NCBI RefSeq assembly: GCF_009914765.1
Contig: NZ_WYDS01000003.1
Location: 124,622-188,621 of the forward strand
Length of the DNA stretch: 64,000 bases
Reading direction: 5' to 3'
DNA from: Halodesulfovibrio sp. MK-HDV
Lineage (GTDB): Bacteria; Desulfobacterota; Desulfovibrionia; Desulfovibrionales; Desulfovibrionaceae
Shown here: piece after piece, positions 1-64,000 of the stretch
Position numbering within the stretch: position 1 is the first letter of the stretch
Layout of the letters: every line of letters begins with the position of its first letter
Notes under the pieces: generated by a model
Seen by the model: only the letters and a program-made list of their open reading frames with translations
Database searches by the model: none
What the model was told of the DNA's origin: nothing
Position numbers and translations under genes: made by a program

Positions 1-3
1 AAA

Positions 4-50
4 AATGCAAAACTGTTATGATAATGAGCAGGAAAAAAAGGTTTTGCATT
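4..50. terminator. Inverted repeat, possible terminator of an upstream gene
   Basis: A perfect 10-bp inverted repeat (AATGCAAAAC at 4-13 and GTTTTGCATT at 41-50) is separated by 27 bases and followed by a T-rich stretch. It could end a gene left of the window. The loop is long, so this is tentative. Confidence 0.3.
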
Positions 51-61
51 GAATATTTTTT

Positions 62-143
62 AGGGCGTAGCGTCACGTTTCCTGAAAACAATTTTGTTGC
101 CATACAATGAGAGGGTGAACTCATTATAGTGACGCTACGCTCT
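62..143. repeat. 15-bp inverted repeat with long spacer
   Basis: The arm at 62-76 (AGGGCGTAGCGTCAC) matches the reverse complement of 129-143 at 14 of 15 bases, with 52 bases between the arms. It lies in the gap before the first gene. It could be a cruciform, a processed RNA or the ends of a tiny degenerate element. Nothing recognisable was seen from 144 to the first gene. Confidence 0.4.
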
Positions 144-406
144 ATACGCTTCAGCAGCCAGTCGGGGGAGCTAGCTTGCTTACAGTTCTCTATTAGCAAC
201 CTGCGTGCCAAAAAATACAGATTTGAATTTTGTCATGTATTACGGGTAAATAAAAAATGTAGTGCTATTTCCCGTGTATCGGGGTAGAGACGCTATGTAT
301 AAAATCTTTACGTTTTGTCCAGAACGTAAAGAAATTGAACAAATAAAATCATAATAGCATAAAATAATACGTTTTTATGCATAAGAGGCTTGGAGAACAG
401 GGCGCT

Positions 407-2266
407 ATGCGTTCAAAAAATACACGAAACGACACTTCATCGAGCAGGCTGCTCTCACCATATTGCATAGTAGGCGTTATCCTGCTTGTGGGCTTGGGCG
501 TAGCTTTTCTCACTTACAACTCCATTCAACAGAATACGAAAGAGTATGTGCGCCTGTACGAAGATAAAGGGGCATCACTTATTACGTCTGTAGAGGCGGG
601 AGTACGTACGGATTTGCGGAGCATGAACTCCACAATCCGGCTAAAACTCTTGCTTGACGAAATGGCAGACCGGCCTGAAATTTTCTTTATCGCGATCACA
701 TTTAGTGACGGCACCATCATGCAGAGCAGCTTTACCAAAGGGCAGCAACGTATGGAGGCGCAATTTTTACGGCGTATCGCCTTAGTTCGCGCAGGAGAAA
801 AGGGACGCTCAACCGTCTATAACGCGAATGAGCGCCAAATTTTTCTAGCTTACAGAGAGTTCTCTCCGCTAACTCGCAAAGAAATTTGGAAAAAACTGCG
901 AAAAGAGCCGACACTGAAACCTCTCGAACGGTTTCTAAGGGTCTTTCGGAAGAAAAGAGGTTCACCGCAAGCTGTCGCTCCCGTGGAGAGAAAGGTAGAC
1001 ACGCAGAACCTTGCAAAAGAAGTAAGTTCTCTTCTCGGAACAACAGATGAAGATAAGGAACAACCAGTCATTTATGTGGGACTGGATGCCCGCCCGCTTC
1101 GCGAGTTGCAGCGTACCAGCACAGTACAAACCGTTGTTACCAGCAGCAGTGTGCTCATATTGGCGATTGTGGGATTCCTATCATTATATTGGGCGCACCG
1201 TGCCCAGCTCTCACGTCGAAAAGCCGGACGCAGCCAAGCCATGGTTCAGGAAGTTATGTACAATCTGCCGGATGGACTGATTGTGACTGACAGTAACGAT
1301 CAGATCGTCTACATGAACGAATTGAGCAGGATTCTTCTGCACTGTGACGGTGATATAACCGCAGGGCTTGATGCTGCGCAGGTGCTGTTGCCTGATCTTG
1401 TGCCGTACTATCTTAGAGCACGAGAAGGGGAATTGCGCCGTGAGCAGATAATCGAACTTTCTACAGAAGCGTTGCCGCTACTGCCTGTGGGGGTTACCGG
1501 CTCTGTTATTAAAGATGAGCACGATGTGATAATCGGCACTGTTTTTCTTATGCGAGATCTACGTGAAATGCATAGCCTGCAAACAGAAGTTGAGCGTAAG
1601 GGAAAACTTGCGGCTATCGGCTCTCTTGCCGCTGGTGTTGCGCACGAAATCCGCAACCCGCTCAGCTCCATTAAAGGCGGGGCAACATATCTTAAGTCAC
1701 AGTTCACACAGGGCAGTGCCGGAGAAAAAACAGCCGCTATTGTTATTGATGAAGTAGAGCGCTTGAACCGCGTTATTACAGACTTGATAGGCCTTTCACG
1801 CCCTTCTGATTTAACGATGAAGCCTGTAGCTGTCGGGGATGTCATTGAGCATTGTACAGCCCTGATTACGCAGGAAGCTGAACTGCGCGACGTGCTTCTT
1901 TCAGTCTATATTCCCAAAGATACGCCGCATGTTTTGCTGGATACGGACAGGTTTTCGCAGGTTATTCTTAATCTATGCCTCAACAGCCTTGATGCCATGG
2001 ATGAAGGCGGCGACTTACAAGTGACAGTGGTGCCGGAGGCTCTCTCCATAAGCGTTATTGTAGAAGATAACGGTGAGGGGATGGATGTTGAGACAAAAGA
2101 ACGAATTTTTGAACCATATTTTACGACCAAATCCCATGGCACGGGGCTTGGGTTATCCGTAGTACATAAGATTATTGAAGCTCATAATGGAATTATTCGC
2201 GTGTTCTCCCATAAAGGGAAGGGCACACGATTCGTGATACAGCTACCTTGCATAGATAAGGAGTAA
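407..2266 (+). CDS. Membrane sensor histidine kinase, ZraS/AtoS-like
   Basis: Likely senses an envelope or periplasmic signal and phosphorylates the sigma-54 regulator encoded next to it. A transmembrane helix lies near residues 20-40 and a second near 245-265, enclosing a roughly 200-residue periplasmic region. A PAS-like segment follows, then a HisKA dimerisation helix with the phospho-acceptor motif AAGVAHEIRNPLSS, and an HATPase_c domain with NGEGMD and GTGLGLSVV motifs. I prefer ATG 407 to the in-frame ATG 377, which has no ribosome-binding site. The stop overlaps the regulator start by one base (TAATG), so the two are translationally coupled. The stimulus cannot be read from the sequence. 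Confidence 0.85.
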   Translation: MRSKNTRNDTSSSRLLSPYCIVGVILLVGLGVAFLTYNSIQQNTKEYVRLYEDKGASLITSVEAGVRTDLRSMNSTIRLKLLLDEMADRPEIFFIAITFSDGTIMQSSFTKGQQRMEAQFLRRIALVRAGEKGRSTVYNANERQIFLAYREFSPLTRKEIWKKLRKEPTLKPLERFLRVFRKKRGSPQAVAPVERKVDTQNLAKEVSSLLGTTDEDKEQPVIYVGLDARPLRELQRTSTVQTVVTSSSVLILAIVGFLSLYWAHRAQLSRRKAGRSQAMVQEVMYNLPDGLIVTDSNDQIVYMNELSRILLHCDGDITAGLDAAQVLLPDLVPYYLRAREGELRREQIIELSTEALPLLPVGVTGSVIKDEHDVIIGTVFLMRDLREMHSLQTEVERKGKLAAIGSLAAGVAHEIRNPLSSIKGGATYLKSQFTQGSAGEKTAAIVIDEVERLNRVITDLIGLSRPSDLTMKPVAVGDVIEHCTALITQEAELRDVLLSVYIPKDTPHVLLDTDRFSQVILNLCLNSLDAMDEGGDLQVTVVPEALSISVIVEDNGEGMDVETKERIFEPYFTTKSHGTGLGLSVVHKIIEAHNGIIRVFSHKGKGTRFVIQLPCIDKE

Positions 2267-3645
2267 TGATGCCAGCGCATATTCTAATTGTTGATGATGA
2301 CGGTTCGCACCGCACGGTACTCCGCACTATTATTGAAGACTGGGGATACGAAGTTTCTGAGGCTCCTGATGGAGAAACAGCAGTGGCTATGACGCTGGAG
2401 CGTCCGTATGACAGCGTGCTTATGGATATCCGCATGGGCGGTATGGACGGTATTACAGCCCAGAAGCATATAGCAAAGCACAATCCCTCGATTCCTGTAC
2501 TTATTATGACAGCGTATTCTTCTATTAATACTGCTGTATTAGCCCTGAAACAGGGCGCATATGACTATCTTATTAAACCGCTTGATTTTGATGTATTGCA
2601 GCTCACCATTGAACGAATGCTGGATCATACTCGTCTTGCGGAAGAGAATCGCTCGCTGAAAGAAAAGAGCTCGGGGCAAAACCAGTTCGGCATGGTTGGC
2701 AGCAGCGAACGAATGCATGAATTGGTGGAAACCATCACAACCGTAGCTCCGACGCACGCACCTATCCTCATTACAGGAGAGTCCGGGACAGGTAAGGAAC
2801 TCGTTGCGAAGGCAGTGTACAGCGCTAGTGGGCGCTCGACTCAGCCTTTTGTAACAATTAACTGTGCAGCTTTGAGTGAAAACTTGCTCGAGTCTGAATT
2901 ATTCGGGCACGAGAAAGGGGCTTTTACAGGGGCGGACAAACGTCGTGACGGTTTGTTCTGGCAAGCAAACGGCGGCACCATTTTTATGGATGAAGTGGGT
3001 GAAATTCCGTTGTCGTTGCAGGCGAAACTGTTGCGCGTATTGCAGCAGGGGGAACTGCAGCGTGTAGGTAGTGACGCTATTTTGCATGTAGATATTCGAG
3101 TAATCGCGGCAACAAACCGGGATTTGCAGGACGAGGTAGCAAACAAAACGTTCCGTGAAGATCTGTATTACCGTCTGAATGTTATCGGTCTGGAGGTTCC
3201 TTCGTTGCGGGAGCGGCAGGCAGATATTCCATTGTTGGCAGAATATTTCATGGATATTTATGCAGAAAAATACGGCAAAAAAATTGTCGGATTTTCCCCG
3301 CAGGCTATGGATGCCTTAGTGAATAATCCGTGGCAGGGAAATATTCGGGAGTTGGAAAATACCATGGAACGCGCGGTTATTATGGCCACAACTGACTATA
3401 TTACCGATAAAGAGCTTCCAGCTAACTTGCGAAAAGCGCTGCTTGACCAGAATGGTGAAAATAGTGACGGCGTGGATTTGCCGTTAGGTGATGTTTCGCT
3501 TGAGAGTCTCGAAAAACGCGCAGTGCAGGCAGCACTTAAAAAACATAAAAAGAAAGTGGATGCAGCCAGTGCGCTTGGAATTACTCGCGCTACGTTGCAT
3601 AGTAAGATTAAGAAGTATTGTCTTGAAGAGCAGAAAAAAAAGTAA
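2266..3645 (+). CDS. Sigma-54-dependent response regulator, ZraR/AtoC-like
   Basis: Partner of the kinase just upstream. A receiver domain occupies residues 1-120 (acidic pocket DDDG near the start, acceptor in VLMDIRMGG, conserved lysine in YLIKPLD). The AAA+ sigma-54 activation domain spans about 140-380 with Walker A GESGTGKE, the sigma-54 contact loop GAFTGA and Walker B IFMDEVGE. A Fis-type helix-turn-helix is at the C-terminus (SALGITRATLHSKIKKY). The 459-residue length is normal for the family. All residues needed for phosphorylation-controlled activation at -24/-12 promoters are present. The target genes are not evident in the flanks; a clear terminator follows. Confidence 0.9.
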   Translation: MMPAHILIVDDDGSHRTVLRTIIEDWGYEVSEAPDGETAVAMTLERPYDSVLMDIRMGGMDGITAQKHIAKHNPSIPVLIMTAYSSINTAVLALKQGAYDYLIKPLDFDVLQLTIERMLDHTRLAEENRSLKEKSSGQNQFGMVGSSERMHELVETITTVAPTHAPILITGESGTGKELVAKAVYSASGRSTQPFVTINCAALSENLLESELFGHEKGAFTGADKRRDGLFWQANGGTIFMDEVGEIPLSLQAKLLRVLQQGELQRVGSDAILHVDIRVIAATNRDLQDEVANKTFREDLYYRLNVIGLEVPSLRERQADIPLLAEYFMDIYAEKYGKKIVGFSPQAMDALVNNPWQGNIRELENTMERAVIMATTDYITDKELPANLRKALLDQNGENSDGVDLPLGDVSLESLEKRAVQAALKKHKKKVDAASALGITRATLHSKIKKYCLEEQKKK

Positions 3646-3714
3646 TTATTGTAGATAAATTTGTGCAGTCAGCTGATATCAGCATGAATTGCAAATGGTG
3701 TTATTTAAATATTT

Positions 3715-3762
3715 AGAAGGCAAAATGCTCCGATAGATCGGTGTGCTTTGCCTTCTTTTTTT
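3715..3762 (+). terminator. Rho-independent terminator after the ZraSR-like pair
   Basis: A 10-bp stem AGAAGGCAAA/TTTGCCTTCT with a secondary CCGAT/ATCGG hairpin inside it, followed by a T tract. It lies 70 bases after the regulator stop. The rest of the gap to the K+ channel gene at 4008 holds nothing recognisable. Confidence 0.85.
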
Positions 3763-4007
3763 ATGGTGTACAACGTGTCGTATAATTTAGAATGAAATAG
3801 TTGTTTATAGTAATTTCACGTGCGTACTAACGCTGTGTTGAGGTTAGGGGGCGGGGCAAATGAATCTGTATAGGCACATCACGTTATAAGAATATGCACT
3901 GTGATGCCTGCTGTTTTCATTTTATCTATATATGTCTAGTTAATACTGGAAGAAAACAGCATTTATGTCTTACTAAAGGAGATTACTTAACAGAGCGGTG
4001 GAAACAT

Positions 4008-4811
4008 ATGAAATGCAGGTCAATAAAGCAGATAGTATATGATACGATGTACTTGCAGGATACTCTTCTAGGCAAGGTGTTCAATATTCTCCTAGTGGCG
4101 AGTATTGTGATGTCAGTACTTGTTGTACTTGCGTACTCAATCCCCTCTGTTGCGGCAGAATATTGGTATGCAGTAAATTATTTGGAATTTTTTTTCACGA
4201 TTCTTTTTACCATAGAATACATCTTTCGAATTTGGTGCACACCTTCGCCGAAAACATATATATTCAGTACTTTCGGTGTGATAGACTTCCTGTCTGTTGC
4301 GCCTACATGGATAACAATCCTCTTTCCTCTCTTCCCTTCCCTCGCCTTATTACGTCTTTTCCGCGTGTTACGTATCCTGCGTCTAGTAAAGTTATTGCAG
4401 TATTTGAACGATACGCATTTAATGGTGCAGATTTTACGTAACAGTCGACGCAGGATTGCCGTATTGTCTTTATGGATTATGGTGCTCGTAGTTATCTTCG
4501 GAACGCTTATGTACGTGATCGAAGGTCAGGAGCATGGTTTTACATCCATCCCCACCTCAATTTATTGGGCAATCGTCACTTTGACTACAGTAGGCTATGG
4601 CGACATTACTCCACAGACTGTATTAGGTAAGGCTGTTGCAGCACTTATTATGTTGATCGGGTACAGTATGATTGTGATACTCGCCGGCGTTATTTCACAA
4701 GAGTTTTCTGATGTGAAAAAGGAAATTCATGGAATGGCATGCGGTTCCTGTGGAATGAGTGGTCATGAACATGACGCTGTATATTGCAAGCATTGTGGAG
4801 CCCGACTGTAG
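4008..4811 (+). CDS. Voltage-gated potassium channel (Kv type) with C-terminal zinc ribbon
   Basis: Six-helix tetrameric cation channel of the ion_trans family. Hydrophobic helices S1-S3 are followed by an arginine-rich S4 voltage sensor (RLFRVLRILRLVKLL), S5, the pore helix, the K+ selectivity filter TVGYGD, and S6. After S6 comes a short tail with CGSC and CKHC pairs that looks like a small zinc ribbon, an unusual addition for a bacterial Kv channel. I chose ATG 4008, preceded by a GGTGG ribosome-binding site. The frame is open upstream to 3894, but that extension is Cys/His-rich and unlike the family. The gene stands alone. Confidence 0.85.
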   Translation: MKCRSIKQIVYDTMYLQDTLLGKVFNILLVASIVMSVLVVLAYSIPSVAAEYWYAVNYLEFFFTILFTIEYIFRIWCTPSPKTYIFSTFGVIDFLSVAPTWITILFPLFPSLALLRLFRVLRILRLVKLLQYLNDTHLMVQILRNSRRRIAVLSLWIMVLVVIFGTLMYVIEGQEHGFTSIPTSIYWAIVTLTTVGYGDITPQTVLGKAVAALIMLIGYSMIVILAGVISQEFSDVKKEIHGMACGSCGMSGHEHDAVYCKHCGARL

Positions 4812-5139
4812 CAGTGTTTCTATAGATGAACAGTGTAATTTTTAGGTGTTGATACTTTAATTGACACATACTAACATGCCATGCGTGTAGTACACAAAAG
4901 CAAAATTTCATCTTTCATAGAAGCAAGATACATAGATTGCTAGATTGCTGGGAAATGATTCAAAATATACACCCACGACCTTTCTTTGGGGTCACAGTGC
5001 ATATGTTATCAATAGAGAATGATCGATAACTACATTCACTGCGGCTGTGATCTCTTCTTTTACATCTGTCTTGTATATAAAATACCGTTGCTAAACTGTG
5101 ACAGTATTCAGATAGAATTAGCCCCGGGTTGGAGCTCTT
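4812..5139. other. Intergenic region with nested inverted repeats
   Basis: No gene seen in these 328 bases. From about 4992 to 5052 there are nested repeats (TCACAG/CTGTGA outside, GTTATC/GATAAC inside) that could fold into a long imperfect hairpin. There is no clear T tract, so I do not call it a terminator. Confidence 0.4.
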
Positions 5140-6495
5140 ATGTCGATGGAAAGTGTTTTAGCTAAAATGGAATTTAGAAAGTTCGAGGCTAGCATAGTAG
5201 ACTTTTTTTCCAAAAAAAATGGCTATGCTATCGTCTTGACTGAAGACACCAACTTTACAGCACTTTTGCGGCAAACACTCAACAAGCATCTTGGCTTGCG
5301 AAATAAGTGTTTTTCGCAAGTGAGTACAGTTGAAGACGCCCTTAAACAAATTAGAAAAGAGCTTGCTGCCGGTAAGAAACTGTTAGTTTTTATTGAGCGT
5401 ATTCATAGAGATAAAGAGATGGCCTTTCTTGTCCGCAGGATTAAGAAAGACTTTAAGCAATGCAAGGTCTTCATAACAATGACCGAAGCACCGCGTGAAC
5501 AGTTTATTCTTTTGCACGAACTGGGCGCGGATAACTTTATTACTAAACCTATTGCGATCAATACCTTTATCGAAAAAGTTGCACATAGCATCAAGCCGCA
5601 GGGTAAGATGGGGCAACTTATTGATATTGCAAAAACAATGCTGGAACAGGGCGCATATGAAGATGCAGCCAAGGTCGGCAGGACAGTGCTTAACGCAAAG
5701 CCTAATTTTTCAGCAGCACTTCTTGTTATGGGAGATGCATATAAAGGGTTGAAAAAGTACGAGCTTGCGCACAAGTGTTATCTTGGAGCAGGAGATTCTG
5801 CCCCGTTGTTTCTTGATCCACTTAAAAAGCTTGCAGATTTATACGGTGTTGCCGGAGTGAAAAAACGGCAGCTGGATTGCCTTACAAAGTTGGATAAGAT
5901 GAGTCCGCTTAACGTGGAACGCAAGCTGGACATTGGCCATATTTATGTTGAGCTTGGGAACTATGTAAGTGCGGATGTGTATTTTGAAGGCGCGCTTCGA
6001 CAGGCTAACAAAGAGGCAATAGATTATGTCGGGAATGTTTCCCAGCAGATAGCCTCCGCGTACGAAAAGCGTGATCCGGCACGGGCAGAGCAATACCTGC
6101 GTAGGGCATTGCGAGCCAAAGGTGATAACCTCGATAAAGCTGATGTGGAAACTTTCAACAGCCTCGGTATTGTGCTGCGTAAGCAGGGCAAGTGGCGTGA
6201 GGCTATTTATGAATACAAGCGGGCATTGCAGGTTTCCCGTCGAGATGAGAACTTGTACTACAACATTGCCATTGCTTCTGCGGAGGGCAAAGAGTTTGTA
6301 CAGTCATCAATGTATTTAAAGAAAGTTATTCAACTTAACGAAGATTTTGTGCGGACAGAAACAGCCATTGCGTACAACATGGGACTCATTTTTTATAAAG
6401 CTGTCGACCATGTGATGGCTAAAATGCATTTGCAGATATGTCTTGCTATGGACCCGAATCATGCTGGCGCGAAAAAGGTTTTATCACTTATGTAA
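5140..6495 (+). CDS. Pseudo-receiver domain fused to TPR repeats
   Basis: A soluble 451-residue protein, probably a scaffold or signalling adaptor. Residues about 25-150 read as a CheY-like receiver fold, but the usual phospho-acceptor segment (DLVLLD type) reads LLVFIERI, with Glu in place of Asp. The later lysine is kept (NFITKPIA). From about 155 to the end there are five to six tetratricopeptide repeats, the clearest being LGIVLRKQGKWREAIYEYKRAL. An SD site (GGAG) precedes ATG 5140. Receiver-TPR proteins are common in Desulfovibrio. The Glu substitution suggests phosphorylation-independent signalling, which is inference. It is flanked by intergenic gaps and has no obvious partner gene. 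Confidence 0.75.
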   Translation: MSMESVLAKMEFRKFEASIVDFFSKKNGYAIVLTEDTNFTALLRQTLNKHLGLRNKCFSQVSTVEDALKQIRKELAAGKKLLVFIERIHRDKEMAFLVRRIKKDFKQCKVFITMTEAPREQFILLHELGADNFITKPIAINTFIEKVAHSIKPQGKMGQLIDIAKTMLEQGAYEDAAKVGRTVLNAKPNFSAALLVMGDAYKGLKKYELAHKCYLGAGDSAPLFLDPLKKLADLYGVAGVKKRQLDCLTKLDKMSPLNVERKLDIGHIYVELGNYVSADVYFEGALRQANKEAIDYVGNVSQQIASAYEKRDPARAEQYLRRALRAKGDNLDKADVETFNSLGIVLRKQGKWREAIYEYKRALQVSRRDENLYYNIAIASAEGKEFVQSSMYLKKVIQLNEDFVRTETAIAYNMGLIFYKAVDHVMAKMHLQICLAMDPNHAGAKKVLSLM

Positions 6496-6745
6496 ATTTT
6501 GTTCTTCGAGAACGTGAAAGGCAGTCTTTTTTTCAAAGTTGTTGCAAAGTTTTTTATAGACCAGCACAACAGGTAAAACGAGGGCTGTCTTTTTTTGTTA
6601 CTGAAAATAAAGGGAAATGTACTCAAAAAACACTACGATTCAAGAGTCACATTTTTGAAAGAGCACTACTTGAGGTTATCTGCAAAAATTGATATAGAAC
6701 AAATCACACCATGAAAAAGTATATCTTCCTTGAGGAGGGGCGGAA

Positions 6746-7918
6746 GTGGCACACACTAAAGTAAACAAAACAATTTCTGAGATTAATGAGCGAATTCGTT
6801 CCGGTAAAGCTGTTGTACTTAACGCTGAAGAAATGACTGAAGCTGTTCGTACAATGGGTAAAGAAAAGGCTGCCAAAGAGGTAGACGTTGTGACTACCGG
6901 CACATTTTCGCCAATGTGCTCATCCGGACTTCTTTTCAACATCGGGCAGCAGGAACCGCCTACCATTAAAGCATCCAAAGTTACTCTTAACGGCGTACCT
7001 GCATATGCAGGGCTTGCCGCAGTGGATGGGTATTTAGGCGCAACTGAAGCACGGGAAGATGATCCGCTTAACAAGGTCTACCCTGGTCAGTTTAACTATG
7101 GCGGCGGTAACGTAATCGAAGACCTTGTTGCCGGACGTGCAGTTACTCTGCGTGCTGAAGGCTACGGGACGGATTGTTATCCGCGTAAGCTGTATGAAAA
7201 AGATATTACCATAAAAGATTTGCCGCATGCAGAGTTGTTCAACCCGCGTAACTGCTACCAGAACTACAATGCTGCTGTGAACCTTACCAGCCGTATCATT
7301 TATACGTACATGGGGCCGCTTAAGCCGAATATGCGTAATGTGAACTTTGCGACTGCAGGGTGTTTGTCACCATTATTCAATGATCCTTTATTTAAAACCA
7401 TCGGGCTTGGTACTCGTATCTTCCTTGGTGGCGGTATCGGCTACGTAATCGGTGCAGGTACACAGCATGTGCCTAACCCTAAACGTAACGAACGCGGCAT
7501 CCCACTTTCACCTGCCGGAACACTGGAGTTGAAAGGCGATTTAAAACAAATGGATGCAAGATACTTGCGTGGCCTCAGTTTCTTAGGGTACGGTAACACC
7601 ATGAGTGTTGGTGTCGGTATTCCGATTCCGATTCTTAACGAAGAAATGGCGTGGTACACAGGTGTTGCAGACAGCGACATCCAGATGCCGGTAAAAGATT
7701 ACGGGCACGATTATCCAAACGGATTACCACGAGTACTGCAACATTGTACCTACGAAGAACTGAAATCCGGTGAAGTAGAGATCATGGGTGAAAAGGTTGA
7801 AGCTGTACCAATGACCAGCTACCCAATTTCACTTGAAATTGCAGACAAACTCAAAGAATGGATTCAAAAGGGTGAGTTTCTTTTGAGCGAACCAGTGGAA
7901 AAAATACCCGCATGGTAA
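6746..7918 (+). CDS. Homocysteine biosynthesis protein, DUF39/HcyBio family
   Basis: Belongs to the DUF39 family, which genetic work in methanogens and Desulfovibrio links to direct formation of homocysteine from aspartate semialdehyde. The 390-residue length and the blocks TTGTFSPMCSSG, GGGIGYVIGAGTQH and PNPKRNERGIPLSPAG fit that family. GTG is the start: a strong GAGGAGGGG site (6732-6740) sits a few bases upstream. The last seven bases overlap the ATG of the LarE-like gene, so the two are co-translated, which fits a shared sulfur-insertion role. The C-terminal ferredoxin/NIL partner often encoded beside DUF39 is not here. Confidence 0.85.
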   Translation: MAHTKVNKTISEINERIRSGKAVVLNAEEMTEAVRTMGKEKAAKEVDVVTTGTFSPMCSSGLLFNIGQQEPPTIKASKVTLNGVPAYAGLAAVDGYLGATEAREDDPLNKVYPGQFNYGGGNVIEDLVAGRAVTLRAEGYGTDCYPRKLYEKDITIKDLPHAELFNPRNCYQNYNAAVNLTSRIIYTYMGPLKPNMRNVNFATAGCLSPLFNDPLFKTIGLGTRIFLGGGIGYVIGAGTQHVPNPKRNERGIPLSPAGTLELKGDLKQMDARYLRGLSFLGYGNTMSVGVGIPIPILNEEMAWYTGVADSDIQMPVKDYGHDYPNGLPRVLQHCTYEELKSGEVEIMGEKVEAVPMTSYPISLEIADKLKEWIQKGEFLLSEPVEKIPAW

Positions 7919-8718
7919 ATACTGCTAAACTTGAAGCCCTTGAGTCTAAACTCAAGGGCTTTTTTTCTCCCGTTCTGGCCTTTTCCGGTGGTGTAGACAG
8001 CCGTTTTCTGGCGCATGTCATGCATCGTGCGGAAATTGATTTTATGGCTGTGCATATTACCGGCGAACATGTGCCGCGTGCAGAGTCTGCAAAAGCTTTA
8101 AACTGGTTGCAAACCCATGATATCCCGTATCAGGCGCTGCGACTTTCGCCGCTTTCTGTTCCGGAGATCGCCGCAAATGATAAATTCCGCTGTTATCACT
8201 GCAAGCGTCTGTTGTTTTCAACCATCAAAGAGATGGCGCAGGTTAACGGCGGTGAGGGTGAACAGCCTGTAATTATTGATGGAACAAATGCATCTGACCT
8301 TGGTGAATATCGACCGGGGCTGAAGGCTTTGGAAGAACTAGGTATTGTCAGTCCGCTTGCTTTGTGTTCCATTACGAAAGACGAGGTGCGTACGTTGGCG
8401 GTTGCTACAGGGATGGAGCATGCTGACCAACCGGCGACACCGTGTTTGCTTACACGTTTTTCGTATGGCTCCACGCCGGACGAACAGCTTCTGCAACAGG
8501 TAGAAGACTGCGAGATTGCTCTCAAACGGTATGGCTTGCAAAATTTTAGAGTTCGAATTTTAGATGACGGATCGCAGCTACTTCAAGTTTCAAACGCTGA
8601 AAAAGGCGTGTTGCTCAAACACCACGAAGCCATTGAAGGAACCCTGCGCAGCGCGGGATTTGAATTCGCAAAAATACACTGTTCCGAACGGATAAGCGGA
8701 TTTTATGACCGGAAATAG
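7912..8718 (+). CDS. larE: ATP-dependent sacrificial sulfur transferase, LarE-like
   Basis: PP-loop (adenine alpha hydrolase) protein of 268 residues. The ATP pyrophosphatase loop is SGGVDS at residues 25-30. A CYHC pair is at about 94-97, and Cys178 lies in PCLLTRFSYG, which matches the segment of Lactobacillus LarE where the sacrificial cysteine donates its sulfur. LarE normally builds the nickel-pincer cofactor of lactate racemase, but larB and larC are not in the window. Overlap with the DUF39 gene makes sulfur delivery for homocysteine synthesis an alternative role (inference). The family is well supported; the physiological acceptor is not. Confidence 0.8.
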   Translation: MVNTAKLEALESKLKGFFSPVLAFSGGVDSRFLAHVMHRAEIDFMAVHITGEHVPRAESAKALNWLQTHDIPYQALRLSPLSVPEIAANDKFRCYHCKRLLFSTIKEMAQVNGGEGEQPVIIDGTNASDLGEYRPGLKALEELGIVSPLALCSITKDEVRTLAVATGMEHADQPATPCLLTRFSYGSTPDEQLLQQVEDCEIALKRYGLQNFRVRILDDGSQLLQVSNAEKGVLLKHHEAIEGTLRSAGFEFAKIHCSERISGFYDRK

Positions 8719-8807
8719 AATCATTTGCGAATCTATAGCATCACTAGACAACATAGGTCTTCTTCTGTATCATCCCGACTTTCGAAAAGACCGCAAGGAG
8801 AAATATA

Positions 8808-8918
8808 ATGGCTCATAACAAACACGAACGTAAGAAAGAACTCGATCGTCGTCGTAAGCGTCGTAAAGAAGCAACAAAACTTCGTATCAAAGAAGCTATT
8901 GCTGCTAAGAAAGCATAG
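8808..8918 (+). CDS. Very small basic protein, 36 residues
   Basis: A short gene with an excellent AAGGAG site (8795-8800) eight bases before ATG. The product is almost entirely Lys/Arg/Glu/Ala (begins MAHNKHERKKELDRRR) and should form one charged amphipathic helix. Short proteins of this composition occur in Desulfovibrionaceae (I recall the DUF6800 label but cannot confirm it). Function unknown; the composition suggests nucleic-acid or ribosome binding, which is inference. A hairpin terminator follows. Confidence 0.7.
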   Translation: MAHNKHERKKELDRRRKRRKEATKLRIKEAIAAKKA

Positions 8919-9005
8919 TTTTTTTACGATAAAGTATCGATTGCTTACAGCTTCGATAATGTTTTCCAGCTACATTTGTAGGCTGTAGAACGGCATTTTT
9001 CTTGG

Positions 9006-9056
9006 CAGCGGTTTCATGTTTATTAACATTGAAGCCGCTGTTTAGCATTTTTTAAG
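9006..9056 (+). terminator. Hairpin terminator after the 36-residue gene
   Basis: Stem GCAGCGG...CCGCTG with further pairing of TTTCATGTT to AACATTGAA, followed by an AT-rich stretch with a T run near 9049-9054. It ends the unit before the fmdB-like gene. Confidence 0.6.
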
Positions 9057-9081
9057 TTTTGTTTTGTTGATGGAGGGTTTC

Positions 9082-9351
9082 ATGCCCATTTATGAATATC
9101 GCTGTAATGCTTGCGAACAAATTTTTGAAGAATGGACTACATCCTGCTCTGAGAGCGATGAGTCCATTAAATGTCCTGTATGCGGCGGAGAAGCCGGACG
9201 TATTATCTCCAACACTACTTTTGTGCTTAAAGGTGGTGGTTGGTACGTTTCTGAGTATGGGAAAAATAGTGCGACTTCGAATCCCACTAAAAAGGACGTC
9301 CCATCCGACTCTTCCGGATGTTCCGATTCCTCATCCTCTTCTGCATCTTGA
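9082..9351 (+). CDS. FmdB-family zinc ribbon protein
   Basis: A small regulator-like protein of 89 residues beginning MPIYEYRCNAC, the hallmark FmdB start. Two CxxC pairs (CNAC and CPVC) form the zinc ribbon, with a glycine-rich GGGWY segment and a low-complexity Ser/Asp tail. ATG 9082 is preceded by TGGAGGG; an ATG at 9064 in the same frame is less likely. FmdB was first proposed as a regulator of formamidase and amidase genes, but most members are uncharacterised. The gene stands alone upstream of purB with its own terminator. Confidence 0.85.
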   Translation: MPIYEYRCNACEQIFEEWTTSCSESDESIKCPVCGGEAGRIISNTTFVLKGGGWYVSEYGKNSATSNPTKKDVPSDSSGCSDSSSSSAS

Positions 9352-9362
9352 TAGATTTTTTC

Positions 9363-9389
9363 GGCGGCCTGTATTGGCTGCCTTTTTTA
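9363..9389 (+). terminator. Terminator between fmdB-like gene and purB
   Basis: GGCGGCC/GGCTGCC hairpin followed by TTTTTT, just after the FmdB stop. Confidence 0.75.
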
Positions 9390-9434
9390 TGCATAGCAAT
9401 CTTTAACCACAACCTTATGTAAGAGAACGCTAAA

Positions 9435-10730
9435 ATGATCGATCGTTATACTCGCCCCGAAATGGGTCAGCTCTGGACGCTTGAAAACAAATTCCGCGTC
9501 TGGCTCGAAGTTGAAATCGCTGTTTGTGAGGCGTGGCACCGCCTTGGCGAAATCGATGATGAAAGTATGAAGCAGATTCGCGAGAAGGCCGATTTTGACG
9601 TGGACCGTATTCTTGAGATTGAGGAAACCACACGTCACGACGTGATTGCATTCCTCACTGCTGTAGAAGAAAAAGTTGGCCCAGCGGCTCGCTTTATCCA
9701 CCTCGGTTGTACTTCTTCCGATATCGTGGACACAGCTAACGGCGTTCTGCTTTCCCGCGCAGGTGATATCATTCTCAAAGACTTTGAAAAAATGCTTGAG
9801 ACACTGAAAACTATTGCGCACGAGAACAAAGGTCGTCTGTGCATGGGACGTACTCACGGTATTCATGCAGAGCCAACAAGCTTCGGCCTGAAAATGGCTG
9901 GCTTCTACGCAGAATTCAAACGTCATCATGAACGTTTCAAAGCTGCTGTTGAAGGCATTCGTGTAGGTAAAATTTCCGGCGCCGTAGGTACTATGGCAAT
10001 GATTCCGGCGGAAGTTGAATCTATCACATGTGAAGTACTTGGCCTTGCTGTGGACCCAATCTCCACACAGGTAATTAACCGTGATCGTTACGCTGCTTTC
10101 TTTACTACTCTTGCTGTTGCAGCAGGTGGTATTGAGCGTCTTTGTGTTGAGCTGCGTCACTTGCAGCGCACCGAAGTGCTTGAAGCTGAAGAAGGTTTCC
10201 GCAAGGGTCAGAAAGGTTCTTCTGCGATGCCGCACAAAAAGAACCCGATTTCTGCTGAAAACCTGACTGGTCTCTCCCGTCTTGTTCGTACCAACTCTGT
10301 TTCCGCTATGGAAAACCAGGCTCTCTGGCACGAGCGTGACATCAGTCATTCTTCTGTTGAACGTGTGATTATGCCGGATACTACTATCCTCATGAACTAC
10401 ATGCTTAACCGTCTGTCCAACCTTGTTTCCAACCTGCGCGTTATCCCAGAAAACATGGATCGCAACCTTGTTGGTTCAATGGGACTCTTCTTCTCTCAGC
10501 GTGTACTCCTCGCTCTTGTTGAATCCGGCATGGGTCGTCAGGATGCGTATGTAATGGTGCAGAAATGCGCTATGGAAAGCTGGGATACTAAGCAGCTGTT
10601 TGAAGAACTCGTACGAAAAGATCCAGAAATCAGTGCACGCGTTGCATCTGAAAAAATGGATGAAATCTTTGATGCAAGCTACTACCTGCGTCATGAAGAG
10701 TTAATTTTCGGTCGCGTATTCAATTCTTAG
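9435..10730 (+). CDS. purB: Adenylosuccinate lyase
   Basis: Cleaves SAICAR to AICAR and adenylosuccinate to AMP, both with release of fumarate, in purine synthesis. The 431-residue protein begins MIDRYTRPEMGQLW and carries the fumarase/aspartase-superfamily signature GSSAMPHKKNPI at about residue 265, plus the conserved LGCTSSDIVDTA and GRTHGIHAEP segments that supply active-site histidines. Length is normal. It is followed by pyrE after about 30 bases, so a nucleotide-synthesis operon purB-pyrE is likely. Confidence 0.95.
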   Translation: MIDRYTRPEMGQLWTLENKFRVWLEVEIAVCEAWHRLGEIDDESMKQIREKADFDVDRILEIEETTRHDVIAFLTAVEEKVGPAARFIHLGCTSSDIVDTANGVLLSRAGDIILKDFEKMLETLKTIAHENKGRLCMGRTHGIHAEPTSFGLKMAGFYAEFKRHHERFKAAVEGIRVGKISGAVGTMAMIPAEVESITCEVLGLAVDPISTQVINRDRYAAFFTTLAVAAGGIERLCVELRHLQRTEVLEAEEGFRKGQKGSSAMPHKKNPISAENLTGLSRLVRTNSVSAMENQALWHERDISHSSVERVIMPDTTILMNYMLNRLSNLVSNLRVIPENMDRNLVGSMGLFFSQRVLLALVESGMGRQDAYVMVQKCAMESWDTKQLFEELVRKDPEISARVASEKMDEIFDASYYLRHEELIFGRVFNS

Positions 10731-10760
10731 ATTTATAGATAAAAAATTATGGAGCGGAAA

Positions 10761-11333
10761 ATGGCAGAACTCAAACAACGTCTTGCAAAACTTCTTTTCG
10801 AGAAGTCTTATAAGGAAGGGGATTTCACTCTCGCCTCAGGTAAGAAGAGTGATTACTACTTTGACTGCCGTCAGACCGCTCTGCACCCTGAAGGTGCATG
10901 GTTGATCGGTAACCTTTTTTACGAATTGATTTCCAGCCTTGAGAATGTTGCGGAAGTAAAAGGCGTGGGCGGTATGACACTTGGTGCAGACCCGCTTGTA
11001 AGCTCTACTTCTGTTATTTCTTATGAAAAGGGCGGACACCTTCCAGCACTTATCGTGCGTAAACAGCCTAAAGGTCATGGTACCGGTCAGGGTGTTGAAG
11101 GGCTTGCCAACTTTGAAGAAGGCGATGTGGTTGTTATGCTTGAAGACGTAGTAACCACTGGTGGTTCTGTTATTACTGCAATTGAACGCATTGAAGCTTC
11201 CGGCCTCAAAGTGTCTTGTGTATGTGCAGTGCTTGATCGCGATGAAGGTGGCCGTGAAGCGCTTGCAGAGCGCGGTTATAACCTTGTATCTATCTTTGAT
11301 CGTAAAGAGCTTGTAGCGCTCGCTACTAGCTAA
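10761..11333 (+). CDS. pyrE: Orotate phosphoribosyltransferase
   Basis: Transfers phosphoribose from PRPP to orotate to give OMP in pyrimidine synthesis. The PRPP-binding motif MLEDVVTTGGS is present, as are KGVGGMTLGADPL and the KQPKGHGTGQGVEG loop. I place the start at ATG 10761 because GGAG lies seven bases upstream; an in-frame ATG at 10749 overlaps that site. The product is then 190 residues. The gene closes the purB-pyrE unit and is followed by a strong terminator. Confidence 0.93.
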   Translation: MAELKQRLAKLLFEKSYKEGDFTLASGKKSDYYFDCRQTALHPEGAWLIGNLFYELISSLENVAEVKGVGGMTLGADPLVSSTSVISYEKGGHLPALIVRKQPKGHGTGQGVEGLANFEEGDVVVMLEDVVTTGGSVITAIERIEASGLKVSCVCAVLDRDEGGREALAERGYNLVSIFDRKELVALATS

Positions 11334-11357
11334 CGAATTCGTTACATAGATGATATA

Positions 11358-11388
11358 GAGTGCCCCTATATGGGGGCACTCTTTTTTT
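11358..11388 (+). terminator. Strong terminator after pyrE
   Basis: GAGTGCCCC TATA TGGGGGCACTC hairpin followed by seven T residues. Confidence 0.92.
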
Positions 11389-11530
11389 ACACTTTTTTTA
11401 TGTTACATTAGCCTGCAATTTCTTGACAAGTTTGCTTGTCTCATGTCCTTTGGCAGTTTGAATTTACAATTCCTACAGTCCTCATACTAATCACGGTATG
11501 CGGGGGCTTTTCTTCGAAATAAGGATGTTC

Positions 11531-12784
11531 ATGCGCTTGATTTCGTACTTATTTTTGATATGCATTTGTCTTAGCATTCCAGTTGTCCCTGCTTATGCAG
11601 GTTGGCAGGCTTATGTTTCTCAAGAATCCGCAAAACTCCCCATGCTCGTAACTGTCGATAAATCCAGTCAATCTGCTCAATTTTTTGGTCAGAAAGCCAG
11701 CGAACTCGCGTCCAATAAGGTTCCTTGCAGTTCCGGACAGGTAAAAGGCGATAAACAGCGCGAAGGAGATAAAAAAACTCCTGAAGGCATTTACTTTGTA
11801 GAAAAGCGCCGTACAAGCGGGTTAGATTACGCATTGTATGGTGATGAAGCATATACTCTCAATTATCCCAACCCAGTAGATCGACTTCGTAAGAAGGATG
11901 GGTATGGTATCTGGATTCATGGAAGAGGTGCTCCTATTGTTCCAAGAGAGACAAAAGGATGTATTGCGTTAAATAATCCGGACATTGCAGACCTGAATAC
12001 TAAAGTAACAATTAATACACCTGTGATTTTGGCCGAACAGGTTGTACCGTACTTTCGTGCAGGTCCTGAATTTGTGGAACTGAAAGCAAAAACACAGCAG
12101 TGGCTCGCCGCATGGCAGAATCGTTCTCCTGAATTTCTGCAAATGTTCTCTCCCGAGGCGTATTCAAAGAGTATGAATGAAACTTTTTCTTCCTTTACAG
12201 AAAGAAAAAAACGTCTTTTTTCTCGTCTGCCTTGGGTTATTACATGGGCAAATGATGTCAATGTACTTCAAGGACCTGACTACTGGGTTACATGGTTCGA
12301 TCAGTACTATAGGGCTCCAAACCTTGTCTCTCAAGGTGTTCGCCGTTTATACTGGCAAAAGAACGATGCCGGTGAGTTCAAAATCGTTGGTATGGAGTGG
12401 AAAGAGAGGAAAATCGGTATAGAAAAGGCGTACCTTGACGCTGTGGCTGCAAATGTGCATAACTTTCTTGATGATTGGGTCACCGACTGGCAAAACGGGG
12501 CAATCGAGGGATATATAAGCAAGTATGCGGCCAATGCGGTACAAGGTTCGCGGCGAGGTTCAGATTCCATAGCAAAGCAAAAACGTGTGTTATGGGAACA
12601 GAAAAAGCCTGCTAAGATTATGCTTTCTGACATCAAAATGAAGATGTCACGGCGGGGGCTTGAAGTAAGCATAAATCAATACTATGAAGATAGTACCGGA
12701 TATTCAGACCAAGGACGAAAGACACTGGTCTTACTGCCAAAAGGTGACCATTGGGTCATTGTAAGTGAAGAGTGGAGATCCTAA
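11531..12784 (+). CDS. Secreted L,D-transpeptidase (YkuD) with two NTF2-like C-terminal domains
   Basis: A periplasmic enzyme likely to cross-link or anchor peptidoglycan through 3-3 (L,D) bonds. ATG 11531, with AAGGA just upstream, opens a signal peptide ending PAYA|GW. The YkuD catalytic domain (about residues 40-185) keeps the histidine in WIHGRGAP and the nucleophile cysteine in ETKGCIAL. Two tandem SnoaL/NTF2-like domains follow (about 190-300 and 305-415), an arrangement known in secreted transpeptidases of proteobacteria. The next gene starts four bases after the stop, so the two are probably one operon. Confidence 0.85.
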   Translation: MRLISYLFLICICLSIPVVPAYAGWQAYVSQESAKLPMLVTVDKSSQSAQFFGQKASELASNKVPCSSGQVKGDKQREGDKKTPEGIYFVEKRRTSGLDYALYGDEAYTLNYPNPVDRLRKKDGYGIWIHGRGAPIVPRETKGCIALNNPDIADLNTKVTINTPVILAEQVVPYFRAGPEFVELKAKTQQWLAAWQNRSPEFLQMFSPEAYSKSMNETFSSFTERKKRLFSRLPWVITWANDVNVLQGPDYWVTWFDQYYRAPNLVSQGVRRLYWQKNDAGEFKIVGMEWKERKIGIEKAYLDAVAANVHNFLDDWVTDWQNGAIEGYISKYAANAVQGSRRGSDSIAKQKRVLWEQKKPAKIMLSDIKMKMSRRGLEVSINQYYEDSTGYSDQGRKTLVLLPKGDHWVIVSEEWRS

Positions 12785-12787
12785 TAG

Positions 12788-13483
12788 ATGAGTGAAAAGT
12801 ATAGTGTCCTCATAATGCGTGATGATACAAACGTACGACGATACAGGGTGAGTTCGTCTAGCTTACGAATGCTCTTGGTCGTTTTGTTCTGCGTGGTGTT
12901 AGTGGCAGCATGCGGAATTTTCACGAGCTTATCACTCTGGGAAAAGAATACCGCCCTCATGACTCAACGTCATGGCGTGCAAAAAGAATTACGCGATTTG
13001 AAAGTGTATGTTGAGCGCCTTGAAAACATTGAACAAATTTTACAGTCCAACGATCCTGAAGAACTTCAGGCGCTGTTTTCTTCTATGAGCGTGGCAGCTT
13101 CAACAGAATTACCACCCCCAATCGATCTTTCTTCTATTCTAAAAATAGTCGATACAGACCTTGTTGAAGTGTCCAACTTGAAGCTGCAAAGAGCTACAGG
13201 TGGGAACATACGTCTGTCGCTTAAGCTCGATAATAAAAATGCTAAAGGCAACATCCGTGGCTCCATTGTACTTTCCTTGATCTCTAAAGAGGGCAAAGTG
13301 ACTGTGATTGATGCCAATCAAAAGGATATGAACTTTAGCATTAACCGCTTTAAACGAATCGTCACCACTTTCGAAGTACCGGAAGCCATGCTCCTGAATG
13401 AAGCATATGCGCTGCAAGTGAGCATCACAAAAAACAAAACTACATTGCTGCAACGAATCTATCCGATGAAAGAGCTCATGTAG
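12788..13483 (+). CDS. Membrane-anchored coiled-coil protein of unknown function
   Basis: 231 residues. One N-terminal transmembrane helix (about 26-48, LLVVLFCVVLVAACGIF) is followed by a short coiled coil (about 55-90) and a beta-rich periplasmic part. The N-terminal half looks like the membrane anchor and coiled coil of M23-type peptidoglycan peptidases, but no HxxxD or HxH peptidase motif follows. Its position four bases after the L,D-transpeptidase gene suggests a cell-wall role. I do not recognise the C-terminal domain. Confidence 0.65.
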   Translation: MSEKYSVLIMRDDTNVRRYRVSSSSLRMLLVVLFCVVLVAACGIFTSLSLWEKNTALMTQRHGVQKELRDLKVYVERLENIEQILQSNDPEELQALFSSMSVAASTELPPPIDLSSILKIVDTDLVEVSNLKLQRATGGNIRLSLKLDNKNAKGNIRGSIVLSLISKEGKVTVIDANQKDMNFSINRFKRIVTTFEVPEAMLLNEAYALQVSITKNKTTLLQRIYPMKELM

Positions 13484-13586
13484 ATTGACCAACAAAACTT
13501 TTCTTGTTGTTTTACTTACAGATTGTCATGCAGACGAGATATAAGCCATAAACAACGAGTTACTGTGTAAGCACAAAATTTGAATA

Positions 13587-13624
13587 GAAAAGGGTGGAGT
13601 TAAAAACTCCACCCTTTTTGCGTG
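13587..13624 (+). terminator. Terminator after the cell-wall pair
   Basis: AAAAGGGTGGAGT TAAAA ACTCCACCCTTTTT hairpin, nearly symmetric. No minus-strand terminator is obvious in the remaining bases to the ntrX-like stop at 13781. Confidence 0.88.
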
Positions 13625-13780
13625 ATGTGTAAGACAGTTGATTCAGGACAATGGTTAGCTATATGCCATAACGGCTCAAGAGGGCTTACTTCTGTGCGCT
13701 TAAATGGCAGTGCTTTGCCTTGTCGGAGTCAGGAAAAAGTCTAAGTTTGTGGACTGTAGTGCCCAAAAAAGCGAAGGGCG

Positions 13781-15166
13781 TTATTCAGACTGAATATTGT
13801 ACGACCGTAGTTTACGGTACAGGTAGCTGCGTTCGAGTCCGATTGCTTCTGCAAGCCGTGTAATGTTCCCGTCGTATTCTTTAAGTTTGGCTTCGAGGAA
13901 TGCAGATTCAAAGTGGTTGCGAGCTTCTTTAAAGTCTACTGAACCACCAGATATGAGCTGCTCACCTCCAGACGCTGGTTGCGGCATAAACTGTAGAAAT
14001 TCCGGCGGTAGAAGCTTGGTGGTAATGGTCTGTCCACCGTACATGATGAGCATACGTTCCACAAAGTTTTTAAGCTCGCGTACGTTGCCCGGCCAGCCAT
14101 ATTCGAGCAGGGCGGTTGTTGCGTCTTCGTCGAAATCGAGAGGCTTAAAGCCATGCTCAGCCACAAGGGCTGTAATGAAATTTTGTATAAGCAATGTGAT
14201 GTCGGACCCGCGTACGCGAAGCGGCGGAACGTATATCGGAAATACACGTAAGCGATAGTACAAATCTTCGCGGAAGTTGCCTTCACGAATTTCGTCTTCC
14301 AACGTTTTGTTTGTTGCCGCAATAACACGAACATTTACCTTGATGGTCTTGTTGCCACCAACACGTTCGAAAGCTTGCTCTTGCAGGATACGCAGGATTT
14401 TAGCCTGCGTCTTCATGCTCATGTCGCCGATCTCGTCAAGGAATAGAGTGCCGTTGTCAGCCATTTCAAACTTGCCGGTTTTAGACTGGTCTGCACCGGT
14501 GAATGCGCCTCGTTCATGCCCGAACAGTTCAGACTCGATGAGCTCTTCGGGTATTGCTGCGCAGTTGACTGCGACGAGTGGATTATCCGCTCTGCGTGAA
14601 TGTGCATGAATGGAACGCGCGGCAATTTCTTTACCAGTGCCGTTCTCACCGGTGATAAGCACCCATGCGTCTGTTGGTGCCACACGTTCAATTTGCTCGC
14701 GTAGATCAACCACAGGAGGGGATTCACCGGTAATCTCTACTGTTTGTTCGATACGGATTCGTGACTTGAGAGCGAGGTTTTCTTTACGCAGGTTTTGAAA
14801 TTCGAGTGCCTTGTCGGCGGCAATAACAACTTTTTCCAGAGAGAGCGGCTTTTCGATAAAGTCATGCGCGCCGTATTTGATGGCATTAACGGCTGTTTCA
14901 ATATTGCCATGCCCTGAGATCATGATGACGGGGAGTGTCTTGTCGTGCTGTTTTATATTCGTGAGCACCTGCATGCCGTCCATACCCGGAAGCCAGATAT
15001 CGAGAAATACAAGATCGGGAGCCAGTTCTTTAACGGCTTCGAGTCCAAGCTCGCCGCTTTCTGCTTCGTCTACAGTGTAGTTTTCATCTTCCAGAATACC
15101 GCGCAGTGAGAAGCGGATTCCCTCTTCATCATCAATAATCAATATTCGAGCCTTGGACTGAGGCAT
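13781..15166 (-). CDS. Sigma-54-dependent response regulator, NtrX-like
   Basis: Cognate regulator for the NtrY-like kinase encoded two genes upstream in the same direction. Receiver domain about 5-120 (DDEEG, phospho-acceptor VFLDIWLPG, lysine in FIEKPLS). AAA+ domain about 140-375 with Walker A GENGTGKE, GAFTGA and LFLDEIGD. The C-terminal Fis-type HTH ends ERSYLYRKLRSY, typical of NtrX. Length 461. GGAG precedes the ATG. The TIGR01777 gene between kinase and regulator is unusual; the regulon cannot be deduced here. Confidence 0.88.
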   Translation of the reverse strand: MPQSKARILIIDDEEGIRFSLRGILEDENYTVDEAESGELGLEAVKELAPDLVFLDIWLPGMDGMQVLTNIKQHDKTLPVIMISGHGNIETAVNAIKYGAHDFIEKPLSLEKVVIAADKALEFQNLRKENLALKSRIRIEQTVEITGESPPVVDLREQIERVAPTDAWVLITGENGTGKEIAARSIHAHSRRADNPLVAVNCAAIPEELIESELFGHERGAFTGADQSKTGKFEMADNGTLFLDEIGDMSMKTQAKILRILQEQAFERVGGNKTIKVNVRVIAATNKTLEDEIREGNFREDLYYRLRVFPIYVPPLRVRGSDITLLIQNFITALVAEHGFKPLDFDEDATTALLEYGWPGNVRELKNFVERMLIMYGGQTITTKLLPPEFLQFMPQPASGGEQLISGGSVDFKEARNHFESAFLEAKLKEYDGNITRLAEAIGLERSYLYRKLRSYNIQSE

Positions 15167-15208
15167 AAGAGCTCCATGGGGTAATTAAACTGAAAAGTAA
15201 GTGTGCGC

Positions 15209-16147
15209 CTAACGACGGAGTATATTGGCAAGCGCCTCATCCAGCATCGGGTACGAAAAGCAGAAGCCGGATTCGAGAAGTTTTTCTGGTAACACGCGCT
15301 GCCCTTGCAGGATAAGTTCTTCTGCCATTTCACCAAGGGCCATACGCAAGACAGGAGCCGGAACACGCAACCATGACGGTTTACCCATAACAGCGCCAAG
15401 GGTTTTACAAAAAACATTCATGGTTTCTGGATACGGGGACGTAAGGTTAATTGCGCCAGTGCAGCTTGGGGTCTTCATAATGTGTATTATGGCGTCGACC
15501 TGATCTTGAATGTGAATCCATGACATAACCTGCTTGCCGCTACCTAATGGACCACCTGCGCCGAATCGGAATGGTGGAATAAATTTTTGCAGAACGCCGC
15601 CGTTACCGAGAACCAGACCGGTTCGGATAATAACTCTTCTGGTTCCGCTCACATCCATGCAGGCTGTGGAATCTTCCCACTCCTTACATACAGACGCAAG
15701 AAACCCCTGACCAGCTGGACTGTCTTCAGTCACATAACTTTCTTCAGGGGAAGTCGGTTTTGATCCGTAAAATCCTATTGCCGAGCTTTGAATAACAACT
15801 CTCGGCTTCTCTTCAAGTATAGAAACAGCTTTACATAGGGCATGACCGGCAGAAATTCGCGAATCGCGGATCTCTGCTTTCCGTTCTTCCGTCCAGCGCC
15901 CTGCTGAAATATTTGAGCCAATTAAGTTGATAACTGCATCGGCTGCTTTAATATGTGTTGCCAATTGCTCGGGGTTTTTTCCGTCCCATAACGCAAAATC
16001 AACATGGAAGGAGTGTCCCTCTGGGATGAGGTATCTACCATGCTCAGGATTACGGGATGTTACAACCACATGAATATCATTTTCGAGCAGACGGCTTGTA
16101 AGTGCCCTGCCTATAAAACCCGAACCACCAAGAAGTACAGCACGCAT
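15209..16147 (-). CDS. TIGR01777-family NAD(P)-dependent epimerase/SDR39U1-like
   Basis: An atypical short-chain dehydrogenase of 312 residues with an N-terminal Rossmann motif (LGGSGFIGRAL), the family hallmark NLIGSNISAGRWTEERK, and the C-terminal DUF1731-like segment (MGKPSWLRVPAPVLRMALGE). Family members have no firmly assigned substrate; the E. coli homologue is YfcH. It lies 43 bases before the ntrX-like gene and 54 bases after the ntrY-like gene, within one minus-strand unit. Confidence 0.85.
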   Translation of the reverse strand: MRAVLLGGSGFIGRALTSRLLENDIHVVVTSRNPEHGRYLIPEGHSFHVDFALWDGKNPEQLATHIKAADAVINLIGSNISAGRWTEERKAEIRDSRISAGHALCKAVSILEEKPRVVIQSSAIGFYGSKPTSPEESYVTEDSPAGQGFLASVCKEWEDSTACMDVSGTRRVIIRTGLVLGNGGVLQKFIPPFRFGAGGPLGSGKQVMSWIHIQDQVDAIIHIMKTPSCTGAINLTSPYPETMNVFCKTLGAVMGKPSWLRVPAPVLRMALGEMAEELILQGQRVLPEKLLESGFCFSYPMLDEALANILRR

Positions 16148-16201
16148 GTTTCTTGCTCCCGTCTGGGGTTGGAACGTTTTCTAATTTTGAGTGCGCTATT
16201 G

Positions 16202-18409
16202 TTATACCACAGGAAGCTCTACCGTGACAATGGTTCCACCGTGTGCAGGACTGTTAGCACGCACGTACCCCCGATGGTCACTGATGATAGATTTAACGAT
16301 GGTTAAACCGAGACCTGTGCCACCCTTTTTGTGGGAGAAATATGGCTCAAATAAACGGGACCGTTCTTCCTGAGTAAGGCCGGGGCCGTTGTCTTCCACA
16401 TCAATACGTACAAGCTCTAAATCTTGTTTATATTCAAGGGTAACGGTAACAGTAGCGTTATCCTTGTCGGTAAGAATCTCTGCCGCATTGGACATAACAT
16501 TCAAGAACACGCGCTTCAGAGCTGAGCTGTCCATTTGAATGACCGGAATGTCGTTCATTCGCTGATAATTCCAGCTGATTTTACTATGCGAGTTTTTGTA
16601 CAGAGTTACAAGCTCTTGAAGTAGCGGATCAATATGTCCCGGTGCGAGCATTACTTCCGGCAGTTTTGCAAAGGCTGAGAATTCCTGCACCATGTTTTGC
16701 AGCTCTTCAACCTCTTTTACAATAAGGCTGGTACACTGGCTGAATGCTGGTTCTTCGATTTGCTTGCCGTATTTGCGTTGCAGACGCTGAGCTGAAAGCT
16801 TGATCGGTGTGAGCGGATTTTTGATTTCATGCGCAATGCGGCGCGCAACTTCTCGCCACGCAGCCATACGCTGCATTTTTTCAAGCTCAGTAATATCTTC
16901 AATTACCGCTACAAAACCGAACTGGTCGCTGTCGTGTGCTGGCAGACCAATAGCACTGAGCAGCAGTTTGAGCTCTCGTCCGCCTATGTTTACGGCAACT
17001 TCGCGTTTCCAAGGTGCTTCAGGTGACTTTTGGAAATGGGTAACAAGTTCGCCCACAAGTTCACCTTCGACACGGCTTCGGAGAAGCGTACGGACGTTCC
17101 ACCCGATAAGTGCCTGAGCAGACACGCCAAACATGCTGGCAGCAGCTTTGTTGATTGTAGAAATTTGTCCAAGAGAATCAACGGAAACTACACCCGCAGC
17201 TGTGTTATCGAGCACTGCTTCAATGTAGCGGTTACGCTGTTCCTTATCGAGGTTCTGTCTTTCAAGCTTCGTATTCGCATCTGTGATGCTATTGCGGCTA
17301 TGCTCCAAATCTCCGGCCATACGGTTAAACGAGGCCACAAGAACACCAAGTTCGTCATTTGATGTATCTTCAAGACGTACAGATAAGTCACCTTTAGAGA
17401 TGCGTTCAGTAGCTTTACCAAGGGCGAGGATTGGCTCAACAAGCTCTTTAGCAAGGCGGAAGCCGAACCACATGGCTCCAAGGATAATAAGCAGGGTAAC
17501 TACGCCCAGAATGAAATAGAGCGTAATTTTAAGCGGACGCTTGAGGGTTCTCAGCTTTTTGTATTCGTCGAGACCACGAACAATACGATCGAGCTTGAAC
17601 ATAGTATCTTTACCGATACTGCGAACAAGCACGAGGTAGCCGGTTTTGCCTTCATCAACAGGCATAACCCCTACCGCGTAGTCAGAGGCTGCACCCGGCC
17701 AGATAAGTGACCAGAAGCGTGGGTTCTTTTCCAAGTTGCCCCAGTTAATGCGGCTTTTGGTTTCGTCCCATACTTTCTCAATATCTTTTCTGCCGTGCCA
17801 GTTCTGTTCAGTGCGCTTCGGAGTCATAACGCCCACAACGGTAAGGTTGTATTCAGAGCGTTTTTCCTGAAGGAAACTGTCCATGCCTTTACCGCCCCAC
17901 GCAAAGTTGCGCTTGCGGATCTGCCCGATGATATTGGTACTGAAGTGTTCGAGGTCGTTCAGGGAGTCTGCATAGAAGGCCTGTCCAATATCCAGCGCTG
18001 TCTCCATGGATGTTTCAACTTGGTTTTTAAACCAATAGTCCACAGATGTTTGTACAAACTGCGTACTGATGACGAACATAAGCGCTGTAGGAATAAGGGA
18101 AAGGCACATGAATACAAGTACAAGACGCGTTCGTAGATGCGAGCCAAGTACCTTACGGCGGCGTTCCAGGATAAGTTTTACCCCGTTACGCAGAACGATG
18201 AAGAGAATAAGCAGCACGAGGATAAAGTTTAAGTTGAACAGGGCGAGGAAAAAGTAAGAATCCACGCCAAGATATTTAAGCTCTATCCATGTAAGGGTAA
18301 TAATAACAAGAAAAACTACAGCCGCAACAATGAGTTCGCGCTTACGACGTTTCTTTTCGCGCGCATCGATTGCGTTGACTATAATTGTTCCCTGATCATT
18401 AGGGGTCAT
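16202..18409 (-). CDS. Membrane sensor histidine kinase, NtrY-like
   Basis: A 735-residue kinase. Two hydrophobic helices lie near 25-70, a third at about 95-115 and a fourth at about 285-305, enclosing a large extracytoplasmic sensor region. HAMP (about 305-360), PAS (about 385-490), HisKA with the H-box RRIAHEIKNPLTPIK, and HATPase_c (DVEDNGPGL, GGTGLGLTIV) follow. This multi-helix-HAMP-PAS order is the NtrY layout, known in nitrogen and redox control. It follows the DUF4390 gene by 19 bases, a linkage common for ntrY in deltaproteobacteria. AGGAAG precedes ATG. Confidence 0.88.
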   Translation of the reverse strand: MTPNDQGTIIVNAIDAREKKRRKRELIVAAVVFLVIITLTWIELKYLGVDSYFFLALFNLNFILVLLILFIVLRNGVKLILERRRKVLGSHLRTRLVLVFMCLSLIPTALMFVISTQFVQTSVDYWFKNQVETSMETALDIGQAFYADSLNDLEHFSTNIIGQIRKRNFAWGGKGMDSFLQEKRSEYNLTVVGVMTPKRTEQNWHGRKDIEKVWDETKSRINWGNLEKNPRFWSLIWPGAASDYAVGVMPVDEGKTGYLVLVRSIGKDTMFKLDRIVRGLDEYKKLRTLKRPLKITLYFILGVVTLLIILGAMWFGFRLAKELVEPILALGKATERISKGDLSVRLEDTSNDELGVLVASFNRMAGDLEHSRNSITDANTKLERQNLDKEQRNRYIEAVLDNTAAGVVSVDSLGQISTINKAAASMFGVSAQALIGWNVRTLLRSRVEGELVGELVTHFQKSPEAPWKREVAVNIGGRELKLLLSAIGLPAHDSDQFGFVAVIEDITELEKMQRMAAWREVARRIAHEIKNPLTPIKLSAQRLQRKYGKQIEEPAFSQCTSLIVKEVEELQNMVQEFSAFAKLPEVMLAPGHIDPLLQELVTLYKNSHSKISWNYQRMNDIPVIQMDSSALKRVFLNVMSNAAEILTDKDNATVTVTLEYKQDLELVRIDVEDNGPGLTQEERSRLFEPYFSHKKGGTGLGLTIVKSIISDHRGYVRANSPAHGGTIVTVELPVV

Positions 18410-18428
18410 AGATCTTCCTGCGTACTAT

Positions 18429-19016
18429 CTAGTACGTAAAATCCGTTGAGTATTGAATTGGGGGTGCAGGATCCCATGACCAGAAGAAGAATGATTTGGT
18501 GAGCCACTCCGGCACGTCGGTGTTAACCATCTCGACGTTGAGTGTAACTCTATATTCGTTACCGGAAGTCATTAAGGTCGTGCTTCCCACCGGAAGAGAG
18601 ATGGATTTCCATGCCCCATCAAGCAATTTGCGCAGGCTTTTGTTTCTGTGCGGTGCTTTGTTGTCCGGAAGGGTGAGAAAATATTCTTTGGTGAGAGTAT
18701 CGTAGTAGAGAGTGCTTGTAATAGTTGTTTCGGCTAAACTCTTTCTAAACCAATATGAGCGGGGTCGGGATAAGCGAACATGGCAGTTAAGTTCTACCTG
18801 TACACCTTCATTGAGCAATACCCGAAGTTGGTTAAGCTGAGTAACACCAACACCAAAATTGAGCATCAATGCGCCATCGGTTTCAGAAATACGAAAAGCA
18901 GTAAGCCGCATTTCCTGAGATGTGGCGTGAGCAGGGGATGGCAGTGTCGCACAGAATAGGCAGAGCGCCAAGGCGGAGAACAGGAAAGTGCGTATGGAAT
19001 ATGATACTCGAGTCAT
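18429..19016 (-). CDS. DUF4390 secreted protein, ntrY-linked
   Basis: 195 residues from ATG 19016, which opens a clear signal peptide (hydrophobic core LFSALALCLFCATL, cut after AHA). The mature part is beta-rich and matches the DUF4390 family by feel, including RLSRPRSYWFRKSL and a C-terminal FFFWSWDPAPP. Function unknown. Its constant linkage to ntrY suggests it tunes the kinase periplasmic sensor (inference). The frame is open upstream to 19076, but that extension would bury the signal peptide. Confidence 0.78.
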   Translation of the reverse strand: MTRVSYSIRTFLFSALALCLFCATLPSPAHATSQEMRLTAFRISETDGALMLNFGVGVTQLNQLRVLLNEGVQVELNCHVRLSRPRSYWFRKSLAETTITSTLYYDTLTKEYFLTLPDNKAPHRNKSLRKLLDGAWKSISLPVGSTTLMTSGNEYRVTLNVEMVNTDVPEWLTKSFFFWSWDPAPPIQYSTDFTY

Positions 19017-19328
19017 AGAGTCTCTGCTTGAGTTAGGGTCAATTTGATCGCATTTGAATCTGCCGGATTTTGGCATACTGTCCAGCTATTTGCAAGCTGT
19101 CAGAGGGAATAATGACTACTATTTATTTCAATGTGATAGCGTAGAAATTTTTTGTAAAGGTGCCGGTTCAATAATAGGAAAAAACATATCTTATTACGGT
19201 AGAGAAGACATCTTTTTAGGATGTATTAATATGGCGGCAGTACGTTAGTTACTTACAGAAATACTGTTATTGCTATCAGTGTGACGTGGAACATCATTCT
19301 TAGGGTAGAGCTTTACTGTTGAATATAG

Positions 19329-19365
19329 ACATCCCCCGCATGGTTATTCGCCATGCGGGGGATGT
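19329..19365 (-). terminator. Hairpin terminator after hydF
   Basis: A 15-bp perfect stem (ACATCCCCCGCATGG) with a 7-base loop, 14 bases beyond the hydF stop. T tracts are weak on both sides. The rest of the gap up to 19016-19328 holds no gene I can support. Confidence 0.75.
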
Positions 19366-19378
19366 TATTAACGTATGG

Positions 19379-20578
19379 CTAAATGCCAAGCGGTCGGATC
19401 ACTCGTTCCAGCACGCCCTGTATTTTTGAAATGGCAATACCATAGTTGGTTGCCGGTACATTGTGTGCGTTGAGATCGCGGATGCGGCGCATCATTTCAG
19501 ATCGGTTGGACATGCAGCCCCCGCACATAATGGCGAGGCTGTAGGCATTTAGATTGTCCGGTAAGTCGTTACCTGCGAAAAGTTCGAAGGTCAGGTTTTT
19601 ACCAGTGTATTGTTTTATCCAGTTAGGAATTTTAACGCGTCCGATGTCATCATCCACCGCATGGTGCGAGCAGGATTCGTACATAAGAACTTTGTCACCG
19701 TCTTTCAAGTTATCTATCGACGCTGCCCCGTGTACAAGCTTGGGCAGGTCGCCCTTGTATCGAGCAAAAAGGGTCGAAAAGGTTGTAAGCGGAATGGAGT
19801 CCGGTACAATCTCTGCTACCTGATGGATAACTTGTGAATCTGTGACCACAAGAGCCGGAGGTTCTGAAAGTGCATTGAGCGCAACAGACAACTCCGTTTC
19901 TTTAACTGTAAGCGCCAGAGCATTTGCATCCAGCACATCGCGCAGTACTTGAACCTGCGGCAAGATGAGACGCCCTTTGGGCGCAGCTCCATCAATAGGA
20001 GCAACAAGCAGTACTGTTTGAGCAGGAGCTATCATGTCGCTTACCAGCAGGGGATCTTCAATGAGTTCTTTTGGAGCGGTTGCAATAATGAACCGCTTCA
20101 GCTCGTCAATGTTCTCACCTGTGGTCGCTGAAACTGTTACGATGGAATGTCCGGAACAGGCTCGCAAATCTTCACGCGACGGTGTCGCAAGGTCGGACTT
20201 GTTGAAGACAACAATAACAGGAAGATTCATTTCAGTAAGCTCGTTGAGCAAACGTTTTTCTTCCTGTTGCATGCCTTGTTCTGTCACTACAAGAATACCG
20301 ATGTCTGTACGGCGCAGCACTTTACGTGTCGCAGCCATGCGTTGCAGACCGATGGTGCCGTAGTCATCCAGTCCGGCTGTGTCGAAAAATGTCACAGGGC
20401 CTATTGGATGTAGTTCGTAATGTTTGCCTACAGGGTCTGTAGTGGTGCCGGGGTGGCCGGAAACAATAGCAACTTCTTGATCTACAAGTGCGTTGATGAG
20501 AGCAGACTTACCGGCATTACGACGGCCAGTGAGAGTAATTATGAGGCGTACGCCTTTGGGAGCAGTGTTGGTATTCAT
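19379..20578 (-). CDS. hydF: [FeFe]-hydrogenase maturation GTPase HydF
   Basis: Scaffold on which HydE and HydG products assemble the diiron subcluster before transfer to apo-hydrogenase. 399 residues: N-terminal GTPase domain with P-loop GRRNAGKSAL, switch region GTTTDPVG, G3 DTAGLDD and G4 NKSD, then the dimerisation domain, then the Fe-S domain with the ligands in CSHHAVDDD and CGGCMSNR. The start lies two bases after the hydE stop, so it is coupled to hydE. It ends at a strong hairpin. Confidence 0.95.
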   Translation of the reverse strand: MNTNTAPKGVRLIITLTGRRNAGKSALINALVDQEVAIVSGHPGTTTDPVGKHYELHPIGPVTFFDTAGLDDYGTIGLQRMAATRKVLRRTDIGILVVTEQGMQQEEKRLLNELTEMNLPVIVVFNKSDLATPSREDLRACSGHSIVTVSATTGENIDELKRFIIATAPKELIEDPLLVSDMIAPAQTVLLVAPIDGAAPKGRLILPQVQVLRDVLDANALALTVKETELSVALNALSEPPALVVTDSQVIHQVAEIVPDSIPLTTFSTLFARYKGDLPKLVHGAASIDNLKDGDKVLMYESCSHHAVDDDIGRVKIPNWIKQYTGKNLTFELFAGNDLPDNLNAYSLAIMCGGCMSNRSEMMRRIRDLNAHNVPATNYGIAISKIQGVLERVIRPLGI

Positions 20579-20579
20579 A

Positions 20580-21638
20580 CTAAATTACCGGTTGAGCCCG
20601 GAATGTGCGTCGCATGCTGGAGCCAGCTTGGGTGCTGAGAGTAAACCCTGCTTCCTGAACTCTGGACTGAAGCAATTTGACGGTAGAGTTTTGCGGTAAC
20701 GCAGGATCATTTTTACCGGGGTAGATAGCGTAGCGACTTCGAACAGCGTCTGGCGTGATGGAAGGCATAATGACATTGGCGCCTGCATTTAAGCCCAGTA
20801 TACGACCATCGTTGTTTTTAACTGAACGCAAGGAGTCCAAAGCGCTTGTGGCTGGAATATTCGTTGCCGGAGCTAAGAGACGAAGAATTGCGGTAACGCG
20901 CAGACTTTCGACAAGTGTGCCTTGTTCTGCGTGACGCAATGGTGTCTGAGGATGCGGAATAAATGGCCCGCAGGCTATCATGTCCAGGCCCATTGTACTG
21001 AGGAGCAAAAGGTCATCAGTCAGAGTTTCGTCTGTCATTCCAGGCAGCCCGATAATAATACCTGAGCCGGTTTCATAACCGAAACGCTGCAGTGATTCAA
21101 TGCGGTTCAGTCTATCGTACAGATGTTGACCCGGCCTGTAGAGGCTGTGGAGATCTGTATCGGTGGTTTCTATTTTAAGTAGATACCTGTCTGCGCCGCT
21201 GTCACGCCATAGTCTGTAGACATCGTCTGGATGGTCACCAAGAGAAAGTGTTACTGCCAGATTGTATTTCTCTTTAATGGCGCGGACAACAGTGTAAACA
21301 AAGTGAGGGTTTACGTCTTCGTCTTCTCCGGCTTGCAGAACAATTGTTCCCATTCCCATGGCGGCGGCATTATCTACAGCCTGCATTATTTCATCATGGG
21401 TCAACCGGTAACGTAGAAGGTCTGTGTTGCTGTTGCGGAGTCCGCAATAGTGACAATTTTTTCTACAATGTGACGAAAACTCAATGATTCCCCGTTGGTA
21501 CACAGTACTGTTAAACAATGCTCGAGCAGTGGCTGTTGCAGCTGTAAACAGGGAATTGTCTGTGTCGCTGAAGGATGTGCCTTCTTGTGCGACTGGGCTC
21601 TTCAAAATTTCAATAATCTCATTACGTGTTAAAGACAT
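20580..21638 (-). CDS. hydE: [FeFe]-hydrogenase maturation radical SAM protein HydE
   Basis: Radical SAM enzyme that acts on the HydG-derived iron-carbonyl-cyanide synthon during H-cluster synthesis. 352 residues from ATG 21638 (AAGGAAG upstream). The radical SAM motif CRKNCHYCGLR sits at about residue 63. The C-terminal half keeps GLPGMTDE, ACGPFIPHPQTPL and NAGANVIMPS, all typical of HydE. It overlaps nothing but reads directly into hydF. Upstream lies only a decayed hydG fragment. Confidence 0.94.
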   Translation of the reverse strand: MSLTRNEIIEILKSPVAQEGTSFSDTDNSLFTAATATARALFNSTVYQRGIIEFSSHCRKNCHYCGLRNSNTDLLRYRLTHDEIMQAVDNAAAMGMGTIVLQAGEDEDVNPHFVYTVVRAIKEKYNLAVTLSLGDHPDDVYRLWRDSGADRYLLKIETTDTDLHSLYRPGQHLYDRLNRIESLQRFGYETGSGIIIGLPGMTDETLTDDLLLLSTMGLDMIACGPFIPHPQTPLRHAEQGTLVESLRVTAILRLLAPATNIPATSALDSLRSVKNNDGRILGLNAGANVIMPSITPDAVRSRYAIYPGKNDPALPQNSTVKLLQSRVQEAGFTLSTQAGSSMRRTFRAQPVI

Positions 21639-21807
21639 GTAAAAAACTTCCTTAAAGAATAGCAGTTGCGCGCTGCTAGGATTGCCCACACCCTAAGATG
21701 TAAGGTGGCGGCTGAAGCATGTAACTGAAGTGCTGCGGACGTATAGCAATAACGTGCCGTACTATGCGTCTGGAACAGATAGCAAAGTCAGTTGCTGACA
21801 GGTAGAG

Positions 21808-22432
21808 GTCACGTTTTCCCTGTTCGATGCGCTGAAGGCGGGATTCCACGACAGAGCGTCTGTCCTTGGGACAGTTCTCTACCTCGTTATTGATGCAGGC
21901 CTTGCCTGCGTTACGGGTAGATTCTGTCGCGTAATCCTCTAAATATTCCTGAAAGGCAGGAGTGAATTCGGCAGACAATATTGCTGAATAATCCCCGTTT
22001 AGCCAGATCCATGAAGTGTTCGCCAGTTCTGCCAAGGCGATAGCATGCTGTACACCATGAAGGAAGATATCCTGCACCCACGATATCGTGGATAACTTCA
22101 TCTAAACTTCGGTTGTCACTGATGCAAAATTGTTGCACTTCGGGCCAGTCAAATTCAGGGTCACTGTACGCGCCAGGATAGGTGCGAGAGTCAACGCTAA
22201 TTTGCGATACACCGATATCAAGTATTTCTCGGCGTAACGCGGCTGATTCACGGGTACTCAAGATCAAACCAGTGTATGGCACGGCAAGGCGCAGGATGGC
22301 AACTATTCGTTTGAAGGTCATATGGTCAATGGGGCATGGGGGATTGTACGCCATTTTTGTATTGAGATCTGGTTCGAGTCGTGGAGAAGAGATTGTGTGC
22401 GGGCCTACAGAGTATGCTTTTTCCAATTCTTA
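21808..22432 (-). pseudogene. hydG: hydG remnant: C-terminal half, frameshifted
   Basis: Reading the minus strand from 22432, the translation (ELEKAYSVGPHTISSPRLEP...) matches the C-terminal half of HydG as encoded at 58610-60018. The frame breaks near 21985: homology resumes in another frame (FQEYLEDYATESTR) and ends at QGKRDLYL, where the original stop is lost and the frame runs on to 21676. At least two indels are needed near the break. The whole N-terminal half, including the radical SAM cysteines, is absent. The fragment sits where a hydG-hydE-hydF operon would place hydG. It cannot make an active tyrosine lyase. Confidence 0.88.
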
Positions 22433-22602
22433 AACATGGCAAAGTAACTTTAATATCATGAGGTTATAGGCGCATAGCTCGAATAATGTGCCCATTTCTA
22501 CATATTGATTCCTGCTTTCATAGCTTTGTGTAGTGCGGTCTGTAAAATGTGTATTCAGAAGCATTTCAGGGTGAAAGCAGGGGAATGGTACGTAAAATAT
22601 GA

Positions 22603-22634
22603 AAAACCTCTGAACATCGCTGCTCAGAGGTTTT
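22603..22634. terminator. Bidirectional hairpin between chemoreceptor and hydG remnant
   Basis: AAAACCTCTGA/TCAGAGGTTTT stem with a 10-base loop. It lies downstream of the chemoreceptor gene on the minus strand, inside a 351-base gap that holds nothing else recognisable. Confidence 0.75.
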
Positions 22635-22783
22635 GTTTATAGAATCAGATCGATCGGGTTCGAGTCTGTTCCGAGAAGACAGAATGTTGTACGGATGCCG
22701 GACTACGTCAAACGTAACAGGATACGGGCCTGATGCATTTTGATTGATATGCAGTTCTCAGCGACATTCTGTTTAACATGAAG

Positions 22784-24814
22784 CTATTGCTGGATTTCTC
22801 GTATAACAACTTCAAGTTTTTGTGAAAGTGCGGCAAGTGCGGTAACAGCATCCGCTGCTGCGGTCATGCCTTGTGCTGCTTCTTGAGTGAGGGTGTTTAC
22901 CTCATCAGATGCGCGCGCAATTTGTTCTGATGCAGCGGATTGTTCTTCTGACGCGGTCGCGATGGAACGAACTCTATCTGCTGTTTGCGTACCTGCTTCA
23001 ACAATTTGCTCAAGTGCAGTGCCCGCGCTCATTGTAAGTTCAGTGTTTTGCCCAATACGTGTTGCTACGTTTTCCATTTGAGTCAGTGTCGATTTGGAGC
23101 TCTGTTGAATTCCATTCACTACGCTTTCAACTTCGTTTGTTGCCTGCATGGTTTTTTCTGCAAGCTTACGAACTTCGTCTGCTACTACTGCAAATCCACG
23201 TCCGGCGTCGCCAGCGCGTGCAGCTTCAATGGCAGCGTTGAGTGCAAGAAGGTTTGTTTGGTCAGCAATGTCGTTAATGACGTTGATTATGCTGCCAATC
23301 GAATCGGCTTGAGTGCCGAGTTCTGTGATGGTGCCTCGCATGTCTTCAGCATATTGCTGTACTTCTTCAGTAGACTGCACAACGTTTTTGACGATGCCTG
23401 CACCGTCGGAAGCTGTTCTTTGTGCAATATCAGCATCTTCAGCTGCGCGAGCTGCATTGCGTGCAACTTCCAGCGTGGTGGCATTCATCTGCTCTACAGC
23501 AGTTGCTGTTTCACCGATACGCTCGCTCTGAATAGAAGCACCTTGTGTGGTCTGGTTGATCTGTATTTCTAACTGACCTGCTTCTTCGGCAACCTGTTCA
23601 GCAATAGATGTAGCTTCCAGAGCTGCGCGGCTGATGCGTTCATTTTGCTCTTCAATAACTTTTCGCTGGTTATTCAGTTCGGTGAGGTTGTACCAGAATG
23701 ATACTGAGCCGATGATGTTTTTATCTAGATCGTAAACAGGAGTTGTGGTGACATCGATGAAGAGAGTTCGTCCGGAGGTGAGGTGGCGTTCGCAAGTGAC
23801 ATGAAGTTGTTTGCGTTCTTTAATCGCTTTATCGGAGAGAGTTTCCTTGTTCTTGTCATCCCAGTATAATTCACCAGAGCTGACGCCTTTGTAGCTTTCT
23901 GGGGTACCCTTTTTTTCCAGCAGACTACAGAGCTGCTGGTTCGCCCAGAGCATTTTGAAGTCTGAGCCGACGATACCACATGGAGTAGGGATGGCGTTCA
24001 GAACTCCTTCTGCAAAGCCGAGTTTGTCTTTGAGCTCAAGAACCATGCGGTTGATGGCTTCGTGGAGAACGCTCATTTCGCCAGAGAAAGTACTGTTTGT
24101 TTTTGCATTCAGATCACCACCTGCCACTTTGTTGGCAAAAATAGTCAACTCAGTAAGGGGATTGTTTATGGCGCGGAACACAATGAAAGCAATCAACCCA
24201 CCGAGCAGAATCGCAACAGCACAGGCAAACTTAATCAAGTTTTCAGAATTGTTGAGCAGAGCTAACGATTCCTGACTCTCTTTAATTAGTATGTTGTGGC
24301 TGAATTCACCGAGTTGGTTCAGTGCCTTCTCCATTTCATGTATTGGCTGTTTGTAGGGCTTCATCAGCTTGTTGGCTTCAACCGGATCGATATTTGAGTT
24401 GATAGCCTGTTGTGTAATTTTCTGGACACCCGTTAGGTAGTGTGAATACGCAGAAGAAAACGTCTTGATTGCATTACGTTCCAGACTTGTGAGCTCAACA
24501 ACCCCGGATTCCAGTTCTTCAATGGTGGCAATTTGCTTGTGTGTAATGGCACTTACATTTTCCAGTTTACGAAGATACCCTTGTTGTTTCTGCCTGTTTC
24601 CAATGTTAAGAAAAATGTCTTTTTCATAGCGGCGATGGAGCAACAGAGAATTTTTGATTTCCAAAGCCTGTTCTCTAAGCGCTACATCATAAAAAACCAG
24701 TTCTTTAATTTGTTCTGTGGAATCTAATGCGGATTTATATCCGATTATTCCAATCAGCAGCGACAACCCGATAGCCGTGCTGAACCCCAATAATAAAAGT
24801 TTCTTAATAGACAT
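22784..24814 (-). CDS. Methyl-accepting chemotaxis protein with PAS domain
   Basis: 676-residue chemoreceptor. N-terminal transmembrane helix ([20 protein letters not shown]), a helical periplasmic ligand-binding region (about 40-180), second transmembrane helix (about 195-215), HAMP, a cytoplasmic PAS domain (about 265-385, with FWYNLTELN at its end), and the long signalling hairpin. The hairpin tip is the highly conserved [39 protein letters not shown] region. Start ATG 24814 has GGGG a few bases upstream; an upstream in-frame ATG at 24856 is less likely. The ligand is unknown. Confidence 0.92.
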
Positions 24815-25278
24815 GAAATTACCCCAAAGAATTTCATCCGTTGCTGTAGGAAACAAAGGACTGTGTCGTTTGTCTATTTATTAAGTAGACAATAGGAGCG
24901 AAAATAAAACGGAGAATAGCTCCGCAAGTATTGGGTCGTTCCTTCTTTTAAGAACTATATTATTCCCGATATATAGTACCTCGATAAAGAAAAAAATAAT
25001 CCAATATTTAGCATGTCCGCCGTTTTGACTTTCGCGTTGCAAGATGTGACAGCTCACAATAGAAGGCTGTTTCACTTAAAAACGATCGGCAATAGTCAGT
25101 AAAAGTTTATTTTATTGCAGCACTACTGTTAATTCATGCGGTGATTTTATCTTGCATGAATAACTGATGTTGCTAAAGCACGATGATGTACTAGTCCCAT
25201 TTCAGATACAGCAGTAAATATTCTTTCCCTTGTAACTGTTTGATTTAATAATGTTGTTGCATTAACATTGCAATAAAA
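24815..25278. other. Intergenic region, no gene seen
   Basis: AT-rich stretch between chemoreceptor start and the chaperone terminator. Short open frames lack ribosome-binding sites and family likeness. Confidence 0.5.
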
Positions 25279-25311
25279 AAGCTTATCCCTTCAAAAAATA
25301 GGAATAAGCTT
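25279..25311 (-). terminator. Terminator of the CesT-like gene
   Basis: On the minus strand AAGCTTATTCC and GGGATAAGCTT form a stem followed by a T run. It lies 40 bases beyond the gene stop. Confidence 0.72.
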
Positions 25312-25350
25312 ATATAAAGATGTGAGTGCTTACACTCGGTGTTGTATTGC

Positions 25351-25812
25351 TTATGCTCTGTTAAAAACATCGTCCATTTCAAGAGGCTGAGTTTTATCAG
25401 AATCGTCTATTTCTTCAGGGTCTCTTAGTGCAAGTGTTTCTGTCCACTTTTGTGCAATGGCTAGGAATTCTGTAAATATCAATTCAAATTTTTGCAGGGT
25501 GAGATCTTCTATTTCAACGTGTTTCAGCAACGCAATGTTTCCTTCTTCTCGTAAAAGAACAAATCTGGCACCTGCTAATTGATTGCGAAACGCGTTAATT
25601 TCCAAAAGATCGGCATAAATTTCGGGATTGTCAGGCGAAACAATCGTTACGAGTTGCAACGACCCATTTGCTTCATCTATATCGAGGCGAACTGATAAGT
25701 TGCCTTTGATCGTGATGCGGCTGTAACCACTTTCATCAAAAGTGAGTGGCCCATGATCGATATTTTCTGCAAATTCAGTGAGAAGATTTCGGAGCGTGTT
25801 TTTATATTCCAT
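25351..25812 (-). CDS. CesT-like type III secretion chaperone family protein
   Basis: 153 residues, acidic. The pattern of an N-terminal helix, a beta sheet with FDESGYSRITIKGNLSVRLDI, then SPDNPEIYADLLEINAFRNQLAGARFVLLREEGNIALLKHVEIEDL and a C-terminal helix matches the CesT/Tir-chaperone fold. Such proteins normally bind type III secretion effectors as dimers. No secretion apparatus or effector gene is nearby, so it is an orphan; it may serve a system elsewhere. Assignment is by fold-like pattern, not by catalytic motif. Confidence 0.6.
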   Translation of the reverse strand: MEYKNTLRNLLTEFAENIDHGPLTFDESGYSRITIKGNLSVRLDIDEANGSLQLVTIVSPDNPEIYADLLEINAFRNQLAGARFVLLREEGNIALLKHVEIEDLTLQKFELIFTEFLAIAQKWTETLALRDPEEIDDSDKTQPLEMDDVFNRA

Positions 25813-26105
25813 GATCGTTCCTTATCGTCATATGCCGTAACCACTTTTCTTTGAGCAAAATAGATAACATTGGATGAAATCTGTTGAATGAAAATCTCTT
25901 ATGAATTTTCGATACACTGGCAGTTATTGATTGGTTCTTTGAGTAGCCTACCATAGGAGCAAAACTGCCAAGTGTTTGTTAAGTGTAACATGAGGTTGAG
26001 AAAAAACTATACTGACAGAACACAGTTATCAGTCTGCTAATTCAGGTCATAATCAGAGCCTCATCAAGATAGGTCCATTAAGAAAAAGTTTTTTAAGTTT
26101 TTCCG
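25813..26105. other. Intergenic region upstream of tRNA genes
   Basis: No gene seen between the chaperone start and the tRNA promoter. Confidence 0.5.
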
Positions 26106-26134
26106 TTGACAGCAGGCTGTGTTTTCCATAGATA
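26106..26134 (+). promoter_or_regulatory. Sigma-70 type promoter for the tRNA-Gln gene
   Basis: TTGACA at 26106-26111 and TAGATA at 26129-26134, spaced by 17 bases. This predicts a start about 10 bases before the tRNA. Confidence 0.65.
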
Positions 26135-26150
26135 CACATCTCACAACTTG

Positions 26151-26226
26151 TTGGGCTATCGTTCAATTGGCAGGACGACGGGTTCTGATTCCGTTAATCA
26201 AGGTTCAAGTCCTTGTGGCCCAACCA
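26151..26226 (+). tRNA. tRNA-Gln (anticodon CTG), CCA encoded
   Basis: Acceptor stem TTGGGCT/GGCCCAA, anticodon stem ACGGG/TCCGT around loop TTCTGAT (anticodon CTG), T arm with GGTTCAAGTCC, and encoded CCA at 26224-26226. Confidence 0.93.
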
Positions 26227-26359
26227 TTTTTTTTTAAAATAGCAACTGGCCAAGTTGCTAGGTGATAATCAAATCATACTTAGGTTTATATCTAGTTCGA
26301 TTTGAATTATCATTTGCGGTTATGCCGTATGTTTTAGAAAAAAATGCAAGTTTTCAAGC

Positions 26360-26437
26360 GTCCCCATCGTCTAGCCTGGCCCAGGACACCTGCCTTTCAC
26401 GCAGGCGACAGGGGTTCAAATCCCCTTGGGGACGCCA
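26360..26437 (+). tRNA. tRNA-Glu (anticodon TTC), CCA encoded
   Basis: Acceptor GTCCCCA/TGGGGAC, anticodon stem CCTGC/GCAGG with loop CTTTCAC (anticodon TTC), T arm AGGGG TTCAAAT CCCCT, discriminator G and CCA. Its 3' half and the following terminator are repeated at 51017-51109, marking it as a likely integration site. Confidence 0.94.
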
Positions 26438-26481
26438 AGCAATTTAAGCTCTTACATGAAAATGTAAGAGCTTTTTTTGTT
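26389..26481 (+). repeat. Left copy of 93-bp direct repeat (attL-like)
   Basis: Covers the tRNA-Glu anticodon arm through CCA and the downstream terminator. It aligns without gaps to 51017-51109 with 85 of 93 bases identical. In tRNA-targeted islands the intact tRNA stays at one end and a displaced 3' fragment lies at the other, in the same orientation, as seen here. Confidence 0.75.
26446..26478 (+). terminator. tRNA operon terminator
   Basis: AAGCTCTTACAT GAAA ATGTAAGAGCTT hairpin followed by T residues. Beyond it, GCTACAAACTT (26507-26517) and AAGTTTGTAGC (26577-26587) form a further 11-bp inverted repeat before the flavodoxin stop. Confidence 0.9.
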
Positions 26482-26591
26482 ATATTCCCCTGAGATATGT
26501 GATTTTGCTACAAACTTTCGGACACTCATATTCATCTCTTCTTTGATTCAGGATAACGGATTAACTAGGTCTCCATAAGTTTGTAGCAGGA

Positions 26592-27155
26592 TCATGTTGA
26601 AGAAATAGAAACCTGTAATGAGTTGAGCATGCCTTTTACCCTTTCCCGTACCTGACGCAAGTCTTCATCATTCGGGCGTCCTTCGATATTTCCAAGCCGA
26701 CCGCTAATATTCAATTGATGCATTTTTTTAGGAATAAACGCTCCTACAATACTCCATTCGTCGACGATGGTAATACCTAAGTGATCGAAGAGCTGCCCCA
26801 TATATTTGATTGCTGGGATCGCTTCGGCCTCACCAGTATGCGGTCCGGCGTAAGTACAATACACGCAGACAAACTTTCCGGGAGTTCTTGGCGATCCCGG
26901 AAGAATTAAATCATTTTTGCGGATGTAATCCATTTGTCTTTTCATCCAGTCCAGCATGGCTTTTCCCGGCAGCCAAGTATACACACCGGAACCGATAAAG
27001 ATAAAGTCATACGCGAGCAGGTCGATAATATCTTCCTGCTTTTTAACATTAACTGTTGTAACTATATGCTCACCCATCAGTGCTGTTTTTTCAATTTCAC
27101 GGGCAATCTTTTCAGTCTGCCCGTTCAACGATGCGTACAGATTAAGAATATTCAT
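26592..27155 (-). CDS. Flavodoxin-fold protein
   Basis: 187 residues. The N-terminus MNILNLYASLNGQTEKIARE is the FMN-phosphate loop of flavodoxins, followed by FIFIGSGVYTWLPGKAM and VCVYCTYAGPHTGE around the isoalloxazine site. It is longer than an electron-carrier flavodoxin, closer to flavodoxin-domain NAD(P)H oxidoreductases or protoporphyrinogen-oxidase-like proteins. Last gene of the minus-strand MarR-linked group, 14 bases after the methyltransferase, and the first gene inside the proposed island next to tRNA-Glu. Confidence 0.78.
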   Translation of the reverse strand: MNILNLYASLNGQTEKIAREIEKTALMGEHIVTTVNVKKQEDIIDLLAYDFIFIGSGVYTWLPGKAMLDWMKRQMDYIRKNDLILPGSPRTPGKFVCVYCTYAGPHTGEAEAIPAIKYMGQLFDHLGITIVDEWSIVGAFIPKKMHQLNISGRLGNIEGRPNDEDLRQVRERVKGMLNSLQVSISST

Positions 27156-27169
27156 TTAGAATCTTTTAC

Positions 27170-27769
27170 TTACTTTTTAAATTTGATCAGATAGTTAAAA
27201 CCGAGATCCAGATATGCGGTCTCATGAAACTCCAAAGGCAGTACAAAGGACTTAATATCTTCTGATGAAATACGCATATGCAGCGGAGGTCCGAAATCAG
27301 CCTTCTCTTTTTTGCATTCAAGAATAGCAACCTGCCCTGAAGTTTTAAGTATGCGCTGAACTTCCTTAAAGAGTGCTGTTCCGTACGCCTGTAAATCCAT
27401 ACAATGCAGAGAGGTGCTCATGAAGCATGTATCCACGCTTTCGTCCTCAAAAGGCAGCACGTCAGACATCTCTCCATGGATTGTACGGATATTGGATACG
27501 CTATTTTCAGCAGTCTGCTTCGCAACTTCTTTGAGCATATTTATGTTGCTATCCAGCGCATACACAGTTCCCTTGCTTCCAACAGCTCCTGCAGCATGAA
27601 GCGAGTAATCTCCCGGGCCGCAACCCATATCAAGGAATACGTCACCATTTTCTAGTCCCAGCGCCTCAAAAACAAGGTCTGAGTCATGCATTTTGTAGCT
27701 CGTTGGACCGCGTTTGCGTGCTCCACGGCCTCCTGTACAAGGCAACGCTGTCTTACAATTCGTATTCAT
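27170..27769 (-). CDS. Class I SAM-dependent methyltransferase
   Basis: 199 residues from ATG 27769, with GGAGAG upstream; an in-frame ATG at 27811 has no site. The SAM-binding motif I is FLDMGCGPGDYSLHAAG (about residue 45), followed by YALDSNINMLKE and the motif IV region VDTCFMSTSLHCMD. UbiE/Methyltransf_11 type; substrate unknown. A palindrome (GTTAAG AAG CTTAAC, 27842-27856) upstream resembles sites before the MarR and RND genes, so it is probably under the same MarR control. Confidence 0.82.
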   Translation of the reverse strand: MNTNCKTALPCTGGRGARKRGPTSYKMHDSDLVFEALGLENGDVFLDMGCGPGDYSLHAAGAVGSKGTVYALDSNINMLKEVAKQTAENSVSNIRTIHGEMSDVLPFEDESVDTCFMSTSLHCMDLQAYGTALFKEVQRILKTSGQVAILECKKEKADFGPPLHMRISSEDIKSFVLPLEFHETAYLDLGFNYLIKFKK

Positions 27770-27841
27770 CTGTGCTCTCCAACCGTTAGACATTATGGAA
27801 AAATGAATCAATTTTGATTCTACATTTCCCTTAGCTTTTTA

Positions 27842-27856
27842 GTTAAGAAGCTTAAC
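27842..27856. promoter_or_regulatory. Putative MarR operator upstream of methyltransferase
   Basis: GTTAAG AAG CTTAAC, a 6-bp inverted repeat around 3 bases. It shares the TTAAG-N3-CTTAA core with 33400-33416 and part of it with 28422-28432. Confidence 0.6.
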
Positions 27857-27928
27857 CATTATCGTAAATAAATAAGGGCAATCTGTCACGAATACCCCTT
27901 GTAACGTTGTATTATTCTGGACAAACTT

Positions 27929-28411
27929 TTATTTGAGTCTGCTGAAAATTTCGGACATGCGTTCATCTACCACAGTTTCAACAACAGCAAGAATTGCGGA
28001 CGCGGAAGCAATCTGCGGATCAGAAAATTCATCCAGTCTGCCCAGTAGGTTATGCATGTGTCGTTCGTGGAATTCCTGATGGATATTGAAAGCTTCCCAA
28101 CCGGAATCAGTTAGAAAAGCAAGAAATTCCTTATTGTTATCCAGAGCACGGTCTTTACGTACCAACTTCTTTTTCTCAAGTTTGCTTACCATTTGAGAAA
28201 CAGCACTTTTAGAAACACCCATAACCGAAGCAATTGATTTAAGATTGGTTCCCTCGTTTAATCCGATGGCCTGCAAGCAATGAACCTCACTGGATGTGAG
28301 TTCAACCCCTTCGCTTATGGGAATAGGCTGCTCTTCAATACGCAGGTGTTTGTTGATTATCCGTATAAGTCTTCCAGTCATATATTTGATTGTTTCTTCT
28401 TTGTTGTTCAT
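27929..28411 (-). CDS. MarR-family transcriptional regulator
   Basis: 160 residues. Winged HTH with recognition segment SIASVMGVSKSAVSQMVSKLEKKKLVRK (about 60-90) and the wing around DRALDNNKEFLAFLT. Helical dimerisation ends flank it. It lies between the outer-membrane protein gene and the methyltransferase. The gap between its start and the upstream gene carries TAAGC A GCTTA, matching the palindromes before the RND and methyltransferase genes, so autoregulation and control of the whole cluster are likely. The inducer is unknown. Confidence 0.88.
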   Translation of the reverse strand: MNNKEETIKYMTGRLIRIINKHLRIEEQPIPISEGVELTSSEVHCLQAIGLNEGTNLKSIASVMGVSKSAVSQMVSKLEKKKLVRKDRALDNNKEFLAFLTDSGWEAFNIHQEFHERHMHNLLGRLDEFSDPQIASASAILAVVETVVDERMSEIFSRLK

Positions 28412-28421
28412 TTATTATCGA

Positions 28422-28432
28422 TAAGCAGCTTA
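28422..28432. promoter_or_regulatory. Putative MarR operator upstream of marR
   Basis: TAAGC A GCTTA, 11 bases after the MarR start on the minus strand; core of the same palindrome as 33400-33416. Confidence 0.55.
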
Positions 28433-28447
28433 ACTAAAAGAGTCAAG

Positions 28448-29725
28448 CTAAAAACTGTAACGCAGCGAAGCATAAATGTTTGAGTTATTGGTGAATTGAC
28501 CAAAAAAAGTCTGCTCTGTTGCACCAATAAAAATGTTGGCCCCGATCCCGATAGTTGTCTGGTCCGATACCTTATACTGAACGTTGGGCCGCAGATATGC
28601 ATCCTTATCACTGGGAGAGTAGTACGAATCCAGGCCAAGAGTTAGGTTCTGATTCATCATCTGTTGGGTGAATTGTAAGGTGATGACATGTCTAAACTCA
28701 TCCTTGGGATATTTAGGATCATGCACATTCCTGTAAGTCTCATAGTTCAGCATCTGCTCCACATAGTACTGTACTTCACAGTTACTATTGGTCCAGAGTT
28801 CCTGCGCATACCCAACGAGATATCGGATCTGCGAGTTATCAACTTCTGCATTAGTCCCGCCTCGGTTATCGGTTGAGTCATACCACGCAACTTCAATGTT
28901 ACCGATCCCCGCACTGACCTGCCCCCTGACACTGGCCCCGTAGACATTGAGTGGAGGAAAGGTTGCTTCGTCATGGGCATTCATTCCGGCGGGCTGTTTC
29001 CAGTATCCCCAGTAACCGTACAGAGCTAGTTCGTAATTATTAATATTACGGTAAATGCGGGCTGAAAGTTCGTCATTCTTAAACCATTCATTAGGTATGT
29101 CTGTTTCAAGAATATCATCCCGCCCCACAAGACGGTCTTCAAGTCCGCTCCAATAGGAGATGTATTCACCATCTATATACCGATCCGGTTCAAACTTCGG
29201 ACTGTATACCAAATCAATATTCACCGCTTCGGTAAAAAAACTCACCTTGGCAGAACTGTAAGGAGCTTTCAGATATTCTGCGTCCCGACCTATAAAAAAT
29301 GAACGCCAGTCCTTGGGGAAAAGATCGTTCAGGAACACCAGTCCGCCAGTCCCCCAAGTAAGCACCTGTCGCCCGATTTTCACATCCATGAAATCAGTAG
29401 GTCTGGAAAATATCCACAATTCACGAGTTTCGTAACAAATTCTGTTTATAACACCGTCCGCACGGACATCACCTTTGTATTTAAAATCAGCCCAATCGGT
29501 ATAAGTGAATACTTCTCCCTGCACCCTGACTTCAGCCATTGAGAATGGTTTCTCTTCGGGATCATTTTGAGTACGTACTCCAGTTCTTGCCTCAATGTAT
29601 CCGTTGAATTCAATAGGAGCGAACTGCTCAAATATACTTCCTTCCTGCGCTGCGGCTGCCGGAGCAGCAAGGGTTGTAAGCAGCCCAAGCCACGTAGCTA
29701 GACGCATGAGCTCCTTAAATCTCAT
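28448..29725 (-). CDS. Outer-membrane beta-barrel protein, DUF1302-like
   Basis: 425 residues. Signal peptide ending PAAAA|QE. The mature protein is rich in amphipathic beta strands and ends in SLRYSF with a C-terminal phenylalanine, the usual signal for barrel insertion by BamA. The segment VKIGRQVLTWGTGGLVFLNDLFPKDW is typical of DUF1302/alginate-export-like porins. Its start overlaps the stop of the LolA-like gene (ATGA). With the RND pump and LolA-like carrier it could complete an envelope-spanning lipid or hydrophobic-compound transport route (inference). Confidence 0.78.
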   Translation of the reverse strand: MRFKELMRLATWLGLLTTLAAPAAAAQEGSIFEQFAPIEFNGYIEARTGVRTQNDPEEKPFSMAEVRVQGEVFTYTDWADFKYKGDVRADGVINRICYETRELWIFSRPTDFMDVKIGRQVLTWGTGGLVFLNDLFPKDWRSFFIGRDAEYLKAPYSSAKVSFFTEAVNIDLVYSPKFEPDRYIDGEYISYWSGLEDRLVGRDDILETDIPNEWFKNDELSARIYRNINNYELALYGYWGYWKQPAGMNAHDEATFPPLNVYGASVRGQVSAGIGNIEVAWYDSTDNRGGTNAEVDNSQIRYLVGYAQELWTNSNCEVQYYVEQMLNYETYRNVHDPKYPKDEFRHVITLQFTQQMMNQNLTLGLDSYYSPSDKDAYLRPNVQYKVSDQTTIGIGANIFIGATEQTFFGQFTNNSNIYASLRYSF

Positions 29726-30552
29726 CGCATCAATTCTCTAGGGGGTCTGCGCAGGTATCTTTCACTGAAGACACTTTTTTTGACCGGATGGTTGTATGTG
29801 ATATCGGAAAAAGTCATGACGGTTTCGCTTCCCGTTTCATGATTTTTAACCTTAGAACAAGTGACCGTTGGATACGAAACAACTTCTCCGTCTTTATCCG
29901 CGACAATTTTTTCAACCTTAACCACTTCCATAGTACGATAGAGAACATTGGAATTTTTATAATACTCAACCTTCATAGGAATAAATGTATCTCGGTTAAT
30001 ATGAGCAATATAGTGCGAGAATTCCAAATCATTTGGACTCTTGGGAGTGTTTTTCAGTAGGTAACATCCATTTTTTGTCCCGGTCAGTTCATGTACATCT
30101 TCGTGCAGACTGCGTCCGGAAATGTCCTCATAAAGGAAGTCCGATCCGGCAAAACTGGTTCTTTTGTCTCCAGCAGCAATTCTTTTGACCATGTCCAGAC
30201 TGGGCAGATACAACCAGCGAGAATCGTCCGTGCCCGGAAGGGTCGTTTTATGTACCAAAAAAACCATCTTGCGCACATCAGCAGGAGCTTTGAAATAGGA
30301 CATATGCATCTGGTTACCGTCATTTTCGCCCACATCCATACGAAGGATATTTAGATCTCTAAGCCGAGTCCGGCCCTGACGATCAGTTATTTTTAAATGA
30401 ACCTTTCCTTTACAGGTTTTTCCCTGATACAAAGCCATGTGGTTTGAATGGTTAATTATAGCTTCAACATTTAGTGTTTTAGCCCGTGCTGGGGAAACTC
30501 CTATTGAGACAGTAAGCATTAAGGCCGCAGCCAGTAATATTCTATACTCCAT
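29722..30552 (-). CDS. Outer-membrane lipoprotein-sorting (LolA-like) protein
   Basis: 276 residues with a signal peptide (LLAAALMLTVSIGVSPARA). The mature part reads as the LolA/LppX half-barrel of the family often annotated outer membrane lipoprotein-sorting protein. Conserved pieces include DDSRWLYLPSLDMVKRIA, RTSFAGSDFLYEDISGR and the C-terminal KSVFSERYLRRPPRE. Such proteins are regularly encoded beside RND (MMPL/HpnN-like) exporters and are thought to carry lipid through the periplasm. It follows the RND gene by about 130 bases. Confidence 0.8.
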   Translation of the reverse strand: MEYRILLAAALMLTVSIGVSPARAKTLNVEAIINHSNHMALYQGKTCKGKVHLKITDRQGRTRLRDLNILRMDVGENDGNQMHMSYFKAPADVRKMVFLVHKTTLPGTDDSRWLYLPSLDMVKRIAAGDKRTSFAGSDFLYEDISGRSLHEDVHELTGTKNGCYLLKNTPKSPNDLEFSHYIAHINRDTFIPMKVEYYKNSNVLYRTMEVVKVEKIVADKDGEVVSYPTVTCSKVKNHETGSETVMTFSDITYNHPVKKSVFSERYLRRPPRELMR

Positions 30553-30685
30553 TTTGAACCTCTTTTACTTGTGCGTTATTGCGTTTTTATGAAGCTGAAG
30601 ATGCCTTTAATGGACTTGCGAAGACATCTTTAGCAGGACCAAAAAGGGGGGGGTGAAATTTCTTTTAGGGACTTTGCGCGATGGG

Positions 30686-33373
30686 TTAGCGATGCACTTC
30701 CAAAGGGATGGCTGTTGCCGGTATCTTTTTCTTGGAAGTAGAAACTTTTTCACTAACAAAGAACCATTTTGAGGCCAGAGTAATGATGGCCGGCATGACT
30801 ACAAGAGTCAGAATGCCAGAAAGCATCATGATGGAAGACAGCAGGATACTTGTCGTACGGTAAGGGATCAAAGCAGATATAAGCATGGGTAGAAAGCCGA
30901 TAGAAATAACCAGCACGTTGCGACTGATGGCCCGTGCAGGAGCTCCATACATTTGGGGCAGGGTTTCACTCCATGAACCAGTTTTTGAATAGATATTCCT
31001 GCAGCGCTCCACAAAATGGATAGCAAAGTCGACAGACATCCCAAGAGTAAGAACCCCAAGAACAGCAACAGGCATGTCGTAATCCTTGCCGATAAGTCCA
31101 ATGAATCCGTAAATGAGTGCAATAGTCATGGTCAGCGGAACCATGCACAACATGCCCCATTTTACTGACCTGAACAAAAATGCTGCTAAGAGTAGCACGA
31201 TAACGAAACTGCCGAGAAATGAACGCAGCATACCTTCCACCATTTGGTTCTGCCACGCGACATTGATGTAAGTCAGCCCAGCCCAGTTATGGGAGAGGTT
31301 ACAAGGAGGAGGATTCTGTTCAAAGTAGTTGTGTACAAAAGTTTCCACAGCTTCCATCACCATGTTGTCACCACTAGAGAGCTGGAAAACAACGCAGGCT
31401 CCAGTATAATCTGGAGTTACGTAATGCCATAGATCATGAGGACGGTGGCTCTGCTGGAATTGCATGTAACACTCAGCTACCCCTTGAAGTTTTTCAGGAA
31501 CCTTATAGCTGGCGTCTTTTCCATCAGTCAGTTCCTGATTAATTTTACTAACAAGATCAGTTGGAGCTATGCTTTTGCCAACCAGTCCGGCTGCTTTGAT
31601 TTCCTTTTGTAATCCGGCAAGGTACTTCAGCATTTCAGGGTTTTTGAAAGGTTTTTGCATTTCTTTTTCAAGATTAAAAAAGCTGGAAAACTCGTCATAC
31701 AAATAGAAGTCCTCATCACTGGCCTTTTCAGCTTTACGACCCGCCAAACCTGCCGCACGGTCAAGGAAAGACTTTCTCGTATCAATAGAATCAGGCATGT
31801 GGTTCAGCTCATTCATAAATAAAGCTGCCAATTGGGGAGCGTGGGGAGACTCAGCAATAAGAGTCTCGGCAAAAGTCATGAATCTTTCAGAAAATTTACG
31901 CTTCTCGGACTCGGAATAAGAAATTTTATTCTTTTTACTCTCAAGAATAAGATACGCGGGATACGTTCCTTCAAAGTGCTTGGTCAGCGCTGTATCAGCC
32001 ATACGAATGGGGTGACTGGGGGCAAACCATTTGACAGGGTTATCATTAATTTGAATTTTGCTAATTCCCCATACAGAGAGAACCAGCAGAATCATGAGCA
32101 AACCTAACAAAGGCTTCGCATAACGGTATGAAACTCTTCCGGTCTTCTCCAGAATACGATCCAGAAATGTTTTTTCTCCGCCACTTTGCTTGGCAAGTCC
32201 GAAATTATTAAAAAAGCTAGCAGGTAGAACCATGATGTAGGCGGGAACAAACATAATGGTTAAAAGCCAGGCGACCATTATGCCCAGTCCCACAAACACA
32301 CCGAAAACCTGAACCGGAGGGATGGGAGTGAGAGCAAGCGAGATAAATCCCGCTGCAGAAGTCAGCGAAGTGTAGAGCATGGGCATGAATAAAAAATTCA
32401 AAACCTCTATAATAGTTTGTTTCCTGCCCTTCTCCGGTGAATACAAATCAAAAAATTCCGATAGAATATGTATCGAATCCACCACCGCAATGGACATTAA
32501 AAAAACTGGAATCATTGAGCTCATAATGTGGATTTCATATCCCAGACCGATCATTGATCCCATGGTTATAACTACTGACAATGTAGCGATAATCATGGGT
32601 AAAAAGGTCAGTGAGAGCTTGCGGAAAAAGAAATAGAGCAGCAAAAAGATGGTTCCCATGGCAAGAGGGGAGGCGATGATCATTTCCGTAAACATTTCAA
32701 TGCCGATTGCGTCCTGAGCCACAGGCAATCCGGTAACATAAAACTCGTCACTTCCACCTAATTCTTCAATCTTGCCCTGAAGGGCTGAGTAAACTTTGTA
32801 ACTCTGATATTTGTCCGTCAAAGGAAGATAGATGCAGATGGCATTGCCATCTTCTGAAGCCATACGACCTGAAAGCATTGGGTTTGCAAAAGTTTTTGCA
32901 CGAACAGTGTCGGCTTGGGCCTGAGTACGGGGTGGACGCGGCATAAGCCAGTCAAAGGAAATAACTCCCGGTTCTTCCTGATTGATATGCTCGACCATAG
33001 AGGGTGCAACCATATCAACCTCAATCACACCACTTTTCTTCGACGGATCATCTGGGTTATCCCAACGAAGAGTCTTTGCGAACTCAGCAAGTTCATAGAC
33101 CCGTCCTAACGTGTCTGGATTAAAAACACCGTGTGGAGACTCCTCGTTGATAATTCCGAGCACGACAATCTCAGACAGGGCGAACTTAGCCTTGGCTTCA
33201 TTATGAAAAACTCGTGATGATTCATCTGCCGGAAGCATGTGTTCCGGATCGGTATCGATAACCACGTTAGGAAAAAATGCTCCTGTAAATATTGCTAGCA
33301 TCATGAGCAGGACAATTGTTGCCCAACTTCGTTTTGTAGCGAAAGAAATTGCCATTTGCTTTATCTTATTCAT
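30686..33373 (-). CDS. RND-superfamily (MMPL/HAE3-like) exporter
   Basis: 895-residue inner-membrane pump with the 1+5 and 1+5 helix pattern. TM1 is near 17-35; a first porter domain (about 40-225) precedes helices 2-6, which include FLMSIAVVDSIHILSEFFDLY with the proton-relay acidic residues. A second periplasmic domain follows (about 455-690) and then helices 8-12 with GMSVDFAIHFVERCR. This is the single-gene HAE3/hopanoid-exporter type, not the drug-efflux AcrB type. It heads the minus-strand cluster behind a 17-bp palindrome, the putative MarR site. Confidence 0.85.
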   Translation of the reverse strand: MNKIKQMAISFATKRSWATIVLLMMLAIFTGAFFPNVVIDTDPEHMLPADESSRVFHNEAKAKFALSEIVVLGIINEESPHGVFNPDTLGRVYELAEFAKTLRWDNPDDPSKKSGVIEVDMVAPSMVEHINQEEPGVISFDWLMPRPPRTQAQADTVRAKTFANPMLSGRMASEDGNAICIYLPLTDKYQSYKVYSALQGKIEELGGSDEFYVTGLPVAQDAIGIEMFTEMIIASPLAMGTIFLLLYFFFRKLSLTFLPMIIATLSVVITMGSMIGLGYEIHIMSSMIPVFLMSIAVVDSIHILSEFFDLYSPEKGRKQTIIEVLNFLFMPMLYTSLTSAAGFISLALTPIPPVQVFGVFVGLGIMVAWLLTIMFVPAYIMVLPASFFNNFGLAKQSGGEKTFLDRILEKTGRVSYRYAKPLLGLLMILLVLSVWGISKIQINDNPVKWFAPSHPIRMADTALTKHFEGTYPAYLILESKKNKISYSESEKRKFSERFMTFAETLIAESPHAPQLAALFMNELNHMPDSIDTRKSFLDRAAGLAGRKAEKASDEDFYLYDEFSSFFNLEKEMQKPFKNPEMLKYLAGLQKEIKAAGLVGKSIAPTDLVSKINQELTDGKDASYKVPEKLQGVAECYMQFQQSHRPHDLWHYVTPDYTGACVVFQLSSGDNMVMEAVETFVHNYFEQNPPPCNLSHNWAGLTYINVAWQNQMVEGMLRSFLGSFVIVLLLAAFLFRSVKWGMLCMVPLTMTIALIYGFIGLIGKDYDMPVAVLGVLTLGMSVDFAIHFVERCRNIYSKTGSWSETLPQMYGAPARAISRNVLVISIGFLPMLISALIPYRTTSILLSSIMMLSGILTLVVMPAIITLASKWFFVSEKVSTSKKKIPATAIPLEVHR

Positions 33374-33399
33374 TCGGCCTACCTCGATTTTATTATTTT

Positions 33400-33416
33400 G
33401 GTTAAGCTGCTTAACC
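33400..33416. promoter_or_regulatory. Putative MarR operator upstream of RND gene
   Basis: GGTTAAG CTG CTTAACC, a 7-bp perfect inverted repeat around 3 bases, 26 bases before the RND start. It is the longest of three related palindromes in this cluster. Confidence 0.65.
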
Positions 33417-33549
33417 GTTGTTTTAAAAAAATGTCCTAACCCGGATACCTGTTGTTAGACTTATACTGGGATGGCAGGATAAACTACCCCACAACATAAT
33501 TTTTTTACCCCAAAGCAAGACAGAACAAGATAAAGAATCAGTATAAAAG

Positions 33550-33590
33550 AAAAGACGTATTGCGATACATACGCAACACGCCTTTCATAG
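33550..33590 (-). terminator. Terminator of the AraC-family gene
   Basis: On the minus strand AAGGCGTGTTGCG pairs with CGCAATACGTCTT (two G-U pairs) and is followed by TTTTCTTTT. Confidence 0.7.
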
Positions 33591-33630
33591 CAAAAAATTT
33601 TAAATGAAGAGCTATTCTATAACTTCAAGT

Positions 33631-34668
33631 CTAAAAACATCCGCAAGCAGAAACGGCTGTTCTTCTTTCCCGCACTGAATTTAAAAACTGTTTAGGAAGC
33701 ACGCCATATCTTTTTTTATACGCTGCACTGAAATGACTCAAATTAGTATATCCAAGAGCCCATGCCACCTCACTGACATTCATATCACCGTCCTCAAAAA
33801 ACATTCTTGCTTTTCGAAGTTTGTATTCCTTTAAAAATCCAAAGACAGACATTCCAAACAGTTCTTGAAAACCTGACTGAATCTTACTTATGCTCATCAT
33901 GTGGGCCTTTGACAGTTCAGCCATACTTGGGGGTACGTCAAAATTTTCTTTAAGATGTTCCTGAACGTCTCTAATCTGCTCAACTTCGCGCGGAGTCAAA
34001 ATAGTATTATGCACGCCTGAATAGGATTCCAGCTTCATAACCTGCAGTCCAATAAGCTCAAGGGCTTTTCCTTCCAGATACATCCTGCTGCACTGCCCGC
34101 CTGAGAGTGCATAAAACAATTCATTGGCCGCGGCATGTACTATGGGGTCCATTGTGTGATGTAGAAAGAAATCCTGATCACTCTTATTTTCCAGCAAATT
34201 CTTTAAATCATCATGCACGGCATGAATATCTTCAACCAACAGCTCATACAGCAGTTCAGGGCTAATGTGTAAATGAATAATTCTTGCTTTAACTTGTGCG
34301 GCAGACTCAACCATCCCGCTCAGTTCTCGAAAAAAACCTAACCCTCCATACCCCGCAAAGTTCTCAAGTCTGTGTGCCCCTGTAGTCGTTTCATAAAGAT
34401 TATTTACGATTGCGCCTTCAAGGAAAAATCCAAAATCAAGATAACTATTCTTTTTCTGGTAACTGAACGAAAAATCGGAAGAAGGAGTGGATTCAAACGA
34501 GCTAACTCGAAGTCCGGGTCTAAGTTCAATCTCACGCCATACTGATTCCATTCCAGCTTTTGAATTAGAATCGCAACAAGGGGCGAACGTTCTGACAGTA
34601 CTGTTGGCAGAGGCTTCAGCCAGATTCCACACTTTGTTACTACGAGTCGGAAAAAGACTTCTATTCAT
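33631..34668 (-). CDS. AraC-family transcriptional regulator, PchR-like
   Basis: 345 residues. The C-terminal 100 residues hold the two HTH motifs of AraC proteins: MAELSKAHMMSISKIQSGFQELFG and VSEVAWALGYTNLSHFSAAYKKRYG. The N-terminal part (ligand or dimerisation domain) resembles PchR-type regulators that respond to siderophores or metals. It lies divergent from nothing close: a 696-base AT-rich gap separates it from nifA. Its target is unknown. Confidence 0.82.
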   Translation of the reverse strand: MNRSLFPTRSNKVWNLAEASANSTVRTFAPCCDSNSKAGMESVWREIELRPGLRVSSFESTPSSDFSFSYQKKNSYLDFGFFLEGAIVNNLYETTTGAHRLENFAGYGGLGFFRELSGMVESAAQVKARIIHLHISPELLYELLVEDIHAVHDDLKNLLENKSDQDFFLHHTMDPIVHAAANELFYALSGGQCSRMYLEGKALELIGLQVMKLESYSGVHNTILTPREVEQIRDVQEHLKENFDVPPSMAELSKAHMMSISKIQSGFQELFGMSVFGFLKEYKLRKARMFFEDGDMNVSEVAWALGYTNLSHFSAAYKKRYGVLPKQFLNSVRERRTAVSACGCF

Positions 34669-35364
34669 TTGCGCTGCTCTTCGCTCATTGGCATTTTAAG
34701 TTGATTTTGATTCTCAATATCTGAATGTTTTGTATCATGTCAACACGAATGGTGAAAAGAGGTAGTTATTTAGCATAGTAGGGTAAAAAAGTTGCTTGGT
34801 GTAATCTCCTTCTTTTAGTGCCTTTGAAAGCATACATCTTAACTGCTGTTACTTCGTATTGTCAGTTGATCGTGCATGAGAAAACATATTTTCAGGATCA
34901 TTTGTTTTTAAAATTGATTCGTTGGAAAATTTCCAAATATAACAAAATTGTAAATATTGTGCTTTTGCCAAGGTGTTCTAGTAAATTATCGGCTTAGATT
35001 CATGTTGAAGGAATGCCTGCATGAAGTTCTCTTACTACTGTTTTATTCTTATTCATCTAAGATTATTGATTTAAAAATGCATTTTATTTTTTTATAAAAT
35101 ATTTAAAAAATCTATTTAAACAGATCAAAATTGAAAAATTTACGAAAGCTATAGCGAACATAATTTCTTTTTTTCGCTATTAAAAAGAGTGTTGCCTATG
35201 AAAACTAAAAATAAAGAAAATGTTAAAAAATAGAAAAATGACAAAATTGTAAAACAAAACTGTGTTTAGAGATTGAAAAAAGAGAAATTTAGAAAGATTT
35301 ACTTGTAATTATCTTATCTTATTAAGTAAAATTTATATGGGTCAGTATATGCATTATTGAACGT
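34669..35364. other. Very AT-rich intergenic region upstream of nifA
   Basis: About 700 bases with no credible gene. From about 35040 to 35340 the sequence is strikingly AT-rich with many A and T tracts, which may bend DNA or bind H-NS-like proteins. No -24/-12 element was found before nifA. Confidence 0.55.
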
Positions 35365-36963
35365 ATGCGCTCACCAATACATATACTTAAATTTTCAGCA
35401 TTACTTGCGATTTGCGAAACCATGGAGCAGGCACTGGACCTTGAAGCTGCTCTTGATGGAGTACTCTGTATGCTTTCTGAAAAACTAAGTATGCAGCGGG
35501 CAACAGTAACCTTATACGATCCAGAAATTCAACAGTTAGCCATTAATGCATCGTATGGCCTAACGTTGGAGGAAAAAAGGCGTGGTGTGTATCGTCTTGA
35601 TGAAGGCGTTACCGGAAAAATATTTAGATCAAGCGAACCATTTTATGTTCCGGATATCAGTAATAACCCGCTTTTTTTAGATAAAACAGGTGCGCGAAAA
35701 CTCCAACGAAGAATGACATCCTTCATTGGTGTACCTATTGTTTTACATGGAGATCCTATTGGGGTTCTTAATGTGGATAGAGTTTTTGATGATCATATTT
35801 CTATTGAAGAAGATATAGATTTTTTGAAAATTGTAGCCACCCTTATTGGGCAATTTTTGAGCCTTAATAAAAAGGTTATGGAACGTGAAGCTGTCTTCAA
35901 GCGTGAAAATGCTTCTCTACGTTACCAGATTTCTCAGCAGAACAAGGGATTATTTATTGTTGGCAAAAGTCCAGCCATGATGGAAGTGCAGAGGCAGATG
36001 GAGAGGGTTTCCCCGACTCGGGCAACTGTACTACTTCTTGGTGAATCTGGCGTTGGTAAGACATTGATAGCACGTATAATTCATGATCTTTCTGACCGGA
36101 AAGGGCATCCTTTTGTGAAGATAAACTGTGCGTCCATTCCTGAAAATTTATTGGAAGCAGAATTTTTTGGGTATGAGAAAGGTGCTTTTACCGGTGCAGC
36201 ATCGAGTCGCCAAGGCCGTTTTGAAGAGGCAGATTGCGGAACCATATTTATGGATGAAATAGGGGAGCTTCCGTTAAATTTACAGGCTAAATTGCTTCGA
36301 GTACTACAGGAAAAAGAGTTTGAGCGGCTTGGTTCCAACAAAACTCGTACAGTCGATATTCGTATTATTGCAGCAACGAACAAAGATCTTGCGAAGCTCG
36401 TGGAGCAAAATGAATTTCGCCTAGATTTGTATTATCGGCTTAATATTTTTCCTATTGTCATTCCTGCTCTCTGCGAACGTAGGGAAGATGTCACAGGCCT
36501 ATTGAATCATTTCTTACGAAAAGCAGCGAACAATTATGGGCGTACTGTTTCACTCACTGCCGGTGCTTTGGATGCCCTTATCCAGTACGATTGGCCGGGG
36601 AACGTGCGTGAAATGGAAAACCTTATTGAACGCCTCGTAATAATGTCAGACTCTGATTATATTTCATTTGAATTTATTGCGCCTTTTTTGGGCTCGCTTG
36701 CGGTTGCTAGTGAAACAGGTGTTGTTGAAGTAGCTGATGTTTCACAAAAATTAGAGACTAATGAATCCTTGCCCCCTCAGCATACTTCTCTACAGAAATT
36801 AGAACAACATGAGATAATTCAAGCTTTAAGAAGTAATGACTGGATTCAATACAAAGCTGCTGCAACTTTGGGGCTTACTCCTCGCCAAATGGGGTATAGG
36901 GTAAAGCGCTATCATTTGGAGGAAGTTATTGCTGTTGGAAGAGCTCGACTTCGGAACAAGTAA
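35365..36963 (+). CDS. nifA: Nif-specific sigma-54 activator NifA
   Basis: Likely activator of the nif promoters in this window. 532 residues: GAF domain (about 15-170), AAA+ domain (about 195-430) with Walker A GESGVGKT, GAFTGA and IFMDEIGE, then a linker and a C-terminal Fis-type HTH (AAATLGLTPRQMGYRVKRY). The interdomain linker lacks the cysteine motif of oxygen-sensing rhizobial NifA. No nifL is nearby. ATG 35365 has a poor ribosome-binding site. It is convergent with nifB and shares a terminator with it. The identity rests on architecture and position in the nif cluster. Confidence 0.85.
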   Translation: MRSPIHILKFSALLAICETMEQALDLEAALDGVLCMLSEKLSMQRATVTLYDPEIQQLAINASYGLTLEEKRRGVYRLDEGVTGKIFRSSEPFYVPDISNNPLFLDKTGARKLQRRMTSFIGVPIVLHGDPIGVLNVDRVFDDHISIEEDIDFLKIVATLIGQFLSLNKKVMEREAVFKRENASLRYQISQQNKGLFIVGKSPAMMEVQRQMERVSPTRATVLLLGESGVGKTLIARIIHDLSDRKGHPFVKINCASIPENLLEAEFFGYEKGAFTGAASSRQGRFEEADCGTIFMDEIGELPLNLQAKLLRVLQEKEFERLGSNKTRTVDIRIIAATNKDLAKLVEQNEFRLDLYYRLNIFPIVIPALCERREDVTGLLNHFLRKAANNYGRTVSLTAGALDALIQYDWPGNVREMENLIERLVIMSDSDYISFEFIAPFLGSLAVASETGVVEVADVSQKLETNESLPPQHTSLQKLEQHEIIQALRSNDWIQYKAAATLGLTPRQMGYRVKRYHLEEVIAVGRARLRNK

Positions 36964-37085
36964 TATTGTGGTGTTCCTGATTTGTGTCAATTGCTAATGC
37001 TTTTAGGGCGGCAGCTTAAGGGATTAGCTTAATCAACTTGTTACATTTTATTTTGGACGGTCTCACAAGTGAAATTACGAAGTCA

Positions 37086-37134
37086 AAAAGCCATCGCAAC
37101 GTAGAGGTTACCTCTATATGCGATGGCTTTTTAT
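37086..37134. terminator. Bidirectional terminator between nifA and nifB
   Basis: AAAAGCCATCGCA/TGCGATGGCTTTT stem with an inner TAGAGG/CCTCTA hairpin; T tracts on both strands. Confidence 0.9.
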
Positions 37135-37165
37135 TTTATTTGTATTGTAAGACTGCGGTTAGATA

Positions 37166-38431
37166 TTAGCCGCACGCTGTGCCTGTTCCCTGACATCCAC
37201 CCGCGATGCCGGAACGACGACCTTTTAACGACTCGATGTTGTCAGTGTGATACACCGCTTCAAGTCCATCCTGAATAAACCCGTTTACTGTATGTGAAGA
37301 GATACCATGTTCTTCTAAGTAAGTTTTTGGAACTTCACCGATGGCTGCTGTTAATATTGTCCGGCAGTCGCTGAGAAGAAGTGCCAGCTCTTCCCATCGC
37401 TTTGGTCCGCAGGCTTTTGGTGGAACATTACGTTCTTCAACAAGGCTAAACTTTCCATCTTCATCTTCACCCCAAATGTAGAATGATTTCGACTCGCCAA
37501 AATGCTGGTTGATAAGCAAACCTTCTCTTGAAGATATCGCCACATAGGGGCGGGGAGCTTCTTTCTGATAAGGTTTGAGCTGTGAGCAGGACTGTAGAGT
37601 TCCACACAGTGTAGCCGACTGGTCGTTGCAAAGCAGTCCGACGGCATCTGCGCGACACCGCTTGCAGTGTGTCATTTGCGCTATATATGGACTCGCTGCT
37701 TTGCGGAGCGGGTTGATGACATTATGTTTTGGCTCTGCAATTTCGGCAAAAAGCGTGTCTGCCGTTGGCTTCAGAGGAATGATATTTTGAATATCAGCAC
37801 CAAGTTCAGATGCTACTTTTGCAACTTCTACAATATGCTCGTCGTTAATTCCCGGGATAACAATGGAGTTAACTTTTACGATGATATTGCGTTTTTTTAA
37901 ACCCGCAATAGCCTCTAGCTGGCGTTCCAATAATATGCTGGCACCTTCTACTCCGTAGTGGATGGTGTTGCCGTCTTGTACCCATGAATAAATTTTAGCA
38001 CCAATTTCTGGATCGACTGCACTCATCGTAATGGTTACATGCGACACACCCAATTCTGCAATGTCATCAAGATACGGCAGGATGCCCATACCGTTTGTCG
38101 AGAGACAAAAAAGGAGCTGTGGATGTTTTTCATTAAGCAGGTGCATCGTTTCGAGCACTTCTTCCGGATTAGCAAAGGGATCACCAGGACCGGCAATGCC
38201 AGCAACTGTGATGCGTGGCTCTTTTTCTAAAACGGCGTCCATGTACTCAGCAGCTTGAAATGGTTTAAGAATGCTGCTTGTTACGCCGGGGCGGGATTCA
38301 TTAACACAGTCGTATTTTCTGTTACAGTAATTGCACTGGATATTACATTTAGGTGCTACTGGTAAATGAACTCTGCCGCAACTTCCGGCTGTTTCCTTAT
38401 TAAAGCATGGATGGTTAGTTGTATCTTTCAT
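37166..38431 (-). CDS. nifB: Nitrogenase cofactor biosynthesis protein NifB (with NifX-like domain)
   Basis: Radical SAM enzyme that makes NifB-co, the 8Fe-9S-C precursor of FeMo-co. 421 residues: the radical SAM motif CNIQCNYCNRKYDC is at about 32-45, preceded by two further conserved cysteines (HPCFNKETAGSCGRVHLP). A C-terminal NifX-like cofactor-binding domain starts near 290 (RPYVAISSREGLLINQHFGE). The extreme C-terminus is Cys/Gly-rich (GGCQGTGTACG), perhaps an additional metal site. It is the last gene of the nifH operon. Confidence 0.95.
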   Translation of the reverse strand: MKDTTNHPCFNKETAGSCGRVHLPVAPKCNIQCNYCNRKYDCVNESRPGVTSSILKPFQAAEYMDAVLEKEPRITVAGIAGPGDPFANPEEVLETMHLLNEKHPQLLFCLSTNGMGILPYLDDIAELGVSHVTITMSAVDPEIGAKIYSWVQDGNTIHYGVEGASILLERQLEAIAGLKKRNIIVKVNSIVIPGINDEHIVEVAKVASELGADIQNIIPLKPTADTLFAEIAEPKHNVINPLRKAASPYIAQMTHCKRCRADAVGLLCNDQSATLCGTLQSCSQLKPYQKEAPRPYVAISSREGLLINQHFGESKSFYIWGEDEDGKFSLVEERNVPPKACGPKRWEELALLLSDCRTILTAAIGEVPKTYLEEHGISSHTVNGFIQDGLEAVYHTDNIESLKGRRSGIAGGCQGTGTACG

Positions 38432-38515
38432 TGCAATGCACCTATGTATCGTGTTTCTAAAATCTATTTGACAAATTTATTTGGTAACCATTTTATTTAA
38501 ATAGAGTTTTAATTG

Positions 38516-39871
38516 TTACAGATAACCATATCCAACAGGGCTGTCGTTCTGTTTTTTTTCAATAAACGCGTTTATGATGCGGTCAAGCAGAGCAAGAGTA
38601 CCTTCATATCCAATGTGCTTTATTCTTTGTCCACCAAATCTGTCATGGATCGGAAAACCGACGCGAATCATAGGGATATTCCAAGCTTTTGCGTACTGGT
38701 ATCCTTTGGAATGACCAATAAGAATATCTGGTTTTAATTCTTCTGCTCGCGCTGAAATATCAAAAAAGTCTACACCTTCATGTACTTCAGGCATGCATCT
38801 CGCTACATCTTTCGTGACGGCTTCTATGTGAGTTTCTAATTTTTTGCCGTGGGAACCTGTTCCTGCCAGAATGACATCGATGCCTATTTCAGCCAGAAAT
38901 GAACTGAGTCCGACCACGAGATCTTCTTCTCCATATACGACGGCACGTTTCCCAAATATGTACTTGTGTCCGTCAACGAAGGCGTCTACAAGCCTGCCAC
39001 GTTGCATTACATACCGGTCAGGCATTGTTTTTCCAGATATGGCACTAAGGGTTTCAAAGAAGACGTCATTTTCACGTAACCCCATTGGTAAACCGATACG
39101 GTAATTCGGAGTCTTAAATCTGTCGCGCAAACTAATGCCGCCAGTTTTTTTAGGGAGACAGCGACCGAACTCAACAGTTGCCTTAGCACCGGACATTGTT
39201 TTGATTTCAGAAAGAGGGGTGCCACCTGATGGAATTTTGGCATAATCTTCCAGTGTGATCCCATCTAATGTTTCTGAAATGTCAGGTAATATTGTCGGCT
39301 TTATTTCAAAATCGGCGCAGATATCTTTCAGGTGCCGAATGTCTTCACAGGAAACCATGTTAGGAAGAATATTGACTGAATGTTTTTCTGGAGCCTTATC
39401 GAGGCATAGCTGCTCAGCTATGGAGTGAATTGCACCGTGCCAACCGTCGGTATGTGTACCGCTATAGCTTGGTGTGGAAACGTGTACTATTTCCGGCAGT
39501 GGTAATTCTCCAAATTCGTTTTTAAATTCTGAAATAAACATGGGAACGTTGTCGCCAATTGTTTCTGTAAGGCATGTTGTTGCGATACCAACCACTTTGG
39601 GTTCGTATTTGATCATTACGTTCAGGATGCCTTTTTTTAAGTTGGGACCGCCGCCGTAAATAGCGTTTTTTTCGCCGAGAGCAGAAGAGGCGATGTCTAT
39701 TGATTCGCGAAAGTGGCTGATAATGTAGCGGCGCATATATGTTGCGCACCCCTGAGAGCCATGCAGAAAAGGGATGCTGCCTTCTACTCCACGGAAAGCC
39801 ATTGATGCGCCTAAAGGAGTGCACAGCTTGCAAGCATTTGTGGTGGATACATAATTACTGGTGTTAGACAT
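38516..39871 (-). CDS. nifN: FeMo-cofactor scaffold subunit NifN
   Basis: 451 residues, NifK-like. Forms the NifEN complex on which NifB-co matures to FeMo-co. Conserved cysteines in NACKLCTPLGASMAFRGVEG and SQGCATYMRRY, then TTCLTETIGDN. A GGAGG site precedes ATG, and its first eight bases overlap the end of nifE, so the two are co-translated. The C-terminus keeps RVGFPIHDRFGGQR, the NifN/NifK family segment. Confidence 0.93.
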   Translation of the reverse strand: MSNTSNYVSTTNACKLCTPLGASMAFRGVEGSIPFLHGSQGCATYMRRYIISHFRESIDIASSALGEKNAIYGGGPNLKKGILNVMIKYEPKVVGIATTCLTETIGDNVPMFISEFKNEFGELPLPEIVHVSTPSYSGTHTDGWHGAIHSIAEQLCLDKAPEKHSVNILPNMVSCEDIRHLKDICADFEIKPTILPDISETLDGITLEDYAKIPSGGTPLSEIKTMSGAKATVEFGRCLPKKTGGISLRDRFKTPNYRIGLPMGLRENDVFFETLSAISGKTMPDRYVMQRGRLVDAFVDGHKYIFGKRAVVYGEEDLVVGLSSFLAEIGIDVILAGTGSHGKKLETHIEAVTKDVARCMPEVHEGVDFFDISARAEELKPDILIGHSKGYQYAKAWNIPMIRVGFPIHDRFGGQRIKHIGYEGTLALLDRIINAFIEKKQNDSPVGYGYL

Positions 39872-41252
39872 TGCCCGCCTCCTTTTTCACTTTCTTGTTG
39901 TGGTTCGCACGCCTTGGAACAAAATTCCACACAGGGCTCATTACTGAAGAGTGCACTTCTTTTGCAAAATTTAGCATCCCCTCGAAACCACCAAGCGCTT
40001 CTTTTCGTTCATGGTTATGGTCACAAAAGCCCACACCAAGCTTGTATGCGATGGGACGTTCTTTTACGCCACCCACAAACAGATCTACATTCTTTTCCTT
40101 AATAAAATCTGCCAGTTCTAGTGGGTTGGCGTCATCGACTAAGATAGTGTCAGGATCTGAAATTTCCGCCAGTTCTGCGTAGTCCTCTTTTGTGCCTGTT
40201 TGAGAACCGCACATTACAACCTTCATACCTAAATGGCGGAATGCTTTAATGAGTGAGAACGCTTTAAAAGATCCACCAACATACATGGCAACCTTTTTAC
40301 CTTCCAAATCTCTACGATAGCGGGCAAGCTCCGGCATAAGTGCAGACAATTCTTCACGGACCAGCGTTTGTGTTTTTTCGACGATACTTGGATCGGCATC
40401 TTTAAAAAAATCTGAGACTTGATATAAAGAGTCTGCCATGTCCTCGATGCCAATGTACGATACCCGTATGAATGGAGTTCCGTACTTTTCCTGCATCATT
40501 TTCGCTAAATCCAAAGTTGCACCTGAGCACTGAACAAGGTTGAGTGACGCCCCGTGGCAGCGCCCGATATCTTTTACGCGCCCGTCACCGGTGATGTTGG
40601 CGACGACAGTAATTCCCATTCGTTCAAAATATTTTCTGATAATCCAAATCTCGCCAGCCAAGTTGAAGTCACCAAGAATATTGACTGATAGTTTTGGAAT
40701 GTCAGAAATGTCTTGAGTTCCAACAAGCTTGAACATGGCTTTGCAGGCTGCGAGATATCCGGCACGTTTGTTGCCTTTAAATCCTTCAGACATAACGGGC
40801 AAAACAGGGATACCTTTTTTCAGGCTCATGGCTTTACAAACCGCTTCTAAGTCATCGCCAATGATACCGACTATGCATGTTGAATAAACAAAAGCAGCTT
40901 TTGGACTGTGCCTGTCTATAAGCTCATCAAGAGCCGCAGTAAGTTTTTTTTCACCGCCGAAAACAACATCAAGCTCTTGCAGATCTGTTGAAAACGAAAG
41001 TCTGTGGAGTTCCGGACCACTCGACAGTGCTCCGCGAATGTCCCACGTATAAACTGCACAGCCAATAGGGCCATGAACAAGGTGCAATGCATCAGCAATA
41101 GGGTAGAGCACAACTCTTGATCCGCAGAAGACGCATGCTCGCTGGCTTACAGCTCCGGCAAGGGATTCTTTGTTACATGCTATTTCAACAGGATTGCCAT
41201 GACCTGTACGATGAACCTGGTTTCTTCTTTCTTCTAAAATGGCTTCACTCAC
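39864..41252 (-). CDS. nifE: FeMo-cofactor scaffold subunit NifE
   Basis: 462 residues, NifD-like partner of NifN. Contains RACVFCGSRVVLYPIADALHLVHGPIGCAVYTWD with the cluster-binding cysteines, IYSTCIVGIIGDD-type segment (YSTCIVGIIGDDLEAVC) and VGGVKERPIAYKLGVGFCDHNHERKEALGGFEGM near the C-terminus. Downstream of the GNAT gene and overlapping nifN. Length is within the family range. Confidence 0.93.
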   Translation of the reverse strand: MSEAILEERRNQVHRTGHGNPVEIACNKESLAGAVSQRACVFCGSRVVLYPIADALHLVHGPIGCAVYTWDIRGALSSGPELHRLSFSTDLQELDVVFGGEKKLTAALDELIDRHSPKAAFVYSTCIVGIIGDDLEAVCKAMSLKKGIPVLPVMSEGFKGNKRAGYLAACKAMFKLVGTQDISDIPKLSVNILGDFNLAGEIWIIRKYFERMGITVVANITGDGRVKDIGRCHGASLNLVQCSGATLDLAKMMQEKYGTPFIRVSYIGIEDMADSLYQVSDFFKDADPSIVEKTQTLVREELSALMPELARYRRDLEGKKVAMYVGGSFKAFSLIKAFRHLGMKVVMCGSQTGTKEDYAELAEISDPDTILVDDANPLELADFIKEKNVDLFVGGVKERPIAYKLGVGFCDHNHERKEALGGFEGMLNFAKEVHSSVMSPVWNFVPRRANHNKKVKKEAGNV

Positions 41253-41302
41253 TGTATTCCCCTTAGTTGATACATCGAAAAATCACATCTTGTATGTTTA
41301 GG

Positions 41303-41758
41303 TTAGTGGTGTTTTGAGAGGCACACTAACTGCGTTTTGTTCCAGTCTCTTGCTTTATAGAAGCCTAAGGCCGTTGCATTGGTTGCATCAGCCAAAAGCT
41401 GAGAGCGTTTTGCTCTGTGCTTTTGAGCAAAACTGTTAATGCCCTGTAAAAGTAAACTTCCAATTCCAACATGTTGGTAATGGGGGTGCACAACGACATC
41501 TTCAACGAGTAGGGAGAAACCACCTTCCGCTGTTGAAACAAGCAATTGCCCTGTGCACATCCCCACATTTTTATTGTTCAACTCTGCCACAAGGACGCAT
41601 GAGGAAGGCGAATGTAGCAGGAGTTTTAATCCGTTCTGCTGTTTCACCGCATCGCTTTTAAAGTCGGCTTCAATGGTGAACAGTATCCGTAGAAGGTCAC
41701 ACAGCTGAGGAATATCGCCTTCGGTGGCTTCGCGTATGGTCACATGTGGCAGGTTCAT
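41303..41758 (-). CDS. GNAT-family N-acetyltransferase inside the nif operon
   Basis: 151 residues. The acetyl-CoA binding motif is VHPHYQHVGIGSLLLQGI (about residue 92-110), with the preceding beta strands LLVEDVV. It starts four bases after the ferredoxin stop and lies 50 bases before nifE, so it is co-transcribed with nitrogenase genes. A GNAT gene is known in some anaerobe nif operons near nifK/nifE. The substrate is unknown. Confidence 0.82.
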   Translation of the reverse strand: MNLPHVTIREATEGDIPQLCDLLRILFTIEADFKSDAVKQQNGLKLLLHSPSSCVLVAELNNKNVGMCTGQLLVSTAEGGFSLLVEDVVVHPHYQHVGIGSLLLQGINSFAQKHRAKRSQLLADATNATALGFYKARDWNKTQLVCLSKHH

Positions 41759-41761
41759 TCT

Positions 41762-42067
41762 TTACGATTCCATCAGATATTCTTCGCACGGGTTTCCGTC
41801 TTCGAGAGAGTCCAAAATTGCGTCAATTGCTTCTTCAGAATCTACGCCTTTGTACCACCAGTTTTCTGGTTGAATAACCATGACAGGACCGGCTTCACAT
41901 TGTTTTAAACATGTGGTTGCAACAACAAGGGCGTCCAATCCTCGATCGAGAGTTTCTTCTTCAATATATTGCAAGAACCCATCGGTCTGCTTGTGGCAAA
42001 TGCCCTTCGGGCTGCCCGCAGCGCGAAAGCTTTGGCAGCATATCAGCATTCTTTCAGGAGTGGCCAT
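41762..42067 (-). CDS. Thioredoxin-like [2Fe-2S] ferredoxin
   Basis: 101 residues from ATG 42067 (AAGGA upstream). Cysteines in LICCQSF...GICHKQ and TTCLKQCEAGPVMVI fit the thioredoxin-fold [2Fe-2S] ferredoxin (Shethna I/Clostridium Fd type), which is commonly placed directly after nifK and may donate electrons or protect nitrogenase. The C-terminal tail is acidic. The frame is open to 42166, overlapping nifK, but that extension lacks family likeness. Confidence 0.83.
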   Translation of the reverse strand: MATPERMLICCQSFRAAGSPKGICHKQTDGFLQYIEEETLDRGLDALVVATTCLKQCEAGPVMVIQPENWWYKGVDSEEAIDAILDSLEDGNPCEEYLMES

Positions 42068-42149
42068 TGCATTGTCCTTTTTTTGCGTAATGTTGAGTAC
42101 GTATCCTGCACAACAGAAGCGTGTGCAGGTACGTTTGTTATGTGCGATG

Positions 42150-43523
42150 CTACAGAACCAACTCAAAGGTCTCTTGAGGAGCGTCGCGGTCTTTGCGGGC
42201 TAATAGAAGGTCGAGAACTTTTTCTAATAAGCGCAGCCCGCCTTTGTAACCGACTGTCGGGAAATACTGATGACCCTGTCTGTCCAGAATCGGGAATCCC
42301 CAACGAAGGAACGGGGTGTCTTCGTCACGAGCCATGTACTTGCCGTAGGTATTGCCAATAATAAGATCTACAGGCTCGTTCTTCATCCACTGATGCATGA
42401 GGAACATGTCGCCTTTTGCCTTAACTTTTACTTCAAATGGCATATCCGCTGTGATGGCTTTAATTCGCTTTTCGAATTTTTTCCCCGGTGTACCTGTCAC
42501 AACATATGCTGGGTACATATCAATGGAGCGGAGGAATTCGCACATTGAAATTACCTGATCAGGATCACCGAAAATGGCTACCCGTTTTCCGTAGAAGTAC
42601 TGGTGCATGTCCGAAATTAAATCCACAAGCTGGCCACGTTCTGTGGTGATGGATTCCGGAATGCTTGCACCGGCAATGGTACGTAACGTATCAATAAAAC
42701 GGTCTGTTGCGGCCAAGCCGAAAGGCATGTCCAATACAGTACAAGGCACTTTGCGTTTTGCATCCAACCAGCGTGCTGCATCAGCCGAGCACCATTCTCC
42801 AAGGGCAAGAGTTCCTGTTGCCTGTCCGGCTTCTTTGAGTTCCTCTACAGTGACACCACCATTCGGGAACATGTGGTATTCGCCGGTAAGAGGGGCGTTA
42901 AGAACTCCGGAGGTGTCCGGAAATAGGGTGATTTCAACACCGATGAGTGTTGCAAGGCGCTTAATTTCTTCCATGTCGCTAGGTTCTACCCAGCCCGGAA
43001 TGATGTTCACCTTGCCGTTTTTTTTGTCTGTTTCTTCTGCAAGCTGCGCCATCGCTTTAACCATGTTGCTAAAGCCTGTAACGTGAGAGCCAACATAGCT
43101 TGGTGTTGGAGCACCGATAATGGTTTTGCCTTCAGGCACCTTGCCTTCGGAAATGGCTTTGGCTGCAATCTGTTTAAGATCGTCCCCAATGGTTTCAGAC
43201 AGACAAGTGGTGTGCACTGCGATTACTTCAGGATCGTACACCGTGAAGATGTTGTTAATGGCCTGAATCAAGTTTGCCTGACCGCCAAAAACTGATGCAC
43301 CTTCTGTAAAAGAGCTTGTGGCTGCAGAAATAGGCTCTTTGTAATGACGGGTCAGTGTAGAGCGGTGGTAGGAACAACACCCTTGCGAACCGTGGCTATG
43401 TGGAAGGCAGCCTTTAATACCCAGCGCGGCATACATTGCACCAATAGGCTGACATGTTTTTGCGGGGTTAATAGTCAGAGACTTACGCTCTGCTACCTCT
43501 GTAGGTGTATGTCTGAGTAACAT
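42150..43523 (-). CDS. nifK: Nitrogenase MoFe protein beta chain NifK
   Basis: 457 residues. P-cluster ligands are in KTCQPIGAMYAALGIKGCLP, SQGCCSYHR and VHTTCLSETIGDD. The N-terminus is short compared with the Azotobacter protein (523 residues), as is typical of strict-anaerobe NifK. GGGAG precedes ATG 43523, 15 bases after nifD. Partners NifD in an alpha2-beta2 tetramer. Confidence 0.96.
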   Translation of the reverse strand: MLLRHTPTEVAERKSLTINPAKTCQPIGAMYAALGIKGCLPHSHGSQGCCSYHRSTLTRHYKEPISAATSSFTEGASVFGGQANLIQAINNIFTVYDPEVIAVHTTCLSETIGDDLKQIAAKAISEGKVPEGKTIIGAPTPSYVGSHVTGFSNMVKAMAQLAEETDKKNGKVNIIPGWVEPSDMEEIKRLATLIGVEITLFPDTSGVLNAPLTGEYHMFPNGGVTVEELKEAGQATGTLALGEWCSADAARWLDAKRKVPCTVLDMPFGLAATDRFIDTLRTIAGASIPESITTERGQLVDLISDMHQYFYGKRVAIFGDPDQVISMCEFLRSIDMYPAYVVTGTPGKKFEKRIKAITADMPFEVKVKAKGDMFLMHQWMKNEPVDLIIGNTYGKYMARDEDTPFLRWGFPILDRQGHQYFPTVGYKGGLRLLEKVLDLLLARKDRDAPQETFELVL

Positions 43524-43538
43524 TCTATTTCTCCCTGC

Positions 43539-45176
43539 TTATTCCCATACGAACGTAGCGGTTAGTTCCGGATTTTCCTGCCAAGGCGCTTTCATGTAGC
43601 TCCAAACCTTGCTGTTCACGAGGCGGTCGATTTCTTCATAGAAGTTTACGGCGCCTTTAAAACCGGCATATGGTCCGCCTGAGTCATAGCTGTGCAGCTG
43701 CTTCATTGGGATACCAAGCTTCTGGATGGAGAATTTCTCCTTAATTCCAGCGCAGAACAGATCCGGTTTTAAGAGCTCAACAAGCTTTTCCGCCTCATAC
43801 TGGTTAAGGTCATCAATAATGATGGAACCTTTGTCCAAGTCCGGGTTGAGTCCGTCATAATGGCGGAATTTAAATCCTGCATCTTCAAGGGCTTTAAACT
43901 GTTCAGGAGTTTTTCGTGCCTTGTATTCATCTGCCGAAGGCTTGATTTCCAGCTCCTCGATGTTACGGGAGTCAGCATCAATTTTGATGCCTGGAATGAC
44001 TTGTCTGCCTTCATAGTCATCTCTATGGCCAAACTCGTATCCGGCAGAAATTGTTTTCATACCCAGTTCGGCAAAAAGGTCGTTGTAATGGTGAGCGCGG
44101 GAACCGCCGACGAACAGCATGGCTGTTTTGCCTTTGGTGCGCTCTTTCACATCATTAATGACAGCTTCAACTTCAGGCAGTTCTTCAGCAATGACGTCGT
44201 TAACTTTCGTCACTAATTTGGGATCGCCAAAGTATTTCGCGATGTTTCTTAGTGAATCGGCTGTGCTTTTTGCGCCAATGAAGTTCACTTTAATCCACGG
44301 AATTCCGTATTTGGTTTCCAGCATGTCCGCCACATAGTTGATGGAGCGGTGGCACATTACGCAGCTGAGGTCTGCGTGCTGGGCTGATGCAAACTGGTCG
44401 TACGTGGAGTTACCGGAAAACGTTGCGATGTTTGTAATGCTGCACTTTTTAAGCAGTCTGTCGATTTCAAAACCATCCCCGCCGATGTTGTATTCACCGA
44501 GAAGGTTGATTTTGTATTTGCCTTCTTTGGGCTTTTTGTTTTCACCAACGAGGTGTGTGAAAACCTGGTTGTTCGCAATATGGTGACCGGCAGACTGGGA
44601 TACCCCTTTGTACCCTTCACAGGAAAAACCGAAGACGTTACAGTCACCGAATTTTTCTTTCATCTTGCGAGAAACAGCATGAACATCATCACCGATAAGT
44701 CCAACGGGACAAGTGGAGAAGATGCAGATGGCTTTGGGGTGGAAAAGGTCGTAGGCTTCCTGAATGGCAGCTTCCAGTTTTTTTTCACCGCCAAAAATGA
44801 TGTCCTGATCCTGCATGTCTGTTGAAAAACAGTAAGGGATGTAGTTGTCACCATCAGCGCCGGGATCTGTCTGGTTACGTCGTGTTAACCATGAGTAGAA
44901 TCCGCAACCGATAGGGCCGTGAGTAATGTTCACAATGTCACGGGTAGGCCCCATGATAACGCCTTTACAACCCGCATAGGTACAACCGCGCATGGTGATA
45001 ATACCGGGGATGGTACGAACGTTAGCAACAATTTCCGGCGGTGCTTCACACTCTGTTGCTTCGTTGATCATTATCTGTTTGGCGCGTTTTCGGGCAACTT
45101 TTGGAGGGTACTTTTTAAGAAGTTCCTCTTTCAGGTCTGTAGGTTCCCACTGCACCAATTTTGGTTTGATACTCAT
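43539..45176 (-). CDS. nifD: Nitrogenase MoFe protein alpha chain NifD
   Basis: 545 residues. P-cluster cysteines in MRGCTYAGCKG, GPIGCGFYSW and FSTCPVGLIGDD; the FeMo-co cysteine is in MCHRSINYVADML and the homocitrate-side histidine in QLHSYDSGGPYAGFKG. The insertion near residues 375-430 is typical of group II/III NifD from anaerobes. It follows nifI2 by 17 bases. All ligands for an active Mo enzyme are visible; no vnf or anf features. Confidence 0.96.
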   Translation of the reverse strand: MSIKPKLVQWEPTDLKEELLKKYPPKVARKRAKQIMINEATECEAPPEIVANVRTIPGIITMRGCTYAGCKGVIMGPTRDIVNITHGPIGCGFYSWLTRRNQTDPGADGDNYIPYCFSTDMQDQDIIFGGEKKLEAAIQEAYDLFHPKAICIFSTCPVGLIGDDVHAVSRKMKEKFGDCNVFGFSCEGYKGVSQSAGHHIANNQVFTHLVGENKKPKEGKYKINLLGEYNIGGDGFEIDRLLKKCSITNIATFSGNSTYDQFASAQHADLSCVMCHRSINYVADMLETKYGIPWIKVNFIGAKSTADSLRNIAKYFGDPKLVTKVNDVIAEELPEVEAVINDVKERTKGKTAMLFVGGSRAHHYNDLFAELGMKTISAGYEFGHRDDYEGRQVIPGIKIDADSRNIEELEIKPSADEYKARKTPEQFKALEDAGFKFRHYDGLNPDLDKGSIIIDDLNQYEAEKLVELLKPDLFCAGIKEKFSIQKLGIPMKQLHSYDSGGPYAGFKGAVNFYEEIDRLVNSKVWSYMKAPWQENPELTATFVWE

Positions 45177-45193
45177 TTTAGTCTCCTTGGTGC

Positions 45194-45568
45194 TTACGCT
45201 ATGGATTTTTCGCCATGTTCGCCTGATCTGACACGGACAGCGTCATTAACAGGACAGACAAAAACTTTGCCATCGCCGGGTTTACCTGTCTGATTGGTAG
45301 CAATAATGGTTTGAACTATGGCGTCCACTTCAACGTCTTGAACGACTGCTACCAAAACTCGCTTAGGATAGAGTTTACCCTTTTCGCCGAGCACGGCTGC
45401 GGCTTCTTCATATCCTTCTTCCATGCCTGCCAGAACTTTTTTGTTAACGAAGCCTTTGCCTCTGCCCTGAGCCTCAAATGCATAGAATGCATCCACCCCA
45501 AGCTCTGTAAGAGCTTTTTTGGTGCGGTTCATCATATCCATACGCAGAATTGCGGTAATCTCTTTCAT
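45194..45568 (-). CDS. nifI2: Nitrogenase-regulating PII-like protein NifI2
   Basis: 124 residues from ATG 45568 (GGAGGG upstream), starting MKEITAILRMDMM. The GlnB fold with an extended T-loop and the C-terminal signature KPGDGKVFVCPVNDAVRVRSGE are visible. In methanogens NifI1 and NifI2 form a complex that binds dinitrogenase and blocks it when ammonia is present, relieved by 2-oxoglutarate and ATP. The start is four bases from the nifI1 stop. Confidence 0.9.
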   Translation of the reverse strand: MKEITAILRMDMMNRTKKALTELGVDAFYAFEAQGRGKGFVNKKVLAGMEEGYEEAAAVLGEKGKLYPKRVLVAVVQDVEVDAIVQTIIATNQTGKPGDGKVFVCPVNDAVRVRSGEHGEKSIA

Positions 45569-45572
45569 GCGA

Positions 45573-45920
45573 CTAGCCCTCCGCTGCAGGAGAAGCTTCT
45601 TTGATACCAGAACTGATCGTGTATACGTCTTCAACTGCTGTGACGAATATTTTGCCATCGCCGAATGCGCCTTTTTTGCCAGAGCGTGCTGCGTCCATAA
45701 TCGTTTCGATCAGATCATCTTTATCTTCAGCTTTGACAACGCAAAGCAGCATGACTTTAGGCAGTTCGTCATAGGTGACTTCACCAATTTTAATGCCCCG
45801 CTGCTTACCGCGTCCTGCAACGGAGAATTTTGTTACCGCAGGGAAGCCCTTATCCATAAGCTCCTTGAGCACCTCATCCACTTTTTCAGGGCGAACAATC
45901 GCTTTAACCATAATCATCAT
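45573..45920 (-). CDS. nifI1: Nitrogenase-regulating PII-like protein NifI1
   Basis: 115 residues from ATG 45920 (GGGGAG upstream). GlnB-type signature MVKAIVRPEKVDEVLKELMDKGF at the start and GKKGAFGDGKIFVTAVEDVYTI in the B/C-loop region. Sits between nifH and nifI2, the diagnostic position in strict anaerobes. Works with NifI2 in post-translational ammonia switch-off, so a DraT/DraG system is not required. Confidence 0.9.
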   Translation of the reverse strand: MMIMVKAIVRPEKVDEVLKELMDKGFPAVTKFSVAGRGKQRGIKIGEVTYDELPKVMLLCVVKAEDKDDLIETIMDAARSGKKGAFGDGKIFVTAVEDVYTISSGIKEASPAAEG

Positions 45921-46005
45921 ATTCTTTCTCCCCATGCAGTTTATGCATTGTGCAATGCAGTTGATTGAAGACCAGTTTGTTGTGCGTGTGGTGCGGAGTT
46001 GGCGT

Positions 46006-46866
<861 letters not shown>

Positions 46867-46885
46867 TCAACTATGTGCTCTATAA

Positions 46886-46901
46886 AGCGAAAGGTGTGCC
46901 A
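46886..46901 (-). promoter_or_regulatory. Sigma-54 promoter of the nifH operon
   Basis: Minus-strand TGGCAC ACCTT TCGC T: GG at -24 and GC at -12 correctly spaced. Predicts a start near 46875, about 39 bases before the nifH ATG. Confidence 0.85.
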
Positions 46902-46980
46902 AACAGACTTTTTAAATAAAAGTATTTTAAAAGCAGATAGTTATCTATTTTACGTACATTTTTGTGGATAGATTTGGATA

Positions 46981-47024
46981 TGTAGGAACCTACAAAAATG
47001 TCTTCAAAAATGTAGGAAGCTACA
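46981..47024. promoter_or_regulatory. Twin palindromic upstream activator sites
   Basis: TGTAGGAACCTACA (46981-46994) and TGTAGGAAGCTACA (47011-47024), 30 bp start to start and each followed by AAAAA on the plus strand. Their midpoint is about 115 bp from the nifH -12 and about 111 bp from the nifV -12. They are not the classic NifA site TGT-N10-ACA (here the gap is 8). Likely bind the activator of both promoters. Confidence 0.72.
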
Positions 47025-47098
47025 AAAAGGTATGCATAATTAGGGATGAGTTCTCTGTAGATAGGCAATAAGCGTATGATCTGCTGTAATATCTACGT

Positions 47099-47114
47099 TG
47101 GCACTATTAATGCT
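47099..47114 (+). promoter_or_regulatory. Sigma-54 promoter of the nifV operon
   Basis: TGGCAC TATTA ATGC T with correct GG/GC spacing. Predicts a start near 47125, about 64 bases before the nifV ATG. Confidence 0.75.
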
Positions 47115-47188
47115 TATGTTGAATGGTAGTGTTGTTTCTATCTAGCGTGTCTATAAATGCATTCAGTATTCTTATAGAGGGAAGTTCT

Positions 47189-48338
47189 ATGTTATTAGAT
47201 ACTACTTTAAGAGAAGGAGCTCAGCTTTTTGGTGCCTATTTCGATAGTAATACACGAAAAAAAAATATTTTCTGGCTTATTGCAGGTCGGTGTAGATGAA
47301 ATAGAGTTGGGATGGGTAGGGCAAAGTGATTTGGCGGATTTTGTAGCGTATGCTCGAAAGAAAAAAGTAACTGCGAAACTGAGCGTATGGTCGCCGTGCA
47401 GAGAGGCAGACATTCGTACCGCTGCGCAGTTGTCTGTAGATCGAGTGAACATTGGTGTTCCATCATCTGATCTGCATATAGAAAAAAGATTATCCACTCA
47501 GCGAGAAGCGTTATTACAATCTCTTGCAGAAAATATTGAAATCGCAAAAGAGTGCGGCATTTCTTATATTTCCGTCGGACTTGAAGACGTGTCGAGAGCT
47601 GACGAATTGTTCGCATTACGCATGGCATTAGTTGCAGAAAAACACGGAGCATCCCGTGTACGGCTTGCAGATTCCTTGGGACAGCTAACTCCGCTTGCTA
47701 TGGTGCGACTGATTAGCAGATTCCGTGATGCACTTAGTGTAGATATAGCTGTTCATTGTCATGACGATTTTGGCATGGCTACGGCAAATTCGATAACTGC
47801 TCTTCAGAGTGGCGCAGACTACGCTGATGTAAGTATTTTAGGTGTGGGTGAGCGTTCAGGAATAGCTGCAACGGAAGAGTTGGCGGCATATTTAGCAGTA
47901 AAACAAAATGCGACTGAGTATGCACCACGGGTACTTAAAGGACTGTGTGAATTTGTGGCTTCTGTAGCGCATGTTACGATTCCGCGCACAAAGTCTATTG
48001 TGGGGAAAGATGTTTTTGCTTGTGAATCAGGTTTGCATGTGCACGCGTTGAGTAAGTCTCCTGATTTATTTGAGCCATATGATCCAAAGGAAGTGGGCAT
48101 TACAAGAAAGATGCGTGTTGGAAGCAAGAGTGGCAAACGTGCTGTTTTGATAGCTCTTAATGAGTACGGGCTGGTGACTGACGATGGCTCTCTTGCTCAA
48201 AGAGATATTGAAGATGTGACCAAAGCTGTGAGTCAATTGTCCCGTAAGTTGGAGCGCCCGTTAACTGAAGATGAAGTTGGAGATGTGTGGAAGAGTGTCA
48301 TGTGTCGTGCAAAACCTCCTGTAACGGCTGTCTGTTAA
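47189..48338 (+). CDS. nifV: Homocitrate synthase NifV, with apparent frameshift in A9 tract
   Basis: Makes homocitrate from acetyl-CoA and 2-oxoglutarate for FeMo-co. ATG 47189 has AGAGGGAAG upstream and encodes MLLDTTLREGAQLFGAYFD, the required catalytic start. The frame then runs into A9 (47257-47265); eight A residues would continue into IFSGLLQVGVDEIELGW and a 382-residue protein of normal length. As written, the upstream frame soon fails and the main frame lacks DTTLREG. Other family blocks are intact (VHCHDDFGMATANS, SGIAATEEL, FACESGLHVHAL). Either a sequencing error, a lesion, or slippage at the A tract. It heads nifV-modA-modB-unknown. Confidence 0.85.
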
Positions 48339-48370
48339 ATCAAAATGAAAATTCGATGAGGTGAACTATT

Positions 48371-49123
48371 ATGCTAAAACAAGCTCTTACTTATAACACA
48401 ATATGCATGTTGATCCTTATTGCTGCGGTGCACTTAAATGCAGCAGAAAGAGTGGATAACGTATCTATAGCTTGTTCGGCTAACTTCACAGACACGCTTA
48501 AAAAATTAAAGGTTGAGTATGAGAAGACAGGAGCAAAAGTTACGTGTGTCTTCGGGGCGACAGGGATGTTGTACGGACAAATCATAAATGGTGCGGCGTA
48601 TGACCTTTTCTTAGCAGCGGATGAAAAGCGTCCTGCCATGTTATTTGATAAAAATCTTGCGCTGGAACCAAAGATCTACGCCAAGGGCACCGCGGTCTTA
48701 TGGTCTATGAAAAAAGAGCTGAAGAGGCTGCCTACATGGGAAGATGTGCTTGTTTCTTCTGACCTGATGCATTTAGGGATTTCGAATCCAAAGACCGCTC
48801 CATATGGAGCAACTGCGGAAGCCTCGTTGCGGGCGGCAGGTTTGTACTCAAAAGTTGAGTCGAAAATTGCTTTTGGAAAAAGTGTCGGCACGGCATTCCA
48901 GTATGGATATACCGGTGTAGCAGACGCGACATTTATTGCATTATCGCAAGCTCTTTCAGAGAAAGGCATGCATGGAAAATATTGGGGTATCCCAAAGTCT
49001 GCAAAAATTAATCAGGCTGCTTGCGTCATACGGTCTGGGAATGTTGAAGGTGCTCAGAAATTTCTTGAATGGATTGAAGGTAAAGAAGCTCGTTCTATCT
49101 TAAGGCGGTACGGTTATGAGTAG
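48371..49123 (+). CDS. modA: Molybdate ABC transporter substrate-binding protein ModA
   Basis: 250 residues with a signal peptide ending near LNAA. The mature start VSIACSANFTDTLKKL and GATGMLYGQIINGAAYDLFLAADEKRP follow the ModA pattern (Ser in the SANF and TGML loops contact the oxyanion), and ISNPKTAPYGATAEASL and TGVADATFIALSQ are also conserved. GAGGTGA precedes ATG 48371. It would bind molybdate (or tungstate) for nitrogenase cofactor and the formate dehydrogenase. It overlaps modB by eight bases. Confidence 0.9.
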   Translation: MLKQALTYNTICMLILIAAVHLNAAERVDNVSIACSANFTDTLKKLKVEYEKTGAKVTCVFGATGMLYGQIINGAAYDLFLAADEKRPAMLFDKNLALEPKIYAKGTAVLWSMKKELKRLPTWEDVLVSSDLMHLGISNPKTAPYGATAEASLRAAGLYSKVESKIAFGKSVGTAFQYGYTGVADATFIALSQALSEKGMHGKYWGIPKSAKINQAACVIRSGNVEGAQKFLEWIEGKEARSILRRYGYE

Positions 49124-49871
49124 TGAAGATATTAGCGCCCTATGGGTAACGTTCAAGCTTGCGACAATTGTTATGATTGTGTTGCTGGTGGTATGTGTAC
49201 CTATTGCATACTTGCTGGCAAAAGGCAGGTTTCGGGGAAAACGTTACATTCAGGCCGCCTGTAACTTGCCAATGGTATTGCCTCCAACCGTACTAGGTTT
49301 CGGGCTTTTGTTTGTAATGGGACCTTATTCTGTGATTGGCAGTTTTTGGAAATCACTAACAGGCTCTTCTTTAACGTTCTCTTTTTTCGGACTTGTTCTT
49401 GGTTCGTTATTGTACAGTTTGCCCTTTGGGATCTTACCCATGCAAGCAGCGTTCGAAAAAATAGATGATGACCTCATTGAGGCAGGGCGTGCTTTAGGGC
49501 TCTCAAATCTTCAAACGTTCTTTTACGTTGTGCTTCCTAATAGTCGTGGTGGCCTTGCCGCGTCTGCTGCTCTTATTTTTGCCCATACAGTGGGAGAATT
49601 TGGTGTTGCGCTGATGATTGGTGGTTCTATTCCTCATGAAACCCGCGTGATATCAATCGCTATTTTTGAACATACAGAAAGCATTAACTACGAGGCGGCG
49701 GCGATACTTTCTTTGGTCTTACTTGTTGTCAGCTATATCTCGCTAGTTTTCATAGGGAAAAGCTCAACAGGTGAGGTTGGAGGACATGTGCGGGCTCGCA
49801 ACAACAATACTAAAAAAAAGGAATTTCCTTATGGCACCGTGCAAACCGTATGCATCAGAACTTTCGACTAG
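49116..49871 (+). CDS. modB: Molybdate ABC transporter permease ModB
   Basis: 251 residues, five to six membrane helices. The ATPase-contact EAA loop reads EAGRALGLSNLQTFFYVVLPNSRGGL. LPMVLPPTVLGFGLL and THTVGEFGVALMIGG-type segments are present. The C-terminal 35 residues after the last helix are polar and longer than usual, and overlap the start of the next gene by 41 bases. No modC ATPase gene follows, so the transporter must borrow or encode its ATPase elsewhere. Confidence 0.9.
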   Translation: MSSEDISALWVTFKLATIVMIVLLVVCVPIAYLLAKGRFRGKRYIQAACNLPMVLPPTVLGFGLLFVMGPYSVIGSFWKSLTGSSLTFSFFGLVLGSLLYSLPFGILPMQAAFEKIDDDLIEAGRALGLSNLQTFFYVVLPNSRGGLAASAALIFAHTVGEFGVALMIGGSIPHETRVISIAIFEHTESINYEAAAILSLVLLVVSYISLVFIGKSSTGEVGGHVRARNNNTKKKEFPYGTVQTVCIRTFD

Positions 49872-50784
49872 TGAAAATATTGAGCTGTACGAAAATGGAA
49901 GCGTTGCCGCGTGTTCGATTGTAGCACCGTGCATAGTTGAAACGCAGGCTGGAAAGCTTACTCCCCAATATTCAACAGATGATTTGCGTAAGAAAACTCT
50001 TCAAGCGGTTTCATTTTACCGGAGCGGGGCATTGCGCTCCTTACCGTTAGAGACTCAGAGTCCTGTACTCACTCCGATAGGTGAGATAGCTGCTGAACTA
50101 GTCACTTTTTATGAGAGTGGCGCAGTGAAAAGGGTGTTCCCCCTTAATGGCAAACTTTCCGGTTATTGGGGAGAGGACGACGAGATGTCTCTTTCAGAGA
50201 ACCTTACTATAGAGATAGCAGGAAGCAATCTAACAGCACGATGTATCAATATCAGTTTTTATGAGCATGGAAGCGTGGAAAGCATTACTCTTTGGCCTAA
50301 GGAAAATGTCTTACTAAAGACCCCTATTGGGGAAATGCAAATTCGTACAGGGATTAAATTCAGCCATACTGGTAAAATTCTTTCCGTAGAGCCTGCCGTT
50401 CCTACTTCAGTAGAAACATCAATTGGAAAAGTAACTGCATACGATAATGATGTAGTCGGAATTATAGGTGACAATAATTCGTTAGTTTTCTCTGAAAATG
50501 GAGACCTTCGCAGCATCACAACTATGCATACAAAAGTTGTTGCTACAGCTTTAAACGGAAAGAAAAGTGAAGTTTCCCCAGCGACGCGCGAAAGTTTATG
50601 CGGGAATGAAGATAAAGAGTTCGTTCCTATGGTGATAGAATTTTTATCGAAAGGAATACGGGTAACAACCGAGCCCGGTGGTTCGTCGCGAACCTTTAGT
50701 TATGACGAGTATGACATTACGTCACAAACATATCATTCTGAGTTGGAAACAGCTTTGGGGTTGGCAAGCTCTTGTTCGATGTAA
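49831..50784 (+). CDS. Unknown repeat protein in the nifV-mod operon
   Basis: 317 residues from ATG 49831 (AAGGAA upstream), beginning MAPCKPYASEL. No signal peptide or membrane helix. It contains six degenerate repeats of about 35-55 residues, each with the core [IVL]xFYxxGxxxS[IL] (for example NIELYENGSVAACSI, AVSFYRSGALRSLPL, LVTFYESGAVKRVFPL, NISFYEHGSVESITL), often followed by T-P-I-G-E. The core recalls MORN_2/YwqK repeats but the spacers are longer. It overlaps modB and so is co-expressed with nifV, modA and modB. A role in Mo handling or FeMo-co supply is inference from context. I do not recognise a named family. Confidence 0.75.
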   Translation: MAPCKPYASELSTSENIELYENGSVAACSIVAPCIVETQAGKLTPQYSTDDLRKKTLQAVSFYRSGALRSLPLETQSPVLTPIGEIAAELVTFYESGAVKRVFPLNGKLSGYWGEDDEMSLSENLTIEIAGSNLTARCINISFYEHGSVESITLWPKENVLLKTPIGEMQIRTGIKFSHTGKILSVEPAVPTSVETSIGKVTAYDNDVVGIIGDNNSLVFSENGDLRSITTMHTKVVATALNGKKSEVSPATRESLCGNEDKEFVPMVIEFLSKGIRVTTEPGGSSRTFSYDEYDITSQTYHSELETALGLASSCSM

Positions 50785-51016
50785 TTTTCTTGGTAAACAG
50801 TGTAAGTTTTCGGCATTTTTAATTCTGATCTTTTTGAATGGAGTCGACGATGACTATAATGCCGAATGCTATTTTTTCTGAAACTGGAATGGGTAAAAGT
50901 TGTTGGCAGGTATAAGTTAAGTGTAAATTTCTATGGTTTTCATGTCGATAATGCTGTCTGTGCATTTTTTAATGCCTTGTAAATAAAGGAATAAGCAGCT
51001 TTTGTTCGATATTACC

Positions 51017-51109
51017 CCTGCCTTTCATGCAGGCGACAGGGGGGCAAATCCCCTTGGGGATGCCAAGTAATTAAAGCTCTTACACGAAAGTGTAAGAGCT
51101 TTTTTTGTT
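51017..51109 (+). repeat. tRNA-Glu 3' fragment plus terminator (attR-like)
   Basis: Direct repeat of 26389-26481, 85 of 93 bases identical and ungapped. It keeps the anticodon arm CCTGC CTTTCAT GCAGG, a damaged T arm (GGCAAAT instead of TTCAAAT) and GCCA, but lacks the 5' half of the tRNA, so it is not a functional tRNA. Terminator differences are compensatory (CAT/ATG to CAC/GTG). This is the pattern of the far end of an old tRNA-targeted island. Confidence 0.8.
51074..51106 (+). terminator. Terminator of the tRNA remnant / nifV operon
   Basis: AAGCTCTTACAC GAAA GTGTAAGAGCTT hairpin followed by seven T residues. It also insulates the fdhF promoter from the nifV operon. Confidence 0.88.
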
Positions 51110-51157
51110 CTGTACCCGCCCAGCATATTCTTTGAGCGATCAAATAGTCTTGACTCA

Positions 51158-51197
51158 TTGCATGCAATTTGTTTCTTTGCAGAACTTTTGCATGCAA
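51158..51197. promoter_or_regulatory. Twin palindromes upstream of fdhF
   Basis: TTGCATGCAA at 51158-51167 and again at 51188-51197, exactly 30 bp apart, within a longer imperfect direct repeat ending TTGCAGAA. Their midpoint is about 112 bp upstream of the -12 element, a normal enhancer distance for a sigma-54 activator. Probably bound by the regulator at 57013. Confidence 0.7.
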
Positions 51198-51276
51198 TTT
51201 TGTTTGTATTGCAGAAGTGCTGTTTTCTGTACCTGATTAATTGTTTGTTATTATTGAATAATGTAAAAATTTTGAA

Positions 51277-51292
51277 TGGCATGAATTATGCT
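51277..51292 (+). promoter_or_regulatory. Sigma-54 promoter of the fdhF operon
   Basis: TGGCAT GAATT ATGC T, GG/GC spacing correct, one mismatch in the -24 box. The predicted start (about 51303) is only two bases before the fdhF ATG, implying a leaderless or nearly leaderless mRNA. Confidence 0.6.
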
Positions 51293-51304
51293 GATATCCT
51301 AATT

Positions 51305-53405
51305 ATGCAACACATTACTACTACCTGTCCTTACTGCGGCGTTGGCTGCGCTTTGTCTTTGAATGTTGAAGATGAGCGCATTGTCAGCGTTTCTCCGGGA
51401 CCAGAGCCTTCAGTTAACCAAGGTGCACTTTGTTCAAAGGGGCGGTTTGGATTTGACTTTGTTCATCATAAAGATCGGCTGACAACACCGCTGATTCGTA
51501 AAGACGGAGAACTTGTTCCAGCTTCATGGGATGAGGCTCTTGAACTGGTTGCAACGCGGTTTTCTCAGATTGCTTCCTCTCATGGTTCAGACGCATTGGG
51601 CGGTTTCAGTAGTGCCCGCTGCACCAATGAAGAGAACTATCTTTTTCAGAAATTTTTCCGCGCAGGATTCGGCACTAATAATATCGATCACTGCGCACGA
51701 CTTTGACACGCTCCGACTGTGGCCGGTCTGGCCACATCACTCGGAAGCGGATCTATGACGAATTCGATTCGAGAATTGTGGGATATGGGGGCGGGGGATT
51801 GTGTTTGCATCATTGGCACCAATACCACGGCATGCCATCCGGTAATCGGACTGGGAATAATGGATGCCAAGCGCAATGGAGCTAAGCTGATTGTCATTGA
51901 CCCTCGTGAGATAGATCTCGCCCGTGAGGCAGATGTATGGCTGCGACTTCGTCCTGGTACAGATACTGCGCTATTGTCTGCCATTGCTCTCGAAATCCTT
52001 AATACCGGTCTGGTTGATGTCCCAACCGTAGCCGCAGAGAATGAGGGTTTCGGAATGTTCCGCAAGGGACTTAGGGATTTTGATGCTGAGATAGTCTCAT
52101 CCGTTTCAGAAGTATCCGTTGCAGGCATCCGTAAGGCCGCGCAGTGCATCGCTCAATCTAAAAATACTGCTTTTTATTACACGATGGGGATCACCCAACA
52201 TACCACCGGAACAAGCAATGTTCTGGCTGTCTCAAACCTCGCTCTTCTGACTGGTAATATTGGTCGTCCAAAAACAGGTGTTAACCCTCTTCGTGGACAG
52301 AATAATGTTCAGGGTTCTTGTGACATGGGCGCGTTGCCCAACGTACTGACAGGCTATCGGCCGGTGAAAGACGATGCGGTTAGGGCTACCTTTGAAGAAG
52401 AATGGGGCGTAGAGCTTCCATCCGCTATTGGAATGACCATTCCTCAAATGTTTACAGCCATTGAGGAAGATCGCTTTAAAGGCTTGTATGTTTTTGGTGA
52501 AAATCCAATGCGTAGCGATCCTGATATTACTCATGTGGAACATTGCCTGAAGCATGTAGATTTTTTTGGTCGTTCAGGATATTTTTCTAACTGAGACTGC
52601 CAAACTTGCTGATGTTGTGCTCCCTGGAGCTAGTTTCGCGGAAAAAGATGGAACATTCACCAGCACAGAAAGAAGAGTTCAGCGAATACGACAAGCAGTC
52701 TCTCCTGTAGGTAACAGTCTTCCTGATTGGAAAATAATTGCTGAATTGCTGGAACGAATCGGGCGACCGGAACGATATGCCAATGTGGAAGCTGTGTTTA
52801 ACGAAATGAGCAGGCTTACGCCAACCCACACTGGCATTACGTATAAAAGACTGGAAAGCGGTGGCCTCCAGTGGCCGTGTCCAGATGAACAGCATCCCGG
52901 CACACCTATATTGCATGTTGGGCAGTGTATGCGTGGCGCGGGCAAGTTTGTGCCGCTTACTCATAGAGAACCTGCTGAACTTCCAGACGCTGAATATCCG
53001 TTGACGCTTACAACAGGCCGTGTCGTTGCGCATTACCATACTGCAACAATGACCAGACGATGCTTTGGGCTTGCAGGCACGTGGCCTGAAGAGTTGGTAG
53101 AGGTTCATCCTTCCGACGCGGAAACGTATGGCATTGTTGATGGAGAATTGCTTGAAGTTTGTTCCCGCCGTGGTGCTGCAAAGGGCAGGGCTTGGGTGAC
53201 TCGCCGAGTTCGGCCGGGACTAGTCTTTATGACGTTTCATTTCTCCGAGAGTCCGGCCAACATACTTACTACATCAGCTGCCGATCCTGTGACCGGTACT
53301 CCACAGCTTAAAGTATGCGCTGTATCTATCCGTAAAATTTCTGATGATGTGCAAGCAGTGAATTCAGTAGACATAGAGGAACATTTGTCATGCCAACCCG
53401 TTTAA
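51305..53405 (+). CDS. fdhF: Selenocysteine formate dehydrogenase catalytic subunit FdhF, with apparent frameshift
   Basis: Molybdenum/tungsten-bisPGD enzyme interconverting formate and CO2. Starts MQHITTTCPYCGVGCALSL (N-terminal [4Fe-4S] domain). The in-frame TGA at 51704-51706 falls at residue 134 in NNIDHCARL-U-HAPTVAGL, matching Sec140 of E. coli FdhH, with a SECIS hairpin downstream. After residue 418 the frame breaks at T7 (52561-52567): six T residues would read DFLVVQDIFLTETAKLADVVLPG and continue to 53405, giving 699 residues, the FdhH length. The last 16 bases overlap the ferredoxin gene. Function as encoded requires both Sec insertion and repair of the indel (or an error in the sequence). 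Confidence 0.88.
51707..51735 (+). promoter_or_regulatory. Bacterial SECIS element
   Basis: Stem GTGGCC/GGCCAC closing on a GGTCT loop at 51719-51735. The GGTCT lies 18 bases after the TGA, the same spacing as in E. coli fdhF, where this loop binds SelB. Confidence 0.88.
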
Positions 53406-53980
53406 ATCCCTTCATCCTCGCAACAGCTTCCAAATGCATAGGTTGCCGAGCATGTGAACTGGCCTGTGCTGCCGCACATGTTCAGGGCGGAGTTTCCGTC
53501 GGAAGTATCCAAGCTCCCCTTACTCCGCGACTTTATCTGACCTGCGCGGGAGATGTTCGTGTTCCGATCGGTTGTCGGCATTGTGAAGATGCTCCTTGTG
53601 CAGCGGTGTGCCCTAATGCTGCGATTTATCGTACCGAGAATGGTGTGCAGATTGATGAAAGCCGCTGCGTCGGTTGCAAAACTTGTCTGGTTACCTGTCC
53701 AGTAGGTGCTATGGAAATGGCGCAAATTTGGGAAACAGGAAAGCCGGTCATGCGCCGAGTGACTGATCCTCAGTCCCCTGAAAGTTTTACTACTGAACCT
53801 GCTTTGCTAGCCAGTAAATGTGACCTCTGCAAAGGTCGTAAAGCTGGACCCGCGTGTGTCGAGGCTTGTCCTAAGGATGCATTAATTTTAATTAACCCTG
53901 CAAAAATTAAACACCGCCGCAATGTTGAAGCAGCACTGGCCTTGGCTGGCTTTAGTGCCAGAGCTGGAGAAGAATTCTAA
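53390..53980 (+). CDS. hycB: HycB/HydN-like four-cluster ferredoxin
   Basis: 196 residues with four cysteine motifs: CIGCRACELAC, CRHCEDAPCAAVC, CVGCKTCLVTC and CDLCKGRKAGPACVEAC, enough for four [4Fe-4S] clusters. The DMSO-reductase-B/HycB type passes electrons from FdhF to hydrogenase. A GAGGAAC site inside fdhF serves ATG 53390; the stop overlaps the hydA ATG (TAATG). The C-terminal helix after the last motif (about 165-196) is where HDCR HycB3 polymerises, but polymerisation cannot be judged here. Confidence 0.87.
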   Translation: MPTRLNPFILATASKCIGCRACELACAAAHVQGGVSVGSIQAPLTPRLYLTCAGDVRVPIGCRHCEDAPCAAVCPNAAIYRTENGVQIDESRCVGCKTCLVTCPVGAMEMAQIWETGKPVMRRVTDPQSPESFTTEPALLASKCDLCKGRKAGPACVEACPKDALILINPAKIKHRRNVEAALALAGFSARAGEEF

Positions 53981-55371
53981 TGACTATTTCATCCCAAATC
54001 GTTTCAATCGATCCTTTACTTTGTACCGGCTGTCGTCGCTGTGTAGAAGTGTGTCCTGTAGATGCTATTATCGGGAAACAGTATGAACCTCAGGTTATTG
54101 ATACATCCCGTTGCGTAATATGCGGTCAGTGTGTTCAGCGATGTTCAGCTTTTTTGTCGCCTTTTGATGATTGTGCAGAGGACTTATCGAATATTCGAAA
54201 AGATCGCGGGCTGCCTGAAGACGATACTTCTATACTATTTGCTGCACATTTTCGGATTGATAAGAAAAACGTGGCAGGTATGCTTGCCGATCCAGCTAAG
54301 GTTTCCATGGTTCAGTGTGCACCTGCTGTTCGAGCTTCCATTGCAGAAGAATTCGGATTTGCCCCCGGTACGTTGACTCCGGGGCAGCTTGCGGCAGCTT
54401 TGCGTAGGCTCGGATTTGATTTTGTATATGACACTATTTTTGCTGCTGACGTAACCATTATGGAAGAAGCATCTGAGTTGCTTGAACGTCTGGAGTCCGG
54501 CGAGAATCTGCCTATGTTTACATCATGCTGCCCGGGGTGGGTTCGCTATATGGAAACCGCATGGTCTGATCAGGTATCCCATCTTTCCAGTTGCAAATCT
54601 CCACAGCAAATGGCGGGTGCACTTTTTAAAACATACGGTGCAGATATTGCGGGCAAGAATTCTGAAGACATTGCCAGTGTTGCCATTATGCCTTGTACTG
54701 CAAAGAAATATGAGGCTGGTCGTCCTGAAATGCAGTCCACCGGAACGCCTGATGTTGATGCGGTTTTGACCGTAACTGAGCTTGCTGCCATGCTTAAAAG
54801 CAAAGGGATCCGCTTGGACACACTTCCGGAAGAAGAGTTTGATACTCCTCTGGGACTTTATTCTGGAGCGGGAACTATTTTCGGTGCTTCCGGCGGCGTA
54901 ATGGAAGCCGCACTGCGTACTGCAATTGCAGTTACAACAGGAAATGAAGTTAACGAAAGTGGTGTTACTTTTATTCAAACTGATGAAGGTGTGCGCCGTG
55001 CTACAATAGAGGTGGCAGGAAAGACCGTACGGGCAGTCATTGTTTCCGGATTAGCCCATGCTGCAAAGCTTCTTGAGACTGTTCGCACAGGACAGGCTGA
55101 TTTTGATTTTATGGAAGTTATGTGTTGCACAGGTGGTTGTGTTGCAGGCGGGGGACAACCGAAATTGCTTCCGCATATTGATATTGCAGATGCTATTGCG
55201 CGTCGTCGTCAGAGTTTGCATACTCACGACAAAGAGCTGCCAGTTAGAGCCTCACATAGGAATCCGTCTGTGACAGCTCTGTATGAAAACTATTTAGAAA
55301 AACCGCTCGGACATCTTTCCCATAAACTGCTTCATACCTGTTACGGGGATGATGTAGGGAGCCATAACTAA
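53980..55371 (+). CDS. hydA2: [FeFe] hydrogenase of the HDCR/formate hydrogenlyase type (HydA2-like)
   Basis: 463 residues. Two [4Fe-4S] motifs near the start (CTGCRRCVEVC, CVICGQCVQRC), then the H-cluster domain: L1 MFTSCCPGWVRYME, L2 MPCTAKKYEAGRPEM, L3 EVMCCTGGCVAGGGQP. The second cysteine of TSCC is the proton-transfer residue. No NuoG-like extensions or extra domains, so it is the short form that pairs with HycB ferredoxins. Maturation needs HydE, HydF (19-22 kb) and HydG (58.6 kb). Coupled by TAATG overlaps to both flanking ferredoxin genes. Confidence 0.92.
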   Translation: MTISSQIVSIDPLLCTGCRRCVEVCPVDAIIGKQYEPQVIDTSRCVICGQCVQRCSAFLSPFDDCAEDLSNIRKDRGLPEDDTSILFAAHFRIDKKNVAGMLADPAKVSMVQCAPAVRASIAEEFGFAPGTLTPGQLAAALRRLGFDFVYDTIFAADVTIMEEASELLERLESGENLPMFTSCCPGWVRYMETAWSDQVSHLSSCKSPQQMAGALFKTYGADIAGKNSEDIASVAIMPCTAKKYEAGRPEMQSTGTPDVDAVLTVTELAAMLKSKGIRLDTLPEEEFDTPLGLYSGAGTIFGASGGVMEAALRTAIAVTTGNEVNESGVTFIQTDEGVRRATIEVAGKTVRAVIVSGLAHAAKLLETVRTGQADFDFMEVMCCTGGCVAGGGQPKLLPHIDIADAIARRRQSLHTHDKELPVRASHRNPSVTALYENYLEKPLGHLSHKLLHTCYGDDVGSHN

Positions 55372-55886
55372 TGCATTCTTTTGTGTTATCAGATCCTTCA
55401 CGCTGTATAGGCTGCCGAGCGTGCGAAGTTGCTTGTGTCGGCGCTCATATGGATGAGGATATGGGACAGGCAGGGGAAAAGGGCTTACCCTTTTCTCCAA
55501 GAATAAGCATTGTACACGAGGCGGAGGTCACAGCTCCAATTCAGTGTCGTCAGTGTGAAGATGCTCCGTGCGTCGCGGCTTGTCCTGCCGGAGCAATTCT
55601 CTCCGATGGTAAGACCGTGCGGGTGAATTCAGAACGTTGTTTCGGCTGTAAGGCTTGTATGGCAGCTTGTCCTGTGGGAGCCATGCAGGTGGGATATATT
55701 CCGGGGACTTCAGATATGCCTGTTGCCCATAAGTGCGACCTTTGTACGGAACGTGACGGGGGACCGGCGTGTGTTGCAGTGTGTCCAGCTGGGGCACTGA
55801 GGATTTTAGCCAAGAAAGAGCTTAAACGCATATCCGGCTCGAAAAGACGCCAAAGCGCACTTCAAATATCTTTCGGGCATAACTAA
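55371..55886 (+). CDS. hycB: Second HycB-like four-cluster ferredoxin
   Basis: 171 residues, paralogue of the 53390 protein. Motifs CIGCRACEVAC, CRQCEDAPCVAAC, CFGCKACMAAC and CDLCTERDGGPACVAVC. Two HycB-like subunits flanking an [FeFe] hydrogenase beside FdhF is the subunit set of Acetobacterium and Thermoanaerobacter HDCR. Starts in a TAATG overlap with hydA2. Confidence 0.87.
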   Translation: MHSFVLSDPSRCIGCRACEVACVGAHMDEDMGQAGEKGLPFSPRISIVHEAEVTAPIQCRQCEDAPCVAACPAGAILSDGKTVRVNSERCFGCKACMAACPVGAMQVGYIPGTSDMPVAHKCDLCTERDGGPACVAVCPAGALRILAKKELKRISGSKRRQSALQISFGHN

Positions 55887-55901
55887 AGGAATATTTGGGC
55901 A

Positions 55902-57020
55902 ATGACTCGTACGAACTCTATTTATCAGGCTGTCGTTGAGGAGCAGACGGAATTTATCCGTCGGTTTCGTCCAGATGGAAAGCTGACTTTTGTCAACAGT
56001 GCCCTTTGTCGTTTTTACGGTAAAGAGCCTGAAGAGTTGCTCGCTTCAAATTTTAAGGATCTTCTTGATCCTGAAGAACGAGATTCAATTGTCCATCTGG
56101 TCTATTCCATTTCTCCAGAGAATCCAGAAATTGTCACAGAACCAAGATATCGTGGTGTTGATGGTCGAATGCACTTTGTACAGTACGTTACAAAGGGAAT
56201 ATTTGATGAACACGGCAAAATTGTTGAATACCAGTCCGTAGGGCGTGATGTGACTGCTCAACGCGAAGCAGAAGCAACGCTCGCAGAAGCCCGTATAGCA
56301 ATGGCTCAAGCGAGTAAGGTTACAACCCTTGCGGTGATCGGTGGCGGCATTGCACACGAAATAAACCAACCTTTGAATGCTATCCGAATATTAACGGCAT
56401 CTGCCCAACTACTTGCAGAGCGCTCCGAATTTGCTGAGAGCGAGTTGCCCAGAATGCTAGGGGACATTGCTTCGCAGGTTGATCGAATTGATTCTATTGT
56501 GAACCATTTGCGTGAACATCTTCGTCAGAGTCAGAATACGACTTCTGAGAGTTGTGATTTAGGTAATGCTGTTCATTCTGCACTTTCCCTGATTAATGCG
56601 CAGATCAGTGCGAGGGGGATTGCATTGGATGCAAATATTTCCCCGAACCTTCCATTTGTAACAGGGACGGCTATTCGTTTTGAGGAGCTTGTCACCAATC
56701 TTGTGGCGAATGCCATGCAGGCTCTTGATGGAACAGACTGTGAACAAAAGATTATTCAGATTGATGTGGCTTCACACGAGTCAGGCTTAGTGGAACTTAC
56801 TGTGTCTGATAATGGTCTAGGGTTTGATGAGGGACTGGCTGAGAAAATGTTTGAACCGTTTTTCTCTACAAAATCTTCAGGAACTTCCATGGGGCTTGGG
56901 CTGTCTATTGTGCGGATTATTGTTCAAGCGGCAGGTGGTTCCATTACTGCCTCAAATCGTCCGGAGGGCGGTGCGTTGATAAAGGTAACCCTGCCTTCGG
57001 CAGGCTGGAGCGGTGCATAA
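55902..57020 (+). CDS. Soluble PAS sensor histidine kinase
   Basis: 372 residues, no membrane helix. PAS domain about 10-125 (LTFVNSALCRFYGKEPEELLASNF, ending SVGRDVTAQREAEA), HisKA with GGGIAHEINQPLNAIRI, HATPase_c with VSDNGLGFDE and MGLGLSIVRI. A cytoplasmic signal such as formate, H2 or redox is plausible given the operon (inference). AAGGAA lies upstream. It overlaps the next gene and forms its phosphorelay partner. Confidence 0.88.
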   Translation: MTRTNSIYQAVVEEQTEFIRRFRPDGKLTFVNSALCRFYGKEPEELLASNFKDLLDPEERDSIVHLVYSISPENPEIVTEPRYRGVDGRMHFVQYVTKGIFDEHGKIVEYQSVGRDVTAQREAEATLAEARIAMAQASKVTTLAVIGGGIAHEINQPLNAIRILTASAQLLAERSEFAESELPRMLGDIASQVDRIDSIVNHLREHLRQSQNTTSESCDLGNAVHSALSLINAQISARGIALDANISPNLPFVTGTAIRFEELVTNLVANAMQALDGTDCEQKIIQIDVASHESGLVELTVSDNGLGFDEGLAEKMFEPFFSTKSSGTSMGLGLSIVRIIVQAAGGSITASNRPEGGALIKVTLPSAGWSGA

Positions 57021-58485
57021 GAACATGCGTATTCTTCTTGTCGATGATGACGAGGCAACTCGTCATTCACTTGCCGAATATCTGACTCTGTTGGGTCATG
57101 CTGTTACATCATGTTCTGATGCCGAAAGTGCTTTGGATGTCTGCCGCAATCATCGTTTTGAAATGGTGCTTTCTGACATACAGATGCCGGGTAAAACAGG
57201 CATTGAATTGGTTCGGGAAGTTAAGAGTATGTCCGGCTCATATTTCCCCGATGTGGTTTTGTACACAGGTCATTCGGATTTAGAACTGGCAATCGGGGCA
57301 TTGCGTGCTGGTGCCTATGACTACATGACGAAGCCGATTAATATGGAAGAACTTCGTTCCATTTTGAATCGAGTGGCAGAGCATCAGGCTTTGCTCGCAG
57401 AAAATGACCGCCTGACCAAAAAATTTGACGAAGTTGTAGCCGAAGCAACAAACGATTTCAGAGCCGAGCTTACAAGATTACAAGAGCTTTTAGAGAAGCA
57501 GGCTGGTCTTGATAATATAGGCATTTTCTCTGAACCCATGTGGCAGGTTGTTTCTCAGGCAAAACGCTACCATGAAGACAGGGAACTTCCGGTCTTAATT
57601 CAGGGAGAAACTGGGGTCGGGAAAGATATTGTGGCAAAGATAATCCACTATGGTCCCGATCAATCCTCTCTTCCATTTGTTGCCATCAACTGCGCTGCGC
57701 TGCCTGCCACGTTGTTTGAAAGTGAACTATTCGGATACAAGGCGGGTGCTTTTACAGGCAGTGCAGCTCGTGGGGCAAAAGGAAAGATCGACCTTGCCAA
57801 AGGTGGTACCCTTTTTCTTGATGAAATCGGTGAAATCCCCGTTGAGTTGCAGGCCAAACTACTACGAGTCATCGAGGATAAAAGTTTTTATCGTGTTGGC
57901 GGCTTGGAGAAAGTTCATGCAGATATTCGTATTATTGCCGCGACTAATCTTGATTTAGACGAGCGTATGGAACAAGGGCTTTTTCGCAAAGATTTGTATT
58001 ACAGGTTGCGAGTCGGTTCCATCATGGTTCCGTCCCTGCGTGAGCGACCTGACGATATTGTTCCGCTGGCGAAACTATTTCTCACCAATTTTGCTAAAAA
58101 GCGTGGCAAAAATTTTACGGACATATCACCGAACGCTGCGCAGTTGCTGATGGTTCATCCGTGGCCTGGGAACGTGCGAGAATTGAAGAACACATTAGAG
58201 TGGGTTTCGGTTATGCATGACGCACCGGAATTGCTTCCAGAACATCTGGCTACAATTCTCACCGATAATCGAGGGTATGCCGTAGTAGCTTCATCGCAAG
58301 CTGCTGTGATTCCTTCATCGAAGTCTAAAAAAAGACGTAAAAAGCCAACGGAAAAAGAAATAGACGATGCTCTGGCTGCAACCTCCGGCAATAAGACACA
58401 AGCCGCTTTGTTGCTCGGAATATCTATTCGAATGCTTTACTACAGAATTTCGAACAGAAAAGACGATAATATTAACGATAAATAG
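57013..58485 (+). CDS. Sigma-54-dependent response regulator of the fdhF operon
   Basis: 490 residues (GTG 57013; ATG 57025 is an alternative, neither with ideal spacing to GGAG at 57007). Receiver (LLVDDDEATR, acceptor VLSDIQMPG, lysine MTKPINM), AAA+ domain with GETGVGKD, GAFTGS in place of GAFTGA, and LFLDEIGE, then a Fis-type HTH (AALLLGISIRMLYYRISNRK). Serine replaces the last alanine of the sigma-54 loop, a mild change. Likely binds the twin TTGCATGCAA sites before fdhF. Confidence 0.88.
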   Translation: MHKNMRILLVDDDEATRHSLAEYLTLLGHAVTSCSDAESALDVCRNHRFEMVLSDIQMPGKTGIELVREVKSMSGSYFPDVVLYTGHSDLELAIGALRAGAYDYMTKPINMEELRSILNRVAEHQALLAENDRLTKKFDEVVAEATNDFRAELTRLQELLEKQAGLDNIGIFSEPMWQVVSQAKRYHEDRELPVLIQGETGVGKDIVAKIIHYGPDQSSLPFVAINCAALPATLFESELFGYKAGAFTGSAARGAKGKIDLAKGGTLFLDEIGEIPVELQAKLLRVIEDKSFYRVGGLEKVHADIRIIAATNLDLDERMEQGLFRKDLYYRLRVGSIMVPSLRERPDDIVPLAKLFLTNFAKKRGKNFTDISPNAAQLLMVHPWPGNVRELKNTLEWVSVMHDAPELLPEHLATILTDNRGYAVVASSQAAVIPSSKSKKRRKKPTEKEIDDALAATSGNKTQAALLLGISIRMLYYRISNRKDDNINDK

Positions 58486-58562
58486 TCGGCTACCCTAGCG
58501 TATAAAGCAGCTTGCACGCTTAAAAACGACGGGCACAGCCTGCTACAATATTTTTGGAAACG

Positions 58563-58595
58563 CTGGTTTTTCGCATTTGAAAAGCCAGTTTTTTT
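58563..58595 (+). terminator. Terminator or attenuator between regulator gene and hydG
   Basis: CTGGTTTTTC/GAAAAGCCAG stem followed by seven T residues, ending three bases before the hydG ribosome-binding site. It should reduce read-through from the fdhF operon into hydG. Confidence 0.75.
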
Positions 58596-58609
58596 ATGGA
58601 GATTACAAA

Positions 58610-60018
58610 ATGAAACTCGATACAACGGGTCTTGATAATTTTATTGATGAAAAGGCGATATGGGGCATTGTAAATCAAAACGCCGATGCATCCACAGGTC
58701 GCGTTCAGGAAATCCTCGATAAGGCGCTTGAAGCTAAAGGGCTGACTCTCGAAGAAACAGCTTGTTTGTTACAGACTGAAGATCCGGAATTAAATGAGGC
58801 AATTCTGGAAACTGCCGGTAAGGTCAAGCAAGCCATCTACGGTAAGCGTGTCGTCCTTTTTGCCCTCTCTACATTACAAACGAATGTAGTAACCGCTGTG
58901 CATATTGCGGATTCAAGGACACTAACACTGAACTCGTTCGCCGAACTCTCAATCCTGCTGAAATAAAAAAAGAGGTCAGCATTCTTGAGGATATCGGTCA
59001 TAAGCGTTTGTTGTTGGTGTACGGCGAACATCCTAAATTTGGTGGAGACTGGATCGCGGAGACCGTGCGTACTGTTTACGAAACAGTTTCTGAAAAGAGT
59101 GGCGAGATTCGGCGCGTTAACATCAACTGTGCTCCGTTGGACGTTGAAGGTTTCCGTAAATTGCATGAGGTGGGTATTGGAACGTACCAATGTTTTCAGG
59201 AGACCTACCATTCCCAGACATATGCAGAACTTCATCCACGAGGTCATAAAAAGCATTTCCTGTGGAGACTCCATGCGATGCATAGAGCGATGGAGGCCGG
59301 AATTGATGATGTAGGCATGGGGGCGTTACTTGGTTTGTATGACTACCGTTTCGATATCATTGCATTACTAGCTCACGCAGCAGAGTTGGAAAAACGTTTT
59401 GGTGTCGGGCCGCATACGCTGTCTTTCCCTCGTCTTGAGCCTGCTTTGAATTCAGATATTGCTTTTAATCCTCCATATCCGATTTCAGACACCCAGTTTA
59501 AGCGTCTTGTGGCTGTGTTACGTCTTGCGGTTCCTTTTACCGGACTGATCCTGAGCACTCGGGAAAACAAGGAGATGCGACGCGAGCTTCTTGATATAGG
59601 TGTTTCGCAGCTTAGTGCGGGTTCCCGCACATACCCAGGTGCGTATTCTGATCCGAATTTTGATCGCCCTGAAGTCCAACAGTTTTGTGTTGGTGATAAT
59701 CGTAATCTTGATGAAGTTATTCAAGAAATTGTGCAGCACGGATATACTCCATCATGGTGTACTGCTTGCTACCGCGAGGGAAGAACGGGCGAAGAATTTA
59801 TGAAGTTGGCTAAAAACGGCTTTATCCAGAATTTTTGTCGTCCCAATGCACTACTTACGTTCAACGAGTACTTACAGGACTACGCTAGCGAAGCTACTCG
59901 CGATGTTGGACACAAGCTTATTCAAGACGAAGTAGAAAAGGGCTCGGGAACGTGCCAAAAGAATTTGGAAGACCGTTTGTCGCGTATCGAACAGGGTGAA
60001 CGGGATTTGTATTTGTAG
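58610..60018 (+). CDS. hydG: [FeFe]-hydrogenase maturase HydG, with apparent frameshift
   Basis: Radical SAM tyrosine lyase that supplies CO and CN ligands for the H-cluster. ATG 58610 (GGAG upstream) gives MKLDTTGLDNFIDEKAIWGI. At 58862-58867 the frame reads FALST; stepping back one base after GCC gives FAPLYITNECSNRCAYCGF with the CxxxCxxC motif, then a clean frame to 60018 including CNTAC-like WCTACYREGRTG for the auxiliary cluster. A restored gene has 469 residues, the normal HydG length. One missing C in the GCCC run explains it. Real lesion, recoding or sequencing error cannot be told apart here. Confidence 0.87.
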
Positions 60019-60039
60019 TAACAATGGGGTTAGCGCACG

Positions 60040-60070
60040 GAGCTGCCATTTATGGTAGCTCTGTTTTTTT
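60040..60070 (+). terminator. Terminator after hydG
   Basis: GAGCTGCCAT TT ATGGTAGCTC hairpin followed by a T run. Confidence 0.85.
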
Positions 60071-60289
60071 ATGAGCTACCTCAAGCTGAGCGAAACCTAT
60101 TGAGAGCAACGGTAACGTATTGTTTACGAGACGTAATCCCCAAAATGTATCTCACTGGAGCGTGCTAAAAAATTTCCTAAGTTGAAAAATTCTTGCACAT
60201 GGTTGCATGCTCCAATGCAGGTATGTAAGTATTGACTTATGTTTTTTGCAAAGATACTTGTCATGACAACTTTTTAATAAGTAGAGCTC

Positions 60290-60715
60290 ATGAAATTTAA
60301 TAGTCTAGAGTCAGTCGGTATGCTGATGGTTCGATTGGGCGCGATGTTTAAAGTAGAATTCCACGCAAGGTTAAAACCCTACGATGTTACAACAGAACAA
60401 TGGGCGCTGCTGTATTGCTTGTGGAAGGAGGACGGAGTCGCGCAGTCCGCGTTGGCTGAATGTTGCAATAAAGATTTGCCGACAGTCCATAGGATTCTTA
60501 AGAAGTTGCTTCAAAAAAAGTTAGTTAAACTGAGAAAATCCTCGAAAGACGGGAGGGTTTCTTTCGTTTTTTTAACAGAGAATGGGCAAGCGTTGAAAGC
60601 TCCCCTTGATGAATTGGCTTGTTCTTTAGAGGCGCAGATTGCGGGAAGTTTCTCAGATGAGGAATTAGCCTGTTTAAAGAGAATTACATTAGAAAGGATT
60701 GAGTTCGGCGAATGA
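60290..60715 (+). CDS. MarR-family transcriptional regulator
   Basis: 141 residues. Winged HTH with ALAECCNKDLPTVHRILKKLLQKKLVKLRKSSKDGR (about 45-80), N- and C-terminal dimerisation helices. It stands alone between hydG and a long non-coding gap; no palindrome like those of the other MarR gene is obvious. Target and ligand unknown. ATG 60290 has a weak GAGCTC site. Confidence 0.82.
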   Translation: MKFNSLESVGMLMVRLGAMFKVEFHARLKPYDVTTEQWALLYCLWKEDGVAQSALAECCNKDLPTVHRILKKLLQKKLVKLRKSSKDGRVSFVFLTENGQALKAPLDELACSLEAQIAGSFSDEELACLKRITLERIEFGE

Positions 60716-61208
60716 GAAAGGCGGCTTGATACTTGTTTTTGTATGAGACTGCTTAATGCGACTGCTTAATGCGACGGTTTGATGGTATCGTAAATTTTTG
60801 ATGTTTAAGGGCGCATGTTTTTTGCGCCTGAATGATGAGATTGCGTAGGTATAACGGGTTAAAACAAGATGGCGTATCTGTTTTGGTCATACCAATCTTC
60901 ATCAGTTGTCTCTGGCGTTGTTGCAGTTAGCAGGAGTATGAATGTAGAGCGCTTTTATGTGAAATATGTAGGGAAGATCATAAAAGCTCAACGACCTTTA
61001 CGTTTGTATCCTCGCAGCACAATTCTTCCATGAAGATTGAAGGTCTTGATATGTTAGACCTTGCGCCAGAGCAATTTGACTAGTGATGAGAGTCGCTAGC
61101 TACGCATGTTTTTGAGTGTACAAATTAAAATTCTGAATAATTACTCAATGAAACGTGTTGCCCAACCCAACTCGTTTACCTTCTGGAACGTTGAGTTTTA
61201 TTTAGAAA
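60716..61208. other. Non-coding region, no gene supported
   Basis: About 490 bases with no credible open frame or RNA gene. Short frames lack ribosome-binding sites. Confidence 0.45.
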
Positions 61209-61245
61209 ACAACAGCTCTTGCGACAGTGTCGTAAGAGCTGTTGT
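61209..61245. terminator. Long near-perfect hairpin
   Basis: ACAACAGCTCTT/AAGAGCTGTTGT with a second CGAC/GTCG stem inside (one G/T mismatch between). T-rich on the minus side. The AGCTCTT...AAGAGCT core resembles the tRNA-Glu terminator. Confidence 0.5.
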
Positions 61246-61252
61246 GATATGC

Positions 61253-61284
61253 ACCCCAATAAAAAATGTCAGGTTGGGGTTTTT
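61253..61284 (+). terminator. Terminator-like hairpin
   Basis: ACCCCAA/TTGGGGT stem followed by TTTT on the plus strand. No plus-strand gene is close upstream. Confidence 0.5.
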
Positions 61285-61432
61285 GTGAATCAATAACGGG
61301 TTATGATTATTGATTCTATGGGGATGTAGTTTTGGTACCTATATCCACGTGAAAGCAGACGCATTTTGCTGCGTATGAGTCGGCTTTTTGTTGATTGCAA
61401 AGCACTCAACGGGTGTTTTTTCCTTAAACAAA

Positions 61433-61482
61433 GACTGAGGCCGCTTCATATTGTCGAGGCTTATGTGAAGCGGCACTCAGTC
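61433..61482 (-). terminator. Terminator of the tpa-ald operon
   Basis: GACTGAG...CTCAGTC and inner CCGCTTCA/TGAAGCGG stems; followed on the minus strand by CTTTGTTT. It lies 27 bases past the ald stop. Confidence 0.72.
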
Positions 61483-61508
61483 TATATAATCTGCTTTGTA
61501 ATAGGCAA

Positions 61509-62621
61509 CTACAAAACGTCGTTTACAGGTGTGTGCGTAAGATCAAAGGCATCACACACTGCTTTGTAGGTAACTTTGCCTTCGTGAACGTTAAGGCCAA
61601 GTTTGATTTCATTGTTATCGATGCAGGCCTGTTTCCAACCCTTGTTTGCAATTTCGATAGCGTATGGGAGTGTAGCGTTGGTGAGTGCCATTGTGGATGT
61701 CATTGGAACTGCACCCGGAATGTTTGCGACGCAGTAATGAACAATTCCGTCCACTTCATAGGTTGGGTCTGTATGCGTGGTCGCTTTGGAAGTTTCGAAA
61801 CAACCACCCTGATCGATTGCGACATCAACCAATGCAGAACCTTTTTTCATAAGTTTCAAGTCGTCACGGGTGATAACTGCCGGAGCTTTTGCACCCGGGA
61901 TGAGCACTGCGCCAATCACGAGATCCATTTCTGGAAGAAGGTTCTGAATAGCGCCTTTAGAAGACATGAGGGTGGTGCAGTTTGCAGGCATCACATCATC
62001 AAGGTAACGCAGACGGTCAAGGCTGATATCCATAAGGAATACCTGTGCACCAAGACCACACGCCATTTTAGCTGCCTGAACACCAACAACGCCGCCGCCG
62101 ATGACCATAACTTTAGCAGGGGCAACACCCGGCACGCCGCCGAGAAGCTTGCCGAGACCACCGGTGGTAGCTTCGAGAACTTTTGCGCCCTGCTGAACTG
62201 CCATACGGCCTGCTACTTCAGACATTGGGGTAAGAAGCGGCAAGGATTTATCTGCTTTCTGAATGGTTTCATACGCAATGCAGGTTGCGCCGGATTTGAT
62301 AAGACCCTGAGTCTGTGGCTCGTCCGCTGCAAGGTGCAGGTAGGTAAAGAGAATTTGGCCTTTGCGAAGCATGCCGTATTCTGAAGGCTGTGGTTCTTTA
62401 ACGTGCATGACCATTTCTGCCTTCTGGCAGATCTCGGCAGGAGTATCGATTATGGTAGCACCAGCTGCCACGTACTCATCATTGCTAAAGCCGGAGCCGA
62501 TGCCTGCATTTTTTTCAACAAGCACATCATGGCCGTTAGCTTTCATTGCTACAACGCCTGCCGGAGTCATGCAGACGCGATTTTCTTTCACCTTAATTTC
62601 TTTAAGAATACCAATAATCAT
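61509..62621 (-). CDS. ald: Alanine dehydrogenase
   Basis: Oxidises L-alanine to pyruvate and ammonia with NAD+. 370 residues: start MIIGILKEIKVKENRVCMTPAGV, substrate-binding HVKEPQPSEYGMLRKGQ, nucleotide-binding VMVIGGGVVGVQAAKMA (about 168-185) and IPGAKAPAVIT. AAGGA precedes ATG. It follows the taurine:pyruvate aminotransferase gene by 28 bases; Ald regenerates the pyruvate that Tpa consumes, as in Bilophila taurine metabolism. Confidence 0.94.
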   Translation of the reverse strand: MIIGILKEIKVKENRVCMTPAGVVAMKANGHDVLVEKNAGIGSGFSNDEYVAAGATIIDTPAEICQKAEMVMHVKEPQPSEYGMLRKGQILFTYLHLAADEPQTQGLIKSGATCIAYETIQKADKSLPLLTPMSEVAGRMAVQQGAKVLEATTGGLGKLLGGVPGVAPAKVMVIGGGVVGVQAAKMACGLGAQVFLMDISLDRLRYLDDVMPANCTTLMSSKGAIQNLLPEMDLVIGAVLIPGAKAPAVITRDDLKLMKKGSALVDVAIDQGGCFETSKATTHTDPTYEVDGIVHYCVANIPGAVPMTSTMALTNATLPYAIEIANKGWKQACIDNNEIKLGLNVHEGKVTYKAVCDAFDLTHTPVNDVL

Positions 62622-62649
62622 CGTTATGTCCTTAATCTGGTTTGTTTAT

Positions 62650-64000
62650 TTATAACGCTGCAAGTGCATTATCAACAGCGGTAACGATTTCATCGATCTC
62701 TGTTTTTGTGGAGATCAACGCAGGGCTGAAGCACAAGTTGTTATTGTATTTTTCGAAAGAGCGGTTCGTACGGCCGATGATAACGCCGTTTTGCATGCAG
62801 TGTCCGGCAATCTTCATGGTCACTGTTTCATCAACAGGCTCTTTGGTTGCTCGGTCTTGAACCAGCTCCATACCTTGGAAGAGGCCAACTCCGCGTACAT
62901 CGCCGATGACGTCGTACTTGTCTTTTAATTCAAAGAGACGATCCTGCATGTATGCGCCCATGGTGGTTACATTCTCGAGAAGTTTTTCTTCTTCAACAAT
63001 GCGCATGTTTTCCAAAGCAGCAGCAGGGCCAGCGGTACAGCCACCAAATGTGGAAATGTCGCGGAAGTAGCGTTCGCGGTCTGAAGGGTCGGCTTTGAAC
63101 TGATCGAAAACTTTTTCAGTGGTCACTGTGCAGGAGATAGCTGCGTAACCGGAGGCAACGCCTTTTGCCATTGTCACGATGTCCGGAGTGAAATCGTAGT
63201 GCTGATAGCCGAACCATTTACCGGTGCGACCGATGCCGCATACAACTTCATCGATGTGAAGAAGAACATCGTATTTGTCACAGATTTCGCGGATGATCGG
63301 GAAGTATTCAGGAACCGGAGGAATAACACCACCACCGGCAGTGATTGGCTCAAGAATGATGCCGCCTACGGTATCTGGATTTTCTTTAAGGATAAGTGTT
63401 TCCAGAGCACGTGCGCATTCGATATTACAACTGCCGTATTCTTTGCCGAACGGGCAACGGTAGCAGCAACAGTGTTCCAGTTCCGCAAAGCCGGGGAGGA
63501 ACGGGCCGTACTGTGACTTACGCTCGGACTGACCAGTGGAGCTTAAAGCAGCAATGGTTGTTCCGTGGTAGTCGCGGTCACGGTAGATAATTTTGTGTTT
63601 CTTGCCGTCATTATTGAAATGAGCAAGCTGGCGAATCATTTTGTACGCTTTCTCGTTCGCCTCAGAGCCGGAGTTTGAATAGTAGACGCGGCTGAAGCCG
63701 GGCATCTTATCAACCAAGCGTTCTGCAAAGTTTGCAGCAGGCACGTTGCCTGCGCTGTTTGCAAAGTAGCAAAGCTTAACAAGCTGATCGCGCACTGCAT
63801 CGGCAATAGATTCACGACCGTAGCCTACGTTAACAGTCCATACACCGCCGGAAACTGCATCAAGGTACTCATTTCCCTTAGCATCCGTGATACGCATGCC
63901 TTTGCCTTCTACAAAAACAGGCGGATCATTCTGTTCAAACGGTTTGTGCTGGGTGATGTGATGCCAGCAACGCTCTTTATCATTCTTAACAGCTTCGGTT
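62650..64000 (-). CDS. tpa: Taurine:pyruvate aminotransferase (5' end outside window)
   Basis: Class III PLP aminotransferase converting taurine and pyruvate to sulfoacetaldehyde and alanine. The frame stays open to the window edge (TEAVKNDKERCWHHITQHKPFEQNDPP before the internal ATG 63897), so the true start lies just beyond 64000. Segments LDAVSGGVWTVNVGYGRESIADAVRDQL, YYSNSGSEANEKAYK, LLHIDEVVCGIGRTGKWFGYQ, TMAKGVASGYAAISCTV (PLP lysine) and DISTFGGCTAGPAAALENMRI closely follow the Bilophila Tpa as I remember it. A four-cysteine insert (HCCCYRCPF, then SCNIEC) near residue 145 is unusual. Operon with ald. Confidence 0.88.
   Translation of the reverse strand, partial: TEAVKNDKERCWHHITQHKPFEQNDPPVFVEGKGMRITDAKGNEYLDAVSGGVWTVNVGYGRESIADAVRDQLVKLCYFANSAGNVPAANFAERLVDKMPGFSRVYYSNSGSEANEKAYKMIRQLAHFNNDGKKHKIIYRDRDYHGTTIAALSSTGQSERKSQYGPFLPGFAELEHCCCYRCPFGKEYGSCNIECARALETLILKENPDTVGGIILEPITAGGGVIPPVPEYFPIIREICDKYDVLLHIDEVVCGIGRTGKWFGYQHYDFTPDIVTMAKGVASGYAAISCTVTTEKVFDQFKADPSDRERYFRDISTFGGCTAGPAAALENMRIVEEEKLLENVTTMGAYMQDRLFELKDKYDVIGDVRGVGLFQGMELVQDRATKEPVDETVTMKIAGHCMQNGVIIGRTNRSFEKYNNNLCFSPALISTKTEIDEIVTAVDNALAAL

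Follow-up and report, generated by a model that had tools for sequence, protein, structure and literature searches.

A conserved half-site array midway between divergent σ54 promoters of nifH and nifV, a candidate shared activator element in Desulfovibrionaceae

The region between nifH and nifV of Halodesulfovibrio sp. MK-HDV lies in a stretch of 64,000 nucleotides of contig NZ_WYDS01000003.1, which was analysed at its full length and is called the window here. We found that two palindromes in this region belong to a longer array of TGTAG and CTACA half-sites placed between two divergent σ54 promoters. Comparison among relatives indicates that the array is a real, conserved regulatory element, a variant of the NifA/AnfA enhancer type. 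Our preferred reading, to which we assign a probability of about 0.72, is that one upstream activator element in this region serves both promoters, and that on it a NifA-family protein encoded in the same window (35365–36963) would act from half-site dimers. The features are collected in Table 1.

Table 1. Features of the nif region and the candidate activator gene, in window coordinates
Feature	Position	Strand	Basis
Candidate activator: GAF, AAA+ σ54 domain with GAFTGA, Fis-type HTH	35365–36963	+	Pfam, translation
nifH, ATG at 46836, first gene of the nif operon	46006–46836	-	ORFs, relatives
σ54 promoter of the nifH operon, TGGCACACCTTTCGC	46887–46901	-	sequence, 24/12 spacing
Facing palindrome, nifH-proximal, TGTAGGAACCTACA	46981–46994		exact TGTAG-N4-CTACA match
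Everted unit CTACA-AAAA-TGTCT, imperfect right half, between the palindromes	46990–47003		unit defined by comparison
Everted unit CTTCA-AAAA-TGTAG, imperfect left half, between the palindromes	47002–47015		unit defined by comparison
Facing palindrome, nifV-proximal, TGTAGGAAGCTACA	47011–47024		exact TGTAG-N4-CTACA match
TAC-N6-GTA, exact match to the AnfA-site consensus (available part of PMC7294313)	47021–47032		sequence
σ54 promoter of nifV, TGGCACTATTAATGC	47099–47113	+	sequence, 24/12 spacing
nifV (homocitrate synthase), reading frame broken	47189–48338	+	ORFs, Pfam
modA-like and modB-like genes downstream of nifV	48371–49871	+	ORFs, Pfam SBP_bac_11, BPD_transp_1

Both promoters carry GG and GC doublets at −24 and −12 with the fixed spacing of σ54 promoters, in agreement with the first-pass annotation, which had proposed divergent promoters of this class. 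The nifH −12 element reads TCGC, not TTGC, and the promoter is still recognized as σ54-type in our promoter test. The two −24 elements are 198 bp apart (46901 and 47099). Two copies of TGTAG-N4-CTACA 30 bp apart had also been described; both are exact and lie mid-gap between the promoters, with their common midpoint (47002.5) 2.5 bp from that of the promoters (47000). The midpoint of the palindromes is 115 bp from the nifH −12 GC, as had been given, and 110 bp from that of nifV, for which about 111 bp had been claimed. Extra half-sites flank the palindromes. Because the outer ones are weak or degenerate in the window, only the two palindromes stand out there; both are perfect, and the everted units, in which the half-sites point the other way, are mostly imperfect. 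The single exact copy of TAC-N6-GTA has an outer half that is degenerate relative to CTACA/TGTAG.

Lone palindromes occur at close to chance frequency: three matches with at most one mismatch were found in the window versus 1.28 expected, and 8 of 100 shuffles reached three. The exact, closely set pair is the unusual part. Exact copies of the palindrome were counted 11 times across the whole genome, compared with 3 for a backwards control. A wider palindrome regulon in this genome was rejected, because the other nine exact palindromes are all single and lie in or beside ORFs that are non-nif by eye; at one of them (L014), a σ54-like match lies 60 bp away, inside an ORF. The pattern CTACR-N4-YGTAG showed no genome-wide enrichment: it matched 25 places, none of them the nif site, and its control matched 28.

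The nif operon runs leftwards from nifH to about 37166, and we presume the identities of the genes downstream of nifH from familiar nif gene names and the annotated gene order of D. vulgaris. An ORF that resembles a GNAT acetyltransferase by eye (41303–41758) lies inside the operon, between the nifK-like and nifE-like genes. The nifV frame, which begins with the ATG at 47189, breaks at a run of nine A residues (47257–47265), and the remainder is in the frame of ORF 47229–48338. In the nearest relative (L096), the run of A residues is interrupted; the break here is either a sequencing error or a real lesion. We infer the mod gene names and the co-transcription of these genes with nifV. No modC-like ATPase was seen by eye among the next ORFs after the modA-like and modB-like genes (48371–50784), and ORF 49771–50784, which overlaps modB, has no Pfam match. 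Elsewhere in the window, a short ORF (21911–22426) beside HydE/HydF-like ORFs resembles by eye part of ORF 59008–60018. Both look like HydG, and the short ORF is probably a partial second copy.

A strict form of the pattern, in which a palindrome is followed after 15–19 bases by TGTAG, was found in 5 of the 10 genomes of the genus, always just upstream of nifH; a control pattern gave no match in the same ten. The five are among the six nifH-bearing genomes (the exception is G021), and none of the four genomes without nifH has a match. For the wider family, we took promoters from 70 of the 115 nifH-bearing genomes; one of the 70 (L133) had no upstream sequence. We divided these by genus, after the alignments had been inspected, into a core group A (40 promoters, 8 genera), group B (19 promoters from twelve other genera) and group C (10 promoters from genera g29 and g38). 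A further 80 nifH-similar loci were sorted as follows: 8 were excluded because their record titles, or a promoter already present among the family genomes, marked them as family members, 17 formed group E (10 of them titled Desulfobulbus or Desulfobulbaceae), 16 from mixed phyla formed group F, and the other 39 had no strict σ54 match within 200 bp or not enough upstream sequence. Counts of promoters are not independent observations, because the promoters are related.

The first-pass annotation had proposed looking for the palindromes upstream of nifH in relatives, and this check came out in its favour. A pair of palindromes (at most 2 of 10 bases off, 26–36 bp apart) was present in 26 of the 40 core promoters and in none of 50 shuffle sets. 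The spacing within these pairs, 31 bp in 19 of the 26, 32 bp in four, 30 bp in two and 34 bp in one, fits the proposal that three helical turns separate the palindromes.

We then aligned 49 family promoters and counted half-sites with at most one mismatch at exact offsets from the first T of the TGG of the nifH −24 element. CTACA was found at −133 in 18 promoters, TGTAG at −124 in 24, CTACA at −115 in 25, TGTAG at −106 in 11, TGTAG at −93 in 9, CTACA at −84 in 21 and TGTAG at −74 in 20; at every one of these offsets other than −133 and −74, a further six promoters had the half-site one base further. In core-group promoters, the palindromes are part of an alternating TGTAG/CTACA array, with neighbouring half-sites mostly 9–10 bp apart on each side. 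Among 28 promoters with 202–204 bp between the −24 elements, mean pairwise identity was 0.38 in the spacer from the array to the nifH −24, 0.51–0.69 in the half-sites and 0.79 in the −24/−12 box.

An alternating array can be divided into dimer sites in two ways, and we counted both kinds of half-site pair in 110 bp around it. Facing TGT-N8-ACA pairs occurred in 36 of 40 group A promoters, 2 of 19 in B, 3 of 10 in C (all three of the g38 promoters), 1 of 17 in E and 1 of 16 in F. Other facing gaps were found in other lineages: N10 in 7/40, 0/19, 0/10, 12/17 and 2/16 of groups A, B, C, E and F, N13 in 3/40, 8/19, 0/10, 0/17 and 2/16, and a gap of 7 in 5 of 7 promoters of g29. By contrast, everted ACA-N4-TGT occurred in 29/40, 12/19, 4/10, 9/17 and 9/16 (shuffle means 0.4–2.4), and everted TAC-N6-GTA in 28/40, 5/19, 4/10, 3/17 and 9/16 (shuffle means 0.1–1.3). 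Everted N4 was enriched in four of the five judgeable groups of a first count and in the groups of a later count. By genera within the family, ACA-N4-TGT was found in 15 of 22, TAC-N6-GTA in 12 of 22 and facing N8 in 8 of 22. The facing gap thus varies by lineage, and the everted unit, which recurs in more genera, is the commoner element. We tentatively favour it as the putative dimer site, although in the alignment of 49 an additional base is usual in the everted unit closest to the nifH promoter. The non-canonical N8 palindrome proposed as a NifA site is only partly borne out: facing N8 is mostly confined to one clade, and everted ACA-N4-TGT is distributed more widely.

The strongest alternative, which we consider possible but clearly short of even odds, is that the operator is the facing TGTAG-N4-CTACA, that the NifA-like dimer of this clade prefers N8 over N10 and that the flanking half-sites are secondary. 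In group A and in the window, facing pairs are kept at least as well as everted ones. Facing N8 exceeds everted N4 among core promoters (36 versus 29 of 40, against shuffle means of 2.1–2.4), the window palindromes are the perfect units, and the two best-kept half-sites of the 49 aligned promoters form a facing pair. Moreover, the activators of the core clade have an extra basic C-terminal tail after the HTH (GRAxLR-like; 32 of 40, compared with 1 of 19 for group B and none of the 10 for group C), which could alter dimer geometry. Against this reading, the facing gap shifts with lineage (8, 10 or 13, and 7 in g29) while everted N4 is enriched across groups, and the everted TAC-N6-GTA is the experimentally shown site of a related activator, as described in the available part of PMC7294313.

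The layout of the two promoters around the array bears on whether one element serves both. It is well known that two divergent σ54 promoters may draw on common activator sites. Each of the 40 group A stretches has nifV in divergent orientation to nifH, and a divergent −24 element lies within 150–260 bp in 38 of them, at 203 bp in 18, 202 bp in seven, 204 bp in three and 192–226 bp in the other ten; the single 226-bp case may be chance. When mirrored half-site pairs were scored about each centre from −40 to +40 bp (161 centres, 38 promoters), the best centre was the midpoint of the two −24 elements, with 62 pairs, compared with 45 at the best local palindrome centre and a mean of 13.4 over all centres. 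By a correlation measure on 23 promoters, one palindrome's centre scored above the midpoint (0.72 versus 0.67). The −106 half-site also lacks a mirror partner. A spacer kept in length without being kept in sequence, together with a dyad at the midpoint, is what would be expected of an enhancer common to both promoters, so the comparison supports the earlier suggestion that one enhancer serves both operons.

This layout is not universal. In g29, both promoters are present in 7 of 7 cases (these are the 7 of 10 in group C with a divergent −24, at 193–195 bp), but there is no dyad at the midpoint. D. vulgaris has the same units, but with about 360 bp between the nifH −24 and the divergent −24-like match. 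Group B has no divergent −24 match at 150–260 bp (0 of 19), including the 8 of 19 fetched stretches in which nifV is divergent. These three cases weaken a two-way link between the symmetric array and divergent nifV, which we had considered. A role for IHF-like sites was considered and rejected, since just 2 of 40 promoters have one within 70 bp upstream of the nifH −24.

It is unlikely that no enhancer is shared and that each palindrome serves one promoter, the symmetry arising from two copies of an ancestral element. There are two palindromes for two promoters, and σ54 promoters often have their own activator site. However, each palindrome is within activator range of both promoters, the distance between the −24 elements is kept although the spacers diverge, and group B promoters often still have two tandem units where a divergent −24 is lacking at 150–260 bp. 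That the repeats are a bidirectional hairpin, a terminator or an unrelated repressor's operator is very improbable: a 66-nt stretch of either strand folds better than its shuffles (z = −2.65 and −2.85), but the repeats themselves give such a fold, the searches returned neither a terminator-like site nor an Rfam match at the gathering threshold, and relatives keep the half-sites in place with respect to the −24, as an activator element would.

The likely activator of the array is the GAF–AAA+–Fis protein, whose gene adjoins a nifB-like gene. It belongs to the σ54 enhancer-binding protein class by its Pfam matches (PF00158 and PF02954) and the GAFTGA motif in its translation. Against the NifA equivalog TIGR01817 it scores 513.4 bits, its highest value among the listed NCBIfam models but below the cut-off of 528.85; for the homologue in D. 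vulgaris the score is 536.5 bits. Among 199 family genomes, with orthologues taken at E < 1e-150 and nifH at E < 1e-80, 97 have both an orthologue and nifH, 18 have nifH only, 3 have the orthologue only and 81 have neither. The orthologue is thus present in 97 of 115 nifH genomes, and nifH in 97 of 100 orthologue genomes. Each of the 18 nifH-only genomes has a nifH at most 75% identical, and the three orthologue-only genomes are 67–84% complete. In one genome, an activator orthologue just upstream of nifH contains an in-frame TAG (G051:C1:3345262-3346797). AnfA and VnfA proteins are marked by a cysteine motif in the GAF domain; the protein here has Cys 17 and Cys 35, of which the second is absent in G104.

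By eye, the recognition helix resembles those of NifA and of Desulfobulbaceae homologues, in a comparison from which six rows in wrong frames were left out (L158, L168, L182, L195, L196 and L209; two family ones were redone). The suggestion that this NifA has a different recognition sequence is partly supported: the difference lies in the arrangement of the half-sites, whereas the TGT/ACA half-site itself matches that of NifA, as does the recognition helix by eye. Fourteen nifH promoters from family genomes without a close orthologue also contain TAC-N6-GTA (8 of 14) or ACA-N4-TGT (9 of 14), counted in 310-bp stretches without shuffles. The everted unit is thus not strictly tied to this protein, which weakens the strict unit–activator link that we had considered, and other activators may use everted units too.

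On the reading of a shared element, several dimers of the NifA-family protein would bind next to one another on the TGTAG/CTACA half-sites, and their complex would loop from the middle to reach σ54 RNA polymerase at both nifH and nifV. Because the core-group array is near mirror-symmetric about the midpoint of the −24 elements, each promoter would have the activator at about equal distance and helical phase. Such equal geometry would coordinate the nitrogenase genes with homocitrate synthase and, probably, with molybdate uptake. A more specific form, which we hold tentatively and at somewhat less than even odds, is that core Desulfovibrionaceae have a centred, dyad-symmetric enhancer of at least six half-sites that carries one assembly, perhaps a hexamer on three dimers, and that the lineage's spacing goes with the C-terminal tail. 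The array offers candidate activator sites for the nitrogen-fixation genes of sulfate reducers, and a natural, conserved case of what is probably one enhancer midway between two σ54 promoters at a kept distance. This layout makes promoter sharing or competition and helical phasing directly testable.

The array shares with the canonical NifA upstream sequence, TGT-N10-ACA, its TGT/ACA half-sites, −24/−12 promoters and a position about 100 bp upstream, and the recognition helix of the candidate activator is similar by eye. The canonical site itself was rejected as the element here, being absent from the 600 bp upstream of nifH. By contrast, among 14 nifH regions of proteobacterial plasmids, selected from 270 records, 13 contain TGT-N10-ACA, 2 contain ACA-N4-TGT and none contains TAC-N6-GTA; 7 of the 14 had a σ54 match when anchored, and the count was therefore repeated without the anchor.

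A further related element is the AnfA site of Rhodobacter capsulatus, TAC-N6-GTA, which was shown by mutation and gel shift and is contained in CTACA-N4-TGTAG; two such sites lie upstream of a σ54 promoter there, and both are needed for full activity (available passages of PMC7294313). The systems differ in that the AnfA sites serve the anfH promoter of the Fe nitrogenase, whereas those described here lie at nifH and nifV of the Mo nitrogenase, and in that the HTH here is NifA-like by eye. Within our own sample, only one of six putative anfH promoters has TAC-N6-GTA (putative anfH being a second nifH-like copy, with a second-type activator nearby in most).

In D. vulgaris, DVUA0143 was predicted to control DVUA0015–DVUA0007 and DVUA0016, and a candidate motif was reported upstream of nitrogenase operons in five Desulfovibrionales genomes (PMC4641369, available passages). 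The regulator is of the same kind, a GAF/PAS-class one-component σ54 activator with the nitrogenase operon DVUA0015–0007 and DVUA0016 as predicted targets, so the idea of an activator acting on nifH and nifV has been partly in print since 2015; the passages available give neither motif letters nor a symmetric or fixed-distance layout (PMC4641369). On the D. vulgaris DP4 plasmid, a homocitrate synthase gene and nifH diverge, and an activator with 57.8% identity to the protein described here is encoded. This activator is probably DVUA0143, which would be the D. vulgaris orthologue, and DVUA0016 is probably nifV. At the DP4 locus (L205, 4229–4997), a long nifV–nifH gap contains the same alternating units, CTACAAAAATGTAGCGTCCTACA, at a distance of about 110 bp on the upstream side of the nifH −24. 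A literature search that reached few subscription papers found only predictions for nif control in sulfate reducers and no published report of the array geometry, the available part of PMC12316311 included. The midpoint layout is the most interesting feature of the array: the kind of switch is known, and its layout, as far as this search reached, is new.
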